Positions 1 to 64,000 of a stretch of 64,000 nucleotides of DNA are shown in pieces. A program made the position numbers and the translations under genes. The notes beneath the pieces were generated by a model. It saw only the letters and a list, made by a program, of their open reading frames with translations, was not told the origin of the DNA and made no database searches. Source of the stretch: Adlercreutzia faecimuris (GTDB lineage: Bacteria > Actinomycetota > Coriobacteriia > Coriobacteriales > Eggerthellaceae); the NCBI RefSeq assembly GCF_022669055.1, contig NZ_JAJMLW010000001.1, positions 992,001 through 1,056,000 on the forward strand, in the 5' to 3' direction. Numbering within the stretch: the first letter of the stretch is position 1; each line of letters starts with the position of its first letter.

Positions 1-1
1 C

Positions 2-118
2 GGCGCCGTGGGCCTGCGCGAGCTCAAGCTGGAACCCCTGGAGGACGCCGCCCCCGTCCAGCTGGACGACGCCACCGCCCCTGCCGATGCCGCTGCCGGC
101 ATCACCTGCTGGGGCTAG
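2..118 (+). CDS. C-terminal end of an unidentified protein (5' truncated)
   Basis: An open frame enters from the window edge and ends at a TAG at 116-118. The 38 visible residues are rich in Ala, Asp, Leu and Pro and end in Ile-Thr-Cys-Trp-Gly. Codon use is GC3-rich like the chromosomal genes that follow, which supports a real gene end. There is too little sequence to name a family. Confidence 0.5.
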   Translation, partial: GAVGLRELKLEPLEDAAPVQLDDATAPADAAAGITCWG

Positions 119-158
119 CGCCCTCCCCGGCAGCCCGCCCCGGCGCGGGGCGAATGCG

Positions 159-164
159 TATAAT
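159..164 (+). promoter_or_regulatory. TATAAT -10 box for a leaderless transcript
   Basis: A perfect TATAAT ends 6 nt before the ATG at 171, so the predicted transcription start falls on or next to the start codon. No Shine-Dalgarno sequence precedes the ATG. This fits leaderless translation, as also seen before rsmI at 18771. Confidence 0.55.
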
Positions 165-170
165 CCCCTT

Positions 171-560
171 ATGCAGAAACCGGTGGGGAACATAACCATT
201 CCTGGCGATGCCAACGTTTGGCCGCATGAGTACCAGACTGCGCTTGCGCTGGCCAAGTCCGGCCGTAGCGTCGCCTTCATCAAGAAGAGCGAGAGCGACC
301 ACCAGTCCACCCCTGACATTCTCATGGATGGACTGACCTGGGAGCTGAAGGCGCCGACGGCGTCAAATATCAAGGCGGTGGAGAGGAACTTGAAGCGTGG
401 TCGGTGGCAGTCCTCCCGCATTGTGTTCGATTCCCGGAGAATGAAGGGCATACCCGATGCGGCCATAGAGAGGGAGCTGAGAAAGCACGCATTCGCTCTG
501 AAGGGGATCGATCGCGTCCTTTTCGTGAACCGTCGCGGTGATGTCGTTGACATTAGGTAG
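171..560 (+). CDS. CdiA C-terminal-like tRNase domain protein (stand-alone)
   Basis: A 129-residue protein made up almost entirely of a domain resembling the C-terminal tRNA nuclease of contact-dependent inhibition CdiA proteins (CdiA_C family, also found on some integrative elements). Visible signature: WPHEYQTA near the N terminus, a patch with PDILMDGLTWELKAP supplying the acidic and Lys residues expected of a nuclease core, then the VFDSRRMK segment. I chose ATG 171 over an upstream ATG at 87 because the residues before 171 are low-complexity Pro/Ala/Gly and the -10 box lies inside them. There is no secretion domain and no obvious immunity gene beside it. GC content is lower than in the flanking tex gene, suggesting acquisition. 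Family assignment is from motif memory; activity is not proven. Confidence 0.65.
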   Translation: MQKPVGNITIPGDANVWPHEYQTALALAKSGRSVAFIKKSESDHQSTPDILMDGLTWELKAPTASNIKAVERNLKRGRWQSSRIVFDSRRMKGIPDAAIERELRKHAFALKGIDRVLFVNRRGDVVDIR

Positions 561-574
561 GGGTTGCCTACAAT
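547..574 (+). promoter_or_regulatory. Sigma70-type promoter at the end of the CdiA-CT-like gene
   Basis: TTGACA (547-552), a 16-nt spacer and TACAAT (569-574) predict a transcription start near 581. This is only a few bases before the terminator hairpin at 584-622. Confidence 0.5.
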
Positions 575-583
575 GAGTTCATC

Positions 584-629
584 AACGCCCGAACGGTACG
601 TCAGTTACCTTCCTCGGGCGTTCTTTTTT
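584..629 (+). terminator. Intrinsic terminator or attenuator ahead of tex
   Basis: A 9-bp perfect stem pairs 584-592 with 614-622 and runs into a T-rich tail ending at 629. It can end the upstream transcript. Because the promoter at 547-574 would start just before it, it could instead act as an attenuator for tex or define a very short RNA. Confidence 0.75.
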
Positions 630-665
630 GCCCGACCCTTCTTTTAGGCCCTGAGAGGAGCCCTG

Positions 666-2816
666 GTGGACATCTCTTCCGTTCTCGCTGATGAGCTGGG
701 GGTGCGGCGGTGGCAGGTGGAGGCCGTGCGCGGGCTTCTGGCCGAGGGCTGCACCATCCCGTTCATCGCGCGCTACCGCAAGGAGGCCACCGGCGGCCTG
801 GATGACGCGACCCTGCGCGAGCTGGGCGAGCGCCTGGCCTACCTGGAGGCGCTCGAGGCGCGCAAGGCCGAGGTGCTGCGCGCCATCGACGAGCAGGGGC
901 GGCTGACCGACGAGCTGCGCGCCCGCATCGGGGAGGCGCAGGTGCTCCAGCGCGTGGAGGACCTGTACAAGCCGTTCAAGAAGAAGCGCGCCACCCGCGC
1001 CTCGCGCGCCCGCGAGGCCGGGCTCGGGCCGCTGGCGTCGCTCATCCTGGCCCAGGGCCGCGGGAGCGCCGCCGACCCGGCCGCCGAGGCCGCGCGCTAC
1101 GTGAACGCGGCCGCCGGCTACGCGACCGCCGCCGCGGCGCTCCAGGGTGCCCGGGACATCGCCGCCGAGGCCATCGCCGAGGACGCCGACAACGTGGCCG
1201 ACCTGCGCGCCTTCACCCGCGCGACCGGCTCGCTGGAGGCGCGCGCCGCCGACGAGTCCGCGCATGAGGGCTACGAGGCGTACTGCGACTTCTCCGAGGG
1301 GATCGGCCGCGTCCCGGGCCACCGGGTGCTGGCCGTCAACCGCGGCGAGCGCGAGGGACGCCTCAGGGTGCGCGTGCGGGTGGACGCCGACGCGGCCGTC
1401 GAGCGGCTCGGCCGCCGCGTCATCCGGCGGGGGAGCGCCGCGCCGCAGCTCGAGGAGGCCGTCGCCGACGGCTACAAGCGCCTGATCGCCCCGTCGCTCG
1501 AGCGCGAGATGCGCGCCGAGGCCACCGCCCGGGCCGAGGCCGACGCCATCCGCGTCTTCGCCAGGAACGTGGAGGGCCTGCTGCGCCAGCGGCCCGTGCG
1601 CGGCGTGCGCGTCATCGCGCTCGACCCGGGCTACCGCACCGGCTGCAAGGCGGCCGTCATCGACGAGTACGGCAACCTGCTCGACTACGGCACCGTCTTT
1701 CCCACGCCGCCCCGCCGCGACGTGGAGGGGACGCGCCGCGCCCTGGCCGCGTGGGCGCGCCGCTACGACGTCGACGTCATCGCCATCGGCAACGGCACCG
1801 CCAGCCGCGAGACCGAGGAGGCGGTGGCGGACTTCATCGAGGGGTTCGACCGGCCGCTGCGCTACACCATCGTCAACGAGGCCGGCGCGTCGGTGTACTC
1901 GGCCTCGGCGCTGGCCGGCGAGGAGTACCCCGACCTGGACGTGACCACGCGTGGCGCGCTCAGCCTGGGGCGGCGGCTGCAGGACCCGCTGGCCGAGCTC
2001 GTGAAGATACCGCCGCAGTCCATCGGGGTGGGGCAGTACCAGCACGACCTGGACCAGGCCGAGCTCGGGCGCGTGCTCGCCGGCGTGGTGGAGCGCGTGG
2101 TGAACGAGGTGGGCGTCGACCTCAACACCGCGAGCGCGAGCCTGCTTAGCTACGTGGCGGGCGTGAGCGAGGCGGTGGCGCGCAACATCGTGGCCTATCG
2201 CGACGAGCACGGGCCCTTCCGCAGCCGCCGCGAGCTCAAGGACGTGCCCCGGCTGGGGCCCAAGGCGTTCCAGAACTGCGCCGGGTTCCTGCGCGTCGCC
2301 GGCGGGGGCGAGCCGCTGGACGCGACGGGCGTGCATCCCGAGAGCTACGAGGCGGCCCGCGCGGTGCTGCGGCGCGCGGGCGTGGGGCCCGCGGCGCTGG
2401 CCGGCGGCGGGGCGGCGGGCCTGGCCGGGCGCGTGGGCGACGTGGGCGCGCTCGCGGCCGAGCTGGGGGTGGGGGAGCCCACCCTGCGCGACATCATCGC
2501 TGAGCTGGAGAAGCCCGGCCGCGACCCGCGCGACGACGCGCCGCCCGTGGTGTTCAGCCGCACCGTGCGCGATATGGGCGACCTGGCGCCGGGGATGGAG
2601 CTTTCCGGTACCGTGCGCAACGTGGTCGACTTCGGCGCCTTCGTCGACATCGGCGTCAAGCAGGACGGCCTGGTGCACGTGTCGAAGATGGCCGACCGCT
2701 TCGTCCGCCACCCGAGCGAGGTGGTCACGGTGGGCGACACCGTCACCGTGTGGGTGACCGCCGTTGACGCTCAGCGCGGCCGCATCTCGCTGTCGATGGT
2801 GCGCGACAAGGCCTGA
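666..2816 (+). CDS. tex: Tex family RNA-binding protein
   Basis: A 716-residue cytoplasmic protein matching Tex along its full length: an N-terminal helical domain with the IPFIARYRKEATGG segment, a YqgF/RNase H-like domain around residues 315-450 (ALDPGYRTGCKAAVID), a helix-hairpin-helix region near 490-560 and a C-terminal S1 RNA-binding domain (about 640-710). Tex binds nucleic acids and affects transcription complexes; the precise role varies by species. The GTG start at 666 is supported by an AGAGGAG ribosome site at 653-659. It is a single gene bounded upstream by a terminator. Confidence 0.95.
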   Translation: MDISSVLADELGVRRWQVEAVRGLLAEGCTIPFIARYRKEATGGLDDATLRELGERLAYLEALEARKAEVLRAIDEQGRLTDELRARIGEAQVLQRVEDLYKPFKKKRATRASRAREAGLGPLASLILAQGRGSAADPAAEAARYVNAAAGYATAAAALQGARDIAAEAIAEDADNVADLRAFTRATGSLEARAADESAHEGYEAYCDFSEGIGRVPGHRVLAVNRGEREGRLRVRVRVDADAAVERLGRRVIRRGSAAPQLEEAVADGYKRLIAPSLEREMRAEATARAEADAIRVFARNVEGLLRQRPVRGVRVIALDPGYRTGCKAAVIDEYGNLLDYGTVFPTPPRRDVEGTRRALAAWARRYDVDVIAIGNGTASRETEEAVADFIEGFDRPLRYTIVNEAGASVYSASALAGEEYPDLDVTTRGALSLGRRLQDPLAELVKIPPQSIGVGQYQHDLDQAELGRVLAGVVERVVNEVGVDLNTASASLLSYVAGVSEAVARNIVAYRDEHGPFRSRRELKDVPRLGPKAFQNCAGFLRVAGGGEPLDATGVHPESYEAARAVLRRAGVGPAALAGGGAAGLAGRVGDVGALAAELGVGEPTLRDIIAELEKPGRDPRDDAPPVVFSRTVRDMGDLAPGMELSGTVRNVVDFGAFVDIGVKQDGLVHVSKMADRFVRHPSEVVTVGDTVTVWVTAVDAQRGRISLSMVRDKA

Positions 2817-2839
2817 CCCGCCGCGTCGCCGCCGGGGCG

Positions 2840-3382
2840 TCAGCCCTTCGCCGTCTCCCTTGCGGCCGCGGAGGCGTGCTCCATGATCCGGCGCGCGGTC
2901 GCGCGGCTCACCTTCGCGTCGTCGCCGGCGAGGTAGGCGTAGAGGTTGCCGGCGTTCAGCCCGAGGTCCTTGCAGAGCCGGTAGCGGGTCATTCCCGCGG
3001 CATCGAGCGCGGCGAGCGTGCGCGTGCGCAGCAGGCCGTTGATGCGGCGATCCGCGGCCAGCGCATCATCGGGCGCGCGGTAGGCGTCGAGGACGGCGGC
3101 GTAGCGCTTCGGCGCCTCGCCTGATTCGAGGAAGGGCAGCACGCCGCCGTGCTCCCGGATCGATTCGGCGACGCCCTCCCATTCCTCCCCGAGCCGGCTG
3201 CCCTCGGCCAGCTTGAGGAGGTAGTCCTCCCTTCCCTCCTCGAAGGCGAGGAGCAGGAGCGGCTCGGCCACGCGGGGTGCGCGTTCCCGCGCGGCGGCGC
3301 AGAGCCTTCGGAGGCTGGTGGTTCGCATGCCGGAGAGCTCCGCGCAGTATGCCTTGAGGAAGCCCCTAAACGTGCGGTTCAT
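2840..3382 (-). CDS. HTH-containing partner of a DUF6036-type nucleotidyltransferase
   Basis: A 180-residue protein starting at MNRTFRGF; the longer upstream extension lies inside the preceding gene, so I start at 3382. The C-terminal third has a helix-turn-helix-like stretch (TRYRLCKDLGLNAGNLYAYL) and the rest is helical. It overlaps the upstream nucleotidyltransferase gene by 17 nt and is translationally coupled to it. The pair resembles two-gene toxin-antitoxin-like modules with a nucleotidyltransferase and a DNA-binding partner, but that role is inferred from arrangement only. Confidence 0.65.
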   Translation of the reverse strand: MNRTFRGFLKAYCAELSGMRTTSLRRLCAAARERAPRVAEPLLLLAFEEGREDYLLKLAEGSRLGEEWEGVAESIREHGGVLPFLESGEAPKRYAAVLDAYRAPDDALAADRRINGLLRTRTLAALDAAGMTRYRLCKDLGLNAGNLYAYLAGDDAKVSRATARRIMEHASAAARETAKG

Positions 3383-3917
3383 GGCCGTGCCTCCTCGCGT
3401 AGTCGTCATAGAGGCCCGCCATCTCGCGGTAGCGCCGCGGCGACAGGGCGGAGGCCCGCGCCTCCTCTTCGCCATGCACGAGCTCGTCCATGAGATCCCA
3501 GTCGATCTGCCGGAGGAGCTGGGGACTCTCGAGATCCTCCTGGTCGGTGGGACGCCAGGCGTAGAGCTTCATGACCGCCAGATCCTCCAGGCTCGGGCGC
3601 ATGAACCGGATGCGCCTCGCGGGGAGGGGGAGCGGCACGAGGCGATCCTCGAAATTGTAGGGGACGTGGTCCAGGTAGGCTGCGACCGCGCCGTTGGCGA
3701 CGCGGTGGGCCGCGATGACCTTCCTGACCGCGGCATCGCACTGCAGCACGTCGATGTCATGGGTCGCGGGCCGGCTGGTCAGGTCGGCCAGCATGAGCGC
3801 GCTGCCTCCCACGATGACCACCTGGGGGTGATGGCGGCTCTCGGCCAGCAGCAGGTCGGCCTCCTCATCGATCCTCAGGAGCGTGGCGGCGAGCCGGTCT
3901 TTCCCCAATGCGTCCAT
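3366..3917 (-). CDS. Nucleotidyltransferase-fold protein (DUF6036-like)
   Basis: A 183-residue protein with the minimal nucleotidyltransferase signature: VGGSALML about residue 36, then THDIDVL about residue 52, which gives the Gly-Gly-Ser and Asp-x-Asp pattern of antitoxin-type or DUF6036 nucleotidyltransferases. The stretch PSLEDLAVMKLYAWRPTDQEDL is the usual continuation in this fold. The ATG at 3917 has AGGGGAT upstream. It is first in a two-gene operon with the HTH protein. The upstream region is strikingly AT-rich (3920-3965) and probably holds the promoter. Substrate unknown. Confidence 0.7.
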   Translation of the reverse strand: MDALGKDRLAATLLRIDEEADLLLAESRHHPQVVIVGGSALMLADLTSRPATHDIDVLQCDAAVRKVIAAHRVANGAVAAYLDHVPYNFEDRLVPLPLPARRIRFMRPSLEDLAVMKLYAWRPTDQEDLESPQLLRQIDWDLMDELVHGEEEARASALSPRRYREMAGLYDDYARRHGHEPHV

Positions 3918-4021
3918 GATTCATCCCCTTCATATAATTATTATTGATATTGAATAATAATACTCTTCGCCTAAACGGGGCAAGACGCGCGGCATATTCT
4001 CCTCAAATCAGATAACGTCAC

Positions 4022-4064
4022 ATTGTCGCAATGACTTGCGACAATCATACGATCGGCGTACACT
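4022..4064 (+). promoter_or_regulatory. Operator palindrome overlapping the promoter of the DMSO-reductase-type operon
   Basis: A 9-bp perfect inverted repeat (ATTGTCGCA at 4022-4030, TGCGACAAT at 4037-4045, 6-nt spacer) overlaps a candidate -35 TTGCGA (4036-4041). After 17 nt comes TACACT (4059-4064). A regulator binding the palindrome would control the operon beginning at 4286. The regulator is not identifiable here. Confidence 0.6.
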
Positions 4065-4285
4065 ACGGCCCAGAAGGCGGGGAGGGGCCAGCCCCGCCGA
4101 GGCGCAGGGCCCGCCGGGATGCAGGACCGGGCGCCGAGACGCGGGCCCGCCGCTGGGCGGGGTCGCGCCGGCGGGAGCCGCCCGTGCACGGCGGCTCGCG
4201 CACGGGGGAGGGCCGCGCATGCGACGCCCTCTCCTGGGGAGGGAAGGACGCGGGAGGCGTCCTTCACGCAAGAGAAGGAGGAGGA
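4065..4285 (+). other. Long 5' leader with a hairpin just before the ribosome site
   Basis: About 220 nt lie between the predicted start site and the ATG. An 8-bp perfect stem (4244-4251 with 4257-4264, loop GGGAG) sits about 10 nt upstream of the AGAAGGAGGAGG ribosome site and could modulate translation. I see no known riboswitch consensus. Confidence 0.4.
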
Positions 4286-6832
4286 ATGTCGGATTCCGCC
4301 GCCCCGGTCCGGGGCATATCCCGCAGAAGCTTTCTCAAGACCTCCGCTGCCGTGGCCGGCGCCGCGGCCGTGAGCGGGGGCGCCATGACCACCCTGGCGC
4401 CGGATGCCCACGCGGCCGAGACGCCCGAGGAGCGCGAGGTCGTCTGCGTCTGCGGCTGCAACTGCCAGGGCACCTGCTCGCTGGTGGCCACCGTCCGCGA
4501 GGGGCGCATGGTCAACATCCGCGCCAACGAGAACATCCCGTACCCGGCCTACGAGCGCATCTGCATGCGCGGCTTCAGCCACGCCAACCGCCTGTACGAC
4601 TTCAACCGCGTGCTCTACCCCATGAAGCGCGCCTCCTGGTCGCTCGAGGATCCGCACGTCGAGAACCGCGGCAGCGACGAGTGGGAGCGCCTGACCTGGG
4701 ATGAGGCCGCAAAGCTGGTGGGCGAGACCCTCGAGTACAACACGAAGAACTACGGCCCGCACTCCAACTGCATCCTGGTGTCGGCGGGCAACTCGTTCGC
4801 CGCCTATGGCGGGCTCACCGCGGGCATCGGCTTCATCAACGCCTTCGGCTTCCAGGGCCTGGACGTGTGCCTGGACTACGGCGACCTGGTGGGCATCGGT
4901 GAGGTGACGGGCAGCGGCTGGGACTTCAACCAGCGCAACATGTCGGGCGACTACCGCTTCGCCAAGACGCTGCTCATCTGGGACTCCAACCCGCCGAACT
5001 CCGAGCCGCACAACTGGCACTTCTGCATCGAGGCCAAGGAGGCCGGCGCGAACCTGGTGGTCATCGACCCCACCTACACCATCGCGGCGCGCCAGGCCAC
5101 GAAGTGGGTGCCCATCAAGCCCGGCACCGACCCGGCGCTCGGCATGGCCATGGTGAACGCCATCATCGAGAACGAGTGGTACGACACCGACTTCCTGCGT
5201 GACAAGACCTGCGCCCCGCTGCTCGTGCGCGAGGACAACGGCCACTTCCTGCGCAGCACCGACTTCGGCGAGGCCGGCCCCGCCCAGCTTCCCGAGTACC
5301 CCTTCTACGGCATGCTGCTGCTCCAGGGCACCAAGGCCGGCAAGATCCCCACGGCCGAGCAGACGGCCGCCTACGTGGTGTGGGACGCCGACGCGGGCGC
5401 CCCGGGCGGCCTGAACGACGTGGCGAACCCCGCGCTCGAGGGCACCTTCGAGGTCAACGGCGTCAAGGTCACCACGGCCTGGACCCTGCTCAAGGAGCAC
5501 ATGGCCGAATGCACGCTCGAGTGGGCCGAGGAGATGACCGAGGTTCCCGCCGACACCATCCTGGAGCTCGCGCGCATGTACTCCCAGGACACCCCATCCA
5601 CCATCTACGCCGGCTACCACCTCTACGATAACTGCGAGGAGATGGGCATGACCTGGGCCACCCTGGCCTCCATCACCGGCAACATCGGCAAGCGCGGCGC
5701 CTCCATCGGCCACCTCGGCAAGAACAAGCCCTCCATCAACCAGGCGGGCATCCTGTTCCCCGCGGGCCTGGCCGGCATCACCGACGAGCTGCCGTGGCTC
5801 CAGCTCCCCGAGGTCCTCGAGACGGGCCAGTACAAGGGGAAGGACTTCCCCGTGCGCCTGCTCTACAACATCGGCGCCAACCCCGTGGGCAGCTACGCGG
5901 CCCAGCGCAAGACCATCGAGGAGGTCCTGCCGAAGATCCCCTGCATCGTCACCAACGACATGGAGTTCAGCGAGACCTGCGAGTACAGCGACATCGTCCT
6001 GCCGTGCACCCACTACTTCGAGTACGACTGGGTGCAGGCGTCCTCGCACACGCCGTTCCTCTACATGGCCAACAAGGTGGTCGACCCCATCGGCGAGGCC
6101 AAGGAGGACGTCGACATCTTCCGCCTGATCGCCCAGCACACGAGCAACGAGAAGGCCAAGGCGTTCTACGCGAAGACCAACGAGGAGATGATGCGCATCG
6201 TCCTCGATACCGAGAAGGGCAAGCCCTGGGGCATCAGCTACGACAACCTCAAGGAGAAGGGCGTCATCGCCGACCGCGAGGAGAACTGGATCCACTGGGA
6301 GGACCAGCGCTTCCCGACGCTGTCCGGCCGCCTCGAGTTCTACGTCGAGAATCCCGGCGCCCGCATCAACATCGGCAAGCCCATCGACAAGGACTTCTAC
6401 CACCTGCCCACCTACCATACGCCCGACGAGGCCTATGACGGATCCGAGCAGCACGCGAAGTACCCGCTCTACCACTACTGCGAGCGCACCCGCTGGCACC
6501 TCCACACCCAGTACAACCACGCGCCCATCCTGCGCGAGCTCGACCCCGAGCCCTACCTGCGCATGAACCCGGTGGACGCCGAGGCCCGCGGCATCGCCCC
6601 GGGCGACTACGTGGAGGCCTACAACGACCGCGGCCACTGCGTCTGCAAGGTGAAGTTCGACAACGCCGTGCGCCCCGGCATGGTGGCCTCGCCCAAGGGC
6701 TGGCACCGCAAGGCCTACGTGGCGGGCAGCTACCAGGAGCTCACCAACGATCATCTGAACCTGCTGCACCAGAACAGCTCGTTCGACGACACGCTCGTCG
6801 AGGTGCGCAAGTACGAGGGAGAGGTGAAGTAG
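4286..6832 (+). CDS. Tat-exported molybdopterin oxidoreductase, DMSO reductase family catalytic subunit
   Basis: An 848-residue catalytic subunit. The N terminus has a twin-arginine signal (SRRSFLK, then an Ala-rich h-region ending near AHAAE), so it acts outside the membrane. A cysteine cluster about residues 55-65 (CVCGCNCQGTC, with a further Cys in ERICMRGF) should hold a [4Fe-4S] cluster. Moco-binding blocks follow (LLIWDSNPPNSEPHNWHF; VTNDMEFSETCEYSDIVLP; C-terminal MNPVDAEARGIAPGDYVEAYNDRG). The next genes are a four-cluster Fe-S subunit and an NrfD-like anchor, making a DmsABC-type reductase. Eggerthellaceae carry many such enzymes for sulfoxides, catechols and other electron acceptors; the substrate cannot be read from sequence. 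The start at ATG 4286 follows AGGAGGAGG. Confidence 0.92.
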   Translation: MSDSAAPVRGISRRSFLKTSAAVAGAAAVSGGAMTTLAPDAHAAETPEEREVVCVCGCNCQGTCSLVATVREGRMVNIRANENIPYPAYERICMRGFSHANRLYDFNRVLYPMKRASWSLEDPHVENRGSDEWERLTWDEAAKLVGETLEYNTKNYGPHSNCILVSAGNSFAAYGGLTAGIGFINAFGFQGLDVCLDYGDLVGIGEVTGSGWDFNQRNMSGDYRFAKTLLIWDSNPPNSEPHNWHFCIEAKEAGANLVVIDPTYTIAARQATKWVPIKPGTDPALGMAMVNAIIENEWYDTDFLRDKTCAPLLVREDNGHFLRSTDFGEAGPAQLPEYPFYGMLLLQGTKAGKIPTAEQTAAYVVWDADAGAPGGLNDVANPALEGTFEVNGVKVTTAWTLLKEHMAECTLEWAEEMTEVPADTILELARMYSQDTPSTIYAGYHLYDNCEEMGMTWATLASITGNIGKRGASIGHLGKNKPSINQAGILFPAGLAGITDELPWLQLPEVLETGQYKGKDFPVRLLYNIGANPVGSYAAQRKTIEEVLPKIPCIVTNDMEFSETCEYSDIVLPCTHYFEYDWVQASSHTPFLYMANKVVDPIGEAKEDVDIFRLIAQHTSNEKAKAFYAKTNEEMMRIVLDTEKGKPWGISYDNLKEKGVIADREENWIHWEDQRFPTLSGRLEFYVENPGARINIGKPIDKDFYHLPTYHTPDEAYDGSEQHAKYPLYHYCERTRWHLHTQYNHAPILRELDPEPYLRMNPVDAEARGIAPGDYVEAYNDRGHCVCKVKFDNAVRPGMVASPKGWHRKAYVAGSYQELTNDHLNLLHQNSSFDDTLVEVRKYEGEVK

Positions 6833-6833
6833 G

Positions 6834-7466
6834 ATGACCCATTACGGAATGGTGATCGACACCGAGAAGTGCATCGGGTGCCACGTGTGCGCCATGGCGT
6901 GCAAGCTGGAGAACAACCTGCCCAACGACATGTGGTGGAACCGCGTCCTCACCGACAACGGGGGAGACGCCGAGTTCGACATGGTGGGCGGCACCTATCC
7001 CGATGATCTGAAGTTCGGCTACATCCCGGTGTCGTGCCAGCACTGCGAGAACCCGGCCTGCGTGAAGGTATGCCCCGTGGGCGCCACCTACCGCGACCCG
7101 GAGACGGGCGTCGTCCGCCAGGACTACGACAAGTGCATCGGCTGCCGCATGTGCATGTCGGCCTGCCCCTACAACGGCGTGCGGTCGTTCAACTGGGAGG
7201 ACCCGCAGTACCACATGGACTACGCGACGGGCAGCAAGGACGCCCCGGCGCACCAGAAGCACGTCGTCGAGAAGTGCACGTTCTGCTACCACCGTACCTC
7301 CCAGGGCGAGGAGCCGGCCTGCATGCGCCTGTGCGTCGGTCGCGCCCGCTTCTGGGGCGACCTGGACGACCCCGACAGCGACGTGTCCAAGATGATAGCG
7401 AGCCGCAACTACAAGCAGCTGCTGGAAGACCGCGGCACCAAGCCGTCCGTCTACTACCTGGTCTAG
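6834..7466 (+). CDS. Four-cluster ferredoxin subunit (DmsB-like)
   Basis: A 210-residue electron-transfer subunit with four cysteine groups: CIGCHVCAMAC near residue 14, CQHCENPACVKVC near 65, CIGCRMCMSAC near 100 and CTFC...CMRLC near 145-165. These are the expected ligands for four [4Fe-4S] clusters linking the membrane quinol oxidase to the molybdopterin subunit. There is no own signal peptide, so export would be by hitch-hiking with the Tat partner. The start overlaps the end of the catalytic gene region with only 1 nt between stop and ATG. Confidence 0.92.
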   Translation: MTHYGMVIDTEKCIGCHVCAMACKLENNLPNDMWWNRVLTDNGGDAEFDMVGGTYPDDLKFGYIPVSCQHCENPACVKVCPVGATYRDPETGVVRQDYDKCIGCRMCMSACPYNGVRSFNWEDPQYHMDYATGSKDAPAHQKHVVEKCTFCYHRTSQGEEPACMRLCVGRARFWGDLDDPDSDVSKMIASRNYKQLLEDRGTKPSVYYLV

Positions 7467-7480
7467 AAAGGATGACGACC

Positions 7481-8758
7481 ATGTCTGATATCAACAACGG
7501 CGTCGGCGTCATCGACGACGACTTCAACCCGGCCGCGGCGCCGAAGGCCCGCGAGGCCGCGGGCGCCCGGGCGGCGACCTGGGGCGGGAAGGGCCTCACC
7601 GTCGGCATCGGCGTGTCGGCCGTGATCACCCTGATCGGCATCGTCTTGTGGGTCATGCAGCTCTCGGGCGGCATGGTGCAGACCGCCATGAGGAACCTCG
7701 ACTCCTGGGGCCTCTACATCACGATGTTCATGTTCTTCGTCGGCTTGAGCGCCGGCGGCCTGATCATCTCGTCGGTGCCGAAGGCCTTCGGCATCAAGGG
7801 CTTCGGCGGCATCTCCAAGGTGGCTGTGTTCAGCTCCATCGCCTGCACCGTGGCCGCCATCGGCTTCGTCGTGGTCGACCTGGGCCAGCCGGTGCGCCTG
7901 TGGGAGCTCTTCGCGTACTCCAACCTGGGCTCGCCGCTGATGTGGGACATCATCGTGCTGGGCACCTACCTCATCCTGTCGTGCGTCTACCTCTGGGCGC
8001 AGGTACAGGCTGAGAAGGGCAAGGTGTCCCACACGGCCCTGCGCGTGATCTCGGTCGTCGCCCTCGTGTGCGCCGTGCTGGTGCACAGCGTGACCGCCTG
8101 GATCTTCGGCCTGCAGCAGGGCCGCGAGATGTGGCACACGGCGCTGCTAGCCCCCTGGTTCGTGTCCTCGGCCCTCGTCTGCGGCACCGCGCTCGTCATG
8201 GTGGCGTCCATGGCCCTGCGCGCGGCCGGCTACCTCAAGCTCGACCAGGCCCACCTGGTGAAGCTCGCCAAGCTCCTGGCCGTGTTCGTGCTCGTCGACC
8301 TGTACTTCTTCGGCTGCGACCTGCTCACCGAGGCCTTCCCGGCCGCCGACGGCATGGCCGTGGTGGACATGCTCGTGTCCGGCCCGCTCGCGCCCTTCTT
8401 CTGGGGCGAGATCGTGCTCTGCGTCGTGGCCGCCGTCATCTGCCTGGTGCCCTCCCTACGCACCAACCCGCTGCTGGCCGTGGCCGGCGTGGCCGCCATC
8501 CTGGCGATCCTCTGCAAGCGCGTGCAGCTGCTGGTGGGCGGCTTCCAGATCAACGGCCTGGCGGACTACGCCGGCCCCCTGACGCCGATGACCGTCACCG
8601 GCTGGGAGTCGGGCATGGCCGGCGCCTACCAGGGCATGGTCTACTGGCCGGCCCCCATCGAGTGGGGCGTGTGCCTGGGCGTCATCGGCCTGGCCGTGCT
8701 CATCTTCCTGCTCGGTGTGAAGTACCTGCCGCTGCGCCCGAAGGCCGACGAGCAGTAG
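7481..8758 (+). CDS. NrfD/PsrC-type membrane anchor subunit (DmsC role)
   Basis: A 425-residue polytopic protein. After a 35-residue cytoplasmic N terminus come about ten hydrophobic segments, starting TVGIGVSAVITLIGIVLWVM. This is the NrfD-type quinol-oxidising anchor that passes electrons to the Fe-S subunit. I chose ATG 7481 because AAGGA at 7468-7472 is well spaced; ATG 7472 is an in-frame alternative adding three residues. It is the last gene of the A-B-C operon and is followed by a strong terminator. Confidence 0.88.
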   Translation: MSDINNGVGVIDDDFNPAAAPKAREAAGARAATWGGKGLTVGIGVSAVITLIGIVLWVMQLSGGMVQTAMRNLDSWGLYITMFMFFVGLSAGGLIISSVPKAFGIKGFGGISKVAVFSSIACTVAAIGFVVVDLGQPVRLWELFAYSNLGSPLMWDIIVLGTYLILSCVYLWAQVQAEKGKVSHTALRVISVVALVCAVLVHSVTAWIFGLQQGREMWHTALLAPWFVSSALVCGTALVMVASMALRAAGYLKLDQAHLVKLAKLLAVFVLVDLYFFGCDLLTEAFPAADGMAVVDMLVSGPLAPFFWGEIVLCVVAAVICLVPSLRTNPLLAVAGVAAILAILCKRVQLLVGGFQINGLADYAGPLTPMTVTGWESGMAGAYQGMVYWPAPIEWGVCLGVIGLAVLIFLLGVKYLPLRPKADEQ

Positions 8759-8797
8759 CCGGCCCGGGCGGGCTTGCCTGCCCCCCCCTCTCTCTTC

Positions 8798-8834
8798 GGG
8801 GCGGATCGGATCTCTCCCTCCTCCGATCCGCCCC
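8798..8834 (+). terminator. Terminator hairpin after the DMSO-reductase-type operon
   Basis: A 13-bp perfect stem (8798-8810 with 8822-8834) with an 11-nt loop, followed by a pyrimidine-rich CTTCCTC tail. Confidence 0.7.
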
Positions 8835-8883
8835 CTTCCTCACGCAGGCGCGGCCGCTCCCTCCCGGGGGGTCGGCCGCTTCC

Positions 8884-8921
8884 TGTCATATCTTGTCATA
8901 GTATCTACGACCTGACATAAT
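8884..8921 (+). promoter_or_regulatory. Promoter with repeated TGTCATA boxes ahead of the cytochrome-TorD unit
   Basis: TTGTCA (8893-8898), 17 nt and CATAAT (8916-8921) form a promoter. TGTCATA occurs at 8884-8890 and 8894-8900, one helical turn apart, and an inverted copy TGACATA lies at 8913-8919 over the -10. The arrangement suggests a regulator that senses acceptor or redox state. Confidence 0.5.
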
Positions 8922-8987
8922 GCAGGTAGTTCGCGGGACGGCCCGAGGGCGCAGGGGAGCGCCGGCATCCCGCCTGAGGAGAAGGCT

Positions 8988-9356
8988 GTGCCCATGGTGA
9001 AGAAGCTGCTGATAACGTTCGCTGCGCTGGCGCTCATCGGCGCCTGCGTCCTGGGGGCCGGGGCCCTCGCCCAGCCGGGCGCGGCGCCCGTGCCCGTGCC
9101 CATCGAGGAGTCGTCGCCCTGCCCGGCCACCGGCTGCGCCAGCGGGTCGTGCCACGGCTTCGACGACGTGCCCGAGCCCGACGGCGTCCACGAGATGACC
9201 TGCCCCGAGGCGGGCTGCGCCTCCGTCGAGTGCCACGCCTGGGACACCCTGCGCGGCCGCTACCACCAGGCCTCCGACGCCTCGCTCAACCTGTGGATAC
9301 TCATGCCCGTGGCCGTCGTCATCGCGCTGGTCCTCGTCGTCCGGAAGGTGAGGTGA
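8988..9356 (+). CDS. Small membrane-anchored c-type cytochrome with two CX4CH motifs
   Basis: A 122-residue protein with an N-terminal signal or membrane segment (LLITFAALALIGACVLGAGAL), a short extracytoplasmic domain and a C-terminal transmembrane helix (LWILMPVAVVIALVLVV). The domain has two CX4CH groups (CASGSCH and CASVECH), the spacing found in cytochrome c3-type heme sites, each preceded by another Cys. It likely relays electrons outside the membrane. The GTG start at 8988 is 6 nt after AGGAG; ATG 8994 is an alternative. The next genes are a membrane cytochrome b-like protein and a TorD chaperone, so it belongs to a respiratory unit. Heme attachment is inferred. Confidence 0.7.
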   Translation: MPMVKKLLITFAALALIGACVLGAGALAQPGAAPVPVPIEESSPCPATGCASGSCHGFDDVPEPDGVHEMTCPEAGCASVECHAWDTLRGRYHQASDASLNLWILMPVAVVIALVLVVRKVR

Positions 9357-9361
9357 TCGCC

Positions 9362-9850
9362 ATGCGCGGAAAGCTCGCCGTCGACGCCGTCGCGCTCGTC
9401 GCCTACGTCGTCGTGTCCCTGCCCGCCCTCACGGGCGTGGCCTTCCACGAGTGGCTGGGCCTGGCCGTGTTCGTGGTGCTGGGCGTGCACCTGGCCCAGC
9501 ACCTGATCCAGGCGCTGCCCCGCCGCAAGGCGTCCCCCGCGCAGGACGCGGCCGCCCCGGTTCGCGGCGCCGGGGCCCGCACGGCTCGCACGGTGCTCGC
9601 GGTGCTGCTCGCCGTGGCGCTCATGACCTGCGTGGTATCGGGCGTCATGGTGTCGGGCGCCGTGCTTCCGGCGCTCGGGCTCTACGCCGAGGGCTACTAC
9701 TTCTGGAACCCGCTGCACGCCGCCTCGGCCAAAGTCCTTTTGGCTCTCCTTCTGATTCACCTGTTCCTGAACGCGGGAATAGCGTATCGTTTGCTCAGAA
9801 GAAAAAGCCCCTCCGCGAAGAAGGAGACCGACCATGACCGTGACCGCTGA
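9362..9850 (+). CDS. Four-helix membrane protein, DUF4405/cytochrome b561-like
   Basis: A 162-residue protein with four hydrophobic helices. Conserved-looking histidines sit in helices 2 (AVFVVLGVHLAQHL) and 4 (LLIHLFLNAGIAYRLL), with NPLHAASAK between; this fits a small heme-b quinol-interacting protein. It starts 6 nt after the cytochrome gene and its 3' end overlaps torD by 17 nt. I infer that it hands electrons between quinones and the preceding cytochrome; no substrate enzyme is encoded in this short unit. Confidence 0.65.
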   Translation: MRGKLAVDAVALVAYVVVSLPALTGVAFHEWLGLAVFVVLGVHLAQHLIQALPRRKASPAQDAAAPVRGAGARTARTVLAVLLAVALMTCVVSGVMVSGAVLPALGLYAEGYYFWNPLHAASAKVLLALLLIHLFLNAGIAYRLLRRKSPSAKKETDHDRDR

Positions 9851-10538
9851 TACCTGGCAGGCCCGCGCCGCCCTGTGCGAGCTGCTCGCCCTGAGCTTCC
9901 GCTACCCCGATGACGTGCTGGTGGGCGCGCTCGCGAGCGGCGAGTGGGGCGAGGCCGCCGAGGAGATCGTCGGCGTCCTGGGCCTGGACTGGCCGGCCGA
10001 CGGCGCGCCCGGCGCCGCCGAGGCCGCCCAGATGGACGACCCCGACGAGCTCAAGCACGCCCTGCGCGCCGAGGCCACGCGCCTGTTCGTGGGCGCGCCC
10101 GAGCCGACGTGCAGCCCCTATGAGGGCGTCTGGCGCGCGGCCGACGACGGGGTGCAGGCGCTTCTGTTCGTGAACCCGCACTCCATGGACGTGGAGCGCT
10201 TCTGCAAGGCCTGCGGCCTGGGCCGCCCCGAGGGCACCAACGAGCCGCTCGACCACATCGCCACCGAGATGGAGCTCTTGGAGTACCTGGCCCTGCGCGC
10301 CGCCGTGGAGGCGGCGGGCGCCGACGCGGCCCCCGACGGCGACGACGCCGGCGAGCCCGGCGACGTGGTGGCCTCGGCCGACCTGCCGGGCGGATCGCCC
10401 GAGGCGGCCTACGCCCAGTTCCTCGACGAGCACGTCCGCACTTGGGCGCCCCGCTTCGCCGACAAGGCCGCCGAGGAGGCGCGCCTGCCGTTCTACCCCC
10501 AGGCGGGCAGCCTGCTCAAGGCGTTTCTCGCCGCCTAG
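9834..10538 (+). CDS. TorD/DmsD-family molybdoenzyme chaperone
   Basis: A 234-residue helical cytoplasmic protein of the TorD family. Visible features are LCELLALSFRYPDD at the N terminus, EATRLFVGAPEPTCSPYEGVW, EPLDHIATEMELLEYLALR and LPFYPQAGSLLKAFL. Such chaperones bind Tat signal peptides of molybdopterin enzymes and help cofactor insertion, so the likely client is the product of the gene at 4286. The start overlaps the previous gene by 17 nt, indicating translational coupling. Confidence 0.88.
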   Translation: MTVTADTWQARAALCELLALSFRYPDDVLVGALASGEWGEAAEEIVGVLGLDWPADGAPGAAEAAQMDDPDELKHALRAEATRLFVGAPEPTCSPYEGVWRAADDGVQALLFVNPHSMDVERFCKACGLGRPEGTNEPLDHIATEMELLEYLALRAAVEAAGADAAPDGDDAGEPGDVVASADLPGGSPEAAYAQFLDEHVRTWAPRFADKAAEEARLPFYPQAGSLLKAFLAA

Positions 10539-10605
10539 CGCCCGCTGCGCGCCTGCGCCGGCCCGCGCCCGCGCCGTGCCCGCCGCGCGCCATCCGCGCC
10601 TTTCC

Positions 10606-10634
10606 GACGGCCCCCGGATCCCCCGGGGGCCGTC
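10606..10634 (+). terminator. GC-rich terminator-like hairpin after torD
   Basis: A 12-bp perfect stem (10606-10617 with 10623-10634) with a 5-nt loop. It lacks a strong T tract. Confidence 0.5.
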
Positions 10635-10681
10635 CTGCGTCTGGGCCGTTCGTGACGGTTGCGGCGGTCGTTGGTTCCAGG

Positions 10682-10713
10682 TACAATGCGCCCTAATGAA
10701 CAGCGTGTTCATT
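10682..10713 (+). promoter_or_regulatory. -10 box and palindromic operator of the TetR regulator
   Basis: TACAAT at 10682-10687 is followed by a perfect palindrome AATGAACA-GCG-TGTTCATT (10695-10713) at the predicted transcription start. Its position suggests autoregulation by the TetR protein encoded next. Confidence 0.65.
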
Positions 10714-10749
10714 TTTGCTCTCGCTGTGCAAGACGGGGGAAGGAGCCTG

Positions 10750-11370
10750 TTGGCTGATACCGGTGGGGCCTGCGTGCAGGACCGGCGCATCGTCCGCTCG
10801 AAGCGGGCGCTGCGCGACGCGCTCATCGCGCTTCTGGAGGAGCGCGGCTACGACGCGTTCACGGTCAATGACCTGTGCGCCCGGGCCGATCTCAACCGCG
10901 GCACGTTCTACAACCACTTCCGCGACAAGGAAGATCTGCTGCTCACGCTCGAGGACGAGGTCATCGCCGACCTCGACCGCTTCCGCGAGTCGATGCGGCA
11001 GATCTCGCTCACGCAGCTTCTGCGCTCGCGCCTCGGCCGCGCGCCGCTGCCGTTCCTCGTGGATCTGTTCGACTACCTGCGGGGCCAGGCCGACTTCCTG
11101 CGCGCGGTCATGGGGCCGGGCGGCGACGTGCGCTTCGCCCCGCGCCTGCGCGATGCCGTGTGCACCGATCTCATCGAGAACATCCTCCACGAGCGCTACC
11201 GCGAGAACCCCACGCCGTTCGTCAGCTACTACGTGGCGTTCTACGCGTCGGCGTACCTGGGGGTCATCACCCGTTGGCTGGAGACGGGCATGGCGGAGTC
11301 ATCCGAGGAGATGGCCGTCATCGCCCTGCGCCTGCTCTTCATCAAACCTGGCGAGTCCATCGAGCTTTAG
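10750..11370 (+). CDS. TetR/AcrR-family transcriptional regulator
   Basis: A 206-residue regulator. The N-terminal HTH is clear (KRALRDALIALLEERGYDAF, then VNDLCARADLNRGTFYNHFRDKEDLL) and the C-terminal half is a helical ligand domain. The TTG start at 10750 follows GGAAGGAG. An ATG at 10696 would add 18 residues but lies inside the operator; it is possible only if the transcript is leaderless. It is probably cotranscribed with, and controls, the large dehydratase/activase gene 27 nt downstream. The ligand is unknown. Confidence 0.85.
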   Translation: MADTGGACVQDRRIVRSKRALRDALIALLEERGYDAFTVNDLCARADLNRGTFYNHFRDKEDLLLTLEDEVIADLDRFRESMRQISLTQLLRSRLGRAPLPFLVDLFDYLRGQADFLRAVMGPGGDVRFAPRLRDAVCTDLIENILHERYRENPTPFVSYYVAFYASAYLGVITRWLETGMAESSEEMAVIALRLLFIKPGESIEL

Positions 11371-11397
11371 GCCACGACAGGGAGAGGCTAAAGGATC

Positions 11398-14300
11398 ATG
11401 AAGCGAGCCAAGACTGGCAAGTACGTGCAGATCAGAAACGACGAGAGCGTCGACCCCGCCGTCATGCGCGTCACGCGCGTGGAGGAGACGTGGCCCGGGT
11501 CGGCTGCGTCGCCGCAGGGCGGGGAAGGCGGGGAGGGTGCCGGCGGAGGCGGAGCGAGGGCTGCGCAGCTTCTGAGCGGAGCCTCCGCCGGCACCCTCCC
11601 CGCAGACGCCGACGCCGCGCCGGCCGCCGACCCGGCCGCCCTGCGCATCGGCATCGACGTGGGCTCGACCACGGTGAAGCTGGCCGTGCTCGACGCCGCC
11701 GACGAGGTGCGCTGGTCGGTGTACCGCCGCCACCACGCCGACGTGCGCGCCACCATCATCGAGGTGCTGCGCGAGGCCGCCGCCGCCTTCCCCGACGAGG
11801 CCATGACCGTGGCCATCACCGGATCCGGCGGGCTTCTGCTGTCGCAGTGGCTGAACGTCGCCTTCGTGCAGGAGGTCATCGCGTCGAAGACGGCGGTCGA
11901 GACGTTCATCCCCCGCACCGACGTGGCCATCGAGCTGGGCGGCGAGGACGCCAAGATCATCTACTTCGACAACGGCATCGAGCAGCGCATGAACGGCACC
12001 TGCGCCGGTGGCACGGGCGCGTTCATCGACCAGATGGCGGCGCTCCTCAACACCGACGCGGGCGGCCTGAACGAGCTGGCGAAGAGCCACGAGACCATCT
12101 ATCCCATCGCCAGCCGCTGCGGCGTGTTCGCCAAGACCGACGTGCAGCCGCTTTTGAACGAGGGCGCGCGCAAGGAGGACATCGCCGCGTCCATCTTCCA
12201 GTCCGTGGTCACCCAGACCATATCCGGCCTGGCATGTGGGCGCCCTATCAGGGGAAACGTCGCCTTCCTCGGCGGCCCGCTCCAGTATCTGCCCGAGCTG
12301 CGCGCCCGCTTCTACGAGACGCTCGCCCTCGACGAGGACCACATCCTCGTGCCCGAGAACGCGCACCTGTTCGTGGCGTCGGGCTGCGCCATCGCCGGCG
12401 CGGCCGAGGGCGCGGCCCCCGAGCGGCTCGCCGACATCCTCACGCGCCTGGAGGGCCTGGGCGATATGCAGGGGTCCGAGGTGGTGCGCCTGGCGCCGCT
12501 GTTCGCCGACGACGCCGAGTACGCCGCCTTCCGCGAGCGCCACGACGCCGAGCGGGTGCGCCGCGCCAGCCTGGCCGACTACCGCGGCACCGCCTTCCTC
12601 GGCATCGACGCGGGCTCGACCACCTTCAAGGCCGCCCTCATCGGCGGCGACGGCGCGCTTCTGTGGTCGACCTACGCGTCGAACAAGGGCGACGTGCTCG
12701 GCTGCGCGAAGGCGGCGCTCGCCGACCTGTACCGCGCGCTGCCGACCGATGCCGCCACCGGCGAGCCGCTCGTGACCATCGGGCACGCCACCGTCACCGG
12801 CTACGGCGAGGGCCTGCTCCTCGAGGCGCTGCGCGTCGACTCCGGCGAGATCGAGACGGTGGCGCACCTGCGCGGCGCCCAGGCGATGCTGCCCGGCGTC
12901 GAGTTCATCCTGGACATCGGCGGCCAGGACATGAAGTGCCTGCGCGTGAAGGACGGCGTCATCGACCACATCATGCTCAACGAGGCGTGCTCGAGCGGCT
13001 GCGGCAGCTTCATCGAGAGCTTCGCGAGCGGGCTCGACCTGGACGTGGCCTCCTTCGCCGAGACCGCCATCCGCGCCGAGAGCCCGGTCGATCTGGGCAG
13101 CCGCTGCACCGTGTTCATGAACTCGCGCGTGAAGCAGGCCCAGAAGGAGGGCGCCACGGTGGGCGACATCGCCGCGGGCCTGGCCATCTCGGTCATCAAG
13201 AACGCGCTGTTCAAGGTCATCAAGATCCGCGACCCGCACGACGTGGGCACCAAGGTCATCGTCCAGGGCGGCACGTTCCTGAACGACGCGGTGCTGCGCG
13301 CCTTCGAGCAGCTCTCCGAGGTGAACGCCGTGCGGCCCGACATCGCCGGCAACATGGGCGCGTTCGGCGCGGCGCTTCTGGCCCGCGACCGCTACGAGGC
13401 GGCCCTCCAGCGCGACGTGCGCGCCGAGCCGCCGACGTCGTCGCTGCTCACCCTCGACGCCATCGAGGCGCTCGCACCCACCCACAGGACGGTGCGCTGC
13501 AAGGGCTGCGCGAACGCCTGCCTGCTCACCGTGAACGACTTCGGCGTCGACGAGGCCACGGGCAAGCACCGCCGCTTCATCACCGGCAACCGCTGCGAGA
13601 AGGGCGAGAGCCTCGGCGCGGGCAAGGGCGCCGCGCAGGTGCCCAACCTCTTCGAGTACAAGAGCCGCCGGCTGTTCGACCACTACGAGCCGCTCGCGCC
13701 CGAGGACGCCCCGCGCGGCACCGTGGGCATCCCGCGCGCGCTCAACCAGTACGAGAACTTCCCCTTCTGGTTCACCTTCTTCACGCGCCTGGGCTACCGC
13801 GTCATCCTCTCCGACCCGTCCACGAAGAAGACCTACGAGGCGGGCATCGAGTCCATGCCGTCCGAGAGCGTGTGCTACCCGGCCAAGCTCTCCCACGGCC
13901 ACATCATGAACCTGCTGGACAAGCGGCCCGACTTCATCTGGATGCCGTGCTCCAAGTGGGAGCGCCAGGAGGACGAGACCGCGGGCAACCACTTCAACTG
14001 CCCCATCGTGGCGAGCTACCCCGAGGCGCTGCGCCTCAACATCGACGAGCTGCGCGGCGGCGACGTGCCGCTGCTCACGCCGTGGCTGCCCTACGACAAC
14101 AAGGAGCACCTGAAGGAGCGCCTGTTCGTGGAGCTGGGGCGCAACCTGGCCGACGCGGCCGGGCGCCACGGCGCGCCGCTTGCGGCCGACGAGGTGGCCG
14201 CCGCGGTGGACGCCGCCTGGGCCGAGGACGAGGCGTTCAAGCGCGACATGCGCACCAAGGGCGTCGAGACGCTCGCCTGGATGGAGGAGACGGGCACCCG

Positions 14301-16218
14301 CGGCATCGTGCTGGCGGGGCGCCCCTACCACAACGACCCGGAGATCAACCACGCCATCCCCGAGCTGCTCACGAGCTTCGGCCTGGCCGTGCTCACCGAG
14401 GACTCGGTGGCGCACCTGGGCCAGCTCGAGCGGCCCATCCGCGTGGTCGACCAGTGGATGTACCACACGCGTCTCTACGCGGCGGCGAAGGTGGTCACCC
14501 AGCGCAAGGACCTCGACCTCATCCAGCTGAACTCCTTCGGCTGCGGCCTGGACGCGCTCACCACCGACCAGGTCCAGGAGGTGCTCGAGGCGGCCGGCAA
14601 GGTGTACACGGTGCTCAAGATCGACGAGGTGTCCAACCTTGGCGCCGCCCGCATCCGCGTGCGCAGCCTGCTCGCCGCGCTCAAGGACCAGGCCGACCGC
14701 GACGCCGAGGCCGAGGCCGACGCCCGCGCCGCCGGCCACCCGTGCCCGGCCGCGTCCATCAACCTGGACGACATGGACAAGCTCGTGCCCGCCTCGTTCA
14801 CCGAGAAGGCCGACGGCGTCGTGCGCGCCGCCGAGGTCGAGCAGCGCGAGGGCGCGTCCACCGAGTTCGCCCGCCCGCAGTTCACCGAGGAGATGAAGGA
14901 GGCCGGCTACACCATCCTGGCGCCGCAGATGGCCCCCATCCACTTCGACCTGCTCATCGACATCTTCCAGCGCTTCGGCTACAACGTCGAGCTTCTGCCG
15001 TCGGTGGACCACGGGGCGGTGGACGCGGGCCTCAAGTTCGTCAACAACGACATCTGCTACCCGTCCATCCTGGTCACGGGCCAGATCATGGAGGCGGTGC
15101 TGTCGGGCAGGTACGACACCGACAAGCTGGCCGTGCTCATCACGCAGACCGGCGGCGGCTGCCGCGCCACCAACTACATCGCGCTCATCCGCAAGGCGCT
15201 CAAGGCCGTGGGGCTCGGGCACATCCCCGTCATCGCGCTGTCGTTCAAGGACCTGGGCGAGGTGAACCCCGGCTTCAAGATCACGCCGAAGATGCTGCTC
15301 CAGGCCATCTACGCGCTGTGCTACGGCGATCTGCTGATGATGTGTTTGTACCGCACGCGTCCCTACGAGGTGGAGCCGGGCAGCGCCACGCGCCTGTTCG
15401 ACCACTGGATGGCCACGTGCAAGGGGCAGCTGCACCGCGGCGTCAAGTACGGCGAGTTCAAGCGCACGGTGCGTCAGATCGTCGAGGACTTCGACACGCT
15501 GCCGCTGGCCGGCGAGGGCACCAAGCCGCGCGTGGGCGTGGTGGGCGAGATCCTGGTGAAGTTCCACCCGACGGCCAACAACCAGCTGGTGGACGTCATC
15601 GAGCGCGAGGGCTGCGAGGCCGTCGTGCCCGGGCTCATCGAGTTCTTCCTGTTCGGCATCGCGGGCGCCATCTTCCAGAAGGACCCGCTCGGCCGCTCGT
15701 CAAAGGGCGCGGTGGGGTCGAAGATCGCGCTCGAGGCCATCGCGAAGTTCCGCAAGCCGGTGAACGACGCCCTGCGCCGCTCGCAGCGCTTCCAGCCGGT
15801 GACCGACATCTACGAGCTGGCCGACTACGCCGAGCAGATCCTGTCGCTGTGCAACTCGATGGGCGAGGGGTGGCTGCTCACGGCCGAGATGGTCGAGCTC
15901 ATCCGCGAGGGCACGCCCAACGTGGTGTGCGCCCAGCCCTTCGCGTGCCTGCCCAACCACGTGGTGGGCAAGGCGGTCATCAAGGAGCTGCGCCGTCAGT
16001 ACCCCGAGAGCAACATCGTGGCGGTGGACTACGACCCGGGCGCCTCCGAGGTCAACCAGCTCAACCGCATCAAGCTGATGATCGCCGTGGCCAAGGCGAA
16101 CCTGGCCGCGAAGGAGCGCGAGGCCCGCGCCGACCGCGATGCCTTCGTCGCCAAGCCCGGGAAGCCCAAGAGCGAGAAGGTGGGCTACGTGGAGATAAGG
16201 ACCGAGACCGCGGAGTAG
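11398..16218 (+). CDS. Giant 2-hydroxyacyl-CoA dehydratase activase/dehydratase fusion protein
   Basis: A 1606-residue protein. Two ASKHA ATPase modules of the BadF/BadG/BcrA/BcrD type follow each other ([17 protein letters not shown] about residue 81; [16 protein letters not shown] about 400), each with a GG(E/Q)D loop and a cluster-binding Cys region ([28 protein letters not shown]). The C-terminal half matches the DUF2229/CoA-substrate-specific activase region and the HgdB-like dehydratase domain. It would activate or perform ATP-driven radical dehydration of a 2-hydroxyacyl-CoA, or a related reduction. Large single-chain versions are common in anaerobes, but the substrate is not known. 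An N-terminal low-complexity linker (about residues 38-78) contains a 23-bp DNA inverted repeat. The start follows AAAGGATC. Confidence 0.88.
11528..11603. repeat. 23-bp perfect inverted repeat inside the coding sequence
   Basis: Positions 11528-11550 and 11581-11603 are exact reverse complements around a 30-nt loop. The segment encodes a Gly/Ala-rich linker ahead of the first ATPase domain, so it is tolerated in frame. It looks like an inserted palindromic element rather than ordinary coding constraint. Confidence 0.85.
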
Positions 16219-16220
16219 CG

Positions 16221-16306
16221 CCGCGCCCCGCGCCCCACGCGCGGGGCGCGGGCCCACGCGTGGGTGCGTGAGGGAGGGGTCGCCCGGGTGGGCGGCCCCT
16301 CCCTTT
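16221..16306 (+). terminator. Two successive terminator hairpins after the dehydratase/activase gene
   Basis: The first is a 13-bp stem (16221-16233 with 16239-16251, loop CCCAC). The second is a 14-bp stem with one G-T pair (16272-16285 with 16290-16303) followed by TTT. Confidence 0.65.
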
Positions 16307-16349
16307 GCGGGCGCGTCCGCGTCCTTGCGGCTTTTTGCGCTCTCCGGGG

Positions 16350-16537
16350 CGTTTCATATCCATTTCGGCGAGTTTTCCGAGGGCGAGCGGCGAAAATCAG
16401 TGCCTCGCGCGAACGATGGCGCCCCTATGAAATATCGTGACCTGGGGAAATGGTAATCGCATCCCAAGAGGAGCCCTCGAAAGGCGGCCACGTGGGGCAA
16501 AGAGCCTCGGAAAACTCGCTGAAATGGATATGAAACG
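16350..16537. repeat. Arm-core-arm element C (33-bp inverted arms)
   Basis: The arms at 16350-16382 and 16505-16537 are reverse complements with one mismatch and enclose 122 bp. The core holds the motif TGACCTGGGGAAA (16438-16450), which recurs in two other elements of the window. There is no convincing gene inside. It occupies the intergenic gap between the dehydratase/activase gene and the Nudix gene. Confidence 0.85.
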
Positions 16538-16571
16538 GCAAATCGGCTGCAAGGAGGGCGCCGCGCCGGCG

Positions 16572-17156
16572 CTACCTCGGCTGCACGGCGGGGAGCTTGG
16601 CTATGAGCTTGCGGTAGATGCGGTCGCGGATCCAGGGCTCGGTGGAGAGCGCCAGGGCCTCGTCGAGGGCGGCCCAGCGGACGCCGGAGTTCTCGTCGGG
16701 CTTGGGGCGCAGGGGCGCGGCGGGATCGGCCACCGCCAGGTACGTGACGTTGAGGTGCAGGTGCGAGCCGACGTAGCGGCCGCGCTTCTCGTGGCCGTCC
16801 ACGGTGAGCACCTCGAGCGAGTAGATGCCGCCCGGCCCGCAGGGGACGAGGCGCGCGTCCTCGACGCCGGTCTCCTCGGCCAGCTCGCGCAGGGCGATGG
16901 AGGCCAGGTCGGCCTCGCCGTCGGCATGGCCTCCGATCCAGCTCCACGAGTCGTAGATGTTGTGGTAGACGAGCAGCGTGCGCGTGAACGTGGGATCGAC
17001 CGTCCAGATGGAGCAGGCCAGGTGCGCGAGCGCCGAGCGGTCGAGGCAGGCGGGGCCGGCCGTGAGCGCGCGCAGGATGACCGGCTTGTCGACGGCCTCC
17101 TGCTCGTTGAACGGCTCGTAGGCGCGGATGTCTGCGATGAGGGCGTCGAGGGCCAT
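16572..17156 (-). CDS. Nudix hydrolase
   Basis: A 194-residue cytoplasmic protein with a Nudix box centred on GGHADGEADLASIALRELAEETG (quoted without its last residue). The REL-x-EE-x-G core is intact; the spacing from the first Gly to the first Glu is one residue shorter than the canonical pattern and the following gap one longer. Nudix enzymes cleave nucleoside diphosphate-linked compounds; the target here is unknown. It lies 5 nt downstream of the LCP-family gene on the same strand. Confidence 0.85.
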   Translation of the reverse strand: MALDALIADIRAYEPFNEQEAVDKPVILRALTAGPACLDRSALAHLACSIWTVDPTFTRTLLVYHNIYDSWSWIGGHADGEADLASIALRELAEETGVEDARLVPCGPGGIYSLEVLTVDGHEKRGRYVGSHLHLNVTYLAVADPAAPLRPKPDENSGVRWAALDEALALSTEPWIRDRIYRKLIAKLPAVQPR

Positions 17157-17161
17157 GGGGA

Positions 17162-18700
17162 TCAGGCGGCCTTCCCCGCGGCCGCGCCCGCCGCGCTGCC
17201 GGCTGGCGCCGAGCTCTCCGCCGGCGCGCCGCCAGCGGGCTGCTTGCCGCCCGCCGCGCCGGCGTCCGGCTTGACGGCCCCGCCGCCCGCGCCCGCGTCG
17301 CCGGATCCCGCGCCGCCGTTGGGCTTGGTGCCGCCGGATCCCGCGCTTCCGCCGCTGGATCCGCCGTCGCCCGCGCCGTCGCCCGGCTTCCCGGCGCCCG
17401 CGTCCGTGCCGCCGCCGTCACCGCCGGCGGGCGGCTTCGCGTCGCCTCCCGCGCCCTCGCCCGCGCCCGGCTTCCCGCTGATCGTCCCCGCCCCCGCATC
17501 ACCGCCCGGCTGGGCCGCCGGCGGCTGCTCGGGGGCCGCGGGCGCCGCGGGCTGCTCGGGTTCAGCTGGCGCCGCGGGCGCGCTCGGGGCGGTCGCGGCG
17601 CCGGATCCGCCCACGTCGGCCGCCGACTTCGTCGACACGATCCCGCTCGGGTCCTCGCCCGCCTCCACCAGGGCCATCATCTCGGCCGTGGCCTCCGCGT
17701 CGTTGATGACGTAGGACACCCCGCCGATGTTCTGCGTGAACGACGGCAGCATGGCCGAGTAGATGACCAGGTCGCCCGCGTCGCGGAACTGCAGGGCCAG
17801 GTCGAGCACCTGGGCGATCGTGAGGTCGGTGGTCACGCACTTCGCGCCGGCCTCCACCACGGCGGGCAGCTGCGTGGGCGACAGGCCGAGGGCCTGGTTC
17901 ACGATGGCCATGATGAGGGTGCGCTGGTGCGCCGTGCGCGTGAAGTCGCCGTCGGGGAAGGCGCGGCTGCGCGCGAAGGTGAGCGCGTGGCTGCCGTCGA
18001 GGTGCTGCAACCCCGGCTCGATGACGTTGTGGCGGTCGTAGGTGTTGTAGTCGGCCTTCACGTCGTCGATGCGCACGTCGACCTCCACGTCGACGCCGCC
18101 CAGGGCGTCCACCAGCTCCATCAGCTTGTCGAAGTTGACCTCGGCGTAGTGGGCCACCTCCACGCCCAGAAGGTCGTTGGTGGCGCGGATGACGCCCGGC
18201 ACGCCGCCGTAGGCGTAGGCCGCGTTGAACTTGCAGGTGCCGTGGCCGGGGATGGTGACCTTGGTGTCGCGCGGGATGGAGACGAGGGTGACCTGGTCGG
18301 CCACGGGGTCGACGCGCGCGAGGATGTTGGTGTCGGACCGCGCCCCCATGGACGGGTCGTCGGGCCGCGCGTCCGAGCCGATGAGCAGCAGGTAGAAGGG
18401 CTCGGTGAAGTCGGAGTGGTGGGCGAGGGCCTCCTCGATCTCCTCGACCTCCTCGACGGTCTTGTCGCCCTGGGTGAGCTCCTGGTTCACGTTGGCGAGG
18501 TAGCTGGCGAAGGCGAGGCCCGCGCCGACGAGGGCGCCCACGACGGCGATAGCGCCGGCCGCGACGAGGCGCTTGCCGCGCGCCGAGAGGCGCCTTCTGG
18601 GAGCGGGGGCGTCGGGCGCAGGCGTCACGGCGGCTTCCGCAGGCGGCTCTTCCCCCGCGTCCGGGAGGCGGTCGGCGTGGGGGAGGGGGTCTCGTTCCAT
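17162..18700 (-). CDS. LytR-CpsA-Psr (LCP) family cell-wall glycopolymer transferase
   Basis: A 512-residue protein with a cytoplasmic Pro/Ala-rich N terminus, one transmembrane helix (about residues 50-72) and an extracellular LCP domain: YLLLIGSDARP, RSDTNILARVDP, VSIPRDTKV, FDKLMELVDALGGVDV, ALTFARSR. These residues bind the polyprenyl-pyrophosphate substrate from which wall polymers are transferred to peptidoglycan. The last 120 or so residues are a Gly/Ala/Pro-rich, probably disordered wall-spanning tail. The start at 18700 is chosen because GAGGAG precedes it and the longer frame upstream lacks family similarity. Confidence 0.9.
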   Translation of the reverse strand: MERDPLPHADRLPDAGEEPPAEAAVTPAPDAPAPRRRLSARGKRLVAAGAIAVVGALVGAGLAFASYLANVNQELTQGDKTVEEVEEIEEALAHHSDFTEPFYLLLIGSDARPDDPSMGARSDTNILARVDPVADQVTLVSIPRDTKVTIPGHGTCKFNAAYAYGGVPGVIRATNDLLGVEVAHYAEVNFDKLMELVDALGGVDVEVDVRIDDVKADYNTYDRHNVIEPGLQHLDGSHALTFARSRAFPDGDFTRTAHQRTLIMAIVNQALGLSPTQLPAVVEAGAKCVTTDLTIAQVLDLALQFRDAGDLVIYSAMLPSFTQNIGGVSYVINDAEATAEMMALVEAGEDPSGIVSTKSAADVGGSGAATAPSAPAAPAEPEQPAAPAAPEQPPAAQPGGDAGAGTISGKPGAGEGAGGDAKPPAGGDGGGTDAGAGKPGDGAGDGGSSGGSAGSGGTKPNGGAGSGDAGAGGGAVKPDAGAAGGKQPAGGAPAESSAPAGSAAGAAAGKAA

Positions 18701-18756
18701 GGCTGCTCCTCGCTCCGGGATACCACGATTACGCCCGTATTCTACCGCGTGCGGGC

Positions 18757-18762
18757 TATAAT
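18757..18762 (+). promoter_or_regulatory. TATAAT -10 box of rsmI (near-leaderless)
   Basis: TATAAT ends 8 nt before ATG 18771, leaving a predicted leader of at most 1-2 nt and no ribosome site. Confidence 0.55.
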
Positions 18763-18770
18763 TCCCGTCT

Positions 18771-19679
18771 ATGGAAACGAGAACGGGAAAACTCATCATA
18801 GTGCCGACGCCCCTGGGCAACCTGGGCGACATGACCGACCGCGCGCGGGCGGCGCTGGTCGAGGCGGACGTGGTATGCGCCGAGGACACGCGGGTGACCG
18901 GGCGGCTGCTGGCGGCCTTCGGGATAGGGAAGCGGCTCGAGCGGCTAGACGAGGCGCTGGTGGGAACCCGCGCGGCGGCCGTCGTGGAGCGGGTGCTGGC
19001 CGGCGAGCGCATCGCCTACTGCTCGGACGCGGGGATGCCCGGCGTGTCCGACCCGGGGCTGCGCCTGGTGGCCGCGGCGCGGTCGGCCGGAGCGCCGGTG
19101 GAGGTGCTGCCCGGGCCGACGGCCGCCGCGACGGCCTACGTGGCCAGCGGCACGGTGAACCCGCGCTTCTACTTCGGCGGCTTCCTCCCGCGCAAGGCCG
19201 CCGAGCAGCGCGCCTGCCTGGAGGCCCTGCGCGGGCTGGACGCGGCGCTCATCTTCTACGAGAGCCCGAACCGGCTGGCCGCGTCGCTGGCCGTGGTGGC
19301 CGAGGCGCTGCCCGCGCGCGACGTGGCCGTCTGCCGCGAGCTGACGAAGCTCCACGAGGAGGTGGTGCGCGGGCCGGCGCCCGAGGTACGCGACGAGTTC
19401 GCGCGCCGCGCCGCGGGGCCGGGCGGCATCCGCGGCGAGATCGTGCTGGTCATCGACGGGCCGAATGCCGCCGAGGCCGCCGCCGGCGCCGAGGAGGCGG
19501 CGGCCTCGGCCGAGGCGATGGCCACCGAGCTGGCGGCCGAGGGCCTGCGCACCAAGGAGATCGCCCGCCGCGTGGCCGCCGCCTGCGGCATCGCCCGCAA
19601 CGACGCCTACGACCTGGCGATGGCCGCCGCCCGCGCCCGGGATGCCGGCGCGAACGGCCCGCGCGCGGAGCGCCCGTGA
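18771..19679 (+). CDS. rsmI: 16S rRNA (cytidine-1402-2'-O)-methyltransferase
   Basis: A 302-residue protein with the RsmI/SAM-dependent tetrapyrrole-methylase-like fold: GKLIIVPTPLGNLGDMTDRA at the N terminus, AEDTRVTGRLL, YCSDAGMPGVSDPG, VLPGPTAAATAYVASG and FYESPNRL. It methylates C1402 of 16S rRNA in the decoding centre. The C terminus has the helical RsmI extension with LRTKEIARRVAAACG. A leaderless start is predicted. Its TGA overlaps the GTG of the next gene. Confidence 0.95.
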   Translation: METRTGKLIIVPTPLGNLGDMTDRARAALVEADVVCAEDTRVTGRLLAAFGIGKRLERLDEALVGTRAAAVVERVLAGERIAYCSDAGMPGVSDPGLRLVAAARSAGAPVEVLPGPTAAATAYVASGTVNPRFYFGGFLPRKAAEQRACLEALRGLDAALIFYESPNRLAASLAVVAEALPARDVAVCRELTKLHEEVVRGPAPEVRDEFARRAAGPGGIRGEIVLVIDGPNAAEAAAGAEEAAASAEAMATELAAEGLRTKEIARRVAAACGIARNDAYDLAMAAARARDAGANGPRAERP

Positions 19680-20254
19680 CGCGCGCCGGCGGCCCGCGCG
19701 GCGCCAGGGCCGAGACGCGGGTGCTCGTGGTGGACGGCCTGGAGGTGGCCCTCACCCGCAAGCGCGTGAAGAACGTGAACCTGCGCGTGCGGCCCGACGG
19801 CACCGTCGCCGTGTCGGCGCCCCCGCGCACGTCCGACGCGTTCGTCAGCGCCTTCGTGCGCGAGAAGCGCCCGTGGATCGAGGCGCGCCGCCGCGACCTG
19901 GCCGCGTCGCCCCGGGCGCGCGCCGCCGCGGCCACGCCGGAGGAGGTGGCCGAGTGGCGCGCCGTCGTCGAGGCCTGCGTGCCCGCGCTCATCGCCGCCT
20001 GGGAGCCCATCATGGGCGTGCGCGCCGGCACGGTGGCCTACCGCAACATGACGAGCCGCTGGGGCAGCTGCCAGCCGTCCACCGGCCGCATCTGCATCAA
20101 CGTGCGGCTGGCGCTCTACCCGCCCGAATGCCTGGAGTACGTGGTCGTCCACGAGCTGTGTCACCTCATCGAGCGGGGCCACGGACCTCGCTTCCAGGCC
20201 GCCATGGACCGCCTCATGCCCGACTGGCGCGCCCGCCGCGCCAAGCTCCGCTGA
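19676..20254 (+). CDS. YgjP-like zinc metallopeptidase
   Basis: A 192-residue protein with the YgjP/DUF45 layout: an N-terminal RVKNVNLRVRPDGTVAVSAP strand region, then SRWGSC and the zinc motif HELCHLIERGH (His-Glu-x-x-His plus downstream His). It is a predicted cytoplasmic metalloprotease of unknown substrate. The GTG start overlaps the rsmI stop in a GTGA arrangement, so the two are coupled. Confidence 0.88.
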   Translation: MTRAGGPRGARAETRVLVVDGLEVALTRKRVKNVNLRVRPDGTVAVSAPPRTSDAFVSAFVREKRPWIEARRRDLAASPRARAAAATPEEVAEWRAVVEACVPALIAAWEPIMGVRAGTVAYRNMTSRWGSCQPSTGRICINVRLALYPPECLEYVVVHELCHLIERGHGPRFQAAMDRLMPDWRARRAKLR

Positions 20255-20388
20255 GCCCCGGCCATCCCTGCGCCCCGCATTCCGCCCCCGCACCCCGCGC
20301 CGCCCCGCCGCTCGTCGCGCTCCGTCGCGCCCTCCATCCCTCCTTCCTTCCCCTCCTTCCGCTGTGTTTCCCTTGTGATGGCGTCGAG

Positions 20389-20420
20389 TATTCCCCATTT
20401 CGCTGGTAAACTGGGGAATA
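20389..20420 (+). promoter_or_regulatory. Inverted repeat around an extended -10 ahead of the DegV gene
   Basis: TATTCCCCA (20389-20397) and TGGGGAATA (20412-20420) form a 9-bp inverted repeat with a 14-nt spacer. The spacer contains TGGTAAAC, which with the following T gives an extended -10. It could be an operator or a hairpin. Confidence 0.4.
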
Positions 20421-20494
20421 ACTAACCACTTAGATTCTCAAACTAAATTGCCGCCGCACACGGGCGCGGGGACAGGTTGGAGGGGGAGGGCGCC

Positions 20495-21349
20495 ATGGGC
20501 CGCTACATCATCGTCACGGAGACGGGCGGGGACATCCCCGCGGAGTTCGTCGAGCGCTACGGGCTGGAGATGGTGCCGATGCACGTGACCTTCGGCGATC
20601 GCAGCCTCGACGACGGCAGCTTCCCGGTCGCGGACATCTTCGCGCACTACCGCGCCACCGGCGACCTGCCGCGCACGAGCGGCTGCACCCCGCAGGACTT
20701 CGCCGACGCCTTCGCCCGCATCGACGCGCGCAGCGCGGGCGAGCACGTGCTGTACCTGGCGTATTCCGCCTGCACCACCTGCTCGTTCGAGTCGGCGCGC
20801 ATGGCGGCCGAGGGGCGCGGCGACGTGACGGCCATCGACACGAAGTCGGTGACGGCCGGACTGTTCCTGGTGGTCACGAACACGGCGCGCTTCCTGGAGG
20901 ATCACCCGGACGCGCCGCTGCCCGAGGTGGAGGCCTTCGTCGCCAGCCAGGTCGAGCGCGTGCGCATGGCGTTCATCCCCGGCGGCCTGGACTTCCTGCG
21001 CGCGGGCGGCCGCCTCAGCAACGGCGCCTACCTGGGCGCGCAGCTGCTGCGCATCAAGCCGGTCATCGAGATCCTGGACGGCAAGCTGGTGGCCACCAAG
21101 AAGCTGCGCGGGTCCATGGAGAAGGCGGTGCTGGCCCTGGTCGACGACTTCCTCTCCCGCGAGCCGCTCGACGTCGCGCGCGTGGCGCTCATCCGCAACG
21201 AGGGGCTCGACGAGGGGCTCCAGCGCCAGGTGGAGGATCGCGTCCGCGCCGCCGGCTTCCAGGAGGTCACCTGGATCGAGACCGGCGGCGTCATCTCGTC
21301 CCACTGCGGCCCCGGCTCCTTCGGCATAGCCGCCGTGGCCGCGGAGTAG
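20495..21349 (+). CDS. DegV family fatty-acid-binding protein
   Basis: A 284-residue cytoplasmic protein of the DegV fold: TETGGDIPAEFVERYGLEMVP, RTSGCTPQDFADAF, LYLAYSACTTCSFESARMA, VTAIDTKSVTAGLFL, LDFLRAGGRLSNGAYLG and the C-terminal ISSHCGPGSFGIA. DegV (FakB-like) proteins carry fatty acids for phosphorylation and lipid synthesis. ATG 20495 is used because the GGAGGGGGAGGG ribosome site lies just upstream; a TTG at 20477 overlaps that site. Single-gene unit. Confidence 0.93.
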   Translation: MGRYIIVTETGGDIPAEFVERYGLEMVPMHVTFGDRSLDDGSFPVADIFAHYRATGDLPRTSGCTPQDFADAFARIDARSAGEHVLYLAYSACTTCSFESARMAAEGRGDVTAIDTKSVTAGLFLVVTNTARFLEDHPDAPLPEVEAFVASQVERVRMAFIPGGLDFLRAGGRLSNGAYLGAQLLRIKPVIEILDGKLVATKKLRGSMEKAVLALVDDFLSREPLDVARVALIRNEGLDEGLQRQVEDRVRAAGFQEVTWIETGGVISSHCGPGSFGIAAVAAE

Positions 21350-21386
21350 GGGGGGGGCGCCGGGTGCCGCGCGCCCGGCCCGCCGC

Positions 21387-21788
21387 CTAGTCGGCGACGG
21401 CGTCGGCCAGGGTCATGCCGGCCAGGTAGTCGTGGATGGCGCGCTCCATGCCGCCCCAGATGCGCTGCGAGGGGCAGCCCTCGGCGCGCTCGCAGGCGAA
21501 GACGCCGCTCATGCAGTCGAGCAGCTCCAGGCCGTCCTCGCTGGCCGAGACGATGTCGGCCAGGCTGATGTCCTCGGGCGGGCGGGCCAGCTCGTAGCCG
21601 CCCTGGTAGCCGCGCGTCACGCGCAGCAGCCCGGCGGACGTGAGCGGCGCCACCACCTGCTCCAGGTACTTCTTCGAGATGCCCTGGCGCTCGGCCACGT
21701 CCTTCAGGGCGACGCAGCCGCCTTCGCGGTGCTGGGCCAGGTCGATCATGAACCGCATGCCGTAGCGGGTCTTCGTCGATATCTTCAT
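21387..21788 (-). CDS. Rrf2-family [Fe-S] regulator (IscR-like)
   Basis: A 133-residue regulator with an Rrf2 winged helix (MKISTKTRYGMRFMIDLAQH; GISKKYLEQVVAPLTSAGLL; RGYQGGYELARPPEDISLADIV). Three cysteines (C-x6-C-x5-C about residues 93-106) match the Fe-S ligand group of IscR-type proteins. It is divergent from the cysteine desulfurase and scaffold genes and very probably controls them in response to cluster supply. Confidence 0.88.
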   Translation of the reverse strand: MKISTKTRYGMRFMIDLAQHREGGCVALKDVAERQGISKKYLEQVVAPLTSAGLLRVTRGYQGGYELARPPEDISLADIVSASEDGLELLDCMSGVFACERAEGCPSQRIWGGMERAIHDYLAGMTLADAVAD

Positions 21789-21909
21789 CGGGCTCCTCTC
21801 CGGGGCTCCTCGTCCGCGCGCTGGCGCCGCCCGTCGCTCGCGGCCTCTCCCCACATCCTACGCGAGCGATGGCGATTTCGCGACCGCGGAATTAAATCTA
21901 CCAAAACAC

Positions 21910-21962
21910 TTGACATTGTCTCACGGCAGTCTATATTAAAGTCCAGCAAATTACTAGACAAT
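21910..21962 (+). promoter_or_regulatory. Promoter and candidate Rrf2 operator of iscS-iscU
   Basis: TTGACA (21910-21915), a 16-nt spacer and TATATT (21932-21937) form a good promoter. Inverted arms ATTGTCT (21915-21921) and AGACAAT (21956-21962) flank the -10 and start site and may bind the divergent Rrf2 protein. Confidence 0.55.
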
Positions 21963-21980
21963 GAGGATCCGAGGACACCC

Positions 21981-23186
21981 ATGAAGCAGATATACCTGGA
22001 CAACGCGTCGACCACCCCGGTTCGCCCCGAGGTACTCGAGGCCATGATGCCCTACTTCGCCGAGGACTTCGGCAACCCCTCGTCGCTCTACCCGGCCGGC
22101 CAGCGCGCCTCCGACGCCGTTGCGGCGGCCCGCGCCACGCTGGCGGGGCTCATCGGCGCCAAGCCGTCCGAGGTGTACTTCACCAGCGGCGGCTCCGAGG
22201 CCGACAACTGGGCGATCAAGGGCTTCGCCCGCGCCAACGCCGGCAAGGGGCGCCACCTGATCACCAGCGCCATCGAGCACCACGCGGTGCTGCATGCCTG
22301 CGAGGCGCTCGAGCGCGAGGGCTTTGAGGTCACCTACCTGCCCGTCGACGGCGACGGCCTGGTCGACCCGGCCGCCTTCGAGGCCGCCATCCGCCCCGAC
22401 ACCATCCTGGCGTCGGTCATGTTCGCCAACAACGAGATCGGCACCATCGAGCCCATCGCCGAGCTGGCCGCCATCGCCCGCGCCCACGGCGTCGCCTTCC
22501 ACACCGACGCGGTGCAGGCCTTCGGCCACGAGGACATCGACGTGCGCGAGCTGGGCATCGACCTTCTGAGCGCGTCGGCCCACAAGCTCAACGGCCCCAA
22601 GGGCGTCGGGATGCTCTACGCGCGCAAGGGCGTCAAGCTGGCCAACCTCATCGACGGCGGCCAGCAGGAGCGCGGGCGGCGCGCCACCACCGAGAACGTG
22701 CCCGGCATCGTGGGCTTCGCCAAGGCCGCCGAGCTGGCCTGCGCCGAGGCGGCCGGCGAGCGCGAGCGGCAGACGGCCATCCGCGACCACGCCATCGCCC
22801 GCGTGCTCGCCGAGATCCCGCACGCGCGCCTCAACGGCAGCGCGACGAGGCGGCTGTCGAACAACGTCAACTTCTCCTTCGAGTTCATCGAGGGGGAGGG
22901 GATGCTGCTCCAGCTGGCGGCGCGCGGCATCTGCGTGTCGTCGGGCAGCGCCTGCACGTCGGGCTCGCTCGACCCGAGCCACGTGCTGCTGGCCATCGGC
23001 CTGCCGCATGAGATCGCCCACGGCTCGCTGCGCCTGACGCTCGGCCGCGACACCACGCGCGAGGACGTCGACTTCGCCATCGACTGCCTCAAGCAGACGC
23101 TCGGCAACCTGCGGATGATGAGCCCGCTTTACGAGGACTACCAGCAGGGCCGCGTCGAGTCGATCATCGAGAAGATGGCCGCCTAG
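21981..23186 (+). CDS. Cysteine desulfurase (IscS/NifS)
   Basis: A 401-residue PLP enzyme of the NifS/IscS class: IYLDNASTTPVRPEVLEAM at the start, TSGGSEADNWAIKG, the PLP-lysine region ASAHKLNGPKGVG, the GGQQERGRRATTENVPGIVGF segment and the catalytic-Cys loop SSGSACTSGSLDPSHVL. It delivers cysteine sulfur to the IscU scaffold encoded 33 nt downstream. ATG 21981 is preferred; an in-frame-looking ATG at 21961 lies within the operator. Confidence 0.95.
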   Translation: MKQIYLDNASTTPVRPEVLEAMMPYFAEDFGNPSSLYPAGQRASDAVAAARATLAGLIGAKPSEVYFTSGGSEADNWAIKGFARANAGKGRHLITSAIEHHAVLHACEALEREGFEVTYLPVDGDGLVDPAAFEAAIRPDTILASVMFANNEIGTIEPIAELAAIARAHGVAFHTDAVQAFGHEDIDVRELGIDLLSASAHKLNGPKGVGMLYARKGVKLANLIDGGQQERGRRATTENVPGIVGFAKAAELACAEAAGERERQTAIRDHAIARVLAEIPHARLNGSATRRLSNNVNFSFEFIEGEGMLLQLAARGICVSSGSACTSGSLDPSHVLLAIGLPHEIAHGSLRLTLGRDTTREDVDFAIDCLKQTLGNLRMMSPLYEDYQQGRVESIIEKMAA

Positions 23187-23219
23187 GCCGCCCATCCCAG
23201 TCAGAAAGAGAGAACCATC

Positions 23220-23693
23220 ATGGCTATGAACTACTCCGAGGCGGTCATGGACCACTTCACCAACCCGCGCAACGTCGGCGAGATCGAGGGCGCGAGCGGC
23301 TGCGGCACCGTGGGCAATGCGGTATGCGGCGATATCATGCGCATCTACCTGGACATCGACGACGACAGCGTCATCCGCGACGCCAAGTTCAAGACCTTCG
23401 GCTGCGGTGCGGCCATCGCCACCAGCTCCATGGCCACCGAGCTGGTGAAGGGCAAGACCGTCCAGCAGGCGCTCGAGGTGACCAACAAGGCGGTCATGGA
23501 GGCGCTCGACGGGCTGCCGCCGGTGAAGGTGCACTGCTCGCTTTTGGCCGAGGAGGCCATCCACGCGGCGCTGTGGGACTATGCCGAGAAGCACAACCTG
23601 GTGATCGAGGGCCTCGAGAAGCCGGTGAGCGACATCGGCGAGCACGACCACCATCACGGCGTCGAGCTCGTGGAGGATGCGGACGACCTGTAG
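23220..23693 (+). CDS. Iron-sulfur cluster scaffold protein (IscU/NifU N-terminal type)
   Basis: A 157-residue scaffold: MNYSEAVMDHFTNPRNVGEI, GNAVCGDIM (first Cys), KTFGCGAAIATSSM (second Cys), then KVHCSLLAEEAIHAAL (third Cys). The extended C terminus contains a His-rich stretch (EHDHHHG) that might bind metal. With the desulfurase and the Rrf2 regulator it forms the minimal Isc system for the many Fe-S enzymes of this region. Confidence 0.94.
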   Translation: MAMNYSEAVMDHFTNPRNVGEIEGASGCGTVGNAVCGDIMRIYLDIDDDSVIRDAKFKTFGCGAAIATSSMATELVKGKTVQQALEVTNKAVMEALDGLPPVKVHCSLLAEEAIHAALWDYAEKHNLVIEGLEKPVSDIGEHDHHHGVELVEDADDL

Positions 23694-23810
23694 AACGGGC
23701 GCCCCACGCGCCACGCCGCGCCCGGCGCCTCGCGCGCCGTGCCGCGCCCCGCGCGGGTGATGCGCCTCGCGCCTGACGCATCCCCGGCGCCCCGCCCTGC
23801 GCATGCCGCG

Positions 23811-23982
23811 GGCGGCGTTTCCGCCAAAAATCGGACTTGTGAACCGCGGAGGCGGCCCGTCGAGGGCCGCCTCCGGCGTATCGGGGGTGTTTCGCCAGGA
23901 AAAAGCCGCGGCTAACTCTCGCAGGGACTGCGTAACACCCCCGCGGGAGCGCACAAGTCCGATTTTTGGCGGAAACGCCGCC
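23811..23982. repeat. Arm-core-arm element D (31-bp perfect inverted arms)
   Basis: Positions 23811-23841 and 23952-23982 are exact reverse complements around 110 bp. The core has its own 11-bp hairpin near 23848-23874 and, on the minus strand, CCTGGCGAAAC (23889-23899), close to the motif shared by elements A-C. The rest of the 23694-24079 gap is GC-rich and without a gene. Confidence 0.85.
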
Positions 23983-24079
23983 TCGCGTCTGCGAGGTGAC
24001 GCACTGTTCGAGCGCGCCCAGCGCGTTTCCCGCGTCCCGAGAGCCGCCGGGCCCGCCCCGCGCGGGGCTCGCGCGCGCC

Positions 24080-24439
24080 CTAGCGCACGACGGCGCCGAA
24101 GGGGAGCAGCGAGAGCTTCGCCATCTTGAACAGCTGGATCCCCGGCGGCAGCCCGATGACGGTCACGCAGAACAGCACGCCGGCTACGGCGTAGTAGAGC
24201 GCCATGGGGATGCCCGCGATGACGAGCCAGACGACGTTGGCGACGAGCGAGGGCGCCCCGCCGCCGTAGACGACCGTCTTCCCGAACGGCGCCAGCGTCA
24301 GCGCCGCCATCTTGAACGCCTGGCGCCCCAGCGGGATGCCGACGATGGTCACGTAGCACAGCATCCCCGCCACGCACCACCAGAGGGCGGTGAACACCCC
24401 GCCCAGGATAATCCAAACGATATTGGCAACCGTGCTCAC
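24080..24439 (-). CDS. YccF domain membrane protein
   Basis: A 119-residue protein with two tandem YccF repeats, each a hydrophobic helix pair ending in a GIPLGRQ or GLPPGIQ-like turn (NIVWIILGGVFTALWW; NVVWLVIAGIPMALYY). It is an inner-membrane protein of unknown function. The GTG start at 24439 follows GGAGGG. The longer upstream frame is low-complexity and overlaps the divergent gene, so I rejected it. Confidence 0.85.
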   Translation of the reverse strand: MSTVANIVWIILGGVFTALWWCVAGMLCYVTIVGIPLGRQAFKMAALTLAPFGKTVVYGGGAPSLVANVVWLVIAGIPMALYYAVAGVLFCVTVIGLPPGIQLFKMAKLSLLPFGAVVR

Positions 24440-24534
24440 GAGCCCTCCGCTCCCATCGCCCCGCCCTATGCTACGATAATTGTAACGGCTCCGTATATGG
24501 AGCCGGCAGAAGAACCAGGGGAAAGGGGAGGCGG

Positions 24535-25176
24535 ATGGCGACGAAGAAGAAGTGGAAGCTGGGGGCGAAGGCGAAGTCGTTTCTCGGGGGCATCGTCTTG
24601 GGCCTGGTGGGCGGCGCGGTGGTGGCGACCCTCCTGCTGACGTACAACCCGCCCGACCGGCCCGACTCGGCAAAGGTCGACGCCGCCATCCTGCTCGAGG
24701 AGATATCCCAGATCAACGAGCTCGCCACGGCCGAGCAGTCCTACACGGTGGCCGAGAAGGTGTCGAGCTCCAGCCGGCTCTTCGACCTGGTGGACATCCC
24801 CTTCACGGAGAAGTTCTTCATCCTGACCTACTCGGGCACCATCAAGGCGGGCGTCAACCTGGACGCGGCGTCGGTCGCGGTCGAGGGCCAGACGGTTCAC
24901 GTGGCGCTGCCGCCGGCGGAGGTGCTCTCCGACGCCATCGACACCGAGAGCTTCAAGACGCTCCACGAGCAGGAGGGCCTGTTCAACCCCCTTCACGTGG
25001 ATGACGTCACCCAGTACATCGACAAGACGCGCCAGGAGGCCGAGGCCGCCGCGCTCGCCGGCGAGGTGCTCGCCGAGGCCCAGGCCAACGCCGAGGCCTC
25101 CGTCCGCGCCCTCCTCACCGCCGCCCTCCCCGAGGGCTACGCCATCGAGTTCGAGCCCCCAGAGGCGGGGGAGTAG
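24535..25176 (+). CDS. DUF4230 family membrane-anchored protein
   Basis: A 213-residue protein with a basic N terminus, one transmembrane segment (FLGGIVLGLVGGAVVATLLL) and an extracellular domain of the DUF4230 type (ATAEQSYTVAEKV; FFILTYSGTIKAGVNL; VHVALPPAEVLSDAID), with a helical tail. No function is established for the family. It is divergent from the YccF gene; a 7-bp hairpin (24486-24492 with 24499-24505) lies in its leader, next to a GATAAT-like -10. Confidence 0.85.
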   Translation: MATKKKWKLGAKAKSFLGGIVLGLVGGAVVATLLLTYNPPDRPDSAKVDAAILLEEISQINELATAEQSYTVAEKVSSSSRLFDLVDIPFTEKFFILTYSGTIKAGVNLDAASVAVEGQTVHVALPPAEVLSDAIDTESFKTLHEQEGLFNPLHVDDVTQYIDKTRQEAEAAALAGEVLAEAQANAEASVRALLTAALPEGYAIEFEPPEAGE

Positions 25177-25250
25177 TGGGTTAGCGGCGAGCTAAGGACG
25201 CACAGCAAAGGCGCCGCTACCATGACCATGCAGGAGAGAGGAGAGTGAAT

Positions 25251-26003
25251 ATGGCAGAGCAGAAGAATGCGCCAGCGAAGACCGCCGATGACTACCAGGC
25301 GGCTGTCGACGCTGTTTTCGAGGTGGTCGGATTGGCCGCCGCTGCGGTTATTCCGGGTGGAAAGGCGGCCCTCGCGGTTCAGGCGGCCCTGCCTGTGGTG
25401 AAGGCTGCCGCCAAGGTTGCTCCGCAGGTGGGGAAGGTAGCGCAGCCCGCCCTTGGCAAGATGGCCGACGCGGCACCTGATGTGGCGCAGAAGGCGGGTG
25501 TTGCTATCGGCGATGCAGCTGCCGGTGTCGCCGGCGCGGTCGGGGCGGCGGCGAAGAGGGTGTTCGATCCCATCGGCGATGCCCTTGATGCGCGCAAGGA
25601 GGAGCAGGCCCGCGCTGAGGCGCGGCGCGTCATTCTCGAGGGCGCTGGCGTTCGGATGAGCGTCGAGCGCTTCCGAGAGAACAAGGAGACGCACGAGCGC
25701 GCTTCCGAGGAGACGTATCTCGGCTATCCGGGCTGCTACGCCATCGCCGTCTACGATCATGCGCCCAAGGAGAAGGGTTTCGGGAAATACCGCGGCATCT
25801 ACGTGGGGAAGTCGCGGAGCATCGGGCAAGGTGTCGCTGATGACTTCGCCGGGCGTGGCAACGTTGATGTCTACGCCGATGCGAAATATGAGCAGGACAT
25901 CCTCGTCTACCTCTTCCCGTGTCCCGAGGAGAGCCTGGACAGGCTGGAGCAGTCGCTCATCGTGGCGCTTGATGCTGATGAGTCGTATAACGTTGCTAAA
26001 TAA
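25251..26003 (+). CDS. GIY-YIG-like nuclease domain protein with an Ala-rich N terminus
   Basis: A 250-residue protein. Residues 1-130 are Ala/Val-rich and probably amphipathic-helical. The C-terminal 90 residues look like a GIY-YIG fold: a YAIAVYD strand, then YRGIYVGKSRSIGQG, then LEQSLIVALD supplying the expected Glu, and a terminal SYNVAK. The first GIY element is degenerate, so nuclease activity is uncertain. ATG 25251 is 7 nt after AGGAG; a GTG at 25245 is an alternative. GC content is below that of its neighbours, suggesting acquisition. A DNA-processing or defence role is possible, but nothing nearby supports it directly. Confidence 0.6.
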   Translation: MAEQKNAPAKTADDYQAAVDAVFEVVGLAAAAVIPGGKAALAVQAALPVVKAAAKVAPQVGKVAQPALGKMADAAPDVAQKAGVAIGDAAAGVAGAVGAAAKRVFDPIGDALDARKEEQARAEARRVILEGAGVRMSVERFRENKETHERASEETYLGYPGCYAIAVYDHAPKEKGFGKYRGIYVGKSRSIGQGVADDFAGRGNVDVYADAKYEQDILVYLFPCPEESLDRLEQSLIVALDADESYNVAK

Positions 26004-26123
26004 ATGACCTTTTAACTTATAGCGTCGTTTCCTCTCTTTCCCAATTTTTCCTTTCTTTCCTATTTTGTAAAGGATGGGGATCAGCGGGAGTGCGGGCTTG
26101 GCTGGTGCCGCAAAGTGGCGTTG

Positions 26124-26270
26124 AAGTGCACAGAATTCACGAGTTTGCGACAGTGGGAAGTGCTTTTTCGGGCTTTTGGGGCGGAATGGGGCGGAAATGC
26201 CCGGGTCTCGGGGGAAGGTTGGCCTCCAAGCTACCGGTGCGCGTCGCAAAGTCGTGAATTCTGTGCACTT
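26124..26270. repeat. Arm-core-arm element E (28-bp inverted arms)
   Basis: The arms at 26124-26151 and 26243-26270 are reverse complements with one mismatch, enclosing 91 bp. The core is G-rich and contains GGGGCGGAAATG. From 26271 to about 26460 the DNA is a GC-rich, GCGCGC-biased tract without a gene. Confidence 0.85.
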
Positions 26271-26468
26271 GGCGCGCGTCGGCGCGCTGGCGGCGCACAC
26301 GGGCGGCACGCGCGGACGCGCTGCATGCAGGCGGTGGTGGCGCTGGTGGAGGGTGCAGCGCACTTTGGCGTGGCGTGCGGCCACGCCGACGGGCGCGCCG
26401 CACGCAGGTGGCGGCGGACGTGGCGCGCGCCGCGCGGGCACGCGGGAACGCGGCGCACACGCGGCTCG

Positions 26469-26477
26469 TGGTACAAT
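26469..26477 (+). promoter_or_regulatory. Extended -10 promoter of metG
   Basis: TGG followed by TACAAT (26472-26477) forms an extended -10. It would give a leader of about 60 nt before ATG 26544. Confidence 0.45.
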
Positions 26478-26543
26478 GAGCGGCTGTATGCTGGCGGGTT
26501 GGCGGCGTCATTGGCCGTCGGCCCCGGGAAGAGGAGTCGCTCC

Positions 26544-28133
26544 ATGCCTAAGGGAACCTACGCGTTCACCACGCCGATCTACTACGTCAACGCCGCGCCG
26601 CACCTGGGGACGGCCTACACCACCATCGCCGCCGACACCGTGGCGCGCTACCAGCGCATGAACGGGCGCGAGGTGGCCTTCGTCACCGGCATGGACGAGC
26701 ACGGCCAGAAGGTGGCCGACGTGGCCGCCGAGCACGGCATGACGCCGCAGGCCTGGTGCGACTCGATGGAGCCCGCCTTCCGCGAGGCGTGGGACATGCT
26801 CGGCATCACCTACACCGACTTCGTGCGCACCACCGAGCCGCGCCACGCGCGCTCCGTCCAGAGGTTCTGGACCGACCTCTACGACAAGGGCTACCTCTAC
26901 AAGGGCGCCTACGAGGGCTGGTACTGCGTCCACGAGGAGACCTACTACGCCGAGAGCGACCTGGAGAAGGACGAGGAGGGCACCTTCGTCTGCCCCGACT
27001 GCAAGCGCCCCGTGCAGCTGATGGCCTCGGGCGAGGAGAACTGGTTCTTCAAGCTGTCCGAGTTCCAGCAGCCGCTGCTCGACTTCTACGAGGCGCACCC
27101 CGACTTCATCCGCCCCGAGTCGCGCAGAAACGAGATCGTGTCGTTCGTGAGCCGCGGGCTGAAGGACCTCTCCATCAGCCGCTCCACCTTCGACTGGGGC
27201 GTGCCGCTGCCCTTCGACGAGGGCCACGTCGCCTACGTGTGGGCCGACGCGCTCATCGCCTACCTCACGGGCATCGGGTACGCCGACCCCGACCGCCCCG
27301 GCGAGTTCGACGCCGCCTGGCCCATGCAGTACCACTTCGTGGGGAAGGACATCATCCGCTTCCACTGCGTCATCTGGCCGGCCATGCTCATGGCGGCCGG
27401 GCTGCCCGTCACCCACACCGTCTTCGGCCACGGCTTCCTCCTCACCAAGGGCGAGAAGATGTCGAAGTCGAAGGGCAACGCCGTGCGCCCCGCCGACCTG
27501 GTGCGCGTGTTCGGCGTGGACGCCTACCGCTACTACTTCATGAGCGACGTGCAGTTCGGCCACGACGGGTCCATCTCGCTCGAGCGCATGGTGCAGGTGT
27601 ACAACAACGAGCTGGCCAACACCTGGGGCAACCTGGTGTCGCGCGTGTTCAACATGACGAAGAAGTACTTCGACGCGCTGGTGCCCGCGGTGCCGGTGTC
27701 GATGGCGGGCGCCGACAACCCGCTGCGCGACGAGGCCGCCGGCCTGTACGCGGCCTATGACGCGGCCATGGAGCAGGTCGACTTCACCGCGGCCGCGGCG
27801 GCGGCGCAGCGCCTGGCCGCCCGCGCCAACCGCTACATCGAGGAGACCGAGCCCTTCAAGCTGGCGAAGGATCCGGAGCGCGCCGACGAGCTGGCCTTCG
27901 TCATGTACAACCTGCTCGAGGCCATCCGCATCCTGGCGCTGTACTTCGCGCCGTTCGCGCCCGCCACGTCGGCTGAGGTCTTCCGCCGCCTGCACCTGGG
28001 CGACGTGACGGGCGTCGACGACATCGAGGCCGCCACCGCCTGGGGCCAGCTGCCCGCCGGCAACCTGGTGGAGACGGGCGACCCGCTCTTCCCCCGCCTC
28101 GACGCCGAGACCATCGACCTGGAGATGGAGTAG
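26544..28133 (+). CDS. metG: Methionyl-tRNA synthetase
   Basis: A 529-residue class I synthetase: PIYYVNAAPHLGTAYT holds the HIGH-equivalent motif and KGEKMSKSKGN the KMSKS loop. A zinc-knuckle insertion (CVHEETYYAE...CPDCKR) lies about residues 130-155, and the anticodon-binding helical domain follows KYFDAL. The C-terminal tRNA-binding domain found in some MetRS is absent. GAGGAG precedes the ATG. The TatD gene follows 2 nt after the stop, a common metG-tatD linkage. Confidence 0.96.
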   Translation: MPKGTYAFTTPIYYVNAAPHLGTAYTTIAADTVARYQRMNGREVAFVTGMDEHGQKVADVAAEHGMTPQAWCDSMEPAFREAWDMLGITYTDFVRTTEPRHARSVQRFWTDLYDKGYLYKGAYEGWYCVHEETYYAESDLEKDEEGTFVCPDCKRPVQLMASGEENWFFKLSEFQQPLLDFYEAHPDFIRPESRRNEIVSFVSRGLKDLSISRSTFDWGVPLPFDEGHVAYVWADALIAYLTGIGYADPDRPGEFDAAWPMQYHFVGKDIIRFHCVIWPAMLMAAGLPVTHTVFGHGFLLTKGEKMSKSKGNAVRPADLVRVFGVDAYRYYFMSDVQFGHDGSISLERMVQVYNNELANTWGNLVSRVFNMTKKYFDALVPAVPVSMAGADNPLRDEAAGLYAAYDAAMEQVDFTAAAAAAQRLAARANRYIEETEPFKLAKDPERADELAFVMYNLLEAIRILALYFAPFAPATSAEVFRRLHLGDVTGVDDIEAATAWGQLPAGNLVETGDPLFPRLDAETIDLEME

Positions 28134-28135
28134 CC

Positions 28136-29104
28136 GTGGCGCGCGAGGACGAGCCCGTCTTCCGGGACCAGTTCTTCCGGAGGAAGAGGCGCAACGGGGA
28201 ATGGGAGGTGGTGGCGTCGCCGACGCTGTTCACGTCGGTCGCCGACACCCACGCGCACCTGCAGCTGCTGCCCGACCCGGGGCTCGCGCTGGCGCGCGCG
28301 GCCCTGCACAAGGTGCGCTTCATCGAGACCATCGTGGACGTGTGGGAAGACGGCGATACGACCTTCGAGAAGCTGGGGGAGTGGAAGCGCGAGGGCGCCA
28401 TCGGCATCCGCACCATCGCCCGCCACTGTTGAGGCGTGCCCATTCCGTGCGTGCCACGGATCCGCATCGCCATCGGGTGCCATCCCCATAACGCCGCGCA
28501 CTACGACGACGCCTTGGAGGCGCGCCTGCGCGAGCGCCTGCACGACGAGAACGTGAGCGCCGTGGGGGAGATCGGGCTCGACTACCACTACGACCTGTCG
28601 CCGCGCGAGGACCAGCGCGAGGCGTTCCGCCGCCAGATCCGCCTGGCGAAGGAGGCCGGCCTGCCCGTCGTGCTGCACCTACGCGAGGCTCACGACGACG
28701 GCTTCGCCATCCTGTCGGAGGAGGGATTCCCCGAGGCGGGGACGCTGCTGCACTGCTTCAACCTGGACGCTGCCGAGCTCGCCCGCTGGGTGGACGCGGG
28801 CTGCTACATCGCCTTCGGCGGGCCGCTCACGTTCAAGAAGGCCGACTACGTGCGCGAGGCGGCCAAGCTGGTGCCCCTCGACCGGCTGCTCACCGAGACG
28901 GACGCGCCCTACATGACGCCCGAGCCCCTGCGCGGCACCACCTGCGGGCCCGAGCACGTCGTGTTCACGGCGGCCAAGCTGGCCGACGTGCGCGGCTTCG
29001 AGGGCGACCGCACGCCGGCGCGCTGGGAGTTCATGCGCCACACGCTGGAGAACGCGCTCGGGCTGCTCGACCGCGAGCCGACGCCCTGGCAGCGCGGGGA
29101 ATAG
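28136..29104 (+). CDS. tatD: TatD-family metal-dependent hydrolase with in-frame UGA (predicted selenoprotein)
   Basis: Read through the TGA at 28430-28432, this is a 322-residue TatD hydrolase with U99 directly after C98. The metal ligands are split across the stop: THAHL (His-x-His) lies upstream, while GEIGLDYHY (Glu), VVLHLREA (His), LLHCFN (His) and TETDAPYM (Asp) lie downstream, so neither half alone could be a complete enzyme. Both halves are in the same reading frame and equally GC3-biased. A 17-nt hairpin starts exactly 11 nt after the UGA with GU in its loop, as in the minimal E. coli SECIS, and tRNA-Sec, selB and selA follow at once. The residues around U99 (ARHC-U-GVPIPC) are a short insert before the IAIGCHPHN strand, so Cys98-Sec99 could be redox-active. 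A plain nonsense mutation remains the alternative. Confidence 0.8.
28444..28460 (+). promoter_or_regulatory. Candidate bacterial SECIS hairpin in tatD
   Basis: A 6-bp stem (28444-28449 with 28455-28460) with loop CGTGC; 11 nt separate it from the UGA. The stem-loop length of 17 nt, the spacing and a GU in the apical loop match the minimal E. coli element bound by SelB. Confidence 0.65.
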
Positions 29105-29151
29105 GGGAAGAGGGCCGGCGCCGCCGCGCGGGCGGAGGAGCCGGAAGAAAG

Positions 29152-29185
29152 GCGGGCCCCGCGACCTGGTGGTCGCGGGGCCCGC
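29152..29185 (-). terminator. Terminator of the tRNA-Sec gene
   Basis: A 15-bp perfect stem (29152-29166 with 29171-29185) with a 4-nt loop. On the minus strand it is followed by CTTTCTTCC. It lies just past the 3' end of tRNA-Sec and may also stop the tatD transcript arriving from the other side. Confidence 0.8.
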
Positions 29186-29194
29186 GCGCGTCTC

Positions 29195-29291
29195 TGGCGG
29201 AGATGCGTGCGAATCGAACACACCCGAGACGTTCTGCGCGCCTCACAACGGCTTTGAAGGCCGCGGGGGCCACCAGGCCCCATTCATCTCC
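29195..29291 (-). tRNA. selC: tRNA-Sec (anticodon TCA)
   Basis: A 97-nt tRNA with an encoded CCA. The hallmarks of bacterial tRNA-Sec are present: an 8-nt acceptor arm, a 6-bp D stem (GGGGCC/GGCCCC) closed by a 4-nt loop, anticodon TCA at 29255-29257 on the minus strand, a long variable arm and a GTGTG/CGCAC T stem with TTCGATT loop. It reads UGA as selenocysteine with SelA and SelB, whose genes lie upstream on the same strand. Confidence 0.95.
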
Positions 29292-29542
29292 AGGAAGGGG
29301 CGGCCTGGTGAGGAGCCGCCCGCAGTGATGGCCATGATACCCCATGCCCGCGGCGGGAGGCGCGGGAACTTTCGTCCGTCGCCGCGACGTTGAGGCGAGG
29401 ACACGTCGGGGGAGCATCGCAGCCAGGCGGGCGCTGCCGCTGCGCGCGGCAGCCGCCACGACCGGGCGGGCGCCCGGCGCGCTTGCGAGGGAGGGGCGGG
29501 CGCGCCGGGGAGCGGGGGAAGCTGGGGAAGCCTTCGCGCGCC
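29292..29542. other. Gap between selB and tRNA-Sec
   Basis: No gene is seen. On the minus strand TATCAT (29334-29339) could be a -10 box for tRNA-Sec, 42 nt upstream of its 5' end. A 7-bp hairpin pairs 29298-29304 with 29315-29321. Confidence 0.4.
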
Positions 29543-31468
29543 CTAGCGCTCCACCAGGACGCGGAGGTCGCCCTCGCGGCGGGTGAGGCCCTCGGCGTCG
29601 AAGCGCTCGAGCAGCGGCATCGCGTACTTGCGGGTGATGCCCATGGCGTCCTTGAGGTCGGCGGCCGTGGCGGGCCCCCGCTCGCGGATGAGGCCGGCCA
29701 CCAGCTGGCGGTAGCCCTCCACCACCGCGGCGTCGTAGAAGCGCTCCGAGTCGATGCGCACGGCGCGCCCGTCGCGCTCGAGGGCCGCGGCGGCCTTGCG
29801 GGCCTGGGGCATCGCCATGCCGGACTGCTCGCAGAACTCGGGCAGCGTCGGCGGCATCCCTGCGGCCGCGGCCAGCGCCGCGGACAGCTGGTCGGCCGCC
29901 TCGGCCTCGGCCATGCGCGCTCCGGCGCCGGCCTTGGGGTGGCTCACCTCGCCGCCGGAGCGCACCGCGGCCCCGCGCCGGACGGCCTCGTCGAGCAGCG
30001 CGTCGAAGACCGCCGGCGCCGCGGCGGGCGCGGCGGCCTGGCGCAGGGCATCCTTGGCCATGCCCGTGGCCCGGGGGTCGGCGGCGTGGAAGCCCGTGAG
30101 CGCCCGCTCCACGGCGGCGACCGCCTTCTGGATGAGGGCCGGCCGGGCGTAGAGCGGCTCGCGCCCCTCCAGCACGGCCACGGCGCCCTCGTCGGCCAGG
30201 CGCCCGAGGGCCGCGGCGGTGGTCGCCTCGTCCAGCCCCGCGGCCGCGGCCACCTCGGCCAGCGGCTCGGGCAGCGCGGCGAGCCCCAGGTGGGCCCCCA
30301 CGGCGCCGTCCACGTCGCCCTCGCCGAGCGCACCGAGCAGCAGCCGCTCCTCGTCCTTGAGGTTGGTGCGTCGCCGCGGGTGGGCGGCGAGCACCGTGCC
30401 GCCGCCGATGACGTGGACGGGGGAGTAGGAGCGCACGATGAAGCGGTCGCGGTAGGCCACGGGCAGCGGCTCCTCCAGGCGCAGCTGCGCGAACGCCGTC
30501 TCGCCGGGGGCGAGCGCCTCACGCCCGTCCATGAGCAGCACGCGCCCGAGCACCTCGCGGGTGCCGTGGGCCACGTGCACGCGGGCGCCGGTCTTGAGCG
30601 GCTTGCCCAGGGCGAAGGGGTCGCGGTAGGCGAGCTCGGCGTCGAAGCGGTCGGTGGGCTCCACCGCGCCGGGCGCCGCCAGCAGGTCGCCGGGCCGCAC
30701 CTCGTCGGTGGACAGCCCCGCCAGGCTCACGGCCACGCGGTGCCCGGCCGCGGCCTCGGCGGCGTCATGGCCGTGCATCTGGATGCTGCGGACGCGGGTG
30801 GCCAGCCCCGCGGGCAGCACGACGAGCGGGTCGCCCTCGGCCACGGTGCCGCTCCAGAGCGTGCCGGTGGCCACGGTGCCGAAGCCCCGCACGGTGAACA
30901 CGCGGTCGACGGGCAGGCGCGCCGGGCCGTCGAGCTTGGTGCGCTCGGCGCGCGCGGCGGCCTCGTCGATGGCGGCCCGCAGATCGTCCAGGCCCTCGCC
31001 GGTGCGGCTCGACACGCCCACGATGGGCGCGCCCGCGTAGGGGCCGCCCTCAAGGCGCGCGGCCACCTCGCCGGCCACGAACTCGCGCCACTCGTCGTCC
31101 ACCAGGTCCACCTTCGTGAGCGCCACCACCAGCGTGCGCACGCCCAGGAGCTCCAGCACGGCCAGGTGCTCGACGGTCTGCGGCATCACGCCGTCGTCGG
31201 CCGCCACCACCAGCAGCGCCACGTCCACGCCGGTGGCGCCCGCCACCATCGAGCGCACGAAGCGCTCGTGGCCCGGCACGTCCACCACGCCGAGCGCGCG
31301 CCCGCTCGGCAGCTCGAGCTGCGCGAAGCCGAGCTCGATGGTGATGCCGCGGCGCTTCTCCTCGGCCAGGCGGTCGGGGTCGGTGCCGGTCAGCGCGCGG
31401 ACGAGGGAGGACTTGCCGTGGTCGATGTGGCCGGCGGTCCCCAGGATGAGGGAGGGCTGCGCGCTCAT
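29543..31468 (-). CDS. selB: Selenocysteine-specific translation elongation factor SelB
   Basis: A 641-residue GTPase: [19 protein letters not shown] (P-loop) at the N terminus, [10 protein letters not shown] switch [17 protein letters not shown], and TKVD for guanine recognition. EF-Tu-like domains 2 and 3 follow, and the C-terminal 200 residues form the winged-helix repeats that bind the SECIS hairpin (the last about [20 protein letters not shown]). It brings Sec-tRNA to UGA codons. The ATG overlaps the selA stop (ATGA), so selA and selB are coupled. Confidence 0.97.
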
Positions 31469-32985
31469 CGGGCCACCTCCCCGTCCCGGGCGCCGGACGG
31501 CCCGGCGTCGCCCGCCGCCCCGTAGCCTGCGCCCGCGTCCCCGCCCAGGGCGGCGGCCACGGCCTCGGCGACGAGCGGCAGCTCGTCCTCGGTCAGGGTG
31601 CGTGCGTCGAAGAGCAGCTGACCCTGGCGGATGCGGCCCACCACGGGCACGGCCGCGCGCCGGATGAGGGCCTCCTCGCAGCGCTGGGCGCCGTCCTCGG
31701 CGCGGAAGGCGAGCGCCACCGCCGCCGAGGGGATCTCCAGCAGCGGCAGGGTGCCGCCGCCCACGCAGCTCACCTCGTCGACCACCGACACCGCCGCCGC
31801 GCCGCCCACGGCGCCCTCGAGCAGCGCCGCCAGCCGCCCGGCGCGCTCGCGCACCGACGCAGCGGGCTCGGAGAGCATGGCGAGCGTGGGGATCTCGGCC
31901 AGGGCGCGCTCGGGCTCCAGGTACAGGCGCAGCGTGGCCTCGAGCGCGGCGAGCGTCATCTTGTCCAGGCGCAGGGCGCGCACCAGGGGGTTGGCCTTGA
32001 GCCGGTCGATGAGCGCGCGCCGCCCGATGACGATGCCCGCCTGCGGGCCGCCGAGCAGCTTGTCGCCCGAGAAGGACACCAGGTCGCACCCCTGGGCCAG
32101 CGCCTCGCCGGCCGTGGGCTCGGCGTCGGCGCCGAGCGCCGGCGGGCGCAGCAGCGCGCCCGAGCCCAGGTCCTCGTAGACGATGATGCCGGGCGCCGCG
32201 GGGTCGGCCGCCCGGCGCGCCGCCACGGCCGCGTCGGCGATGGCGCGCATGGCGGAGGCCGGCACCGTCTCGGTGAAGCCCACCACGCGGTAGTTGGAGG
32301 TGTGCACCTTCAGCAGCATGGCCGTGTCGGCGCCGATGGCGCGCTCGTAGTCGGCCGGGTGCGTCTTGTTGGTGGTGCCCACGCCCACCATGACGGCGCC
32401 GGACTGGGCCATGATGTCGGGGATGCGGAACGACCCGCCGATCTCCACCAGCTCGCCGCGGGACACCACGGCCTCGTGCCCGGCGGCGAACTCGGCCAGC
32501 ACGAGCATGACGGCGGCGGCGTTGTTGTTGACGGCGATGGCCGCCTCGGCCCCGGTGAGCGCGCAGAGCAGCCGCTCGCAGTGGCTGTGGCGGCTGCCGC
32601 GGGCCATGGCCTCGGTGTCGTACTCCAGCGTGGAGTACGACCGCGCCGCCTCCTCGACGGCGCGCACGGCGCTCTCGGCCAGGCAGCTGCGCCCGAGGTT
32701 GGTGTGGATGATGACGCCGGTGGCGTTGACCACCCGGCGCAGCGACGGGCGCTGGAAGCGGGCGAGCGCGGCCAGGGCCCCGTCGGCCAGGGCCTGCGCC
32801 GTCACATCCGCCTCCTCGCCGGCCAGGATGCGCGCCCGGGCGGCGTCGAGGGCCGCGCGCACGGCGTCGGCCACCCGGTCGCGGGGCGCCTGGCCGAGCG
32901 CCGCCGCCAGGGCGGGGAGGTTGAGCATCTGGTCGACGCTCGGCAGCGCCCGCAGGCGCTCGTTCAGGGACTTCTCTTCGCTCAT
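31465..32985 (-). CDS. selA: L-seryl-tRNA(Sec) selenium transferase SelA
   Basis: A 506-residue PLP enzyme converting seryl-tRNA-Sec to selenocysteinyl-tRNA: [49 protein letters not shown], and the PLP lysine in [18 protein letters not shown] 32985 follows AAGGAG. It is the first gene of the selA-selB unit and is divergent from the formate dehydrogenase operon. The selenophosphate synthetase gene selD is not in this window. Confidence 0.97.
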
Positions 32986-33343
32986 GGCTCTCCTTAGGGG
33001 GAGGGAAGGGGGGAAATTGCGTGGTACGACGCGCATTCTACCACCGCCGCGGCCCGCGCGCGGCGGCCTGGCGCCCCCTTGACAGAAGGCGGAAACCCCC
33101 CTGCGCCCCGGCCCTGCCCGCAGATCCGCCGCCCTCGCCCTCCTCCCTGGTCGCGACACGGTATTCACCAGGGAAAACTTCAGGTAGGGCCCTCATCAAT
33201 GGACGGAATCTGCAGAAAGCGGCCCGCGCGAGATCGCCAGGTGCGCCGCGGCCGCGTGCTGGTATGTTGCGTCGCGCCGAAAACGGGCCCCGGCGGGGCC
33301 CGCGAGGAAGTAGAAGGAGCGAGACGAGGAAAGGAGCAAGCCC
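32986..33343. promoter_or_regulatory. Divergent control region between selA and fdhA
   Basis: For selA (minus strand), TGGTAGAAT gives an extended -10 with TAGAAT at 33036-33041. For fdhA (plus strand), TGGTATGTT gives an extended -10 with TATGTT at 33263-33268, and a 7-bp hairpin (33285-33291 with 33295-33301) lies in the leader. The rest shows no gene. Confidence 0.45.
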
Positions 33344-36300
33344 ATGACACTGTCACGCCGCGGGTTCTTCAAGGCCACCGGCGCCGCGCTCGCCGCGACC
33401 ATGGCCTACGAGGTCACGGCCGCCTCGCCGGCCCTGGCCGTCGAGGCGTCGGGGGACTGGAAGCTCGTCAATACCGAGGAGTACACCAACATCTGCTGCT
33501 ACTGCGCCGGCGGATGCGGGTCGCTGTGCTCGGTGCGCGACGGCGAGCTGGTCAACCTGGAGGGCGACCCGGACCACCCCATCAACGAGGGCGGCCTGTG
33601 CCCCAAGGGCGCGGCCATGCTGCAGCTGCGCAACGTGGTGGACCCCGCCACGGGCGCCGTGTCCAAGAACGCCGACCGCGTCACCAAGCCGCTGGTGCGC
33701 CGTCCCGGCGCCGCCGACTGGGAGCCCATCTCCTGGCATGACGCCATCAAGGAGATCGCCCGCAAGGTGAAGGAGACGCGCGACGCCACCTTCGTCGAGG
33801 TCGAGGACGGCCTCACCGTCAACCGCTGCGAGGGCATCGCGAGCCTGGGCGGGTCCCAGCAGAACTCCGAGGAGGAGTACCTCATCCTGAAGATGATGAG
33901 GTCGCTCGGCCTGGTTGCCATCGACAACCAGGCGCGTGTTTGACACAGCCCCACCGTCGCCGGTCTGGCGGCATCATTCGGTCGCGGCTCCATGACGAGC
34001 CACTGGTGCGACTTCCAAAACGCCGACGTCATCCTCCACTGCGGGTCCAACTCCGCCGAGAACCACCCCGTCAGCGCCAAGTGGCTCAACCGGGCCCACG
34101 AGCGCGGCGCCAAGTGGATCGTCGTCGACCCCCGCTACACCCGCACCGCGGAGCTGGCGGACATCTACTGCCCCATCCGCTCGGGCACCGACATCGCCTT
34201 CTACGGCGGGCTCTGCAACTACATCATCGAGCATGACCTGTGGCAGCACGACTACGTGCTCAACTACACCAACGCGTCCTACCTGCTCGACCCCGACTAC
34301 GGGTTCGACCCGGCCACGGGCCTGTACTCCGGCTTCGACGCCGACAGCGCCACCTACTCCAACCGATCCTGGCACTACCAGGTGGAGAGCGAGTCGCACT
34401 GGGACACCGCGCCGGGCGGCGCGTACGCGTGGGCCGCGGCCCCCGGCGTGCCGGCCTTCACGCCCCCGACCGTCGAGCATCCCAAGCGCGATATGACGCT
34501 TGCCGACCCGCTGTGCGTCTGGCAGCAGTTCAAGAAGCACTACTCCCGCTACGACCTGGACACCGTATGTGCCATCTGCGGCATGGACAAGGAGACCCTC
34601 GAGCTGGTCTACGCCACCTACGCCGCCTCGGGCGCGCCGGACAAGTCGGGCACCATCCTCTACGCCCTGGGGCAGACCCAGCACACCTACGGCGCCCAGA
34701 ACACCCGCGCCATGTGCATCGTCCAGCTGCTGCTGGGCAACATCGGCATGGCCGGCGGCGGCGTGAACGCGCTGCGCGGCGAGCCCAACGTCCAGGGCGC
34801 CACCGACATGGGCATGATGGTCAACGAGCACCCCGCCTACCTCAAGTGGCCCAACACCACCGACCGCAAGAGCCTGCGCGACTGGATGGAGAGCCAGACC
34901 TACGCGGACGGCTACTACACCAACAAGCCCAAGTTCCTCGTGTCGAGCCTCAAGGAGTGGTGGGGCGAGCACGCCACGGCGGACAACGACTACGGCTACG
35001 ACTGGTGGCCCAAGGTGCACGCCGGCGGCCTCGCCGACACCATCATCCCGTCCTTCGAGATGATGGAGCAGGGAAAGATCCGCGGCTACTTCAACTGGGG
35101 CATGAACCCCGCCAACTCGGCGCCCAACACCGCCAACGTGCGCCAGTGCATGAGCAACCTCGACTGGCTCGTGGTGGTCGACCAGGTGGCCACCGAGTCG
35201 GCCACGTTCTGGAAGGCGCCGGACATGGACCCGGCCTCCATCGACACCACCGTGTTCCTGCTGCCCTGCGCGCTCATCTTCGAGAAGCCGGGCCTCATCC
35301 TGAACTCGGGCCGCTGGATCCAGTACCGCCACCAGGCCGTGGAGCCCTGGGACGAGGCGAAGCCCGACTACGAGATCTGCGACCTGCTGTGGCGCGAGAT
35401 CCGCGCCCTGTACGAGGCCGAGGGCGGCGCCAACCCGGCGCCGGTGCTCAACGCCAAGTGGGACTACTACGTGGACGGCAAGATCGACCCGCGCCCCGTG
35501 GCCTGGGCCCTCAACGGCTACCGCGTGGACGGCACTGACTTCGCCCGGGCCGAGGTCGACCTGTGCTCCGGCTACGGCGAGCTGGCCGCCGACGGCTCGA
35601 CCGCCTGCGCCATGTGGATCTACACCGGCTTCTGGGCCAACTCCGAGGCCCCGCTCGACCCCGAGAAGCAGGCGTGCTGCCGCCGCGGGCACGAGGATCC
35701 GAGCGGCCTGGGGCTGTACTCCAACTGGTCGTTCAGCTGGCCGTCCAACCGCCGCATCCTGTACAACCGCGCCTCGGCCGACCCCGCGGGGCGCCCGTGG
35801 AGCGCCGACAAGGTGCTCGTGGAGTGGACGGGCGAGGCCTGGAAGACCTTCGACCAGCCCGACTTCGTGGCCGCCCAGGGCGGCGTGCCCGTGCCGCCCA
35901 ACGACAACGCCTTCTTCATGCTGTGGGAGCAGAACGCCCGCCTGGAGAGCTACGCCATGGAGGACGGCCCGCTGCCCGAGCACTACGAGCCCTTCGAGTC
36001 GCCGACGGACGTGAACCCGCTCAACGGCGCCTTCAGCTCGCCGTGCATCCGCTTCGCCGACTACCCGTCCACGAAGCGCGGCACCAACGAGGAGTACCCC
36101 ATCGCCGCCACCACCTACTCGGTGGTCGAGCACTGGCAGACCGGCGGGCAGACCCGCATGTGCCCCGCGCTCATCGAGGCCATGCCCACCCAGTTCATCG
36201 AGCTGTCGCCCGAGCTCGCCGCCGAAAAGGGCATCAAGGCCGGCGACAAGGTGCGCGTGTGGAACAACCGCGGCTCGGCCGTGGTGGACTGCGTCATCAC

Positions 36301-36490
36301 GCACCGCTTCAAGCCGATGACGGTCAACGGCAAGCTGACCCACCTCGTGGGCATGACGCACCACTTCGGCTGGGCCGGCGTCTACGCCACCTCCGAGAGC
36401 ATGGTGAACGACCTCACCCCGAACGTGGGCGACCCGAACACCCAGGTGCCGGAGTACAAGGCGTTCCTCGTCGACATCGAGAAGGCATAG
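33344..36490 (+). CDS. Formate dehydrogenase catalytic subunit, selenocysteine-containing
   Basis: Read through the TGA at 33941-33943, the gene encodes 1048 residues with Sec200 in the context NQARV-U-HSPTVAGLAASFGRG, the classical active site of FdnG/FdhA enzymes. The Tat signal is SRRGFFK. An N-terminal [4Fe-4S] site is CCYCAGGCGSLC...LCPKG. Moco-binding blocks continue to the C terminus (ELSPELAAEKGIKAGDKVRV; MTHHFGWAG). It oxidises formate outside the membrane and sends electrons through the Fe-S and cytochrome b subunits that follow. The TGA is followed by a hairpin with loop GGTCT, the same as E. coli fdhF. GGAAAGGAG precedes the ATG. Confidence 0.95.
33956..33972 (+). promoter_or_regulatory. 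SECIS hairpin of the formate dehydrogenase gene
   Basis: A 6-bp stem with one G-T pair (33956-33961 with 33967-33972) and apical loop GGTCT, 12 nt after the UGA. The loop is identical to that of the E. coli fdhF element. Confidence 0.75.
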
Positions 36491-36500
36491 GAGGGGGATC

Positions 36501-37433
36501 ATGGCTGAGAAGGCGATACTGTTCGACACGTCCCAGTGCAGCGGCTGCAAGGGCTGCCAGGCGGCGTGCAAGTGCTGGAACGACCTGCCGTCGCCCACGG
36601 CGCTCAACGCCGACGCCCCGTCGTTCACCGGCACCTACCAGAACCCCCCGGACCTGAGCGGCGTGACGCGCCTCGTCATGACGTTCTCCGAGGAGCAGGG
36701 CGGCCCCAAGGGCATCAAGTGGGCCTTCGGGCGCCGCTCCTGCCAGCACTGCGGCGACGCGCCCTGCGCCACCATCTGCCCGGCCGGCGCCATCTTCGTG
36801 GACGAGGCCACGGGCCTGGTGACCACCGATGCCGCGCGGTGCATAGGCTGCCGCTTCTGCGCGTCGGCGTGCCCCTTCGACGTGCCCCGCTACGCCGGGG
36901 ACCGCGGCGTCATCAACAAGTGCACCGGCTGCGTCGACCGCGTTGCCAACGGCCTGGCGCCCGCCTGCGTGACCACCTGCCAGCCCGGCGCGCTCAGCTT
37001 CGGCGACCGCGACGAGATGGTGGCCCGGGCCGAGGAGCGCGCCGCCGTCCTGCGCGAGCGCGGCTACGCCGACGCCGTGGCCTACGGCGCCGACGAGGTG
37101 GGCGGGCTCCACGTCATCCAGGTGCTCAAGTACGGGGCCGCGGCCCACGGCCAGCGCCCCGACCCCGCCGTCAACCCGGCGGTGCAGCTCACTCAGGTCA
37201 TGAAGCCGGTGACCGGCGCCGTGACGGGGCTCACCGTGGCGGGCCTGGCGGCCATGTTCGCCCTGGGCGCCGGCTATAAGCGCGACCGCCGCGCCTACAA
37301 CCCCGCGACCGGCGACACGCTCGACGTCGACACCCGCGAGGTCATCAAGCACGGCGACGGCCAGGACACCGAGTCGGTCAAGGAGCACATCCTGGAGAAT
37401 CTTCCGCGGAGGAAGGGAGGCGACCATGAGTAA
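36501..37433 (+). CDS. Formate dehydrogenase Fe-S subunit (FdnH/FdoH-like)
   Basis: A 310-residue ferredoxin-like subunit with four cysteine groups (CSGCKGCQAAC; CQHCGDAPCATIC; CIGCRFCASAC; CTGCVDRV...CVTTC) for four [4Fe-4S] clusters. A C-terminal transmembrane helix (GAVTGLTVAGLAAMFALGAG) is the anchor typical of FdnH. It passes electrons from the catalytic subunit to the cytochrome b. GAGGGGG precedes the ATG, and the 3' end overlaps the next gene by 8 nt. Confidence 0.94.
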   Translation: MAEKAILFDTSQCSGCKGCQAACKCWNDLPSPTALNADAPSFTGTYQNPPDLSGVTRLVMTFSEEQGGPKGIKWAFGRRSCQHCGDAPCATICPAGAIFVDEATGLVTTDAARCIGCRFCASACPFDVPRYAGDRGVINKCTGCVDRVANGLAPACVTTCQPGALSFGDRDEMVARAEERAAVLRERGYADAVAYGADEVGGLHVIQVLKYGAAAHGQRPDPAVNPAVQLTQVMKPVTGAVTGLTVAGLAAMFALGAGYKRDRRAYNPATGDTLDVDTREVIKHGDGQDTESVKEHILENLPRRKGGDHE

Positions 37434-38196
37434 CGAGGCCTACGTCCCCACGGCCGCGGAGGCCCGGGCCGACGAGGAGTTCCTGCGCGCGCAGGAGGCC
37501 TCCGGCACGGAGCGGTTCATCAAGCGCCACTCGCTCCAGGCCCGCGTCACCCACGGCGTCACCATCGCCTGCTGCCTGTGGCTGGTGGTAAGCGGCCTGT
37601 TCGTGTTCATCCCGGCGCTGGCCCAGGCGGCCGGCCCGGGCGTGGTGTTCGCCATGCGCATGTCCCACCGCGTCATCGGCGTGGCCTTCATCGCGGTGCC
37701 GCTCGTGAGCGCGCTCCTGGCGCCCAAGGGCGTGCGCCACATCTTCAGGAACCTGTTCGCCAAGTGGGACTCCGATGACAAGAAGTGGATGATCCTGTTC
37801 TTCCCCTACCTGTTCATGGCCAAGTGGATCCACATGCCCGACCAGCACGAGCTGAAGAGCGGCCAGCGCTTCGCCGACGGCATGCTGTGGTTCTCCGGCG
37901 CGCTCATGGCGGTGACCGGCGTCATCCTGCTGGTGGGCTCCACCGTGGCGAGCTTCCCGGCGGTGTACGCCTGGACGCTGTTTTTGCACGACATCGGGTT
38001 CTTCCTCATCTGCGTGTTCGGCCTGGCCCACATCTTCCTGGGCGCGGGCATCTTCCAGCCCTACCGGGGCAGCGCGCGCCTGATGTTCGGCGACGGCATG
38101 GTGTCGGAGTCCGACGCGCTGTACCACTGGGGCCATTGGGCCCGCGAGGAGCTCGAGAGCGGCGAGAACGTCGTGGAGAAGGAGGCCCGCCGATGA
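37426..38196 (+). CDS. Formate dehydrogenase cytochrome b subunit (FdnI-like)
   Basis: A 256-residue membrane protein with four transmembrane helices (about 45-65, 85-105, 155-175, 185-210). Histidines are in suitable positions (RHSLQARVTHGVTIACC; MRMSHRVIGVAF; FLHDIGFFLICVFGLAHIF) to bind two b hemes. It reduces quinone with electrons from the formate dehydrogenase. Its stop overlaps the start of fdhE (ATGA). Confidence 0.92.
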   Translation: MSNEAYVPTAAEARADEEFLRAQEASGTERFIKRHSLQARVTHGVTIACCLWLVVSGLFVFIPALAQAAGPGVVFAMRMSHRVIGVAFIAVPLVSALLAPKGVRHIFRNLFAKWDSDDKKWMILFFPYLFMAKWIHMPDQHELKSGQRFADGMLWFSGALMAVTGVILLVGSTVASFPAVYAWTLFLHDIGFFLICVFGLAHIFLGAGIFQPYRGSARLMFGDGMVSESDALYHWGHWAREELESGENVVEKEARR

Positions 38197-39095
38197 ACCT
38201 CGGGCTGATCGACGCCGCCATCCGCGGCTACGGGGCCTCGCTCGACGAGGCCGACCGGGGGCGCCTGGCGTTCTTCCGGGGGCTGTGGGGCGCGGCGCAG
38301 GCCGCGGCCGACGACGCCGGGGCCGGGACGGACGCGGCCTGGGAGCCGCCCTCGGCCCACGCGCTGCGCGCCGCCCGGCGCGAGGGGCGGTCGGTGCTGG
38401 CCCAGGCGCCGGCGGCCGTGGACGGCGCGGCGCTGGCCCGGGTGGCCGACGCCGTGGCCGCGGCGGCCCTGGCGCACGGCGCCTTCCCGCCGGCGGTGGC
38501 CGAGGCGCTCGGCGCCGTGCGGTGGGATCGCGTCGTGCGCGCCAGCGACCTGACGCTCGCCGGATCGGACCCGGCGGCGTGGCTGGCCGACCTGGAGGCC
38601 GTGCTGGCCGACGACGGCCTGGACGGGCAGGCGGCGCGCCTGGGGACGCTGCTGGCGTCGCTGGCCCTGCGCCCGCTGATCGAGGGCCCGGCGGCCCGGG
38701 CGTCGGCGGCCCTGGAGGCGGCCGGGCCCGAGGGGCCGCGCCCGCTCGCGTGCCCCGTGTGCGGCAGCGCGCCGGCGCTCGCCCACGTGGGCGGCGAGAC
38801 GTCCACGGCCGGGCGCGGCCGGCGGCTCGCGTGCCTGCAGTGCGGCACGTCCTGGGAGTTCGAGCGGGTGCGCTGCGCCCGCTGCGGCACCACCGCCCAG
38901 ACGTCGCTGCACTTCTACAACGTGGAGGGCGACGACGCCCACCGCCTGGCCGCCTGCGACGAGTGCGGCGGCTACATCCGCACGCTCTACGCCGGGGACG
39001 CCCTGGCGCCGGTGGCCTACGAGGTGGAGGACGTGGTGATGGCCCGGCTCGACGCCATCGCCCGCGACCCCTCCCTGGCCGCCGCCGAGGGCTAG
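38193..39095 (+). CDS. fdhE: Formate dehydrogenase accessory protein FdhE
   Basis: A 300-residue cytoplasmic protein. The C-terminal half carries four Cys-x-x-Cys pairs (CPVC, CLQC, CARC, CDEC), the rubredoxin-like metal sites of FdhE. The N-terminal half is helical and more divergent. FdhE is needed for assembly of respiratory formate dehydrogenases. The position after the cytochrome subunit and the ATGA overlap support the assignment. Confidence 0.9.
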   Translation: MNLGLIDAAIRGYGASLDEADRGRLAFFRGLWGAAQAAADDAGAGTDAAWEPPSAHALRAARREGRSVLAQAPAAVDGAALARVADAVAAAALAHGAFPPAVAEALGAVRWDRVVRASDLTLAGSDPAAWLADLEAVLADDGLDGQAARLGTLLASLALRPLIEGPAARASAALEAAGPEGPRPLACPVCGSAPALAHVGGETSTAGRGRRLACLQCGTSWEFERVRCARCGTTAQTSLHFYNVEGDDAHRLAACDECGGYIRTLYAGDALAPVAYEVEDVVMARLDAIARDPSLAAAEG

Positions 39096-39235
39096 GGGGC
39101 TGCCGTGGACGCGCGCCTGACGCTGCCCGGCACCGTCGCCGGGGCCCCTCTCGCCGCCGGGGCGCCGGCGGCCCTGCACCGCGTGCCCGAGGCCGCGCGC
39201 TTCGGGGCGCCGTCGTCCGCGGCGAGTGCCGCCGG

Positions 39236-39961
39236 GTGGAGCTGCCCGCCGAGCACGCCCTGGACGTGCACGTCGACGGCGCGCTGGCCATGGAGCTGAC
39301 CTGCACCCCCACCTACCTGCGCGAGCTGGTGCTCGGGCGGCTGCTCACGTCGGGCGTCATCGCCGAGGCGGCCGACGTGCGCTCCCTCTCCGTGACGGCC
39401 GACGGATCGCGGGCCGACGTGGTTCTGGCCCCGGGCGCCGCCGCGCCCGCCGGCGTGGCGGCGGTGCCCACCTACGGCACGGCCGGCCGGCGCCGCGACG
39501 TGCCGGCGGGCGCGGATGTGTCGCGGCCGGGGGCGTGGGATCCGGCCCAGGTACTCGCCCTGGCGCGCGCCTTCGCCGAGGACACCCCGCTGCACCACGC
39601 CACCTACGGCACCCACAGCTGCTATCTGGCCCTCGACGGCGAGCTGCGCTTCGCCTGCGAGGACCTGGGGCGCCACAACGCCCTCGACAAGGCCATCGGA
39701 CACGCGCTCGACGCGGGGCTGCCCCGCGAGCGCTGCCTCGTGTTCTCCAGCGGGCGCATTCCGCTGGACATGATCTCCAAGGTCATCCGCGCCGGCATCC
39801 CCGTGCTGGCCACCAAGTCCATCCCCACCGACCTGGCCGTGCAGACGGCGCGCGAGACGGGCCTCACCCTCATCTGCTGCGCGCGGCCCGACTCCGTCAA
39901 GGTGTTCAACGACCCCACCGACCGCCTCTTCGGGCTCCCCGGCGCCGCCTCCGCGGCCTAG
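39236..39961 (+). CDS. fdhD: FdhD-like formate dehydrogenase sulfurtransferase, apparent 5' frameshift
   Basis: The clear FdhD homology runs from about 39215 to the stop: EHALDVHVDG, CTPTYLRELVLGRLLTSGVI, HHATYGTHSCYLALDGELRFACEDLGRHNALDKAIG, CLVFSSGRIPLDMISKV and PVLATKSIPTDLAVQTA (quoted as separate blocks). The first in-frame start giving this frame is GTG 39236 (241 aa), without a good ribosome site. A better GTG at 39105 begins a frame reading into GVPEAARFG-like sequence up to about 39215 and then fails; a single-base shift near 39211-39220 would join the two. The Cys-x-x-Cys loop essential in E. coli FdhD is absent: the expected site reads VPTYGTAGRRRDVPAG. FdhD moves sulfur to Moco of formate dehydrogenases. 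Confidence 0.8.
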   Translation: MELPAEHALDVHVDGALAMELTCTPTYLRELVLGRLLTSGVIAEAADVRSLSVTADGSRADVVLAPGAAAPAGVAAVPTYGTAGRRRDVPAGADVSRPGAWDPAQVLALARAFAEDTPLHHATYGTHSCYLALDGELRFACEDLGRHNALDKAIGHALDAGLPRERCLVFSSGRIPLDMISKVIRAGIPVLATKSIPTDLAVQTARETGLTLICCARPDSVKVFNDPTDRLFGLPGAASAA

Positions 39962-39987
39962 GCCGCGGAGGCGGCGCCGGGGAGCCC
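39932..39987. repeat. 56-bp perfect palindrome across the fdhD stop codon
   Basis: Positions 39932-39959 and 39960-39987 are exact reverse complements with no loop. The TAG stop lies at the centre, so the last nine codons form one arm. It could act as a terminator or cruciform. Confidence 0.9.
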
Positions 39988-40142
39988 CGTCCGCCTAGGT
40001 CGTGGGGGCGTGTCGCCTCGCCCCGCCCCGTCCCGCCTAGGCCGCGGGGGCACGTCGCCCGCCCTGGGGCCCTCGCGCCCCTCCCCTGGGAAGCCCTCGC
40101 GCCTCCTCGCCAAGGCTGCGGCGCCGTTCCGCCCCCCCCTCC

Positions 40143-40345
40143 TGCGAGATCGCCGGTTTTCGTCCAGATCCTTGGACAAAAACCGGCGATCTCGCATTCG
40201 CGTGGACAAAAACCGGCGATCTCGCAGCCCTCGCGCCCCCTTCTCCGCCCTTCTCCGATTCCCTCGCTTCGCTGACCTGGGGAAACGCGCTCGCGCCTGC
40301 GAGAGGCGCCCGCCTTTTCCTGCGAGATCGCCGTTTTTTGTCCAC
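40143..40345. repeat. Locus A: four copies of a 25-bp repeat, including an arm-core-arm element
   Basis: The unit TGCGAGATCGCCGNTTTTNG plus TCCAC (N variable) occurs forward at 40143-40167, inverted at 40172-40196 and 40202-40226, and forward at 40321-40345. Copies 3 and 4 are the arms of a 144-bp element whose core has TGACCTGGGGAAACGCGC (40273-40290). Copies 1 and 2 form a tight hairpin beside it. The preceding 39988-40140 has two imperfect copies of a roughly 40-bp GC-rich unit containing CCGCCTAGG. No gene is seen. Confidence 0.85.
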
Positions 40346-40391
40346 GCCCCCGCCTCCGGGCCGGCGCGGGGGTGGCGAAACGCGGCGGAGG

Positions 40392-40400
40392 TGCGATAAT
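40392..40400 (+). promoter_or_regulatory. Extended -10 promoter of the flavoprotein-rsmA unit
   Basis: TGC followed by GATAAT (40395-40400) is an extended -10, about 35 nt before ATG 40435. Confidence 0.45.
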
Positions 40401-40434
40401 GGGTGGCCGAACCCTACCGGAAGGACGGACCTCC

Positions 40435-41154
40435 ATGCACCGACTCATCATCGCCGGCTCGCCGCGGGCTGACGGGCGCAGCGCCCACCTGGCCGACGAG
40501 CTGTTCAACGCCTGCATCGAGGAATGCCCCGGCGACGGCGTGTCCATCGTGTCGGTGGCGAGCACCGAGGTGGCGCCCTGCACCGGCTGCGACGCCTGCC
40601 GAGCCGCCCGGCCCGAGCCGCCCGCCGCGCCCCCCGAGGGCGACCCGCTGTCCCCCTGCGCGGCCATGGCCGCCAGCGACGCGGCCCGGCACCAGTGCGT
40701 CATCGCCGACGACATGGCCGAGGTGCGCAAGCACCTCGACGCCGCCGACGAGCTCATCGTCGTGTCCCCGGTCTACTTCGCCTCCGCCCCGGCCCAGATG
40801 AAGGCCCTGCTCGACCGCCTGCAGCCCTACTACTGGTCCGACGCGCGGCGCGGCCCCGCCCGCCCGGCTGTCCTCCACGTGGTGGGGGAGGGGGGCGACC
40901 CCCACGGTATCGGGCCTCTGGTGGGCACCGTGCGCTCGGCCCTGGCCGTGGCCGGGTTCCGTCTTGAGCTCGTCTTGGACTGGGTGGGCAAGATCGACGC
41001 CGACGGCGAGATCACCGCCGAGGCCGACGAGTACCCCGTCGAGCCGCTGGACGCCGCGTGGGGCGACGGGGCCGACGCGCCCGCGCCCGCGGAAGACGAG
41101 GACGACGGCTGGGACGACCCCTGGGAGGACGAGCGCCGCGATGGCCGCCGATAG
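40435..41154 (+). CDS. NAD(P)H-dependent FMN reductase-like flavoprotein
   Basis: A 239-residue flavodoxin-fold protein: RLIIAGSPRADGRSAHLADEL at the N terminus binds FMN phosphate, CTGCDAC provides a Cys-x-x-Cys-x-x-Cys stretch as in iron-sulfur flavoproteins, and SPVYFASAPAQMKALLDRLQ follows. The last 45 residues are very acidic (DEDDGWDDPWEDE). It probably transfers electrons from NAD(P)H to an unknown acceptor. AAGGACGG precedes the ATG. It overlaps rsmA by 14 nt. Confidence 0.82.
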   Translation: MHRLIIAGSPRADGRSAHLADELFNACIEECPGDGVSIVSVASTEVAPCTGCDACRAARPEPPAAPPEGDPLSPCAAMAASDAARHQCVIADDMAEVRKHLDAADELIVVSPVYFASAPAQMKALLDRLQPYYWSDARRGPARPAVLHVVGEGGDPHGIGPLVGTVRSALAVAGFRLELVLDWVGKIDADGEITAEADEYPVEPLDAAWGDGADAPAPAEDEDDGWDDPWEDERRDGRR

Positions 41155-42097
41155 GATGTCGCCCCTGTCCTCGGTGTCCGCCGCCCGCGCGGTGCTCGAG
41201 GACCACGGGCTCCAGGCCAAGTACACCCTGGGGCAGAACTTCCTGGTCAACGACGAGATCCTGCGCAAGATCGTCGAGCTTGCCCAGGTGGGGCCCGACG
41301 ATGTGGTGCTCGAGGTGGGACCGGGGCTCGGCACGCTCACCATCCCGCTTCTGCGCCATGCCGCCCGCGTGGTGTCGGTCGAGCGCGACCCCGACCTGCC
41401 GGCCGTGCTGGCCGAGACGCTCGACCCGTGGAAGGAGGGCTTCGCGCTCATCCGCAAGGACGCCCTCGACGTGACGGCCGACGACCTGCGGGCCGTCGGC
41501 TGCGAGCCCGAGGTGCCCGGCGGCTCGCCGGGCAAGCTGGTGGCCAACCTGCCCTACGCCGTGGCGGCCACCGTGGTGCTGGACTACCTCGAGCGCTTCG
41601 CGTCCCTCCAGTCGGCCACCGTCATGGTGCAGCGCGAGGTGGCCGACCGCATGGCCGCGCGCCCCGGCACCAAGAGCTACGGGGCCTACACGGTCAAGCT
41701 CGGGCTCCACGCGCAGCTGGCCGGGCGCTTTGCCGTGGGGCCGGGCAACTTCTTCCCGCCGCCGCGGGTGGACAGCGCCGTGGTGCGCCTGGAGCGCCGC
41801 CTGCCCGTCGACGCGGCGGGCATCCCCCTCGGGCCGCGGGCCGTGCGCGCCGCCTGCGCCATGGCCGACGCCGCCTTCGCCAGCCGCCGCAAGACGCTCG
41901 CCAACTCGGCCAAGACGTGGTTCGCCGGCCGGGGCGCGGCGCCCGCGGACGCCGCGGCCGCGCTCGCGAAGGTGTGGGAGGCCGCGGACATCGACCCGGC
42001 GCGCCGCGGCGAGACCCTCGACCAGGCCGAGTTCATCCGCCTGGGCACGGCCCTGCTCGACCGGGGCGGCTCCCTCGTGGCGGCCGCGGGCCTCTAG
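41141..42097 (+). CDS. rsmA: 16S rRNA (adenine-1518/1519-N6)-dimethyltransferase
   Basis: A 318-residue KsgA/RsmA enzyme: KYTLGQNFLVNDEILRKIV at the N terminus, SAM motif VLEVGPGLGTLT, VVSVERDPDL, catalytic NLPYAVAA, and FFPPPRVDSAVVRL. It dimethylates two adenines in helix 45 of 16S rRNA. ATG 41141 has GGGAGGA about 11 nt upstream and overlaps the flavoprotein gene; ATG 41156 is an alternative five residues shorter. Confidence 0.95.
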   Translation: MAADRMSPLSSVSAARAVLEDHGLQAKYTLGQNFLVNDEILRKIVELAQVGPDDVVLEVGPGLGTLTIPLLRHAARVVSVERDPDLPAVLAETLDPWKEGFALIRKDALDVTADDLRAVGCEPEVPGGSPGKLVANLPYAVAATVVLDYLERFASLQSATVMVQREVADRMAARPGTKSYGAYTVKLGLHAQLAGRFAVGPGNFFPPPRVDSAVVRLERRLPVDAAGIPLGPRAVRAACAMADAAFASRRKTLANSAKTWFAGRGAAPADAAAALAKVWEAADIDPARRGETLDQAEFIRLGTALLDRGGSLVAAAGL

Positions 42098-42106
42098 GGG
42101 CCGTAC

Positions 42107-42403
42107 GTGGCGCGCCGCTACTCGAAAACGCGCAACGAGGGCTTCAAGGAGGCGCTCGACCGCGCGCCCGTGCCCGCCTCGGGCGGCGGCGCGCAGGCCA
42201 ACGGTCGGCGCCCGGGGAAGGCGCGCGCCTCGGCGGCCGGCGCCCGGGGCCTGGAGGGCGTGCTCGCCCATCCCGTGGAGGCCCTCGTCGCCGCCTCCCG
42301 GCCCGCGCACCCGCGTCCTGGCGTCCGCCGACCTTCCCTAGGGCGCTCCCTCCCGGCGCGCGAGGCGTCCGCGGCCGGCGGGGAGCGGCCGCTTCTGCTA
42401 TAG
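42107..42403 (+). CDS. Possible small basic protein, unrecognised
   Basis: A 98-codon frame with a GTG start 9 nt after the rsmA stop. The first 20 residues (ARRYSKTRNEGFKEALDRAP) look protein-like; the rest is Ala/Arg/Pro-rich, as any frame would be at this GC content. It could be a degraded gene start or no gene at all. Confidence 0.3.
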   Translation: MARRYSKTRNEGFKEALDRAPVPASGGGAQANGRRPGKARASAAGARGLEGVLAHPVEALVAASRPAHPRPGVRRPSLGRSLPAREASAAGGERPLLL

Positions 42404-42404
42404 T
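42396..42404 (+). promoter_or_regulatory. Extended -10 promoter of the SDR gene
   Basis: TGC followed by TATAGT (42399-42404), about 60 nt before ATG 42466. Confidence 0.5.
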
Positions 42405-42465
42405 CGCGTGTGTTTCTTCGGGCGCCCGACCGGGCGGCCCGCCATCGCAGGAGAGAAGAGGAACC

Positions 42466-43266
42466 ATGGGATTTCTTGAGGGCAAGACCGCCATCATCAC
42501 CGGCGCCGGCTTCGCCGCGCTGAAGGACGGCTCGGCCGGCTCCATCGGCTACGGCATCGCCACCGCCTACGCCAAGGAGGGCGCCAACCTCGTCATCACC
42601 GGCCGCAACGTGGCCAAGCTCGAGACCGCCAAGGAGAAGCTCGAGGCCGCCTACGGCATCCAGGTGCTCGCCGTGCAGGCCGACGTCAACGCCGGCGCCG
42701 ACAATAAGGCCGTCGTGCAGTCCGTCATCGACCAGGCCATCGAGAAGTTCGGCCGCATCGACGTGCTGGTGAACAACGCCCAGGCGTCCGCGTCGGGCGT
42801 CACCCTGGGCGACCACACCACCGACCAGTTCGACCTGGCCATCTACTCGGGCCTCTACGCCACCTTCTACTACATGCAGGCCTGCTACCCGTACCTCAAG
42901 GAGACGAAGGGCTCGGTCATCAACTTCGCGTCCGGCGCGGGGCTGTTCGGCAACTACGGCCAGTGCGCCTACGCCGCCGCCAAGGAGGGCATCCGCGGCA
43001 TGAGCCGCGTGGCCGCCACCGAGTGGGGCCCCGACGGCATCAACGTCAACGTCGTGTGCCCGCTGGCCTGGACCACGGCGCTCGAGAACTTCAAGGAGGC
43101 CTACCCCGACGCCTTCGAGGCCAACGTGCACATGCCCCCCATGGGCCACTACGGCGACGTCGAGAAGGAGATCGGGCGCGTGGTCGTGCAGCTGGCCAAC
43201 CCCGACTTCAAGTTCATGAGCGGCGAGACGCTCACGCTCGAGGGCGGCATGGGCCAGCGCCCGTAG
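42466..43266 (+). CDS. Short-chain dehydrogenase/reductase (SDR)
   Basis: A 266-residue Rossmann enzyme. The N-terminal dinucleotide motif is TAIITGAGFAALKDGSAGSIGYGIA, an expanded Gly motif longer than the usual TGxxxGxG (quoted here only to locate it at about residues 8-32). VLVNNAQAS and the catalytic Tyr-x-x-x-Lys in CAYAAAKEGIRG with an upstream Ser (INFASGAG) are present. NVVCPLAWTTALENF is the substrate-loop region. Eggerthellaceae use many SDRs on steroids and polyphenols, but the substrate here is unknown. GAGGAACC precedes the ATG. Confidence 0.88.
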   Translation: MGFLEGKTAIITGAGFAALKDGSAGSIGYGIATAYAKEGANLVITGRNVAKLETAKEKLEAAYGIQVLAVQADVNAGADNKAVVQSVIDQAIEKFGRIDVLVNNAQASASGVTLGDHTTDQFDLAIYSGLYATFYYMQACYPYLKETKGSVINFASGAGLFGNYGQCAYAAAKEGIRGMSRVAATEWGPDGINVNVVCPLAWTTALENFKEAYPDAFEANVHMPPMGHYGDVEKEIGRVVVQLANPDFKFMSGETLTLEGGMGQRP

Positions 43267-43290
43267 CCCCCGTCCTCCCGAGACGAGAAG

Positions 43291-43385
43291 GGGGCCGCCC
43301 GGTGGCGGCCCCGCCCTTCGGGGATGGCCGCCGCCCGCGTCCTTCCCCGCCTGCGAGGGGGCCCGCCGATGGCGGGCCTCCTCGC
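43291..43385 (+). terminator. Two terminator hairpins after the SDR gene
   Basis: Stem 1 is 9 bp (43291-43299 with 43304-43312). Stem 2 is about 11 bp with one G-T pair (43357-43367 with 43371-43381, loop GAT), followed by CGCTTTC. Confidence 0.6.
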
Positions 43386-43548
43386 TTTCACGGCCCTGAC
43401 CGGGGATGTCAAAGACTTTGGACAGGCATCCGCCGGCGTTTTCGCCATGGTTTCCGCCCCGGGCGCCTACACTGCCCCTGCGCGTTCCCGCGGGGTGGGC
43501 GATGGGGCGGGGCGCGCGGCATCCCGCATCGCCCACGAAGGAGCCATC

Positions 43549-43764
43549 ATGGCCAAGAAGCGCTTCGTCCGGATCTACTACGCCGGCGTCTTCGAGCAGC
43601 AGCGCGTCTACGTCGACACGCTGACCGGCGTGAACTACCTCCTGCTCATCTGCAACACCAACAACATGGGGTCGGGCCTCACGGTGCTGCTCGACGCCGA
43701 CGGCAAGCCCGTGGTCACGCCGCTCGACGAGATCGACCGCCTCGCCATCGAAGACGACGACTAA
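43549..43764 (+). CDS. DUF6440 family small protein
   Basis: A 71-residue protein: MAKKRFVRIYYAGVF, then YVDTLTGVNYLLL and GSGLTVLLDADGKPV, the layout of DUF6440. These are small beta-rich proteins of unknown function common in Coriobacteriia and Firmicutes. AAGGAG precedes the ATG. It is a single gene between terminators. Confidence 0.82.
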   Translation: MAKKRFVRIYYAGVFEQQRVYVDTLTGVNYLLLICNTNNMGSGLTVLLDADGKPVVTPLDEIDRLAIEDDD

Positions 43765-43797
43765 CGCGCCGCGGGCGCGGGCGCGCGGCGCAAAGGG

Positions 43798-43831
43798 AAG
43801 GGCCCCGCGGCCGTTCGGCTGCGGGGCCCTT
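43798..43831. terminator. Bidirectional terminator between convergent genes
   Basis: An 11-bp perfect stem (43798-43808 with 43821-43831) with an internally paired loop lies between the ends of the DUF6440 gene and the DUF5692 gene. Confidence 0.75.
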
Positions 43832-43860
43832 GGGGGAGGGGGTGTCCCAGCGGGCGGGCG

Positions 43861-44973
43861 TTACTTGCGCACGTCCTCCTCGACGGCGACGTAGACGAAG
43901 CCCGGGGTGCCCTCGGCGGGCAGCTCGTTGTAGGCCACCATCTCGGCGATCTCGGCCGGCGTGGCGCTCTTGGGCTCGGTGGCCAGCAGCTCGGCCGTGT
44001 CGGCACGGCGCTCCATGGCCTCGCGGAAGTCCTTGGTGCCCACGAAGACCTCCTGCTTGTAGGGGTTCACGCCCAGCTTCTTAGAGCGGTACACGATGTA
44101 GGCCAGGGCGGCGATGTTGGCGAACAGGGCCAGAAGCGACACGACCAGGTTCACGTCCGGGTTGTTCACCGACTGCGCGGCGAAGATGGAGTCGTTGGCG
44201 AACATCGGCACCATCTGGCAGAACATGCACCACATGGAAAGCGTGAAGGCGCGGTTCTGGATCCAGCCGCCCTTGTTCCAGATGAGGCCGGCGATGGTCG
44301 GGGCGAGCAGCAGCGCGATGCCGCAGTACCAGGAGTGGGTGGGCAGGTTGTTGTAGGTGTAGCAGAAGTTCCACAGGTCATAGGCGATGATGAACACCCA
44401 CGTCATGTCGGGCCACAGCATGTCCTGGCGCTTCTTGGAGATGTAGATGCCGAACCAGCCGGTCATGCAGAAGATGTTGAGGATGCCGGCGATGCCGTTG
44501 AACACGTTGTGCCAGCCGCCGTACAGGGTGACGCCCTCGGAGGACACCCAGGTGGTGCCGAAGGCGCGGATGGCGCTCTCGAAGTCGCTCACCACGGCGA
44601 TGAGGATGTTGATGGCCACGATGACGAAGGGGAAGGCCTTGAACCAGTGGGAGCGGCCCACCTTCGTCCAGGAGTACTTGATCATCATGAAGCCGATGCA
44701 GCCTGCGGTGGCGGCGTAGACCTTCGCGTAGTGGAACCAGCTGTTCATGTCGGTGTGGGTGGGGTTCGTGAGCGCCCACTCGGCGCCCATGGCCGCGCCG
44801 ATCTCGACGGCCAGGCAGTAGACGGTCATGGCGCCGCAGACGCCGAAGAACATGAACACGCCGCCGGCCTTGGAGCGTCGGGCGAGCTCGTTGAGCAGGA
44901 TGAGGGCGACGAGCACGATGATGAGCCCGGCCCACTGGTACAGGGCGTTGGGGCCGTAGACGTCGAACAACAT
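43861..44973 (-). CDS. DUF5692 family membrane protein
   Basis: A 370-residue polytopic protein with about eight or nine hydrophobic segments (for example LIIVLVALILLNELARR; FPFVIVAINILIAVVSDF; WVFIIAYDLWNFCYTY; LLLAPTIAGLIW). Aromatic and Asn residues are clustered in WNFCYTYNNLPTHSWY. The family is characteristic of Eggerthellaceae-type gut bacteria; function unknown. It lies 64 nt downstream of a TetR gene on the same strand. GGAGGATT precedes the ATG. Confidence 0.78.
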   Translation of the reverse strand: MLFDVYGPNALYQWAGLIIVLVALILLNELARRSKAGGVFMFFGVCGAMTVYCLAVEIGAAMGAEWALTNPTHTDMNSWFHYAKVYAATAGCIGFMMIKYSWTKVGRSHWFKAFPFVIVAINILIAVVSDFESAIRAFGTTWVSSEGVTLYGGWHNVFNGIAGILNIFCMTGWFGIYISKKRQDMLWPDMTWVFIIAYDLWNFCYTYNNLPTHSWYCGIALLLAPTIAGLIWNKGGWIQNRAFTLSMWCMFCQMVPMFANDSIFAAQSVNNPDVNLVVSLLALFANIAALAYIVYRSKKLGVNPYKQEVFVGTKDFREAMERRADTAELLATEPKSATPAEIAEMVAYNELPAEGTPGFVYVAVEEDVRK

Positions 44974-45037
44974 GGGTGAATCCTCCTTAGGTCTCGGTTT
45001 CCTTCTTATGTGCCTTGTCCGCTTGCGCGGCTGGTCG

Positions 45038-45634
45038 CTAGCAGGGGAGGGGCGCCGCCCGGGGCGAGGTGCCCCGCTCCATGTGGAGCGTCTGGGCGAT
45101 GAGGTCGGCGATGAGGGCGTCGTCGGCGTCGGGGTGCTGGCGCATGTAGCCGATGATGCCCAGGATGAGCACGTAGAACGTCTCGTACCGATGATCGATG
45201 CGCACCTCGTGGCGCGCCTCGTAGTCGCGCACGGTGCTCTCGAGGAGGTAGGCCGCCGTCTGGTCGGCCACGCGGTTGACGAAGTCGAGGTAGAGGGCCG
45301 CGTTCTCGCGCGAGGCGAGCGCGGTGCGGAAGGCGTCGTGCTCGAACAGCGCCACGCGCAGCAGGTGGACGACGCTCGACAGCGCGTGCTCGATGTCGCC
45401 CGGGCGCCGGTTGTCGTTCCAGTAGTGCAGCGCCTCCAGGTAGTCGGCGATGTAGGCGTCGAGCACCGCCGAGGTGACGGCCTCCTTGTCGGGGAAGTAG
45501 TGGTAGAACAGCGACCGCGCCACGCCCAGGCGGTTGGCGATGTCCTGGATGGTGGTGCGCGCGAGCCCCTTCTCCTCGTAGAGGGCGCGGGTCGCGGCGA
45601 TGATCTCCTCGCGGCGCTCCGTCGGGCTTGCCAT
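45038..45634 (-). CDS. TetR/AcrR-family regulator
   Basis: A 198-residue regulator with a standard TetR HTH (ALYEEKGLARTTIQDIANRL; GVARSLFYHYFPDKEAVT) and a helical ligand domain. It is upstream of the DUF5692 gene and divergent from the multiheme cytochrome operon. Two perfect and one imperfect TTGAC-N5-GTCAA palindromes in the intergenic region are its likely operators, so it probably controls both directions. Confidence 0.88.
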   Translation of the reverse strand: MASPTERREEIIAATRALYEEKGLARTTIQDIANRLGVARSLFYHYFPDKEAVTSAVLDAYIADYLEALHYWNDNRRPGDIEHALSSVVHLLRVALFEHDAFRTALASRENAALYLDFVNRVADQTAAYLLESTVRDYEARHEVRIDHRYETFYVLILGIIGYMRQHPDADDALIADLIAQTLHMERGTSPRAAPLPC

Positions 45635-45681
45635 GGCGGTCCTCCCTTCCCTCGCACTCGATCCGGTTCTTACGGTCGCGA

Positions 45682-45752
45682 AGATTACTCGTGAATTGAC
45701 AGCCCGTCAATGTACACATTTGACAATCCGTCAATGGTTGACGGCTTGTAAC
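45682..45752 (-). promoter_or_regulatory. TetR operator array with embedded minus-strand promoter
   Basis: TTGAC-N5-GTCAA palindromes lie at 45696-45710 and 45720-45734, with a degenerate third at 45738-45752. On the minus strand, TTGACG (in the first palindrome) plus 17 nt and TAATCT (45682-45687 reversed) form the tetR promoter, so binding would block it. Confidence 0.72.
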
Positions 45753-45770
45753 CATACGTCAATGAATGCT

Positions 45771-45799
45771 TTTCTGTACTGGGACGATGGTGCTATACT
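45771..45799 (+). promoter_or_regulatory. Promoter of the NrfH-like cytochrome operon
   Basis: TTTCTG (45771-45776), 17 nt and TATACT (45794-45799) preceded by TGC (extended -10). The leader is about 80 nt. The operator array lies just upstream. Confidence 0.55.
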
Positions 45800-45886
45800 C
45801 GCCGCAATAAACTTCATTGATGTATTAATAAAAATACTTCGGTGAAGCAATTACTAGGAAGCGATGATGAAAAGACGGGAGGCGCT

Positions 45887-46636
45887 ATGGACGAGCGGAA
45901 GACAGGGGCGGGCCCGGCGGAGGGCCCAGGCGCCTCGGCGGGACGGGCTCCGGACGTCCCGGCGGGGACGGGGTCTGCGGGACGTTCGGACGCCGCCTCG
46001 GCAGGCGCGGGGCACGCGGGGTGCCCGGATGCCGGCGCGCCCGGCGCGGCGCCCGCGCAGGAGGCCCCGGCCGCGCGGCGGCCCCGGCGGCGGTGGCCCG
46101 TGGCCGTGGGCGTGGTGGCGGTCGTCCTCCTGGTGGCGGGAGGCGGCTTCTGGGTGTGGCACGAGCAGCCCAGCTTCTGCAACGCCGTCTGCCACCAGCC
46201 CATGGACGCCTACGTCGACGGCTACTACGAGGATGACTCCCTGCTGGCCCACGCCCACATGACGGCGGGAACGACGTGCCTCCAGTGCCACGAGGCCAAG
46301 ATCGAGGACCAGGTGCACGAGGCGATGGTGTGGGTGTCCGGCGACTACCCGATGGACGAGAACGGGCTGCTCACCCGCGTGGGCGTGCGTGCGGACGAGG
46401 CCCTGTGCGCCACGGCCGGCTGCCACGACATGGCCGAGGTCATCGCCGCCACCGCGGACTGGGGCGGCGAGCCCGGCGTGAACCCTCACGACTCGCACCA
46501 GGGCCGCGCCATCGACTGCTCCAACTGCCACGGCGTCCACGAGCAGTCGGTTATGTACTGCAACACCTGCCATGACTACGCGGTTCCCGAGGGCTGGGCC
46601 GAGCCGGTCCGCACCGACGCCGCGGCCGCGAAGTGA
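45887..46636 (+). CDS. NapC/NrfH-like membrane-anchored multiheme cytochrome c
   Basis: A 249-residue protein: a long Ala/Gly/Pro-rich N terminus (about 75 residues), one transmembrane helix (VAVGVVAVVLLVAGGGFWVW), then an extracytoplasmic domain with five candidate heme motifs: CNAVCH (CX3CH), CLQCH, CATAGCH (CX4CH), CSNCH and CNTCH. It should take electrons from quinol and pass them to the FMN-binding lipoprotein and FAD reductase encoded next. ATG 45887 follows GGGAGG; an upstream GTG 45842 is less likely. Confidence 0.87.
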   Translation: MDERKTGAGPAEGPGASAGRAPDVPAGTGSAGRSDAASAGAGHAGCPDAGAPGAAPAQEAPAARRPRRRWPVAVGVVAVVLLVAGGGFWVWHEQPSFCNAVCHQPMDAYVDGYYEDDSLLAHAHMTAGTTCLQCHEAKIEDQVHEAMVWVSGDYPMDENGLLTRVGVRADEALCATAGCHDMAEVIAATADWGGEPGVNPHDSHQGRAIDCSNCHGVHEQSVMYCNTCHDYAVPEGWAEPVRTDAAAAK

Positions 46637-46647
46637 AGGAGGATGCG

Positions 46648-47172
46648 ATGAGGACGACGAGGCTATCGGCCGTGGCCTGCGGGGCCGCGGCGCTCACCCT
46701 GGGGCTCGCGGGATGCGGCGCCAGCTTCGAGGGGTCTGGGTCGAAGGACGCGGCCTCCGCCGAGCAGCTGGCCCTGCGCGCCGACGACCCGTGGGCCGCC
46801 GAGGTAGTGGCCGACCCGCAGGCGCGGGCCGAGGGCGACCTGCATGACGGCGTGTACACCGGCACGGGCCGCGGCATGGAGGGCCCCATCACCGTGACGC
46901 TGCTGGTCAGCGACGGGCGCATCACCTGCCTGGAGACCACCCAGGAGGGCGAGAGCCAGAGCCGCGGCGGCTACGAGGCCATCCGCGACGGCAAGTTCGC
47001 CGCCATGATCGAGGCGGCGCAGGGATCCGACATCGACGCCATATCGGGCGCCACCATCACCACCGCCGGCGTGCGCCAGGCCGTGGATGACGCGCTCGCC
47101 CAGTCCGAGGCGGGCGCCGCCGCCGACGCGGCCGTGCCCGGCGCCGCCGAGAAGGGAGCCGACGATGAGTAA
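46648..47172 (+). CDS. FMN-binding lipoprotein
   Basis: A 174-residue lipoprotein. The signal peptide ends in the lipobox LGLAGC. The FMN-binding domain carries DAISGATITT, the Ser/Thr site to which ApbE attaches FMN covalently. It links the cytochrome to the following FAD reductase, as in fumarate-reductase-like extracellular systems. AAGGAGG precedes ATG 46648. It overlaps the next gene by 8 nt. Confidence 0.9.
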   Translation: MRTTRLSAVACGAAALTLGLAGCGASFEGSGSKDAASAEQLALRADDPWAAEVVADPQARAEGDLHDGVYTGTGRGMEGPITVTLLVSDGRITCLETTQEGESQSRGGYEAIRDGKFAAMIEAAQGSDIDAISGATITTAGVRQAVDDALAQSEAGAAADAAVPGAAEKGADDE

Positions 47173-49006
47173 GGCAGACGTTTCCGCCCGCGGCCTGTCG
47201 CGCCGCGACTTTCTGGCCGGGGGCGCCCTGGCCGCCACGGCCGCCGCGGCGACGGCGCTCCTGGGCCCGGACGCGGCCCTGGCCGCCGAGGGCCGCATCG
47301 GCGACTGGGCGGCCGACGGCAGCGCCGCCATCCCCACGCCGGCCAGCGACGCCACCAACGCGAGCGCGTCCGACGGCACCTACCGCGACCACAACCCGGC
47401 GTGCTTCCCTGCCAACGACGCAAGCCCCATCCCGCCGCGCGCCGTGCCCGACGTGTGGGACTACGAGTGCGACATCTGCGTGGTGGGCGCCGGCGGGGGC
47501 GGCCTGAACGCCGCGGCCCGCTCCGCCGAGCTGGGCGCGAAGGTCATCTGCGTCGAGGCGCTCGGGCTCCACGGCGGCAACGCCCAGGAGGCGGGCATGT
47601 GCGGCATCCTGGGCGGGTACTCCGGCCAGGACGAGAAGAAGTTCGCCTTCCCGAGCTACCCCTTCGACGCCCAGGCGCTCACCGACTGGGCCATGGACGA
47701 GTACCACTACGCGGCCGATCCCAAGCTCATCTACCGGCTGGCCTCCGAGGGCGGCAAGTCGCTTGACTGGATGGCCGACTGCGGCGTGCAGTGGCGCCTC
47801 GGCGAGGTGCCCGTGTACGTGGCGCCGAAGAACTCAACGCTCGACCACCACGTGCTGAAGATGAAGGACGCCACCGACGCCATGTTCGCCTACGGCCAGC
47901 GCCAGGGCGTGGACTACAAGTTCCAGAGCCCGGCCGTGGCCCTCGTACGGGACGACGGCGGACGCATCGTGGGCGTGGTCGTCAACGAGGGCTTCTCCCA
48001 TGAGCGCTACATCCACGCGAAGGACGCCGTCATCCTCACGGCCGGCGGCTTCTGCAACAACAAGGCGCTCTTGGACAAGTACATCCCCACGGCGGCCATG
48101 GGCTGCGCGTCGAGCTACCTCACGGCGGGCGAGACGGGCGAGTGCTTCCGCATGGGGCTCGGCGTCGGCGCCGACGTGTCGGGCTTCAACAGCTCGGCCT
48201 CCTTCGACGGCGGCGTGGACTGGCAGGCCGAGGGCGGCCAGTGGGCGCGGTTCCTCTACGATGGCATGACCCAGCTCTCGCGCCAGCCGTGGCTCACCAT
48301 CGACCGCTGCGGCAACCGCCTGCGCTACATGGACTCCCGCGTGGGCGAGGACGGCGCCAACGCCATCTACGCCCTGGGCGACCTGGCCACCATCCAGATG
48401 ACCCCGCCGGGCCACCGCTCCTACATCATCTTCGACTCCCACTACGAGGACCACCTGGCCGGCTTCGCCCAGGAGCACTGCCGCAAGCTCATCACGCCCG
48501 ACCTCGAGCAGATCGACAAGGTGCCCGAGCACTACCGCGACTGGCATCACGGCGTGCAGGACGCCATCGACGCCGACGTGCTGAAGCGCCGCGACACCCT
48601 GGAGGAGCTCGAGGCCGACCTGGGGTTCGCCCCGGGCGTGCTCACCGGGGCCGTGGCCGCGTGGAACGAGGCCTGCGCGCGCGGCGAGGACGACTTCCTG
48701 TACCCGATGCCGCCCGAGTGGCTGCACCCCGTCCTCGACCCGCCCTTCTACGGCTGCCGCATCGGCGGCAACCTCTACGGCACCAAGGCCGGCCTGCTCA
48801 TCAACGACCAGATGCAGGTGGTGGGCACCGACGGCCTGGTCATCCCCGGGCTCTACGCCGGCTGGCACACCGCCGGCGGCGCCTGCGGCGAGAACAGCTA
48901 CATCGGCGACCCCATCTTGGGATCGCTCATGGGAGACGTCGGGCTCGCCTTCTGCGGCGGGTACCTGTGCGGCACGTCCGCGGTGGCGAACGAGAGGGGT
49001 GAGTAG
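47165..49006 (+). CDS. Tat-exported FAD-dependent reductase (fumarate reductase/FccA-like flavoprotein)
   Basis: A 613-residue flavoprotein: Tat signal SRRDFLAGG, FAD dinucleotide motif ICVVGAGGGGLNAAARSAELG about residue 105, LHGGNAQEAGM, VILTAGGFCNNKALL and the C-terminal LYAGWHTAGGACGENSYIGDPIL. Secreted flavin reductases of this type in Eggerthellaceae (for example the digoxin-reducing Cgr2 and many respiratory enol or enone reductases) take electrons from a NrfH-like cytochrome. The substrate is unknown; catalytic Arg placement cannot be assigned with certainty by eye. Confidence 0.9.
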   Translation: MSKADVSARGLSRRDFLAGGALAATAAAATALLGPDAALAAEGRIGDWAADGSAAIPTPASDATNASASDGTYRDHNPACFPANDASPIPPRAVPDVWDYECDICVVGAGGGGLNAAARSAELGAKVICVEALGLHGGNAQEAGMCGILGGYSGQDEKKFAFPSYPFDAQALTDWAMDEYHYAADPKLIYRLASEGGKSLDWMADCGVQWRLGEVPVYVAPKNSTLDHHVLKMKDATDAMFAYGQRQGVDYKFQSPAVALVRDDGGRIVGVVVNEGFSHERYIHAKDAVILTAGGFCNNKALLDKYIPTAAMGCASSYLTAGETGECFRMGLGVGADVSGFNSSASFDGGVDWQAEGGQWARFLYDGMTQLSRQPWLTIDRCGNRLRYMDSRVGEDGANAIYALGDLATIQMTPPGHRSYIIFDSHYEDHLAGFAQEHCRKLITPDLEQIDKVPEHYRDWHHGVQDAIDADVLKRRDTLEELEADLGFAPGVLTGAVAAWNEACARGEDDFLYPMPPEWLHPVLDPPFYGCRIGGNLYGTKAGLLINDQMQVVGTDGLVIPGLYAGWHTAGGACGENSYIGDPILGSLMGDVGLAFCGGYLCGTSAVANERGE

Positions 49007-49007
49007 C

Positions 49008-49781
49008 ATGGGAGAGGTCATGCGGAGGACGGCGCGGCCCTACCTCACGCTGTTCGGGCTGGCGCTCGTGGTGGCGCTTCTGGGGCGCGTGGCGCTCGGG
49101 GTGGCCGGCGCGACGGGCATCCTGGCCTTCGACTACATCTCGGCGTCGGGGGTGCCCATGCTGGACGTGGTCTGCTCCATCCTGACCGGGTCGGCGCTCG
49201 TGGCGTTCATGTTCGCGGCGGGGCTCGCGCTGGTGGTGTCCACCGCCGGCCCCGTGCTGGGCGCGGTCCTCTACGCCCGCGGCGAGGAGGGCGCCGGCCG
49301 GCCGGTCGTCGCGTTTCTGTGGGGCTGGGCGACGGCGCTCGCGGCCGTCGTGTGCCTGGCGGTGCTGGCGCTGGGGATACTCTCGGCCGTGCAGGTGGGG
49401 TCGATGAGCTCGAAGCTGCCGGGGCTGCCGGTGATCGCGCTGGGCGCCGTGGCGTTCGCGGCGTTCATTGGGACGCTCCTGGCCGCGGCGCAGATGGTGC
49501 TCGTGGCCTGCGTCGAGCGCGCCCGCGCCGGCCGCTCGCTGGCCGCGTCGCTGCTCGCGGCCTGCGCCGTCTGCGGCGCCGTGGCGGCCGCGCTCACCCT
49601 GGGCACGTTCGCCGCGCTCAACCAGGCGAGCGTGCAGGTGCCCGCGCTTCTGGGCTGGGTCGCCGCCGACGTGGCGGCCAACCTCCTCATGACGGCGCTC
49701 GCCGCCCGCGTGGCCCGGCGCGCCCGTGCGGCCAAGGCGGCGGGATCCGGTGGCGCAGTAGGCGCCCCTGTGCTGCAGTAG
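49008..49781 (+). CDS. Polytopic membrane protein of the flavin reductase operon
   Basis: A 257-residue protein with six hydrophobic segments (YLTLFGLALVVALLGRVALG; ALVAFMFAAGLALVVST; FLWGWATALAAVVCLAVLAL; PVIALGAVAFAAFIGTLLAA; SLLAACAVCGAVAAALTL; LLGWVAADVAANLLMTAL). I do not recognise a family. It lies 1 nt after the reductase stop and before the terminator, so it is part of the operon and may be a transporter or a maturation factor. ATG 49008 is used; a GTG at 48999 is an alternative. Confidence 0.75.
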   Translation: MGEVMRRTARPYLTLFGLALVVALLGRVALGVAGATGILAFDYISASGVPMLDVVCSILTGSALVAFMFAAGLALVVSTAGPVLGAVLYARGEEGAGRPVVAFLWGWATALAAVVCLAVLALGILSAVQVGSMSSKLPGLPVIALGAVAFAAFIGTLLAAAQMVLVACVERARAGRSLAASLLAACAVCGAVAAALTLGTFAALNQASVQVPALLGWVAADVAANLLMTALAARVARRARAAKAAGSGGAVGAPVLQ

Positions 49782-49826
49782 GATCAATCGGCGCCCCGCC
49801 TGGCCGGGCAGCATCGGTTAATGGTT

Positions 49827-49868
49827 AAGCCGGGTCCGCCCTAGACGGGTGGCCCGGCTTTCTCTTTT
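49827..49868 (+). terminator. Terminator of the cytochrome-flavin reductase operon
   Basis: An 8-bp perfect stem (49827-49834 with 49853-49860) with a partly paired interior, followed by TCTCTTTT. Confidence 0.7.
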
Positions 49869-49889
49869 CCCAACGCCGTTTGTCGCGCC

Positions 49890-50855
49890 CTATTCCGCGG
49901 GCACCAGCTGGTCGAGCTCTGCCTGCTCGCGGGCGGCCTTGCGGTCGCGCAGGTCGGCGACGACGGTGTGCCCCACCCGGGCGATGGCGTCGCGCTGCCC
50001 CGGCTCCAGGTTCGCCCACAGGCGGGTGCGCGCCAGCTCGTTCACCGTCGCGCCGATGAGGTCGGCCTGGAACGCCCCCTCGTCGGTGAGCGCCACGTAG
50101 ACCGCCTTTTTGTCCTGGGGCGATCGGAGGCGCCGCGCCCACCCGCGCCGGACCAGCCGGTCGGCCGCGCGCGCCGCGTTCACCGACGACAGCAGCAGCG
50201 ACTCGCCCAGCAGCCCCAGGCGCTGGGGCCGCCCCTCCTCGGCCAGGCGCTGGACCATGCGGCACTCGTTGAACGAGGCGCCGCAGGCCTCGCGCAGGGT
50301 GCGCTCGGTCTCCTGGCGGATGAGCTCGACGGCCATGAGGGCGCGCGTGGCGGGGAAGCGCGGCGGCTGGCCCCCGTCGAGCGGCGGCTCGATGCGCGCG
50401 CCGGCGGCGATGGCGGCCTCCAGGATGGTGCGGTAGGCCGGGTTGTCGGTGGGGAAGGTGGCGTAGAGGCTGGCCACGAGCGCCTCGTTCACGGCGGCCA
50501 CGTGGGCGGCGCCCTCGTCGGTGACGGCCAGGAAGCGGGTGCGCCCGTCGGCGTCGCCGGCGGTGCGCGTGACGTAGCCGGCGGCCTCGAGCGCGTCGAC
50601 CGCCTGGGTCACCACGTTGGGCTTGAGGGCCAGGAGCCGCCCGAGCTCGCCCTGGTTGACGGCGCCGGGCGCCTGGAGCAGCTTGGTGAGCACGCGGTAC
50701 TGGGTGGCGTTGAGCGTGCTGGCGGCGGCGAGCCCGCGGCGCAGCGCCTCGTGGGCCATCTCGAAGGCCACGAAGTACGTGGAGTCGAGCGTCAGGTCGT
50801 CCGCGCCGGCGCGGAGGGCGGCGGGGGAGGAGGATGCGGGGGAAGCGGGGGTCAT
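49890..50855 (-). CDS. Tandem MarR-type winged-helix regulator
   Basis: A 321-residue protein with two MarR-like winged helix units. The first (about residues 25-120) has ATQYRVLTKLLQAPGAVNQG and LLALKPNVVTQAVDALEAAG, then the wing DADGRTRFLAVTDEG. The second (about 180-290) has GLLGESLLLSSVNAARAADR and SPQDKKAVYVALTDEG. Single-chain double MarR proteins presumably work as internal pseudo-dimers. ATG 50855 has GAAGGTGA upstream. The adjacent genes do not reveal the target. Confidence 0.82.
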   Translation of the reverse strand: MTPASPASSSPAALRAGADDLTLDSTYFVAFEMAHEALRRGLAAASTLNATQYRVLTKLLQAPGAVNQGELGRLLALKPNVVTQAVDALEAAGYVTRTAGDADGRTRFLAVTDEGAAHVAAVNEALVASLYATFPTDNPAYRTILEAAIAAGARIEPPLDGGQPPRFPATRALMAVELIRQETERTLREACGASFNECRMVQRLAEEGRPQRLGLLGESLLLSSVNAARAADRLVRRGWARRLRSPQDKKAVYVALTDEGAFQADLIGATVNELARTRLWANLEPGQRDAIARVGHTVVADLRDRKAAREQAELDQLVPAE

Positions 50856-50986
50856 GGTCACCTTCGGCTCGGACGAGAGTTAGTTCATCGGTGTAGCGAT
50901 AAGTCTAGCCCTCCCGCGCGCCCCCGCGCCGCGCGCCGCGAAGAATCCACAAGGGCGCTACGTCGCCGCTGCCCCGCCGGCGCGCC

Positions 50987-51160
50987 GTGGACAAAAAACG
51001 CCGATCTCGCGGGTTTTCGGGGGCCCAGAATCGGGATGGGGAAGCTGTGCTGCGCGTTTCCCCAGGTCAGAATCGCTGGTGGTTGGCGCAGGGCTTCGGG
51101 TGGCCTGCGAGATCGGCGTTTTTTGTCCACCGAGATGCGAGATCGCCGCTTTTTGTCCAC
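50987..51160. repeat. Locus B: arm-core-arm element plus an extra arm copy
   Basis: The arms at 50987-51010 and 51107-51130 are exact 24-bp reverse complements (GTGGACAAAAAACGCCGATC plus TCGC) enclosing about 95 bp. The core has the reverse complement of the locus A motif at 51052-51069. A third arm copy lies at 51136-51160. Same family as locus A. Confidence 0.87.
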
Positions 51161-51177
51161 CGGAGGGCCGCGTGCGT

Positions 51178-51350
51178 CCCTCGGGCGCGTCGCGTGCCGC
51201 CGCCCACTCGCGCCCCTCGGACGCGTCGCGCCGCCCCGCGCCCCTCGGGCGCGCCGCGCGCCGCCCACCCGCGCCCACCCGCGCCCCTCGGGCGCGCCGC
51301 GTGTCGCCGCCCACCCGCGCCCTCGGGCGCGCCGCGTGTCGCCGTCCTGT
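51178..51350. repeat. Imperfect tandem GC-rich repeats
   Basis: Five occurrences of TCGG(G/A)CGCG begin at 51181, 51217, 51245, 51288 and 51323, separated by 28-43 bp of similar CGCC-rich sequence. There is no gene. An AT-richer stretch with a TATGAT at 51403-51408 before the Veg gene probably holds its promoter. Confidence 0.65.
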
Positions 51351-51463
51351 GTGGATAGCCAGGAAAAACTTACCAAGCCTAACTTTTGCTTGACAAGGAT
51401 GGTATGATATGCAGCTGTTATCTGTGAGTTTTGCCCCGAGACACCCGGTAAGGATGATTGAGC

Positions 51464-51799
51464 ATGGATTTGGCCAAGCAGGCAAAGATCGTCGATGGCA
51501 TTCATGATACCCTTCATGACTTCGTCGGTCAACGACTGAAGGTGCGCGCCAACATGGGCCGCTCGAAGATCGTCGAGAGCGAGGGCGTGCTGACCCAGGT
51601 GCACCCCCAGCTGTTCATCATGGAGGTGGACCGCAAGCGCGGCCGCACCGCCCGCCAGTCCTACCAGTACGTCGACGTGCTCACCGGCATGGTGGAGCTG
51701 TCGCAGAACGGCGAGCCGCTGTTCGCCCCGTTCATCGAGGAGAACCCGCTGGAGGACGGCCTCCTGGGCGAGCCCGAGGCCGAGCGCGTGCTGGCCTAG
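51464..51799 (+). CDS. Veg family protein
   Basis: A 111-residue protein matching the Veg family: IHDTLHDFVGQRLKVRANMG, RSKIVESEGVLTQVHPQLFI, SYQYVDVLTGMVEL (quoted as blocks). Veg is a small cytoplasmic protein linked to biofilm formation and possibly RNA binding in Bacillus. The C terminus here is about 25 residues longer than the short Bacillus form. The start at ATG 51464 follows AAGGATGA. Confidence 0.87.
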   Translation: MDLAKQAKIVDGIHDTLHDFVGQRLKVRANMGRSKIVESEGVLTQVHPQLFIMEVDRKRGRTARQSYQYVDVLTGMVELSQNGEPLFAPFIEENPLEDGLLGEPEAERVLA

Positions 51800-51848
51800 G
51801 CCTCCCGCCCGCACCGTCCCGCCGCCCCCGTCGCGCAGCGACCGTTGC

Positions 51849-51888
51849 AAGCGCCCCGCCGCCCCTGGCCGCGGGGCGCTTCTCTTCC
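51849..51888 (+). terminator. Terminator after the Veg gene
   Basis: An 11-bp perfect stem (51849-51859 with 51871-51881), then CTCTTCC. Confidence 0.7.
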
Positions 51889-51914
51889 ATCCCCTCCCTC
51901 CTGAAAGGCACGCC

Positions 51915-53141
51915 ATGCGAATCCTCAACGTCCTCGCCCAGAAGCCCGACTCCACCGGCAGCGGCACCTACCTGGCGCAGCTGGTGGCTGCCCAGCGCGC
52001 GTTCGGGCACGAGGCGGCCGTCATCTGCGGCATCGGCCCCGACGACGTGGTGACCACCCTGCCGGCCGACGTGGAGGTGCGCGCCGTGCGCTTCGAGACC
52101 GAGGCGGTGCCCTTCCCCGTCTGCGGCATGTCCGACGCCATGCCCTACCGCGCCACGCGCTACCGCGACCTCACGCCCGCGCAGTGCGCGCTCTACGAGG
52201 CCGCCTTCACCGAGGCGCTCGACGCGATGGACGCCTCCTTCCGGCCCGATGTGGTGCTGTGCCACCACCTCTACCTGCTCACGGCCATCGCGCGCGAGCG
52301 GCTGGAGCACCGGCCGATGGGCGCGGTGTGCCACTCCACCGACCTGCGCCAGATGCAGACCCACGGCCTGGAGCGCGAGCGCATCATCGCGGGGGTGCGC
52401 GGGCTCGACCGCGTGTTCGCGCTCCACGAGGAGCAGGCGCGCGAGGTCGCCGACGTCTACGGGGTCGATCCCGCGCGCATCGACGTGGTGGGCGCCGGCT
52501 ACGACTGCCGGGTGTTCGCGCCGGCGGGGGAGGAGGCGCCCGGCGGCGCGGAGGTCGGCGACCCGCGTCCGGCGCGAATCGTCTTCGTGGGCAAGATCAC
52601 CCAGAAGAAGGGGGTGGCGAGCCTGCTGCGCGCCCTCGACGCGGTGGAGGCGCCCGCCGGCCTGGAGGCCGACCTCATCGGCGGGTCGGGGTCGGAGGCC
52701 GAGCTGGCCGAGATCACGGCCCAGGTCGCCGCGTGCCGCTGGCCCGTGCGCCTGCAGGGCCGGCGCGACCCCGCGGCCGTGGCGGCCTTCAACCGCGCGG
52801 CCGACGTGTTCGTGCTGCCCTCGCTGTTCGAGGGGCTGCCGCTCGTGGTGGTGGAGGCGCTGGCCTGCGGCTGCAAGGTGGTCGTCACCGACCTGCCCGG
52901 GCTGCGCCCCTGGCTGGAGCGCCATATCCCCGGCGCGCCGGTCACCTACGTGGCGATGCCCGCCATGGCCTCCATCGACGAGGCCGAGCCGGCGGCGCTG
53001 CCCGCCTTCGAGGAGCGGCTTGCCCGCGCCATCGAGCAGGCCATCGCCGCGCCGCGCGTGGCCTGCGACGCCTCGGGCGCCTCGTGGGAGCGCGTCACCG
53101 AGCGCATCGTGGGGGCGCTCGCCGCCTGCCGGGCGCGCTAG
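51915..53141 (+). CDS. Glycosyltransferase family 4 (GT-B) protein
   Basis: A 408-residue GT-B enzyme. The N-terminal domain has the GSGTYLAQLVAAQRAFGHEA motif typical of family 4 glycosyltransferases. The C-terminal donor domain has IVFVGKITQKKGVASLLRAL, ADVFVLPSLFEGLPLVVVEA (the E-x7-E region) and CKVVVTDLPGLRPWL. No signal or membrane segment, so it is cytoplasmic and probably makes a cell-envelope or secreted glycan. No other glycan genes are adjacent. AAAGGCA precedes the ATG. Confidence 0.88.
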   Translation: MRILNVLAQKPDSTGSGTYLAQLVAAQRAFGHEAAVICGIGPDDVVTTLPADVEVRAVRFETEAVPFPVCGMSDAMPYRATRYRDLTPAQCALYEAAFTEALDAMDASFRPDVVLCHHLYLLTAIARERLEHRPMGAVCHSTDLRQMQTHGLERERIIAGVRGLDRVFALHEEQAREVADVYGVDPARIDVVGAGYDCRVFAPAGEEAPGGAEVGDPRPARIVFVGKITQKKGVASLLRALDAVEAPAGLEADLIGGSGSEAELAEITAQVAACRWPVRLQGRRDPAAVAAFNRAADVFVLPSLFEGLPLVVVEALACGCKVVVTDLPGLRPWLERHIPGAPVTYVAMPAMASIDEAEPAALPAFEERLARAIEQAIAAPRVACDASGASWERVTERIVGALAACRAR

Positions 53142-53655
53142 GGGAGGGCACCGGCGGGCGCCTGGCGGGCGGGGCGCCGCGTGCCGCCGCGTTGCCGGGG
53201 GCCGCGCCGGCGGGTGCCCTGCCCCGGCCTGCCGCCTCCGCCACCTCGCCCCGCGTTCCGCGCGCCGTCTGCCGGCTCCCCGCGGCCTTCCCGTCGCCCG
53301 CCCCCGCCTCTGCCAACGCCGACCTCTTCGCTTATCTTACGGGACGTCAACGCCGGCCGGCCGTCGATCCGGCCCCGCGCGCCCGGCGTGCTATACTCGC
53401 GCGAGGATCGCGGCCGGCCATTGATTCTGCACCTTGGCCGCCCTCGGGGCGATCCGGTTCGTTTCGCCCGCGCCCTCGCGCCGCGGGTCCAGGAAGGCGA
53501 CATCTTCTGCGGATGCCGCGAACGCCGCTCGGCAGTGACGCGTCCCCTCGCGGGCGCCTCGTCCCCGTGCGCGCAGCCGGCGAACCCACCTCATCTCTGG
53601 TGCCTTCCCCGGCGGCCCGCGCCAGCCGAGCCGAGGAGACCGAGGAGGCACATCC
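53142..53655. other. 514-bp gap with the promoter and long leader of the ABC transporter
   Basis: An extended -10 (TGC then TATACT at 53392-53397) lies about 250 nt before GTG 53656. The leader is GC-rich and could fold, but I see no known riboswitch core. From 53142 to 53330 the DNA is Pro/Ala/Arg-coding low complexity in every frame and shows no convincing gene. Confidence 0.45.
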
Positions 53656-54738
53656 GTGCTCAACAGGAAGATCACCGCCGCGCTGTGCGCCGGCGCGCTG
53701 GCGCTCACGCTGGCCGGCTGCTCCGGCGGCGACGCCCCCAAGCAGGAGGCCGACAAGGCCCCCGACGCCCCCGCCCAGGAGCTCGAGGACACCGTCGTCG
53801 TCTACTCCACCCACCCCGAGAAGCTGCTGACCGCCGTGGCCGACGACTTCACCGCCGAGACCGGCGTCAACGTCGAGTTCGTCAACCTCAAGGGCGAGCT
53901 GGCCGACCGCGTCCGCAGCGAGAAGGGCAACCCCCAGGCCGACGTGATGTACGGCGCCGACGTGTCGGTGTACCTGCAGCTGGCCGACGAGGGCTGCTTC
54001 GCCGTGTCCGACCCCACCTGGGCCGCCGAGCTGCCGAGCGAGTTCAAGAGCGACAAGGGCCTGTGGTACGGCACCATCAAGACGCCAGTCATGATGTTCT
54101 ACAACACCGACAAGCTGGACGCCGCCGACGCGCCCGCGGACTGGTCTGACCTGACCGACCCGCGCTTCGCCGACCAGATCGTCGCCCGCGACTACCTGTC
54201 GTCGTCCATGCGCTCGGCCGTCTGCAACCTCTACTACTACTTCAGCCAGGACGGCGGCGACGAGGCCGCGGTCAACTACCTGACCGGCCTCAACGCCAAC
54301 GTGAAGAACTACTACAACTCCGGCTCGATGATGTTCAAGGCCATCGGCAACGGCGAGGCGTCGGTGGGCATATCCACCATGAACGACATCATCGACAACC
54401 GCGACAACAACGGGATGCCGCTCGCGTACGTGAACGCGACCTCGGGTGACGTCATCGTCACCGACTGCGCCGCCGTCATCAACGACGCGCCGCACCCCAA
54501 CGCCGCCCAGGCGTTCCTCGAGTACGTGGGCAGCAAGGACACCCAGGTGATGCTGGCGAACGACTTCAACCGCATGCCCACGCTCGACTCGGCGCTGGCC
54601 GAGGCGCCCGAGTGGATGCGCGCCGACGTGAAGATGCTGCCGGCTGACTGGAACGTCATCGCCGCCAACCAGAAGGCCTGGCTCGACGAGTGGCAGAACG
54701 CCATCTACAGCCAGGACAAGACGGGGGCCTCGAGCTAG
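53656..54738 (+). CDS. ABC transporter substrate-binding lipoprotein (iron-type)
   Basis: A 360-residue lipoprotein: lipobox LTLAGC, then a periplasmic-binding fold of the ferric iron/Fbp-like class (VVVYSTHPEKLLTAVADDF; VNVEFVNLKGELADRVRSEK; ADVMYGADVSVY; WSDLTDPRFADQIVARDY; ASVGISTMNDI). It captures the substrate for the ATPase and fused permease that follow. Family members bind ferric iron, but related proteins bind thiamine, spermidine or phosphonates, so the ligand is inferred. The GTG start follows GAGGAGG. Confidence 0.87.
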   Translation: MLNRKITAALCAGALALTLAGCSGGDAPKQEADKAPDAPAQELEDTVVVYSTHPEKLLTAVADDFTAETGVNVEFVNLKGELADRVRSEKGNPQADVMYGADVSVYLQLADEGCFAVSDPTWAAELPSEFKSDKGLWYGTIKTPVMMFYNTDKLDAADAPADWSDLTDPRFADQIVARDYLSSSMRSAVCNLYYYFSQDGGDEAAVNYLTGLNANVKNYYNSGSMMFKAIGNGEASVGISTMNDIIDNRDNNGMPLAYVNATSGDVIVTDCAAVINDAPHPNAAQAFLEYVGSKDTQVMLANDFNRMPTLDSALAEAPEWMRADVKMLPADWNVIAANQKAWLDEWQNAIYSQDKTGASS

Positions 54739-54810
54739 GCCGCCCGCCGGGGCGTCCGGTCCGCGCCGGGCGCCCCGGTTGCTTTTCCGCCCCGACCGTC
54801 AGGAAGCCCC

Positions 54811-55788
54811 ATGGCCGACATCGCCCTTGAATCCGTCACCTGCTCCTACGGGGGCGCGCCCGTGCTGTGCGGGGTGGACCTCACCATCGCCGACGGCGAG
54901 CTGCACACGGTGCTCGGGCCGTCGGGCTGCGGCAAGACCACCACGCTGCGGCTGATCGCCGGCTTCCTGCGGCCCGACTCCGGGCGCATCCTCATGGACG
55001 GGGCCGACATCACGCACCTGCCGCCCGAGAAGCGGCGCATGGGCGTGGTGTTCCAGAACTACGCGCTGTTTCCCCAGATGACGGTCGCGCAGAACGTGGC
55101 CTACGGGCTGCGGGTGGCGCGCCGCCCCAAGGCCGACGCGGCCCGGGCGGTGGCCGACTACCTCGATCTGGTGGGGCTGGCCGATCTGGCCGACCGCAAC
55201 GCCATGGAGCTCTCCGGCGGCCAGCAGCAGCGCGTGGCGCTGGCCCGGGCGCTCGCGCCCGAGCCGCGGGTGCTGCTTCTGGACGAGCCGCTGTCGAACC
55301 TCGATGCCGAGCTGCGCCAGCGCATGCGCGAGGAGATCCGCCGCATCCAGCGCCAGGTGGGGGTGACGACGCTGTTCATCACCCACGACCAGCAGGAGGC
55401 GCTCGCGCTGTCCGACGCGGTGTCGGTGATGCACGCCGGCGCCATCGCCCAGACGGGCGCCCCGCGCGAGGTCTACGAGCACCCGGCCGACGCCTTCGTG
55501 GCGGCCTTCACCGGCGAGGTCAACCGCATCCCCGGCGCGGGGCCCGACGGGGGCGAGGCGCTCGTGCGCCCCGAGGCACTGCGCCTGGCGGCCGAGCCGG
55601 GCCCGCGCGCCCTGCTGACGGGCCGCGTCGCCGTCGCGCGCTACGAGGGCTTCGCCACCCGCTACGAGGTGGTGTGCGAGGGCGCGGGGGAGGGCGTCGC
55701 GGTCCTGCGCGTCGGCGTGCTCATGCTCAACGACGGGCGTTCGCCGGTGTTCGCCGAGGGCGACGCCGTGGCCGTGGAGCGCGCCTGA
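54811..55788 (+). CDS. ABC transporter ATP-binding protein (iron/polyamine class)
   Basis: A 325-residue ATPase: Walker A LGPSGCGKTT, Q-loop QNYALFPQMTVAQNVAYGLR, signature LSGGQQQRVALARAL, Walker B VLLLDEPLSNLD and H-loop FITHDQ. The C-terminal 90 residues form a TOBE-type regulatory domain. It drives import together with the fused permease. AGGAAG precedes the ATG; the stop overlaps the permease start by 1 nt (TGATG). Confidence 0.94.
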   Translation: MADIALESVTCSYGGAPVLCGVDLTIADGELHTVLGPSGCGKTTTLRLIAGFLRPDSGRILMDGADITHLPPEKRRMGVVFQNYALFPQMTVAQNVAYGLRVARRPKADAARAVADYLDLVGLADLADRNAMELSGGQQQRVALARALAPEPRVLLLDEPLSNLDAELRQRMREEIRRIQRQVGVTTLFITHDQQEALALSDAVSVMHAGAIAQTGAPREVYEHPADAFVAAFTGEVNRIPGAGPDGGEALVRPEALRLAAEPGPRALLTGRVAVARYEGFATRYEVVCEGAGEGVAVLRVGVLMLNDGRSPVFAEGDAVAVERA

Positions 55789-57698
55789 TGAGCGGGCCCG
55801 CCCCCGCATCCGACGCCGTGTCCCCCCGCCTCGGCGCCCGCGCCTTCGGCGCGCATGCCGGGAGGGCCGGCCGTGGCGGGTCCGCGTGGCCGCGGCGGCG
55901 CTGGCGCGTGACGCCCTTGGGCGTGGCCGCGGCGCTCTACTTCGCGCTGGTCGCCTTCCTCGCCGTGGGCTACATCCTCGTGCCCGCCCTGCGCACGGCG
56001 GCCATCTCGCTCGACGGCCGGGGTCTGGCGGGCCTTGCCACCTACGCCGGCTTCCTTTCCGACCCCGTCAACCAGACGGCCGTGCTCAACACGCTGGCCG
56101 TGGGCGCCGCCTCGACGCTGACCTGCGCCGTCGTGGGCATCGCGCTCGCCGTCTACGTGCGGTTCTTCTGCACGCGGCACCGCCGCCTGCTCCAGATACT
56201 GCTCATGAGCCCCGTCATGATCCCCGGCGTGGTGATCGTGGTGGCGTTCATGCAGCTCTACGGCGAGAGCGGCATGGTCACCCGCGCCCTCGGCGCGCTT
56301 TTGGGGGCCGACCGCCCGCTGCTCTCCTTCGGCGGGTTCGGGGGCATCGTCTTCGTCATCACCTACACCCAGTACGTGTACTTCTACCTCAACGTCTACA
56401 CGGCGCTGCAGTACGTCGATGCCAACGTGGTGGAGTCGGTGCGCAGCCTGGGCGGCGGGATGGGGCGCGTGGTGCGCGACGCCGTGCTGCCCGTGGTGCG
56501 GCCGGCCGTCATCGTGTCGGCCATGACGACGTTCGTGTCGGCCGTGGGGTCGTACTCGGCCCCGGCGCTCATCGGCGGCACCTACCGGGTGCTCTCCACC
56601 CAGATCGTGCTGGCGAAGGTGAACTACGACATGGTGCTGGCGTCGGTGGAGGTCATGGTGCTTCTGGCCATCGGCGTGGCGGCCACGGCGCTGTGCTCGG
56701 CCCTCGCGCGGCGCTACCGGGTGGCGGCGGGCGCGCGGGCGGTCTACTGGCGCCCCGACGTGGGGAGATCCCGCGTGGCTCGGGGGCTGTTCACGGCGTT
56801 CGTCGCCGTGCAGCTCGTCGTCGTGCTGCTGCCCGTGGCCGTCATCTTCTACCTGTCGCTCATGTCCACCCAGTCGATCATGACCGAGGTGTTCCCCACG
56901 GGCCTCACGCTCGGCAACTACGAGGCCGTCCTCACCAACCCGCGCACCTTCCGTCCCCTGGGAAACTCGCTCGTCATGGCGCTTGCGGCCGTGGGCGCGG
57001 GCCTGGCGCTGACGCTGCCCGTGGCCTACGCGTCGCGCAAGGGGAAGAGCCTGCCGGCGGCCGTGCTCGAGGGGCTGCTGATGCTGCCCTGGTGCATGCC
57101 GGCCAGCGTCATCGCCATCGACCTCATCAACGTGTTCAGCGGCCCGTCGCCGTTCTCGCTGGGGCGGCCCCTCATCGGCACCTTCGAGATCCTGCCCATC
57201 GCCTACGCCGTGATGGCGCTGCCGCTTCTGCTCAACGCGTCGCGGGTGGCCGTCGGCGGCGTGCGCGAGAACGCCGAGGAGGCCGCGCGCAGCCTGGGCG
57301 CCGGGCCCGCGCGCACCTTCGCCCAGGTGGTGCTGCCGGCCATCGTGCCCGGGGTGCTGGCCGGCGCCATCTTGGCGTTCGTGCGGACGATGGGGGAGTA
57401 CACCATGTCGGCGCTGCTCTACGGCGTGCACAACCGGCCCATCGCCGTGAGCATCGTCACCACCATGCAGGAGTACCAGATCGGCGTGTCCATGGCCTAC
57501 GGCGCGCTGGTGATCGCGCTGTGCTGCGTGCTGCTCTTCGCCATCCTGCGCCTCGACGCCGCCCGCCTCGGCGTGGAGGACGCCCCGCGCCGGCGCCGGG
57601 CGCGCGGAGCCGGCGGTGCGAAGCCGCGGGGCGTCGACGCGCCCGGCTGCGCAGAGGAGGCCGACGAAGGGCAGGCCGCCCTCCCGCCCGAGAAGTAG
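55788..57698 (+). CDS. ABC transporter permease, two fused membrane domains (FbpB-like)
   Basis: A 636-residue protein with two six-helix permease halves. Each has an EAA loop that docks the ATPase: VESVRSLGGGMGRVVRDAVLP in the first half and EEAARSLGAGPARTFAQVVLP (quoted in part) in the second. This double-permease layout is typical of FbpB-type iron importers. An Ala/Arg-rich extension of about 45 residues precedes helix 1 and the C-terminal tail is basic then acidic. Translation is coupled to the ATPase gene. Confidence 0.92.
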   Translation: MSGPAPASDAVSPRLGARAFGAHAGRAGRGGSAWPRRRWRVTPLGVAAALYFALVAFLAVGYILVPALRTAAISLDGRGLAGLATYAGFLSDPVNQTAVLNTLAVGAASTLTCAVVGIALAVYVRFFCTRHRRLLQILLMSPVMIPGVVIVVAFMQLYGESGMVTRALGALLGADRPLLSFGGFGGIVFVITYTQYVYFYLNVYTALQYVDANVVESVRSLGGGMGRVVRDAVLPVVRPAVIVSAMTTFVSAVGSYSAPALIGGTYRVLSTQIVLAKVNYDMVLASVEVMVLLAIGVAATALCSALARRYRVAAGARAVYWRPDVGRSRVARGLFTAFVAVQLVVVLLPVAVIFYLSLMSTQSIMTEVFPTGLTLGNYEAVLTNPRTFRPLGNSLVMALAAVGAGLALTLPVAYASRKGKSLPAAVLEGLLMLPWCMPASVIAIDLINVFSGPSPFSLGRPLIGTFEILPIAYAVMALPLLLNASRVAVGGVRENAEEAARSLGAGPARTFAQVVLPAIVPGVLAGAILAFVRTMGEYTMSALLYGVHNRPIAVSIVTTMQEYQIGVSMAYGALVIALCCVLLFAILRLDAARLGVEDAPRRRRARGAGGAKPRGVDAPGCAEEADEGQAALPPEK

Positions 57699-57812
57699 CG
57701 CGCGGTCGGGCACGCTCCCGCCTCTGGCGGTTGTGGAATTCCCCGTCTTGCGCGTTGACAAACGCCCCGCCATCCGTCATCATATGATCTTGCGCCAAGG
57801 CGCATGACCCGT

Positions 57813-57888
57813 GGGGATGTAGCTCAGCCGGGAGAGCATCACGTTCGCAACGTGGGGGTCGTGGGTTCGAATCCCATCATCTCCACCA
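57813..57888 (+). tRNA. tRNA-Ala (anticodon CGC)
   Basis: A complete cloverleaf of 76 nt with encoded CCA: acceptor GGGGATG/CATCTCC with one G-T pair, D stem GCTC/GAGC, anticodon loop TTCGCAA with CGC at 57846-57848, and T arm GTGGG-TTCGAAT-CCCAT. A tyrosine integrase gene begins 90 nt past its 3' end, so it is the likely attachment site of the element that follows. Confidence 0.95.
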
Positions 57889-57897
57889 CGGAATACC

Positions 57898-57932
57898 AGG
57901 TCAGGGCTTAAAAACCCTGACCTTTCTTTTTT
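57898..57932 (+). terminator. Strong intrinsic terminator after tRNA-Ala
   Basis: A 9-bp perfect stem (57898-57906 with 57915-57923), A-rich loop, then TTTCTTTTTT. Confidence 0.9.
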
Positions 57933-57978
57933 GCTGGAATTGACCTTTGTACAAAAAATGGACAAATCGTTCTGACGC

Positions 57979-59151
57979 CTACCAGTCAACCACGTCCAGG
58001 GCAGCCCGCTTGTCCTCCATGTCAACATGGGCGTAGATGTCCATGGTGGTGCTGTACTTCGCATGACCTGCGATCTTCTGGAGTACCTTAGGCTCGACCT
58101 TACGCCTCGCCAGCTCCGTTATGTAGCTGTGCCGAAGCCCGTGGAGGGTTATGTCCCCGAATCCGAGGGACGACCTGTTCCGCGTCCACCAGCGGGTCGA
58201 GGAGTGCGGCAGCATCCGCTCCCCGAGCCCGTTGCACACGAGGGGCGTGTCGTCCCCCAGCACGGGCACTTCGGCCTTGTACCGCCTCCTCGCTCGCGCG
58301 AAGCTGCGCTCTATCGCGTCGAGTCGCGCTTCGATGTCGGACATGGCGCTCTCCGTGAGCGGGAGGTCGCGCGCCCCGGCGGCGGTCTTGGGCTCCTTGA
58401 GGTTGCCGTCGTCGTCGAAGCTGTGCCTGATGCGCAGGATCATGCCCTCGCGGTCGACGTCGCCTGCGGACAGCCCGTGCGCCTCGCCCCTCCGTATGCC
58501 GGTCTTGGCCATGAGCCGGATCGCGAACTGTATGGGATCCTCCGGGTCGAGCTTGTCGATGAGGTCTACGATGCCGTCCCTGCGCAGCGCGGTCTTCTCT
58601 GCCGTATCACGCGATGGCGCCTCGGCGCAGTCGCAGGGATTCGCCGTCAGGAGCCCGTCCTTCACGGCCTGCTTGAACATGGCGTGCAGCGTCGCGGCGA
58701 CGTCGCTCACCGTCGTGCCCCTGAGCGGCCTCCCGGACACGCTCTCGCCGGCGAGCAGCTTCGAGTACACGTCCTCCAGCACTGACGGCGTCACCTCGTC
58801 CAGCCGCGCGCCCTCAAGGTGCAGCCGCGCGTTCTTCAGCCGCTCGCGTGAGCTGCGCCACGTGCCGTGGGACTTCTGCTCCCGCCGCACCGCCAGCCAT
58901 ATGTCGGCGTACTCCCCGAACGTGACGCCGGACTTGGACACGACGTCCCCGCGCTCTACCTCGGCTATGAACTCGCGCAGCGCGGCCTTAGCCTCGGTGC
59001 GGGTGCCGTGGAACGCCCGCGTCATGGTGCGGTACTTCCCGGTCGCCAGGTCTCGTCCGACGGATACGCGCAGCTGCCAGCTTCGGCACCTCGACTTAGG
59101 GACGCCCTTGTCGAGCTGCACTATCGTGCCGCTTCCCCTGACTCTAGGCAT
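57979..59151 (-). CDS. int: Tyrosine-family site-specific integrase
   Basis: A 390-residue integrase with an N-terminal AP2-like arm-binding region (SWQLRVSVGRDLATGKYRTM), a SAM-like core-binding domain (about 70-160) and a catalytic domain with TGIRRGEAHGL (first Arg), HGLRHSY (His-x-x-Arg), GHAKYSTTMDIYAHV (His and the nucleophilic Tyr). It faces the tRNA-Ala, as is usual for elements that insert into a tRNA 3' end. Confidence 0.95.
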   Translation of the reverse strand: MPRVRGSGTIVQLDKGVPKSRCRSWQLRVSVGRDLATGKYRTMTRAFHGTRTEAKAALREFIAEVERGDVVSKSGVTFGEYADIWLAVRREQKSHGTWRSSRERLKNARLHLEGARLDEVTPSVLEDVYSKLLAGESVSGRPLRGTTVSDVAATLHAMFKQAVKDGLLTANPCDCAEAPSRDTAEKTALRRDGIVDLIDKLDPEDPIQFAIRLMAKTGIRRGEAHGLSAGDVDREGMILRIRHSFDDDGNLKEPKTAAGARDLPLTESAMSDIEARLDAIERSFARARRRYKAEVPVLGDDTPLVCNGLGERMLPHSSTRWWTRNRSSLGFGDITLHGLRHSYITELARRKVEPKVLQKIAGHAKYSTTMDIYAHVDMEDKRAALDVVDW

Positions 59152-59262
59152 GGGGCATCATGGCGTATAATCACCTTGCCTTCCGTTTTCGGTGGGTGTC
59201 TTTCGAGCCTCGTGCTAGGGTTGCCGCCCTGTGACGCGCGGGGCTTTCTGTTCCTCGATCTT

Positions 59263-60213
59263 CTAGACTCCCTTCTTTTCGAGAAGCTTCATCAGCGACT
59301 CTGTTTGCTGGTCGTGCCGGACGACGAAGTCCTCAAACCCCATCGCGAGGATGACGTGCGAGGCGCCCTTGCTGAGTCCGGAATCTTTGCCGGCTAGAGC
59401 GGCGATGCCCCTCAGGAGAGCAACGTACTCATCGCTTGGCATGAACTTTGACGCGTAGGAGACACATCCGAAGTAGTCGACCGGGTTCCTTTTGTCGACG
59501 CGTGCGCAATACAGGCGCTCGTCGTGTGCACAGATGTTCCTGAATTTCACCAACACGTCAATGGCTCGCCTAGCTGAGATGGGAGCGAGGTGGCCCGGGC
59601 TGTCGGTCATCTGCACGATGCGCCTGCAGATAAGGTTCTGATCCTCTCGGCTCATCAGATTGAAGAAGTGCTCGATGGCGCCGAAGGAAAGCGTGTTGGC
59701 CAGAACCCATATAGGCACCTCTCCGTATTCGTGGAGGTAGTGTTCCACAGCTTCGTTCCTTGGGTTCTCCAAGGCATTGTTGAACGTTGCCTGAAGTCTT
59801 GTCATGTTGCGGGCATAGTTGGAAAGCCCTAGCTCACGGTACTCCTTCTGGGTGGCAAATGACCCCCTGTCCAAGTAGCTGCTGCACTCAGGGTGCCTCT
59901 CTGCGAACGTATAGCAGGAAACGGTTCTCAGCAACGCCTCTATTCTCAGCAGGTGATGAAAGGTAAGTTCTCGCAGATCCCGATCAAAGGCGAACACGCC
60001 ATAGATATCGTCAAAGGACGTGCCTGGCCTGTACCGGTCTTCCCCCGCCTCCTTGGTGCGCTCTTCGTCGATAAACGGGCCTTTGTACCCGTTTACTACC
60101 GAGTAGTATCCCTCGCGCATCAAGATTCCTGCTGTGGTTGAGTCGATCTTGACGCCACGAGATTGCAGCAGCTCGACCTGCTCCTCGATACTCTTGAAGG
60201 GTTTCTTGTCCAT
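59263..60213 (-). CDS. Abi_2 (AbiD/AbiF-like) HEPN-domain abortive infection protein
   Basis: A 316-residue protein matching Abi_2: KSIEEQVELLQSRGVKIDS, GYYSVVNGYKGPF, FAFDRDLRELTFHHLLRIEALLRT, and the HEPN catalytic R-N-x-x-x-H in KFRNICAHDERLYC. HEPN proteins cleave RNA, and Abi_2 members protect against phages. Base composition is much less GC-rich than the chromosome, consistent with carriage on the element. A promoter and a terminator-ended short transcript lie directly upstream, as in abiF loci with a conserved RNA. Confidence 0.87.
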   Translation of the reverse strand: MDKKPFKSIEEQVELLQSRGVKIDSTTAGILMREGYYSVVNGYKGPFIDEERTKEAGEDRYRPGTSFDDIYGVFAFDRDLRELTFHHLLRIEALLRTVSCYTFAERHPECSSYLDRGSFATQKEYRELGLSNYARNMTRLQATFNNALENPRNEAVEHYLHEYGEVPIWVLANTLSFGAIEHFFNLMSREDQNLICRRIVQMTDSPGHLAPISARRAIDVLVKFRNICAHDERLYCARVDKRNPVDYFGCVSYASKFMPSDEYVALLRGIAALAGKDSGLSKGASHVILAMGFEDFVVRHDQQTESLMKLLEKKGV

Positions 60214-60225
60214 GACGTCTTCCTA

Positions 60226-60284
60226 AAACCACAAAAGCGACCACCGATAGGCAGTCGCTTTTGCTTGGCCGGGACTCCGTGGAG
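60226..60284 (-). ncRNA. Candidate abiF-type small RNA in the abi leader
   Basis: On the minus strand TTGATA (60318-60313), 16 nt and TATGAC (60296-60291) predict a start near 60284. The transcript has a short hairpin (about 60265-60282) and then a 9-bp stem (60262-60254 with 60241-60233) followed by GTGGTTTT. The RNA ends about 15 nt before the abi ATG. The published abiF RNA motif also lies upstream of Abi_2 genes and ends in a terminator; identity here is inferred from position and shape. Confidence 0.5.
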
Positions 60285-60432
60285 TTGCCCGTCATAACCA
60301 CTGCCATTACTCTATCAATGGAAACCATGTTTGGTCAATTACTTGGTACAAAAAATTTAACGTTTCTATTTATGAAACTATCTAAAAGTTCTGTACTTAA
60401 GTAGATTCCGGCTTTCGCCTCCTCCTGTGTAG

Positions 60433-60693
60433 CTATGCCAGCTCCTTTGCGGGTTGGTACCAAACAACGGTGCCGGCAAGCTCGACGGTCTTGCCGCTCG
60501 CGGCGGTAATGACGATGTCCTCGTGTTCTGGATTGAAGCTCTCCGGCGCAAGCACGATAGTGCTAGGCGTCTTCAGGAGGCGCCTCATGACGTAATTCGC
60601 CCCATCGATGCTCACGGCGGCTATGGAGCCGTTTCTGGGCTCCTGGTCGGGGTCCACCAGAATGAGGCAACCTTCTGGGTACACCTTGTCCAT
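60433..60693 (-). CDS. S24/LexA-type peptidase-domain remnant
   Basis: An 86-residue protein equal to the C-terminal half of a phage repressor peptidase: VYPEGCLILVDPDQEPRNGS, IAAVSIDGANYVMRRLL, IVLAPESFNPEH, GTVVWYQP. Upstream in the same frame, without a start codon, the residues read VEGDC, so the catalytic Ser of GDSM would be Cys. The usual catalytic Lys position reads Met-Arg. There is no DNA-binding domain. It may be a truncated, inactive repressor or one half of a frameshifted gene. Confidence 0.6.
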   Translation of the reverse strand: MDKVYPEGCLILVDPDQEPRNGSIAAVSIDGANYVMRRLLKTPSTIVLAPESFNPEHEDIVITAASGKTVELAGTVVWYQPAKELA

Positions 60694-60803
60694 GCAGTCT
60701 CCCTCGACTCCAGGATCCGCATCTTGCCGCCTCCCGTCTGGAGCGCGAGGGTCAGCCGCTCCTCGCTCCTGTTCGCGTAGACCTTGTAGCCCTTCGTGTA
60801 CAT
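60621..60803 (-). CDS. Small overlapping frame upstream of the S24 remnant
   Basis: A 60-codon frame with a strong ribosome site (GGAGGGGCAGGAG) 2 nt after the stop of the previous gene. The first 34 residues (MYTKGYKVYANRSEERLTLA then a short tail) look protein-like and then run out of register with the S24 frame. It may be the true 5' part of the S24 gene separated by a frameshift, or a small gene of its own. Confidence 0.4.
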   Translation of the reverse strand: MYTKGYKVYANRSEERLTLALQTGGGKMRILESRETAWTRCTQKVASFWWTPTRSPETAP

Positions 60804-60805
60804 GC

Positions 60806-61546
60806 TCACTCCTGCCCCTCCAGGCCCTTCTCGTACTCGTCGAGGAAGTCGAATATCCCGGGCCTCTTCCATCCCGTAACCCTGAAGCTGACCGGCTCGT
60901 CGTACTCGAGTCGGTTCCCCTCGGAGAAGATGCCCTCGTCGGGGAGGCCGTCCTCCTCGAGCGCCGCGGCCCACTCGGCAGGCTTGCGCCTGATCCTAGC
61001 CCTGGTCGCCGCGCTGATCTGGAACACGCGCGCCGACTCGTCCTCGTCTATGTAGTCGAGGTAGCCCTGCGCGTTGAGGAGCTCCGCCGCGTTCATGCGC
61101 CGCCTGTCGTCCTTCTCCACGCGGCGCTGCTCGCCGTCCAGGAGCTCGAGTATGAGCTGCTTGCGGTCGCGCGGCATGGCCATGAACTCTTCCGTCTCGC
61201 GCTCCCACGCCTTGAACTCAGCAAAGCGGGACGGGTTGACGCTGCGCCTGACGGCGTCGTCCCTCTCGGCCTCCAGCTCGGCTATGCGCTCGGCGGTGAC
61301 GCCCTCCCGGGTCATCCGGCGCCGCCTCAGCGACCATCCTGCCCAGAAGCCGCATCCGAGGGCGGCGAGCGGGAACATCCACCACGAGTTGTCCAGCGTC
61401 CAGGCCATGAAGCCCGTCAGCTGCGCATCGTGCTCGCCGACTATCGTTATGGCCCCAGACCACAGGCCTACGAGGCCGACGGCCGCCTTTCCGATGACGG
61501 ACAGCACCCTCCTACCCGTCCACTCCTTCCCCTTCGCCTCGCTCAC
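60806..61546 (-). CDS. Membrane protein with coiled-coil region, unrecognised
   Basis: A 246-residue protein: two N-terminal hydrophobic segments (VIGKAAVGLVGLWSGAITIV; WWMFPLAALGCGFWAGWSL), then a charged helical region (ERIAELEAERDDAVRR) and an acidic C terminus. It starts with GTG directly after the stop of the XRE repressor gene and so belongs to its operon. On mobile elements such proteins may act in superinfection exclusion, but there is no family evidence. Confidence 0.7.
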   Translation of the reverse strand: MSEAKGKEWTGRRVLSVIGKAAVGLVGLWSGAITIVGEHDAQLTGFMAWTLDNSWWMFPLAALGCGFWAGWSLRRRRMTREGVTAERIAELEAERDDAVRRSVNPSRFAEFKAWERETEEFMAMPRDRKQLILELLDGEQRRVEKDDRRRMNAAELLNAQGYLDYIDEDESARVFQISAATRARIRRKPAEWAAALEEDGLPDEGIFSEGNRLEYDEPVSFRVTGWKRPGIFDFLDEYEKGLEGQE

Positions 61547-61921
61547 CTACGCGCTCCTCTCCACCTGGGCCGGAATTCCAGGAGACGCGGCCCTATCTTT
61601 TTCGATGCGCGTGTCCGGAGACCCGCTCATGAGCTCGGCGGTGCCGAGGAGGGCAGACCGCCCCTTGTCGTTCATGGACTCCCAGTAGCCGTTGAGGGCC
61701 TCCTGCGCAGGGTCTGCGTATGAGACGGGAGGGGAGTAGCCTGCTATGGCGTCGATGGAGCAGCCGAGGATGACTGCGCAGTCATAGGCTTGCTTGAGGG
61801 AAAGCATGCGCTCACCTCTCTCCCATGTGCCATATCTGCTGGTTTTCACCCCCAACTTCTCAGCCATTTCGTCTTGAGAAAGACCTTTGAGAGTTCGCAG
61901 TTTTTTCAACTGTAAGTTCAT
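61547..61921 (-). CDS. XRE-family repressor
   Basis: A 124-residue protein with an HTH_3 domain at the N terminus (LKKLRTLKGLSQDEMAEKLG, then SRYGTWERGERMLSL) and a short C-terminal region. ATG 61921 is chosen because AAAGGGC precedes it and the upstream extension has no family character. It faces divergently from the small genes at 62067, with a palindromic operator between, like a lysogeny or element-maintenance switch. Confidence 0.82.
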   Translation of the reverse strand: MNLQLKKLRTLKGLSQDEMAEKLGVKTSRYGTWERGERMLSLKQAYDCAVILGCSIDAIAGYSPPVSYADPAQEALNGYWESMNDKGRSALLGTAELMSGSPDTRIEKDRAASPGIPAQVERSA

Positions 61922-61946
61922 CTTCTGCCCTTTCTCTCCAACACAA

Positions 61947-62027
61947 ATCATACATTTATATTTGAATCGGTTCAACAGAAAGATGAAATTCATGCTTGAC
62001 ATTTCATCTTTACGCTGATTTAATCAG
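61947..62027. promoter_or_regulatory. Divergent promoter/operator switch of the integrative element
   Basis: Minus strand: TTGAAC (61975-61970), 17 nt, TATGAT (61952-61947). Plus strand: TTGACA (61996-62001), 17 nt, TTTAAT (62019-62024). An 11-bp perfect inverted repeat (61979-61989 with 62001-62011) lies between and over the plus-strand -35. A second palindrome CTGATT-T-AATCAG covers the plus -10 (62015-62027). Confidence 0.78.
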
Positions 62028-62066
62028 AATCGTTTCATCGCAAAGTTGAAGTTTTGAGGAGAACCC

Positions 62067-62282
62067 GTGAAGGGAGAAGAAATGAGGGGTGATCCGCAGG
62101 ATGTGGCCGTCCACCTTGTCGCCGGCCTCCTGGCTGCCGTGTTCCTGGCGCTTCAGATTTTCTTCGTGATCAGGGGCGACGCGCATATGGCGACGCTTAT
62201 GTGCGGGGCGTGCCTGGCGTGCGTGGGGATGAGCGCGGGGTGGAGCCTCGCGGGGAGGAAGAGGGGAGGTGACGGCGAGTGA
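62067..62282 (+). CDS. Small membrane protein
   Basis: A 71-residue protein with two hydrophobic segments (VHLVAGLLAAVFLALQIFFV; LMCGACLACVGMSAGWSL) and a basic C terminus. The GTG start follows GAGGAG; ATG 62082 is an alternative. Its stop overlaps the next GTG start. It is the first gene on the lytic-like side of the switch. Function unknown. Confidence 0.6.
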   Translation: MKGEEMRGDPQDVAVHLVAGLLAAVFLALQIFFVIRGDAHMATLMCGACLACVGMSAGWSLAGRKRGGDGE

Positions 62283-62512
62283 TCGAGTACGAGAACGAGA
62301 GGGTCGCGCGGAACCTCAAGGTCGAGCGCGCTAAGCACGGCTGGAGCCAGGACGACCTGGCGAAGGAGTCCGGCGTCGGCCAGAACAGCGTCGCCCGCTA
62401 CGAGATGGGCGGCACGACGCCGGGGCTTGACCAGGCCTACAAGATGGCAAAGGCCCTGGGCTGCTCCATCGACGCTTTGGTCGGGTGGACGCCGCCGGCT
62501 GACGCTATCTAG
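62279..62512 (+). CDS. XRE-family DNA-binding protein (Cro-like)
   Basis: A 77-residue protein that is nearly all HTH_3: NLKVERAKHGWSQDDLAKES, GVGQNSVARYEMGGTTPGL. It shares the ALGCSIDAL-like segment with the divergent repressor (LGCSIDAIAGY versus LGCSIDALVGW), suggesting that the two come from one ancestor and bind related operators. Translation is coupled to the preceding gene by a GTGA overlap. Confidence 0.8.
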   Translation: MIEYENERVARNLKVERAKHGWSQDDLAKESGVGQNSVARYEMGGTTPGLDQAYKMAKALGCSIDALVGWTPPADAI

Positions 62513-62572
62513 CGAAGGTTAACCACCAGATACCTACAGCGCGGCTTAGTCACGCCAAAGTCTATGCACCTT

Positions 62573-63188
62573 GAAAACGAGATACGGAAAGCGGACGCGG
62601 GAAAGGTGGCCTAAATTGAAGCTCACCGACTCTGATAAGCGTATTTTTCTCAGATGCTTTTCCGCTTCGTTTGCACTAGGCCTTTTCTATTCGCTGTTCA
62701 TGAGATTGGTAGGGCAGTGGTGAGGCTTGCTATAGCGGCGACTATCCTGTCCAGGTTTTTCAGACAACAAGCCCAATAGGAATCCAATCGCTGCGCTGAA
62801 CAGGGATACCTTGTAGTCATGGCGATGTTCGGCTTTTCTCTCGCGAATAGCCTCTGCCTTGTCTTCAAAGTAGCTTCTTCCTCGGCTTGTCAGCCCACCA
62901 TAAGTCTCTGTCCTATCGTCGAACCAGCAATCGATCATTTTTGCCTGTGCAAGCCCGATCAATGCGCTGTTTGCTGATTCGATCTCTTTCCTGTTTCCAC
63001 AACCGGAGACGTAATCGTTCCTTATCGATTCAATCTTGTTGATTACGGCGTCTTCGCCGCTGCTTTCGTCAATCTCCTTGAGTTGACCTAAGAGACGTTC
63101 GTCCTCTGCTGGCAGCTTGCATAGCTCCATTTTGCCCCCTGTTCTCCCCTTTTCAATCATACGCGCCCGTTTTCCGTATCTCGTTTTC
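62573..63188. repeat. 27-bp inverted repeats flanking a one-gene cassette
   Basis: GAAAACGAGATACGGAAA plus CGG-CGCG-like sequence at 62573-62599 is the reverse complement of 63162-63188, with two mismatches. The 616-bp unit contains only the gene at 62687-63130. It ends 9 nt before tRNA-Arg. Confidence 0.8.
62687..63130 (-). CDS. Unknown protein with C-terminal membrane segment
   Basis: A 147-residue protein starting at MELCKLPAED; longer starts reach into the flanking repeat. The N-terminal two thirds are charged and helical (LGQLKEIDESSGEDAVINKI) and a hydrophobic segment (VSLFSAAIGFLLGLLSE) lies near the C terminus. Base composition is close to 50 percent GC, unlike the chromosome. It lies alone between inverted repeats. 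I do not recognise the family. Confidence 0.6.
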   Translation of the reverse strand: MELCKLPAEDERLLGQLKEIDESSGEDAVINKIESIRNDYVSGCGNRKEIESANSALIGLAQAKMIDCWFDDRTETYGGLTSRGRSYFEDKAEAIRERKAEHRHDYKVSLFSAAIGFLLGLLSEKPGQDSRRYSKPHHCPTNLMNSE

Positions 63189-63197
63189 CGCAACAGC

Positions 63198-63272
63198 GCC
63201 CGCCTAGCTCAACGGACAGAGCGCCGGCCCCCTAAGCCGGGCGTCGGGGTTCGACTCCCCGGGCGGGCGCCA
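63198..63272 (+). tRNA. tRNA-Arg (anticodon CCT), carried on the element
   Basis: A 75-nt cloverleaf with encoded CCA: acceptor GCCCGCC/GGCGGGC, D stem GCTC/GAGC, anticodon stem CCGGC/GCCGG, loop CCCCTAA with CCT at 63231-63233, T arm CGGGG-TTCGACT-CCCCG. Position 33 is C instead of the near-universal U, which is odd and might reduce function. Confidence 0.88.
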
Positions 63273-63370
63273 CGCACATTGAAAACCGAATGGCCGACTT
63301 GGGGAACGCTGGCGTGAAAAGCGACCCCCAGATGATTGGTGGACTACATGGACGAGGGGAGGTGGCGCCC

Positions 63371-63592
63371 ATGTCACGAGACAACCTCAAGGCCGCCCGC
63401 AAGGGCGCCGGCATGACGCAGCAGCAGGTGGCCGACCGGCTGGGGATCAGCCTGCGGTACTACCAAGACATCGAGGCTGGATCAAAGACAGGCGCGTTCG
63501 AGATTTGGGACGCCCTGGAAGACCTGTTCAGCGTTCATCAGCGTTGTCTAAGAGAATCCAACGCCTTTCGTAGGGCTCGGAATGGTCGGTGA
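63371..63592 (+). CDS. Small XRE-family HTH protein
   Basis: A 73-residue protein: NLKAARKGAGMTQQQVADRL, GISLRYYQDIEAGSKTGAFE. It is nearly all HTH, with a short tail. ATG 63371 follows GGGGAGGTGG. The 3' end overlaps the convergent repressor gene by 65 nt, which argues for mutually exclusive or antisense-coupled expression. Confidence 0.7.
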   Translation: MSRDNLKAARKGAGMTQQQVADRLGISLRYYQDIEAGSKTGAFEIWDALEDLFSVHQRCLRESNAFRRARNGR

Positions 63593-63779
63593 GGCCGAGC
63601 AGGTAGTCGGCAGACACGCGGAGCGTCGCGGCGATGCTCGCGAGGGTGTCTAGCGGGGGGTTTCGCGACCCCTGCTCGTAGTTCTGATAGTTGCGCAGGG
63701 ACACGCCGATCAGATCGGCGAGCGCCTGCTGCGTGAGGCCAGCGTCCATTCGGGCCTGGCGGAGTCTTTTGCCGAACAC
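63528..63779 (-). CDS. XRE-family repressor of the second divergent switch
   Basis: An 83-residue HTH protein: KRLRQARMDAGLTQQALADL, IGVSLRNYQNYEQGSRNPPL, RVSADYLLGLTD. The GTG start at 63779 has GGAAGGAG upstream and a TACAAT -10 at 63809-63804 before that, which supports it over longer frames starting at 63872. It is divergent from the gene at 63912. Confidence 0.75.
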   Translation of the reverse strand: MFGKRLRQARMDAGLTQQALADLIGVSLRNYQNYEQGSRNPPLDTLASIAATLRVSADYLLGLTDHSEPYERRWILLDNADER

Positions 63780-63848
63780 TGCGCTCCTTCCGTTTACGCT
63801 CAAATTGTACGGAAGTTCATTCCTGTGCTTATACGATCTTGTTGAGCG

Positions 63849-63902
63849 TGCTACTATTAGGACGTAGCTCAATTAGGACGTAACTCGAATAAGACGTAAA
63901 AG
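63849..63902 (+). promoter_or_regulatory. Extended -10 with three tandem 16-bp repeats
   Basis: TGC then TACTAT (63852-63857) forms a promoter for the gene at 63912. Starting inside it, three tandem 16-bp units (63855-63870, 63871-63886, 63887-63902) share a TAGGACGTA or TAAGACGTA core. They look like a repressor or iteron binding array. Confidence 0.65.
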
Positions 63903-63911
63903 GAGGCAGCG

Positions 63912-64000
63912 ATGATCACGCCCATTTCGCGCGCGGAGATACCGCCGTACCGCGACGAGCCGCGCAGCCCGATGCGCCAGTTCGCGTTCGAGGCGGCGAT
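63912..64000 (+). CDS. Start of an unidentified element gene (3' truncated)
   Basis: ATG 63912 follows AGGAGG with good spacing, and the frame stays open to the window edge (29 codons, beginning MITPISRAEIPPYRDEPRSP). It is downstream of the triple repeat and divergent from the repressor, so it is probably the first gene of the next element operon. There is too little sequence to name. Confidence 0.6.
   Translation, partial: MITPISRAEIPPYRDEPRSPMRQFAFEAA

Follow-up and report, generated by a model that had tools for sequence, protein, structure and literature searches.

The tatD gene of Adlercreutzia faecimuris that lies in the window (the whole stretch of 64,000 nucleotides that was analysed) is interrupted by a single in-frame TGA, and the comparison of related genomes implies that this codon is almost certainly decoded as selenocysteine (Sec99). 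We put at roughly 0.85 the probability of the complete reading, namely that the gene gives a full-length selenocysteine-containing TatD with an ordinary metal site and a separate selenol site on the opposite side of the barrel. The cell's own SelA/SelB/tRNA-Sec system would decode the UGA at codon 99 to produce a full-length TatD-family protein, and the hairpin located 11 nt downstream would direct the insertion of Sec at this codon. Such a protein seems to represent a kind of selenoprotein that is absent from the published catalogues that we compared, an earlier mention being possible. The new elements are the placement of Sec opposite the metal site and the existence of metal-less paralogues that keep both the Sec motif and the hairpin. 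The coordinates of the features are collected in Table 1.

Table 1. Features of the window (window positions) and of two related loci in other genomes (locus positions)
Feature	Position	Strand	Description and basis
metG (methionyl-tRNA synthetase)	26544..28133	+	directly upstream of tatD; conserved neighbour
tatD (YabD-type) gene	28136..29104	+	322 codons, Sec-UGA at codon 99; ORF, Pfam, predicted structure
Conserved-motif coding segment	28427..28462	+	[C/T]-U-[G/S]-x-P-x-P-[R/C]-V-P-R-[V/I]
In-frame TGA, putatively read as selenocysteine (Sec99)	28430..28432	+	same codon TGA in 27 species, Cys in 10
Bacterial SECIS-like hairpin	28444..28460	+	6-bp stem, loop CGUGC with GU; covariation
tRNA-Sec	29199..29291	-	Rfam RF01852, 70.1 bits
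selB	29543..31500	-	inside ORF 29543-32089, which starts too far upstream; translation, TIGR00475
selA ORF (selenocysteine synthase)	31465..33168	-	from translation; start codon provisional
Formate-dehydrogenase-type selenoprotein gene	33344..36490	+	Sec-UGA 33941-33943, ARVUHSPTVAG
TatD-like paralogues near rho	L080:1956-2891 (G137), L079:202-1104 (G139)		Sec-UGA and hairpin kept, ligands lost

The reading frame extends from a GTG start to a TAG stop at 29102-29104, and the TGA is its only internal stop. The first-pass annotation had described an otherwise intact TatD gene with one in-frame TGA, and this description is confirmed by the frame, by the protein family profile and by the recurrence of the same arrangement in 27 species. 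The joined protein belongs to the TatD family according to the Pfam profile PF01026 (TatD_DNase; 196.8 bits against a cut-off of 27), while the NCBIfam model of the TatD exonuclease subfamily, TIGR00010, gives 189.3 bits and stays below its curated cut-off of 206. The metal ligands lie on both sides of the TGA, as had been noticed before: H39 and H41 precede it and E145, H181, H206, E254 and D256 follow it. These seven positions are invariant among 50 orthologues and correspond to the Group II TatD ligands (PMC4176340). The AlphaFold2 model of the window protein has a pLDDT of 95.4, its predicted fold is a TIM barrel, and the nearest folds in the PDB are TatD DNases, with the S. aureus TatD at the top. 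The TIM barrel, the full Group II ligand set and the metG-tatD gene order are shared with the TatD/YabD (YcfH-type) DNases (S. aureus 2GZX and 6L25; E. coli YcfH 1YIX; E. coli TatD, PMC4176340), whereas the window protein differs from them by an N-terminal extension of about 35 residues and by Sec in a loop that has no Sec/Cys motif in most orthologues. Judged by the presence of all ligands, the ordinary metal site appears to be kept and nuclease activity is likely retained. The metG gene precedes tatD in nearly all loci of the family, the two genes forming a probable operon, and yabD likewise follows metG in other Gram-positive bacteria. Therefore, we have an ordinary, vertically inherited tatD orthologue, and the Sec motif was built into that gene.

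We investigated 138 Eggerthellaceae genomes, 135 of which have a TatD relative, and inspected the codon itself at about 90 loci. A search for TGA, Cys or other codons at residue 99 of the homologues had been proposed in the first-pass annotation; it returned TGA at exactly this position in 27 genomes, which represent 27 species from 12 genera with the source bacterium included, and Cys in ten orthologues, nine of which sit in genomes without detected Sec machinery. The tRNA-Sec is present in every one of the 27 genomes with the TGA, and SelB exceeds its curated cut-off in 25 of them as well; the two remaining genomes are assemblies that are 56% and 82% complete. None of the 62 genomes devoid of both Sec markers carries the TGA (Fisher p = 8.3e-9, a value that overstates independence because the genomes are related by descent). 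The shifts within genera agree in direction with this association. In genus g1 three species (G000-G002) have Sec and the fourth, G003, has Cys and no detected Sec machinery; in g55 and g61 the motif-less G089 and G116 are without detected Sec machinery and their sisters G090 and G115 have both; in g22, G081 and G082 have Sec and G024 has Cys although the Sec machinery is still present. A tree built without the motif columns by a quick method requires nine changes among Sec, Cys and none. Among the matches listed in an order-wide search of 397 genomes, no TGA was found at this tatD site outside Eggerthellaceae.

One would argue that the TGA is a plain stop, due to pseudogenization, truncation or a sequencing error, and that the sequence after it has no function or forms a small gene in its own right, as there is indeed an ORF with a GTG start downstream (28436-29104). 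However, the identical codon is TGA in 27 species without another stop in any of them, and the alignment of the 27 genes, searched for further TGA codons, contains none besides codon 99. Moreover, the metal ligands are divided between the two halves, the TGA is restricted to Sec-trait genomes, and the substitution pattern indicates that purifying selection acts on both sides of it: downstream of the TGA dN/dS is 0.04-0.18 in seven of eight pairs, the eighth having 0.48 and involving G082, which appears to carry an indel there. Thus a plain stop is hardly credible. TGA flags were also raised in G052, G101 and G391, and these were rejected as they fall elsewhere and not at the Sec site. G101 has no Sec trait; its assembly is 75% complete and without Sec machinery, the TGA in its tatD (locus L077) stands at codon 244 of the frame read, and it is either a genuine nonsense mutation or an assembly error.

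The decoding of codon 99 as Sec is further supported by the RNA element that follows it. The 17-nt hairpin with GU in its loop, reported earlier to begin 11 nt past the TGA, was found exactly there (UCCGUG-CGUGC-CACGGA). The bSECIS model (PMC13188914) specifies a loop of 3-9 nt, a stem of 4-16 bp, a G within the first two loop positions, a loop placed 16-37 nt after the UGA and a minimum free energy of -7.5 kcal/mol or lower. The window hairpin has a loop of 5 nt (CGUGC) located 17 nt after the UGA and a stem of 6 bp, and the 45-nt element folds with -19.1 kcal/mol (z = -2.6); the 17-nt upper hairpin alone reaches -6.9 kcal/mol in the window and in one other species, which is weaker than the threshold, and -8.2 to -9.8 kcal/mol in the remaining species. 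The alignment comprises 28 segments, from 26 distinct orthologues and two paralogues, and the six stem pairs are formed in 99.4% of its cells. Two of the six pairs covary, which answers the call for a covariation analysis made with the first description of the hairpin: the outer pair changes from C-G to U-A in eight sequences and the fifth pair does so in three. The covariation score was not reached by any of 500 shuffles, and registers slid along the alignment gave at most 0.08 compared to 0.20 for the hairpin. The stem is intact in all 27 Sec genes and in none of the ten Cys genes; in G024, the Cys-bearing sister of a Sec species, it is disrupted through a change of CGG to CAG. The codons follow the same trend: when 77 conserved codons with four- or six-fold degeneracy are ranked by codon fixation, all five hairpin codons come within the first eleven, and Arg108 is encoded by CGG in 27 of 27 genes, in which CGG makes up 16% of the Arg codons. 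Like the SECIS elements of E. coli fdhF and of the formate-dehydrogenase gene in the window, the tatD element has its upper hairpin some 11-12 nt past the UGA and GU in the apical loop; unlike them, its stem has no bulged U, and its loop is CGUGC instead of GGUCU, with the GU one nucleotide closer to the UGA.

A standard residue, for instance Trp or Cys, could also be inserted at the UGA through near-cognate readthrough or reassignment, without any selenium, and the sequence alone is compatible with this. However, the association with the Sec trait is 27 out of 27, the codon exchanges with Cys and not with Trp, and the SECIS-like hairpin stands at the required spacing and is gone once the codon is Cys, so selenium-free readthrough is very improbable. 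What we observe is the picture characteristic of bacterial selenoproteins, a UGA in a conserved ORF with homologues in which Sec and Cys are exchangeable, in a host that encodes tRNA-Sec and SelB. Therefore, the suggestion that the gene uses Sec at codon 99 has held up on four counts: Sec/Cys exchange, association with the Sec trait, a covarying hairpin and purifying selection after the TGA. A scan of other genes for a DNA pattern of the Sec module recovered only tatD, the tatD paralogues and two chance matches; the scan, in which two mismatches were allowed, had reduced sensitivity and missed genes of the AG type.

The genes for Sec decoding are close by in the window (Table 1), and TIGR00475 exceeds its cut-off at the genome position equivalent to the window selB. 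The first-pass annotation drew attention to tatD lying beside tRNA-Sec, selB and selA; this adjacency is real, but it is weak evidence, and we reject it as functional evidence because the family-wide neighbour of tatD is metG. The tRNA-Sec adjoins tatD only in the genus of the window. An ARAGORN prediction of a tRNA-Ala on the forward strand (29165-29252) overlaps the tRNA-Sec in antisense, is not confirmed by Rfam and is probably false. A standard ORF list shows the formate-dehydrogenase-type gene in two pieces, divided by its own Sec-UGA at 33941, and genes for a NifS-like cysteine desulfurase and an IscU-like protein occur at 21432-23693, a few kb upstream of the sel genes. The genome also harbors a second tRNA-Sec (L090:5001-5093, equal to G000:C1:727224-727316), which scores 75 bits compared to 70 for the window copy and differs from it at paired stem positions with compensating changes; two tRNA-Sec copies per genome are rare (PMC5330540). 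Beside this second copy lies a molybdopterin oxidoreductase gene (L090:1-2630), whose in-frame TGA falls in SYSHGASUGGVQW and which has a hairpin with a CGUG loop similar to that of tatD. Its best NCBIfam match, the tetrathionate reductase TtrA, is far below the cut-off, and the gene may encode a Sec molybdoenzyme distinct from formate dehydrogenase, served by a tRNA-Sec of its own.

In the predicted structure Sec99 is located in the loop 95-107, between helix 2 (75-94) and the strand beta-3 (108-114). A loop that precedes beta-3 in a TIM barrel lies at the N-terminal strand ends, and Sec99 is thus placed on the barrel face opposite the metal site, a placement argued from the modeled topology and given without a distance figure. 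This has consequences for the notion of a selenium-dependent TatD enzyme, put forward in the first-pass annotation. Taken as catalysis, it would have Sec act directly in the metal-dependent reaction, either binding a metal or serving as nucleophile, and make a selenium-boosted nuclease. Every catalytic ligand is kept in the Sec orthologues, as this notion would have it; however, in the model Sec99 precedes beta-3 and the ligands stand at the C-terminal strand ends, the full ligand set persists in many orthologues that have neither Sec nor Cys, and two Sec paralogues are without the ligands. It is thus highly improbable that Sec is part of the nuclease chemistry.

The two paralogues belong to G137 and G139 of genus g64, which also have an ordinary motif-less TatD (L158 and L159). 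They are TatD-like proteins encoded near rho and 51% identical to each other, and close relatives of them were not found in the other genomes of the family. Six of the seven ligands (H39, H41, E145, H181, H206 and D256) are lost, and in E. coli TatD mutation of the residues that correspond to E145 and D256 abolishes activity (PMC4176340). The fold is nonetheless predicted to be retained (pLDDT 91, with the Pfam TatD profile still matching), the motif U-G-A-P-x-P-R-V-P-R-I is kept and the hairpin is intact. That the Sec motif outlived the metal site in these proteins is the strongest argument for a role of Sec itself, which we consider probably separable from hydrolysis. Sec is accessory and not essential for the basic role of TatD, since several Sec-trait species have lost the motif.

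Most likely, Sec provides a selenol/thiol site on the protein surface that would sense the redox state or electrophiles, or would exchange electrons with a partner, and on the back of the barrel it would act beside the nuclease, perhaps tuning the nuclease or its partners. That the role is redox sensing or electron exchange specifically is a tentative proposal, to which we give somewhat less than an even chance. A little more speculative is the idea that, opposite the metal centre, the TatD barrel has a further active site based on selenium, and that this site became the sole function of the metal-less proteins in two species of one genus.

A universal Sec-specific partner cysteine was not found among the 27 Sec genes and 50 orthologues: C207 and C223 are invariant and C270 is nearly so, and all three also occur in Sec-less orthologues. 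The neighbouring residue 98 is Cys in 19 of the 27 Sec forms, Thr in seven and Ser in one. Thioredoxin reductase, a protein with a flavin domain, has an adjacent Cys-Sec in its GCUG motif near the C-terminus. The 19 orthologues share with it the adjacent Cys-Sec, mostly followed by Gly, whereas the tatD motif stands in an internal loop, its Cys is not conserved and there is no flavin domain. One could therefore think of Cys98-Sec99 as a vicinal selenenylsulfide, a working redox pair as in thioredoxin reductase, which would fit the Cys of these 19 forms, the window protein (RHCUG) among them, and the Cys-Cys found in some Cys forms. Contrastingly, eight Sec orthologues have Thr or Ser at position 98 and the metal-less paralogue of G139 has Ala. 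Thus the redox pair suggested earlier exists as a sequence feature in most Sec forms and is not general; as the explanation of the motif it is unlikely, and it would be a lineage-specific refinement at most. Alternatively, the loop could bind or sequester a metal or a selenium species instead of performing redox chemistry, given a soft Sec/Cys ligand near other Cys/His in some species (HCUG...C in the window), but a second conserved soft ligand near Sec is missing from the 27 Sec genes, and we consider such binding improbable.

In its UGA with a bSECIS-like hairpin, its Cys homologues and its Sec-trait hosts, TatD is similar to the catalogued bacterial selenoproteins. In most of the catalogued families a thioredoxin-like fold is combined with redox motifs, and neither a TatD nor a metal-dependent TIM-barrel nuclease is among them (PMC9312934; PMC12013277). 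The earlier remark that TatD proteins normally have no selenocysteine agrees with the catalogues compared: neither a table of 87 prokaryotic selenoprotein families (PMC9312934) nor the nine families added by deep-Sep (PMC12013277) include TatD, and a 2026 review does not mention it in its text (PMC13188914). A selenoprotein model for TatD does not exist in NCBIfam, and searches of the freely readable literature for TatD as a selenoprotein or with selenocysteine turned up nothing relevant.

The hosts are prevalent gut bacteria, in which annotation may list genes of this kind as truncated or as pseudogenes. The changes from Sec to Cys and from Sec to nothing within genera, together with the pseudo-enzyme paralogues that keep Sec, are natural experiments on the role of selenium. 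The E. coli tatD mutants are sensitive to H2O2 (PMC4176340), which makes a redox link to DNA repair a testable idea, and methods for transformation, deletion and genome editing are published for E. lenta DSM 2243 (PMC9734109). With this protein a nuclease-type TIM barrel joins a selenoprotein world dominated by redox folds. If the proposed selenol site is true, the TatD-like selenoproteins would be a distinct TIM-barrel class with a selenol-based redox or regulatory function, derived from a nuclease.
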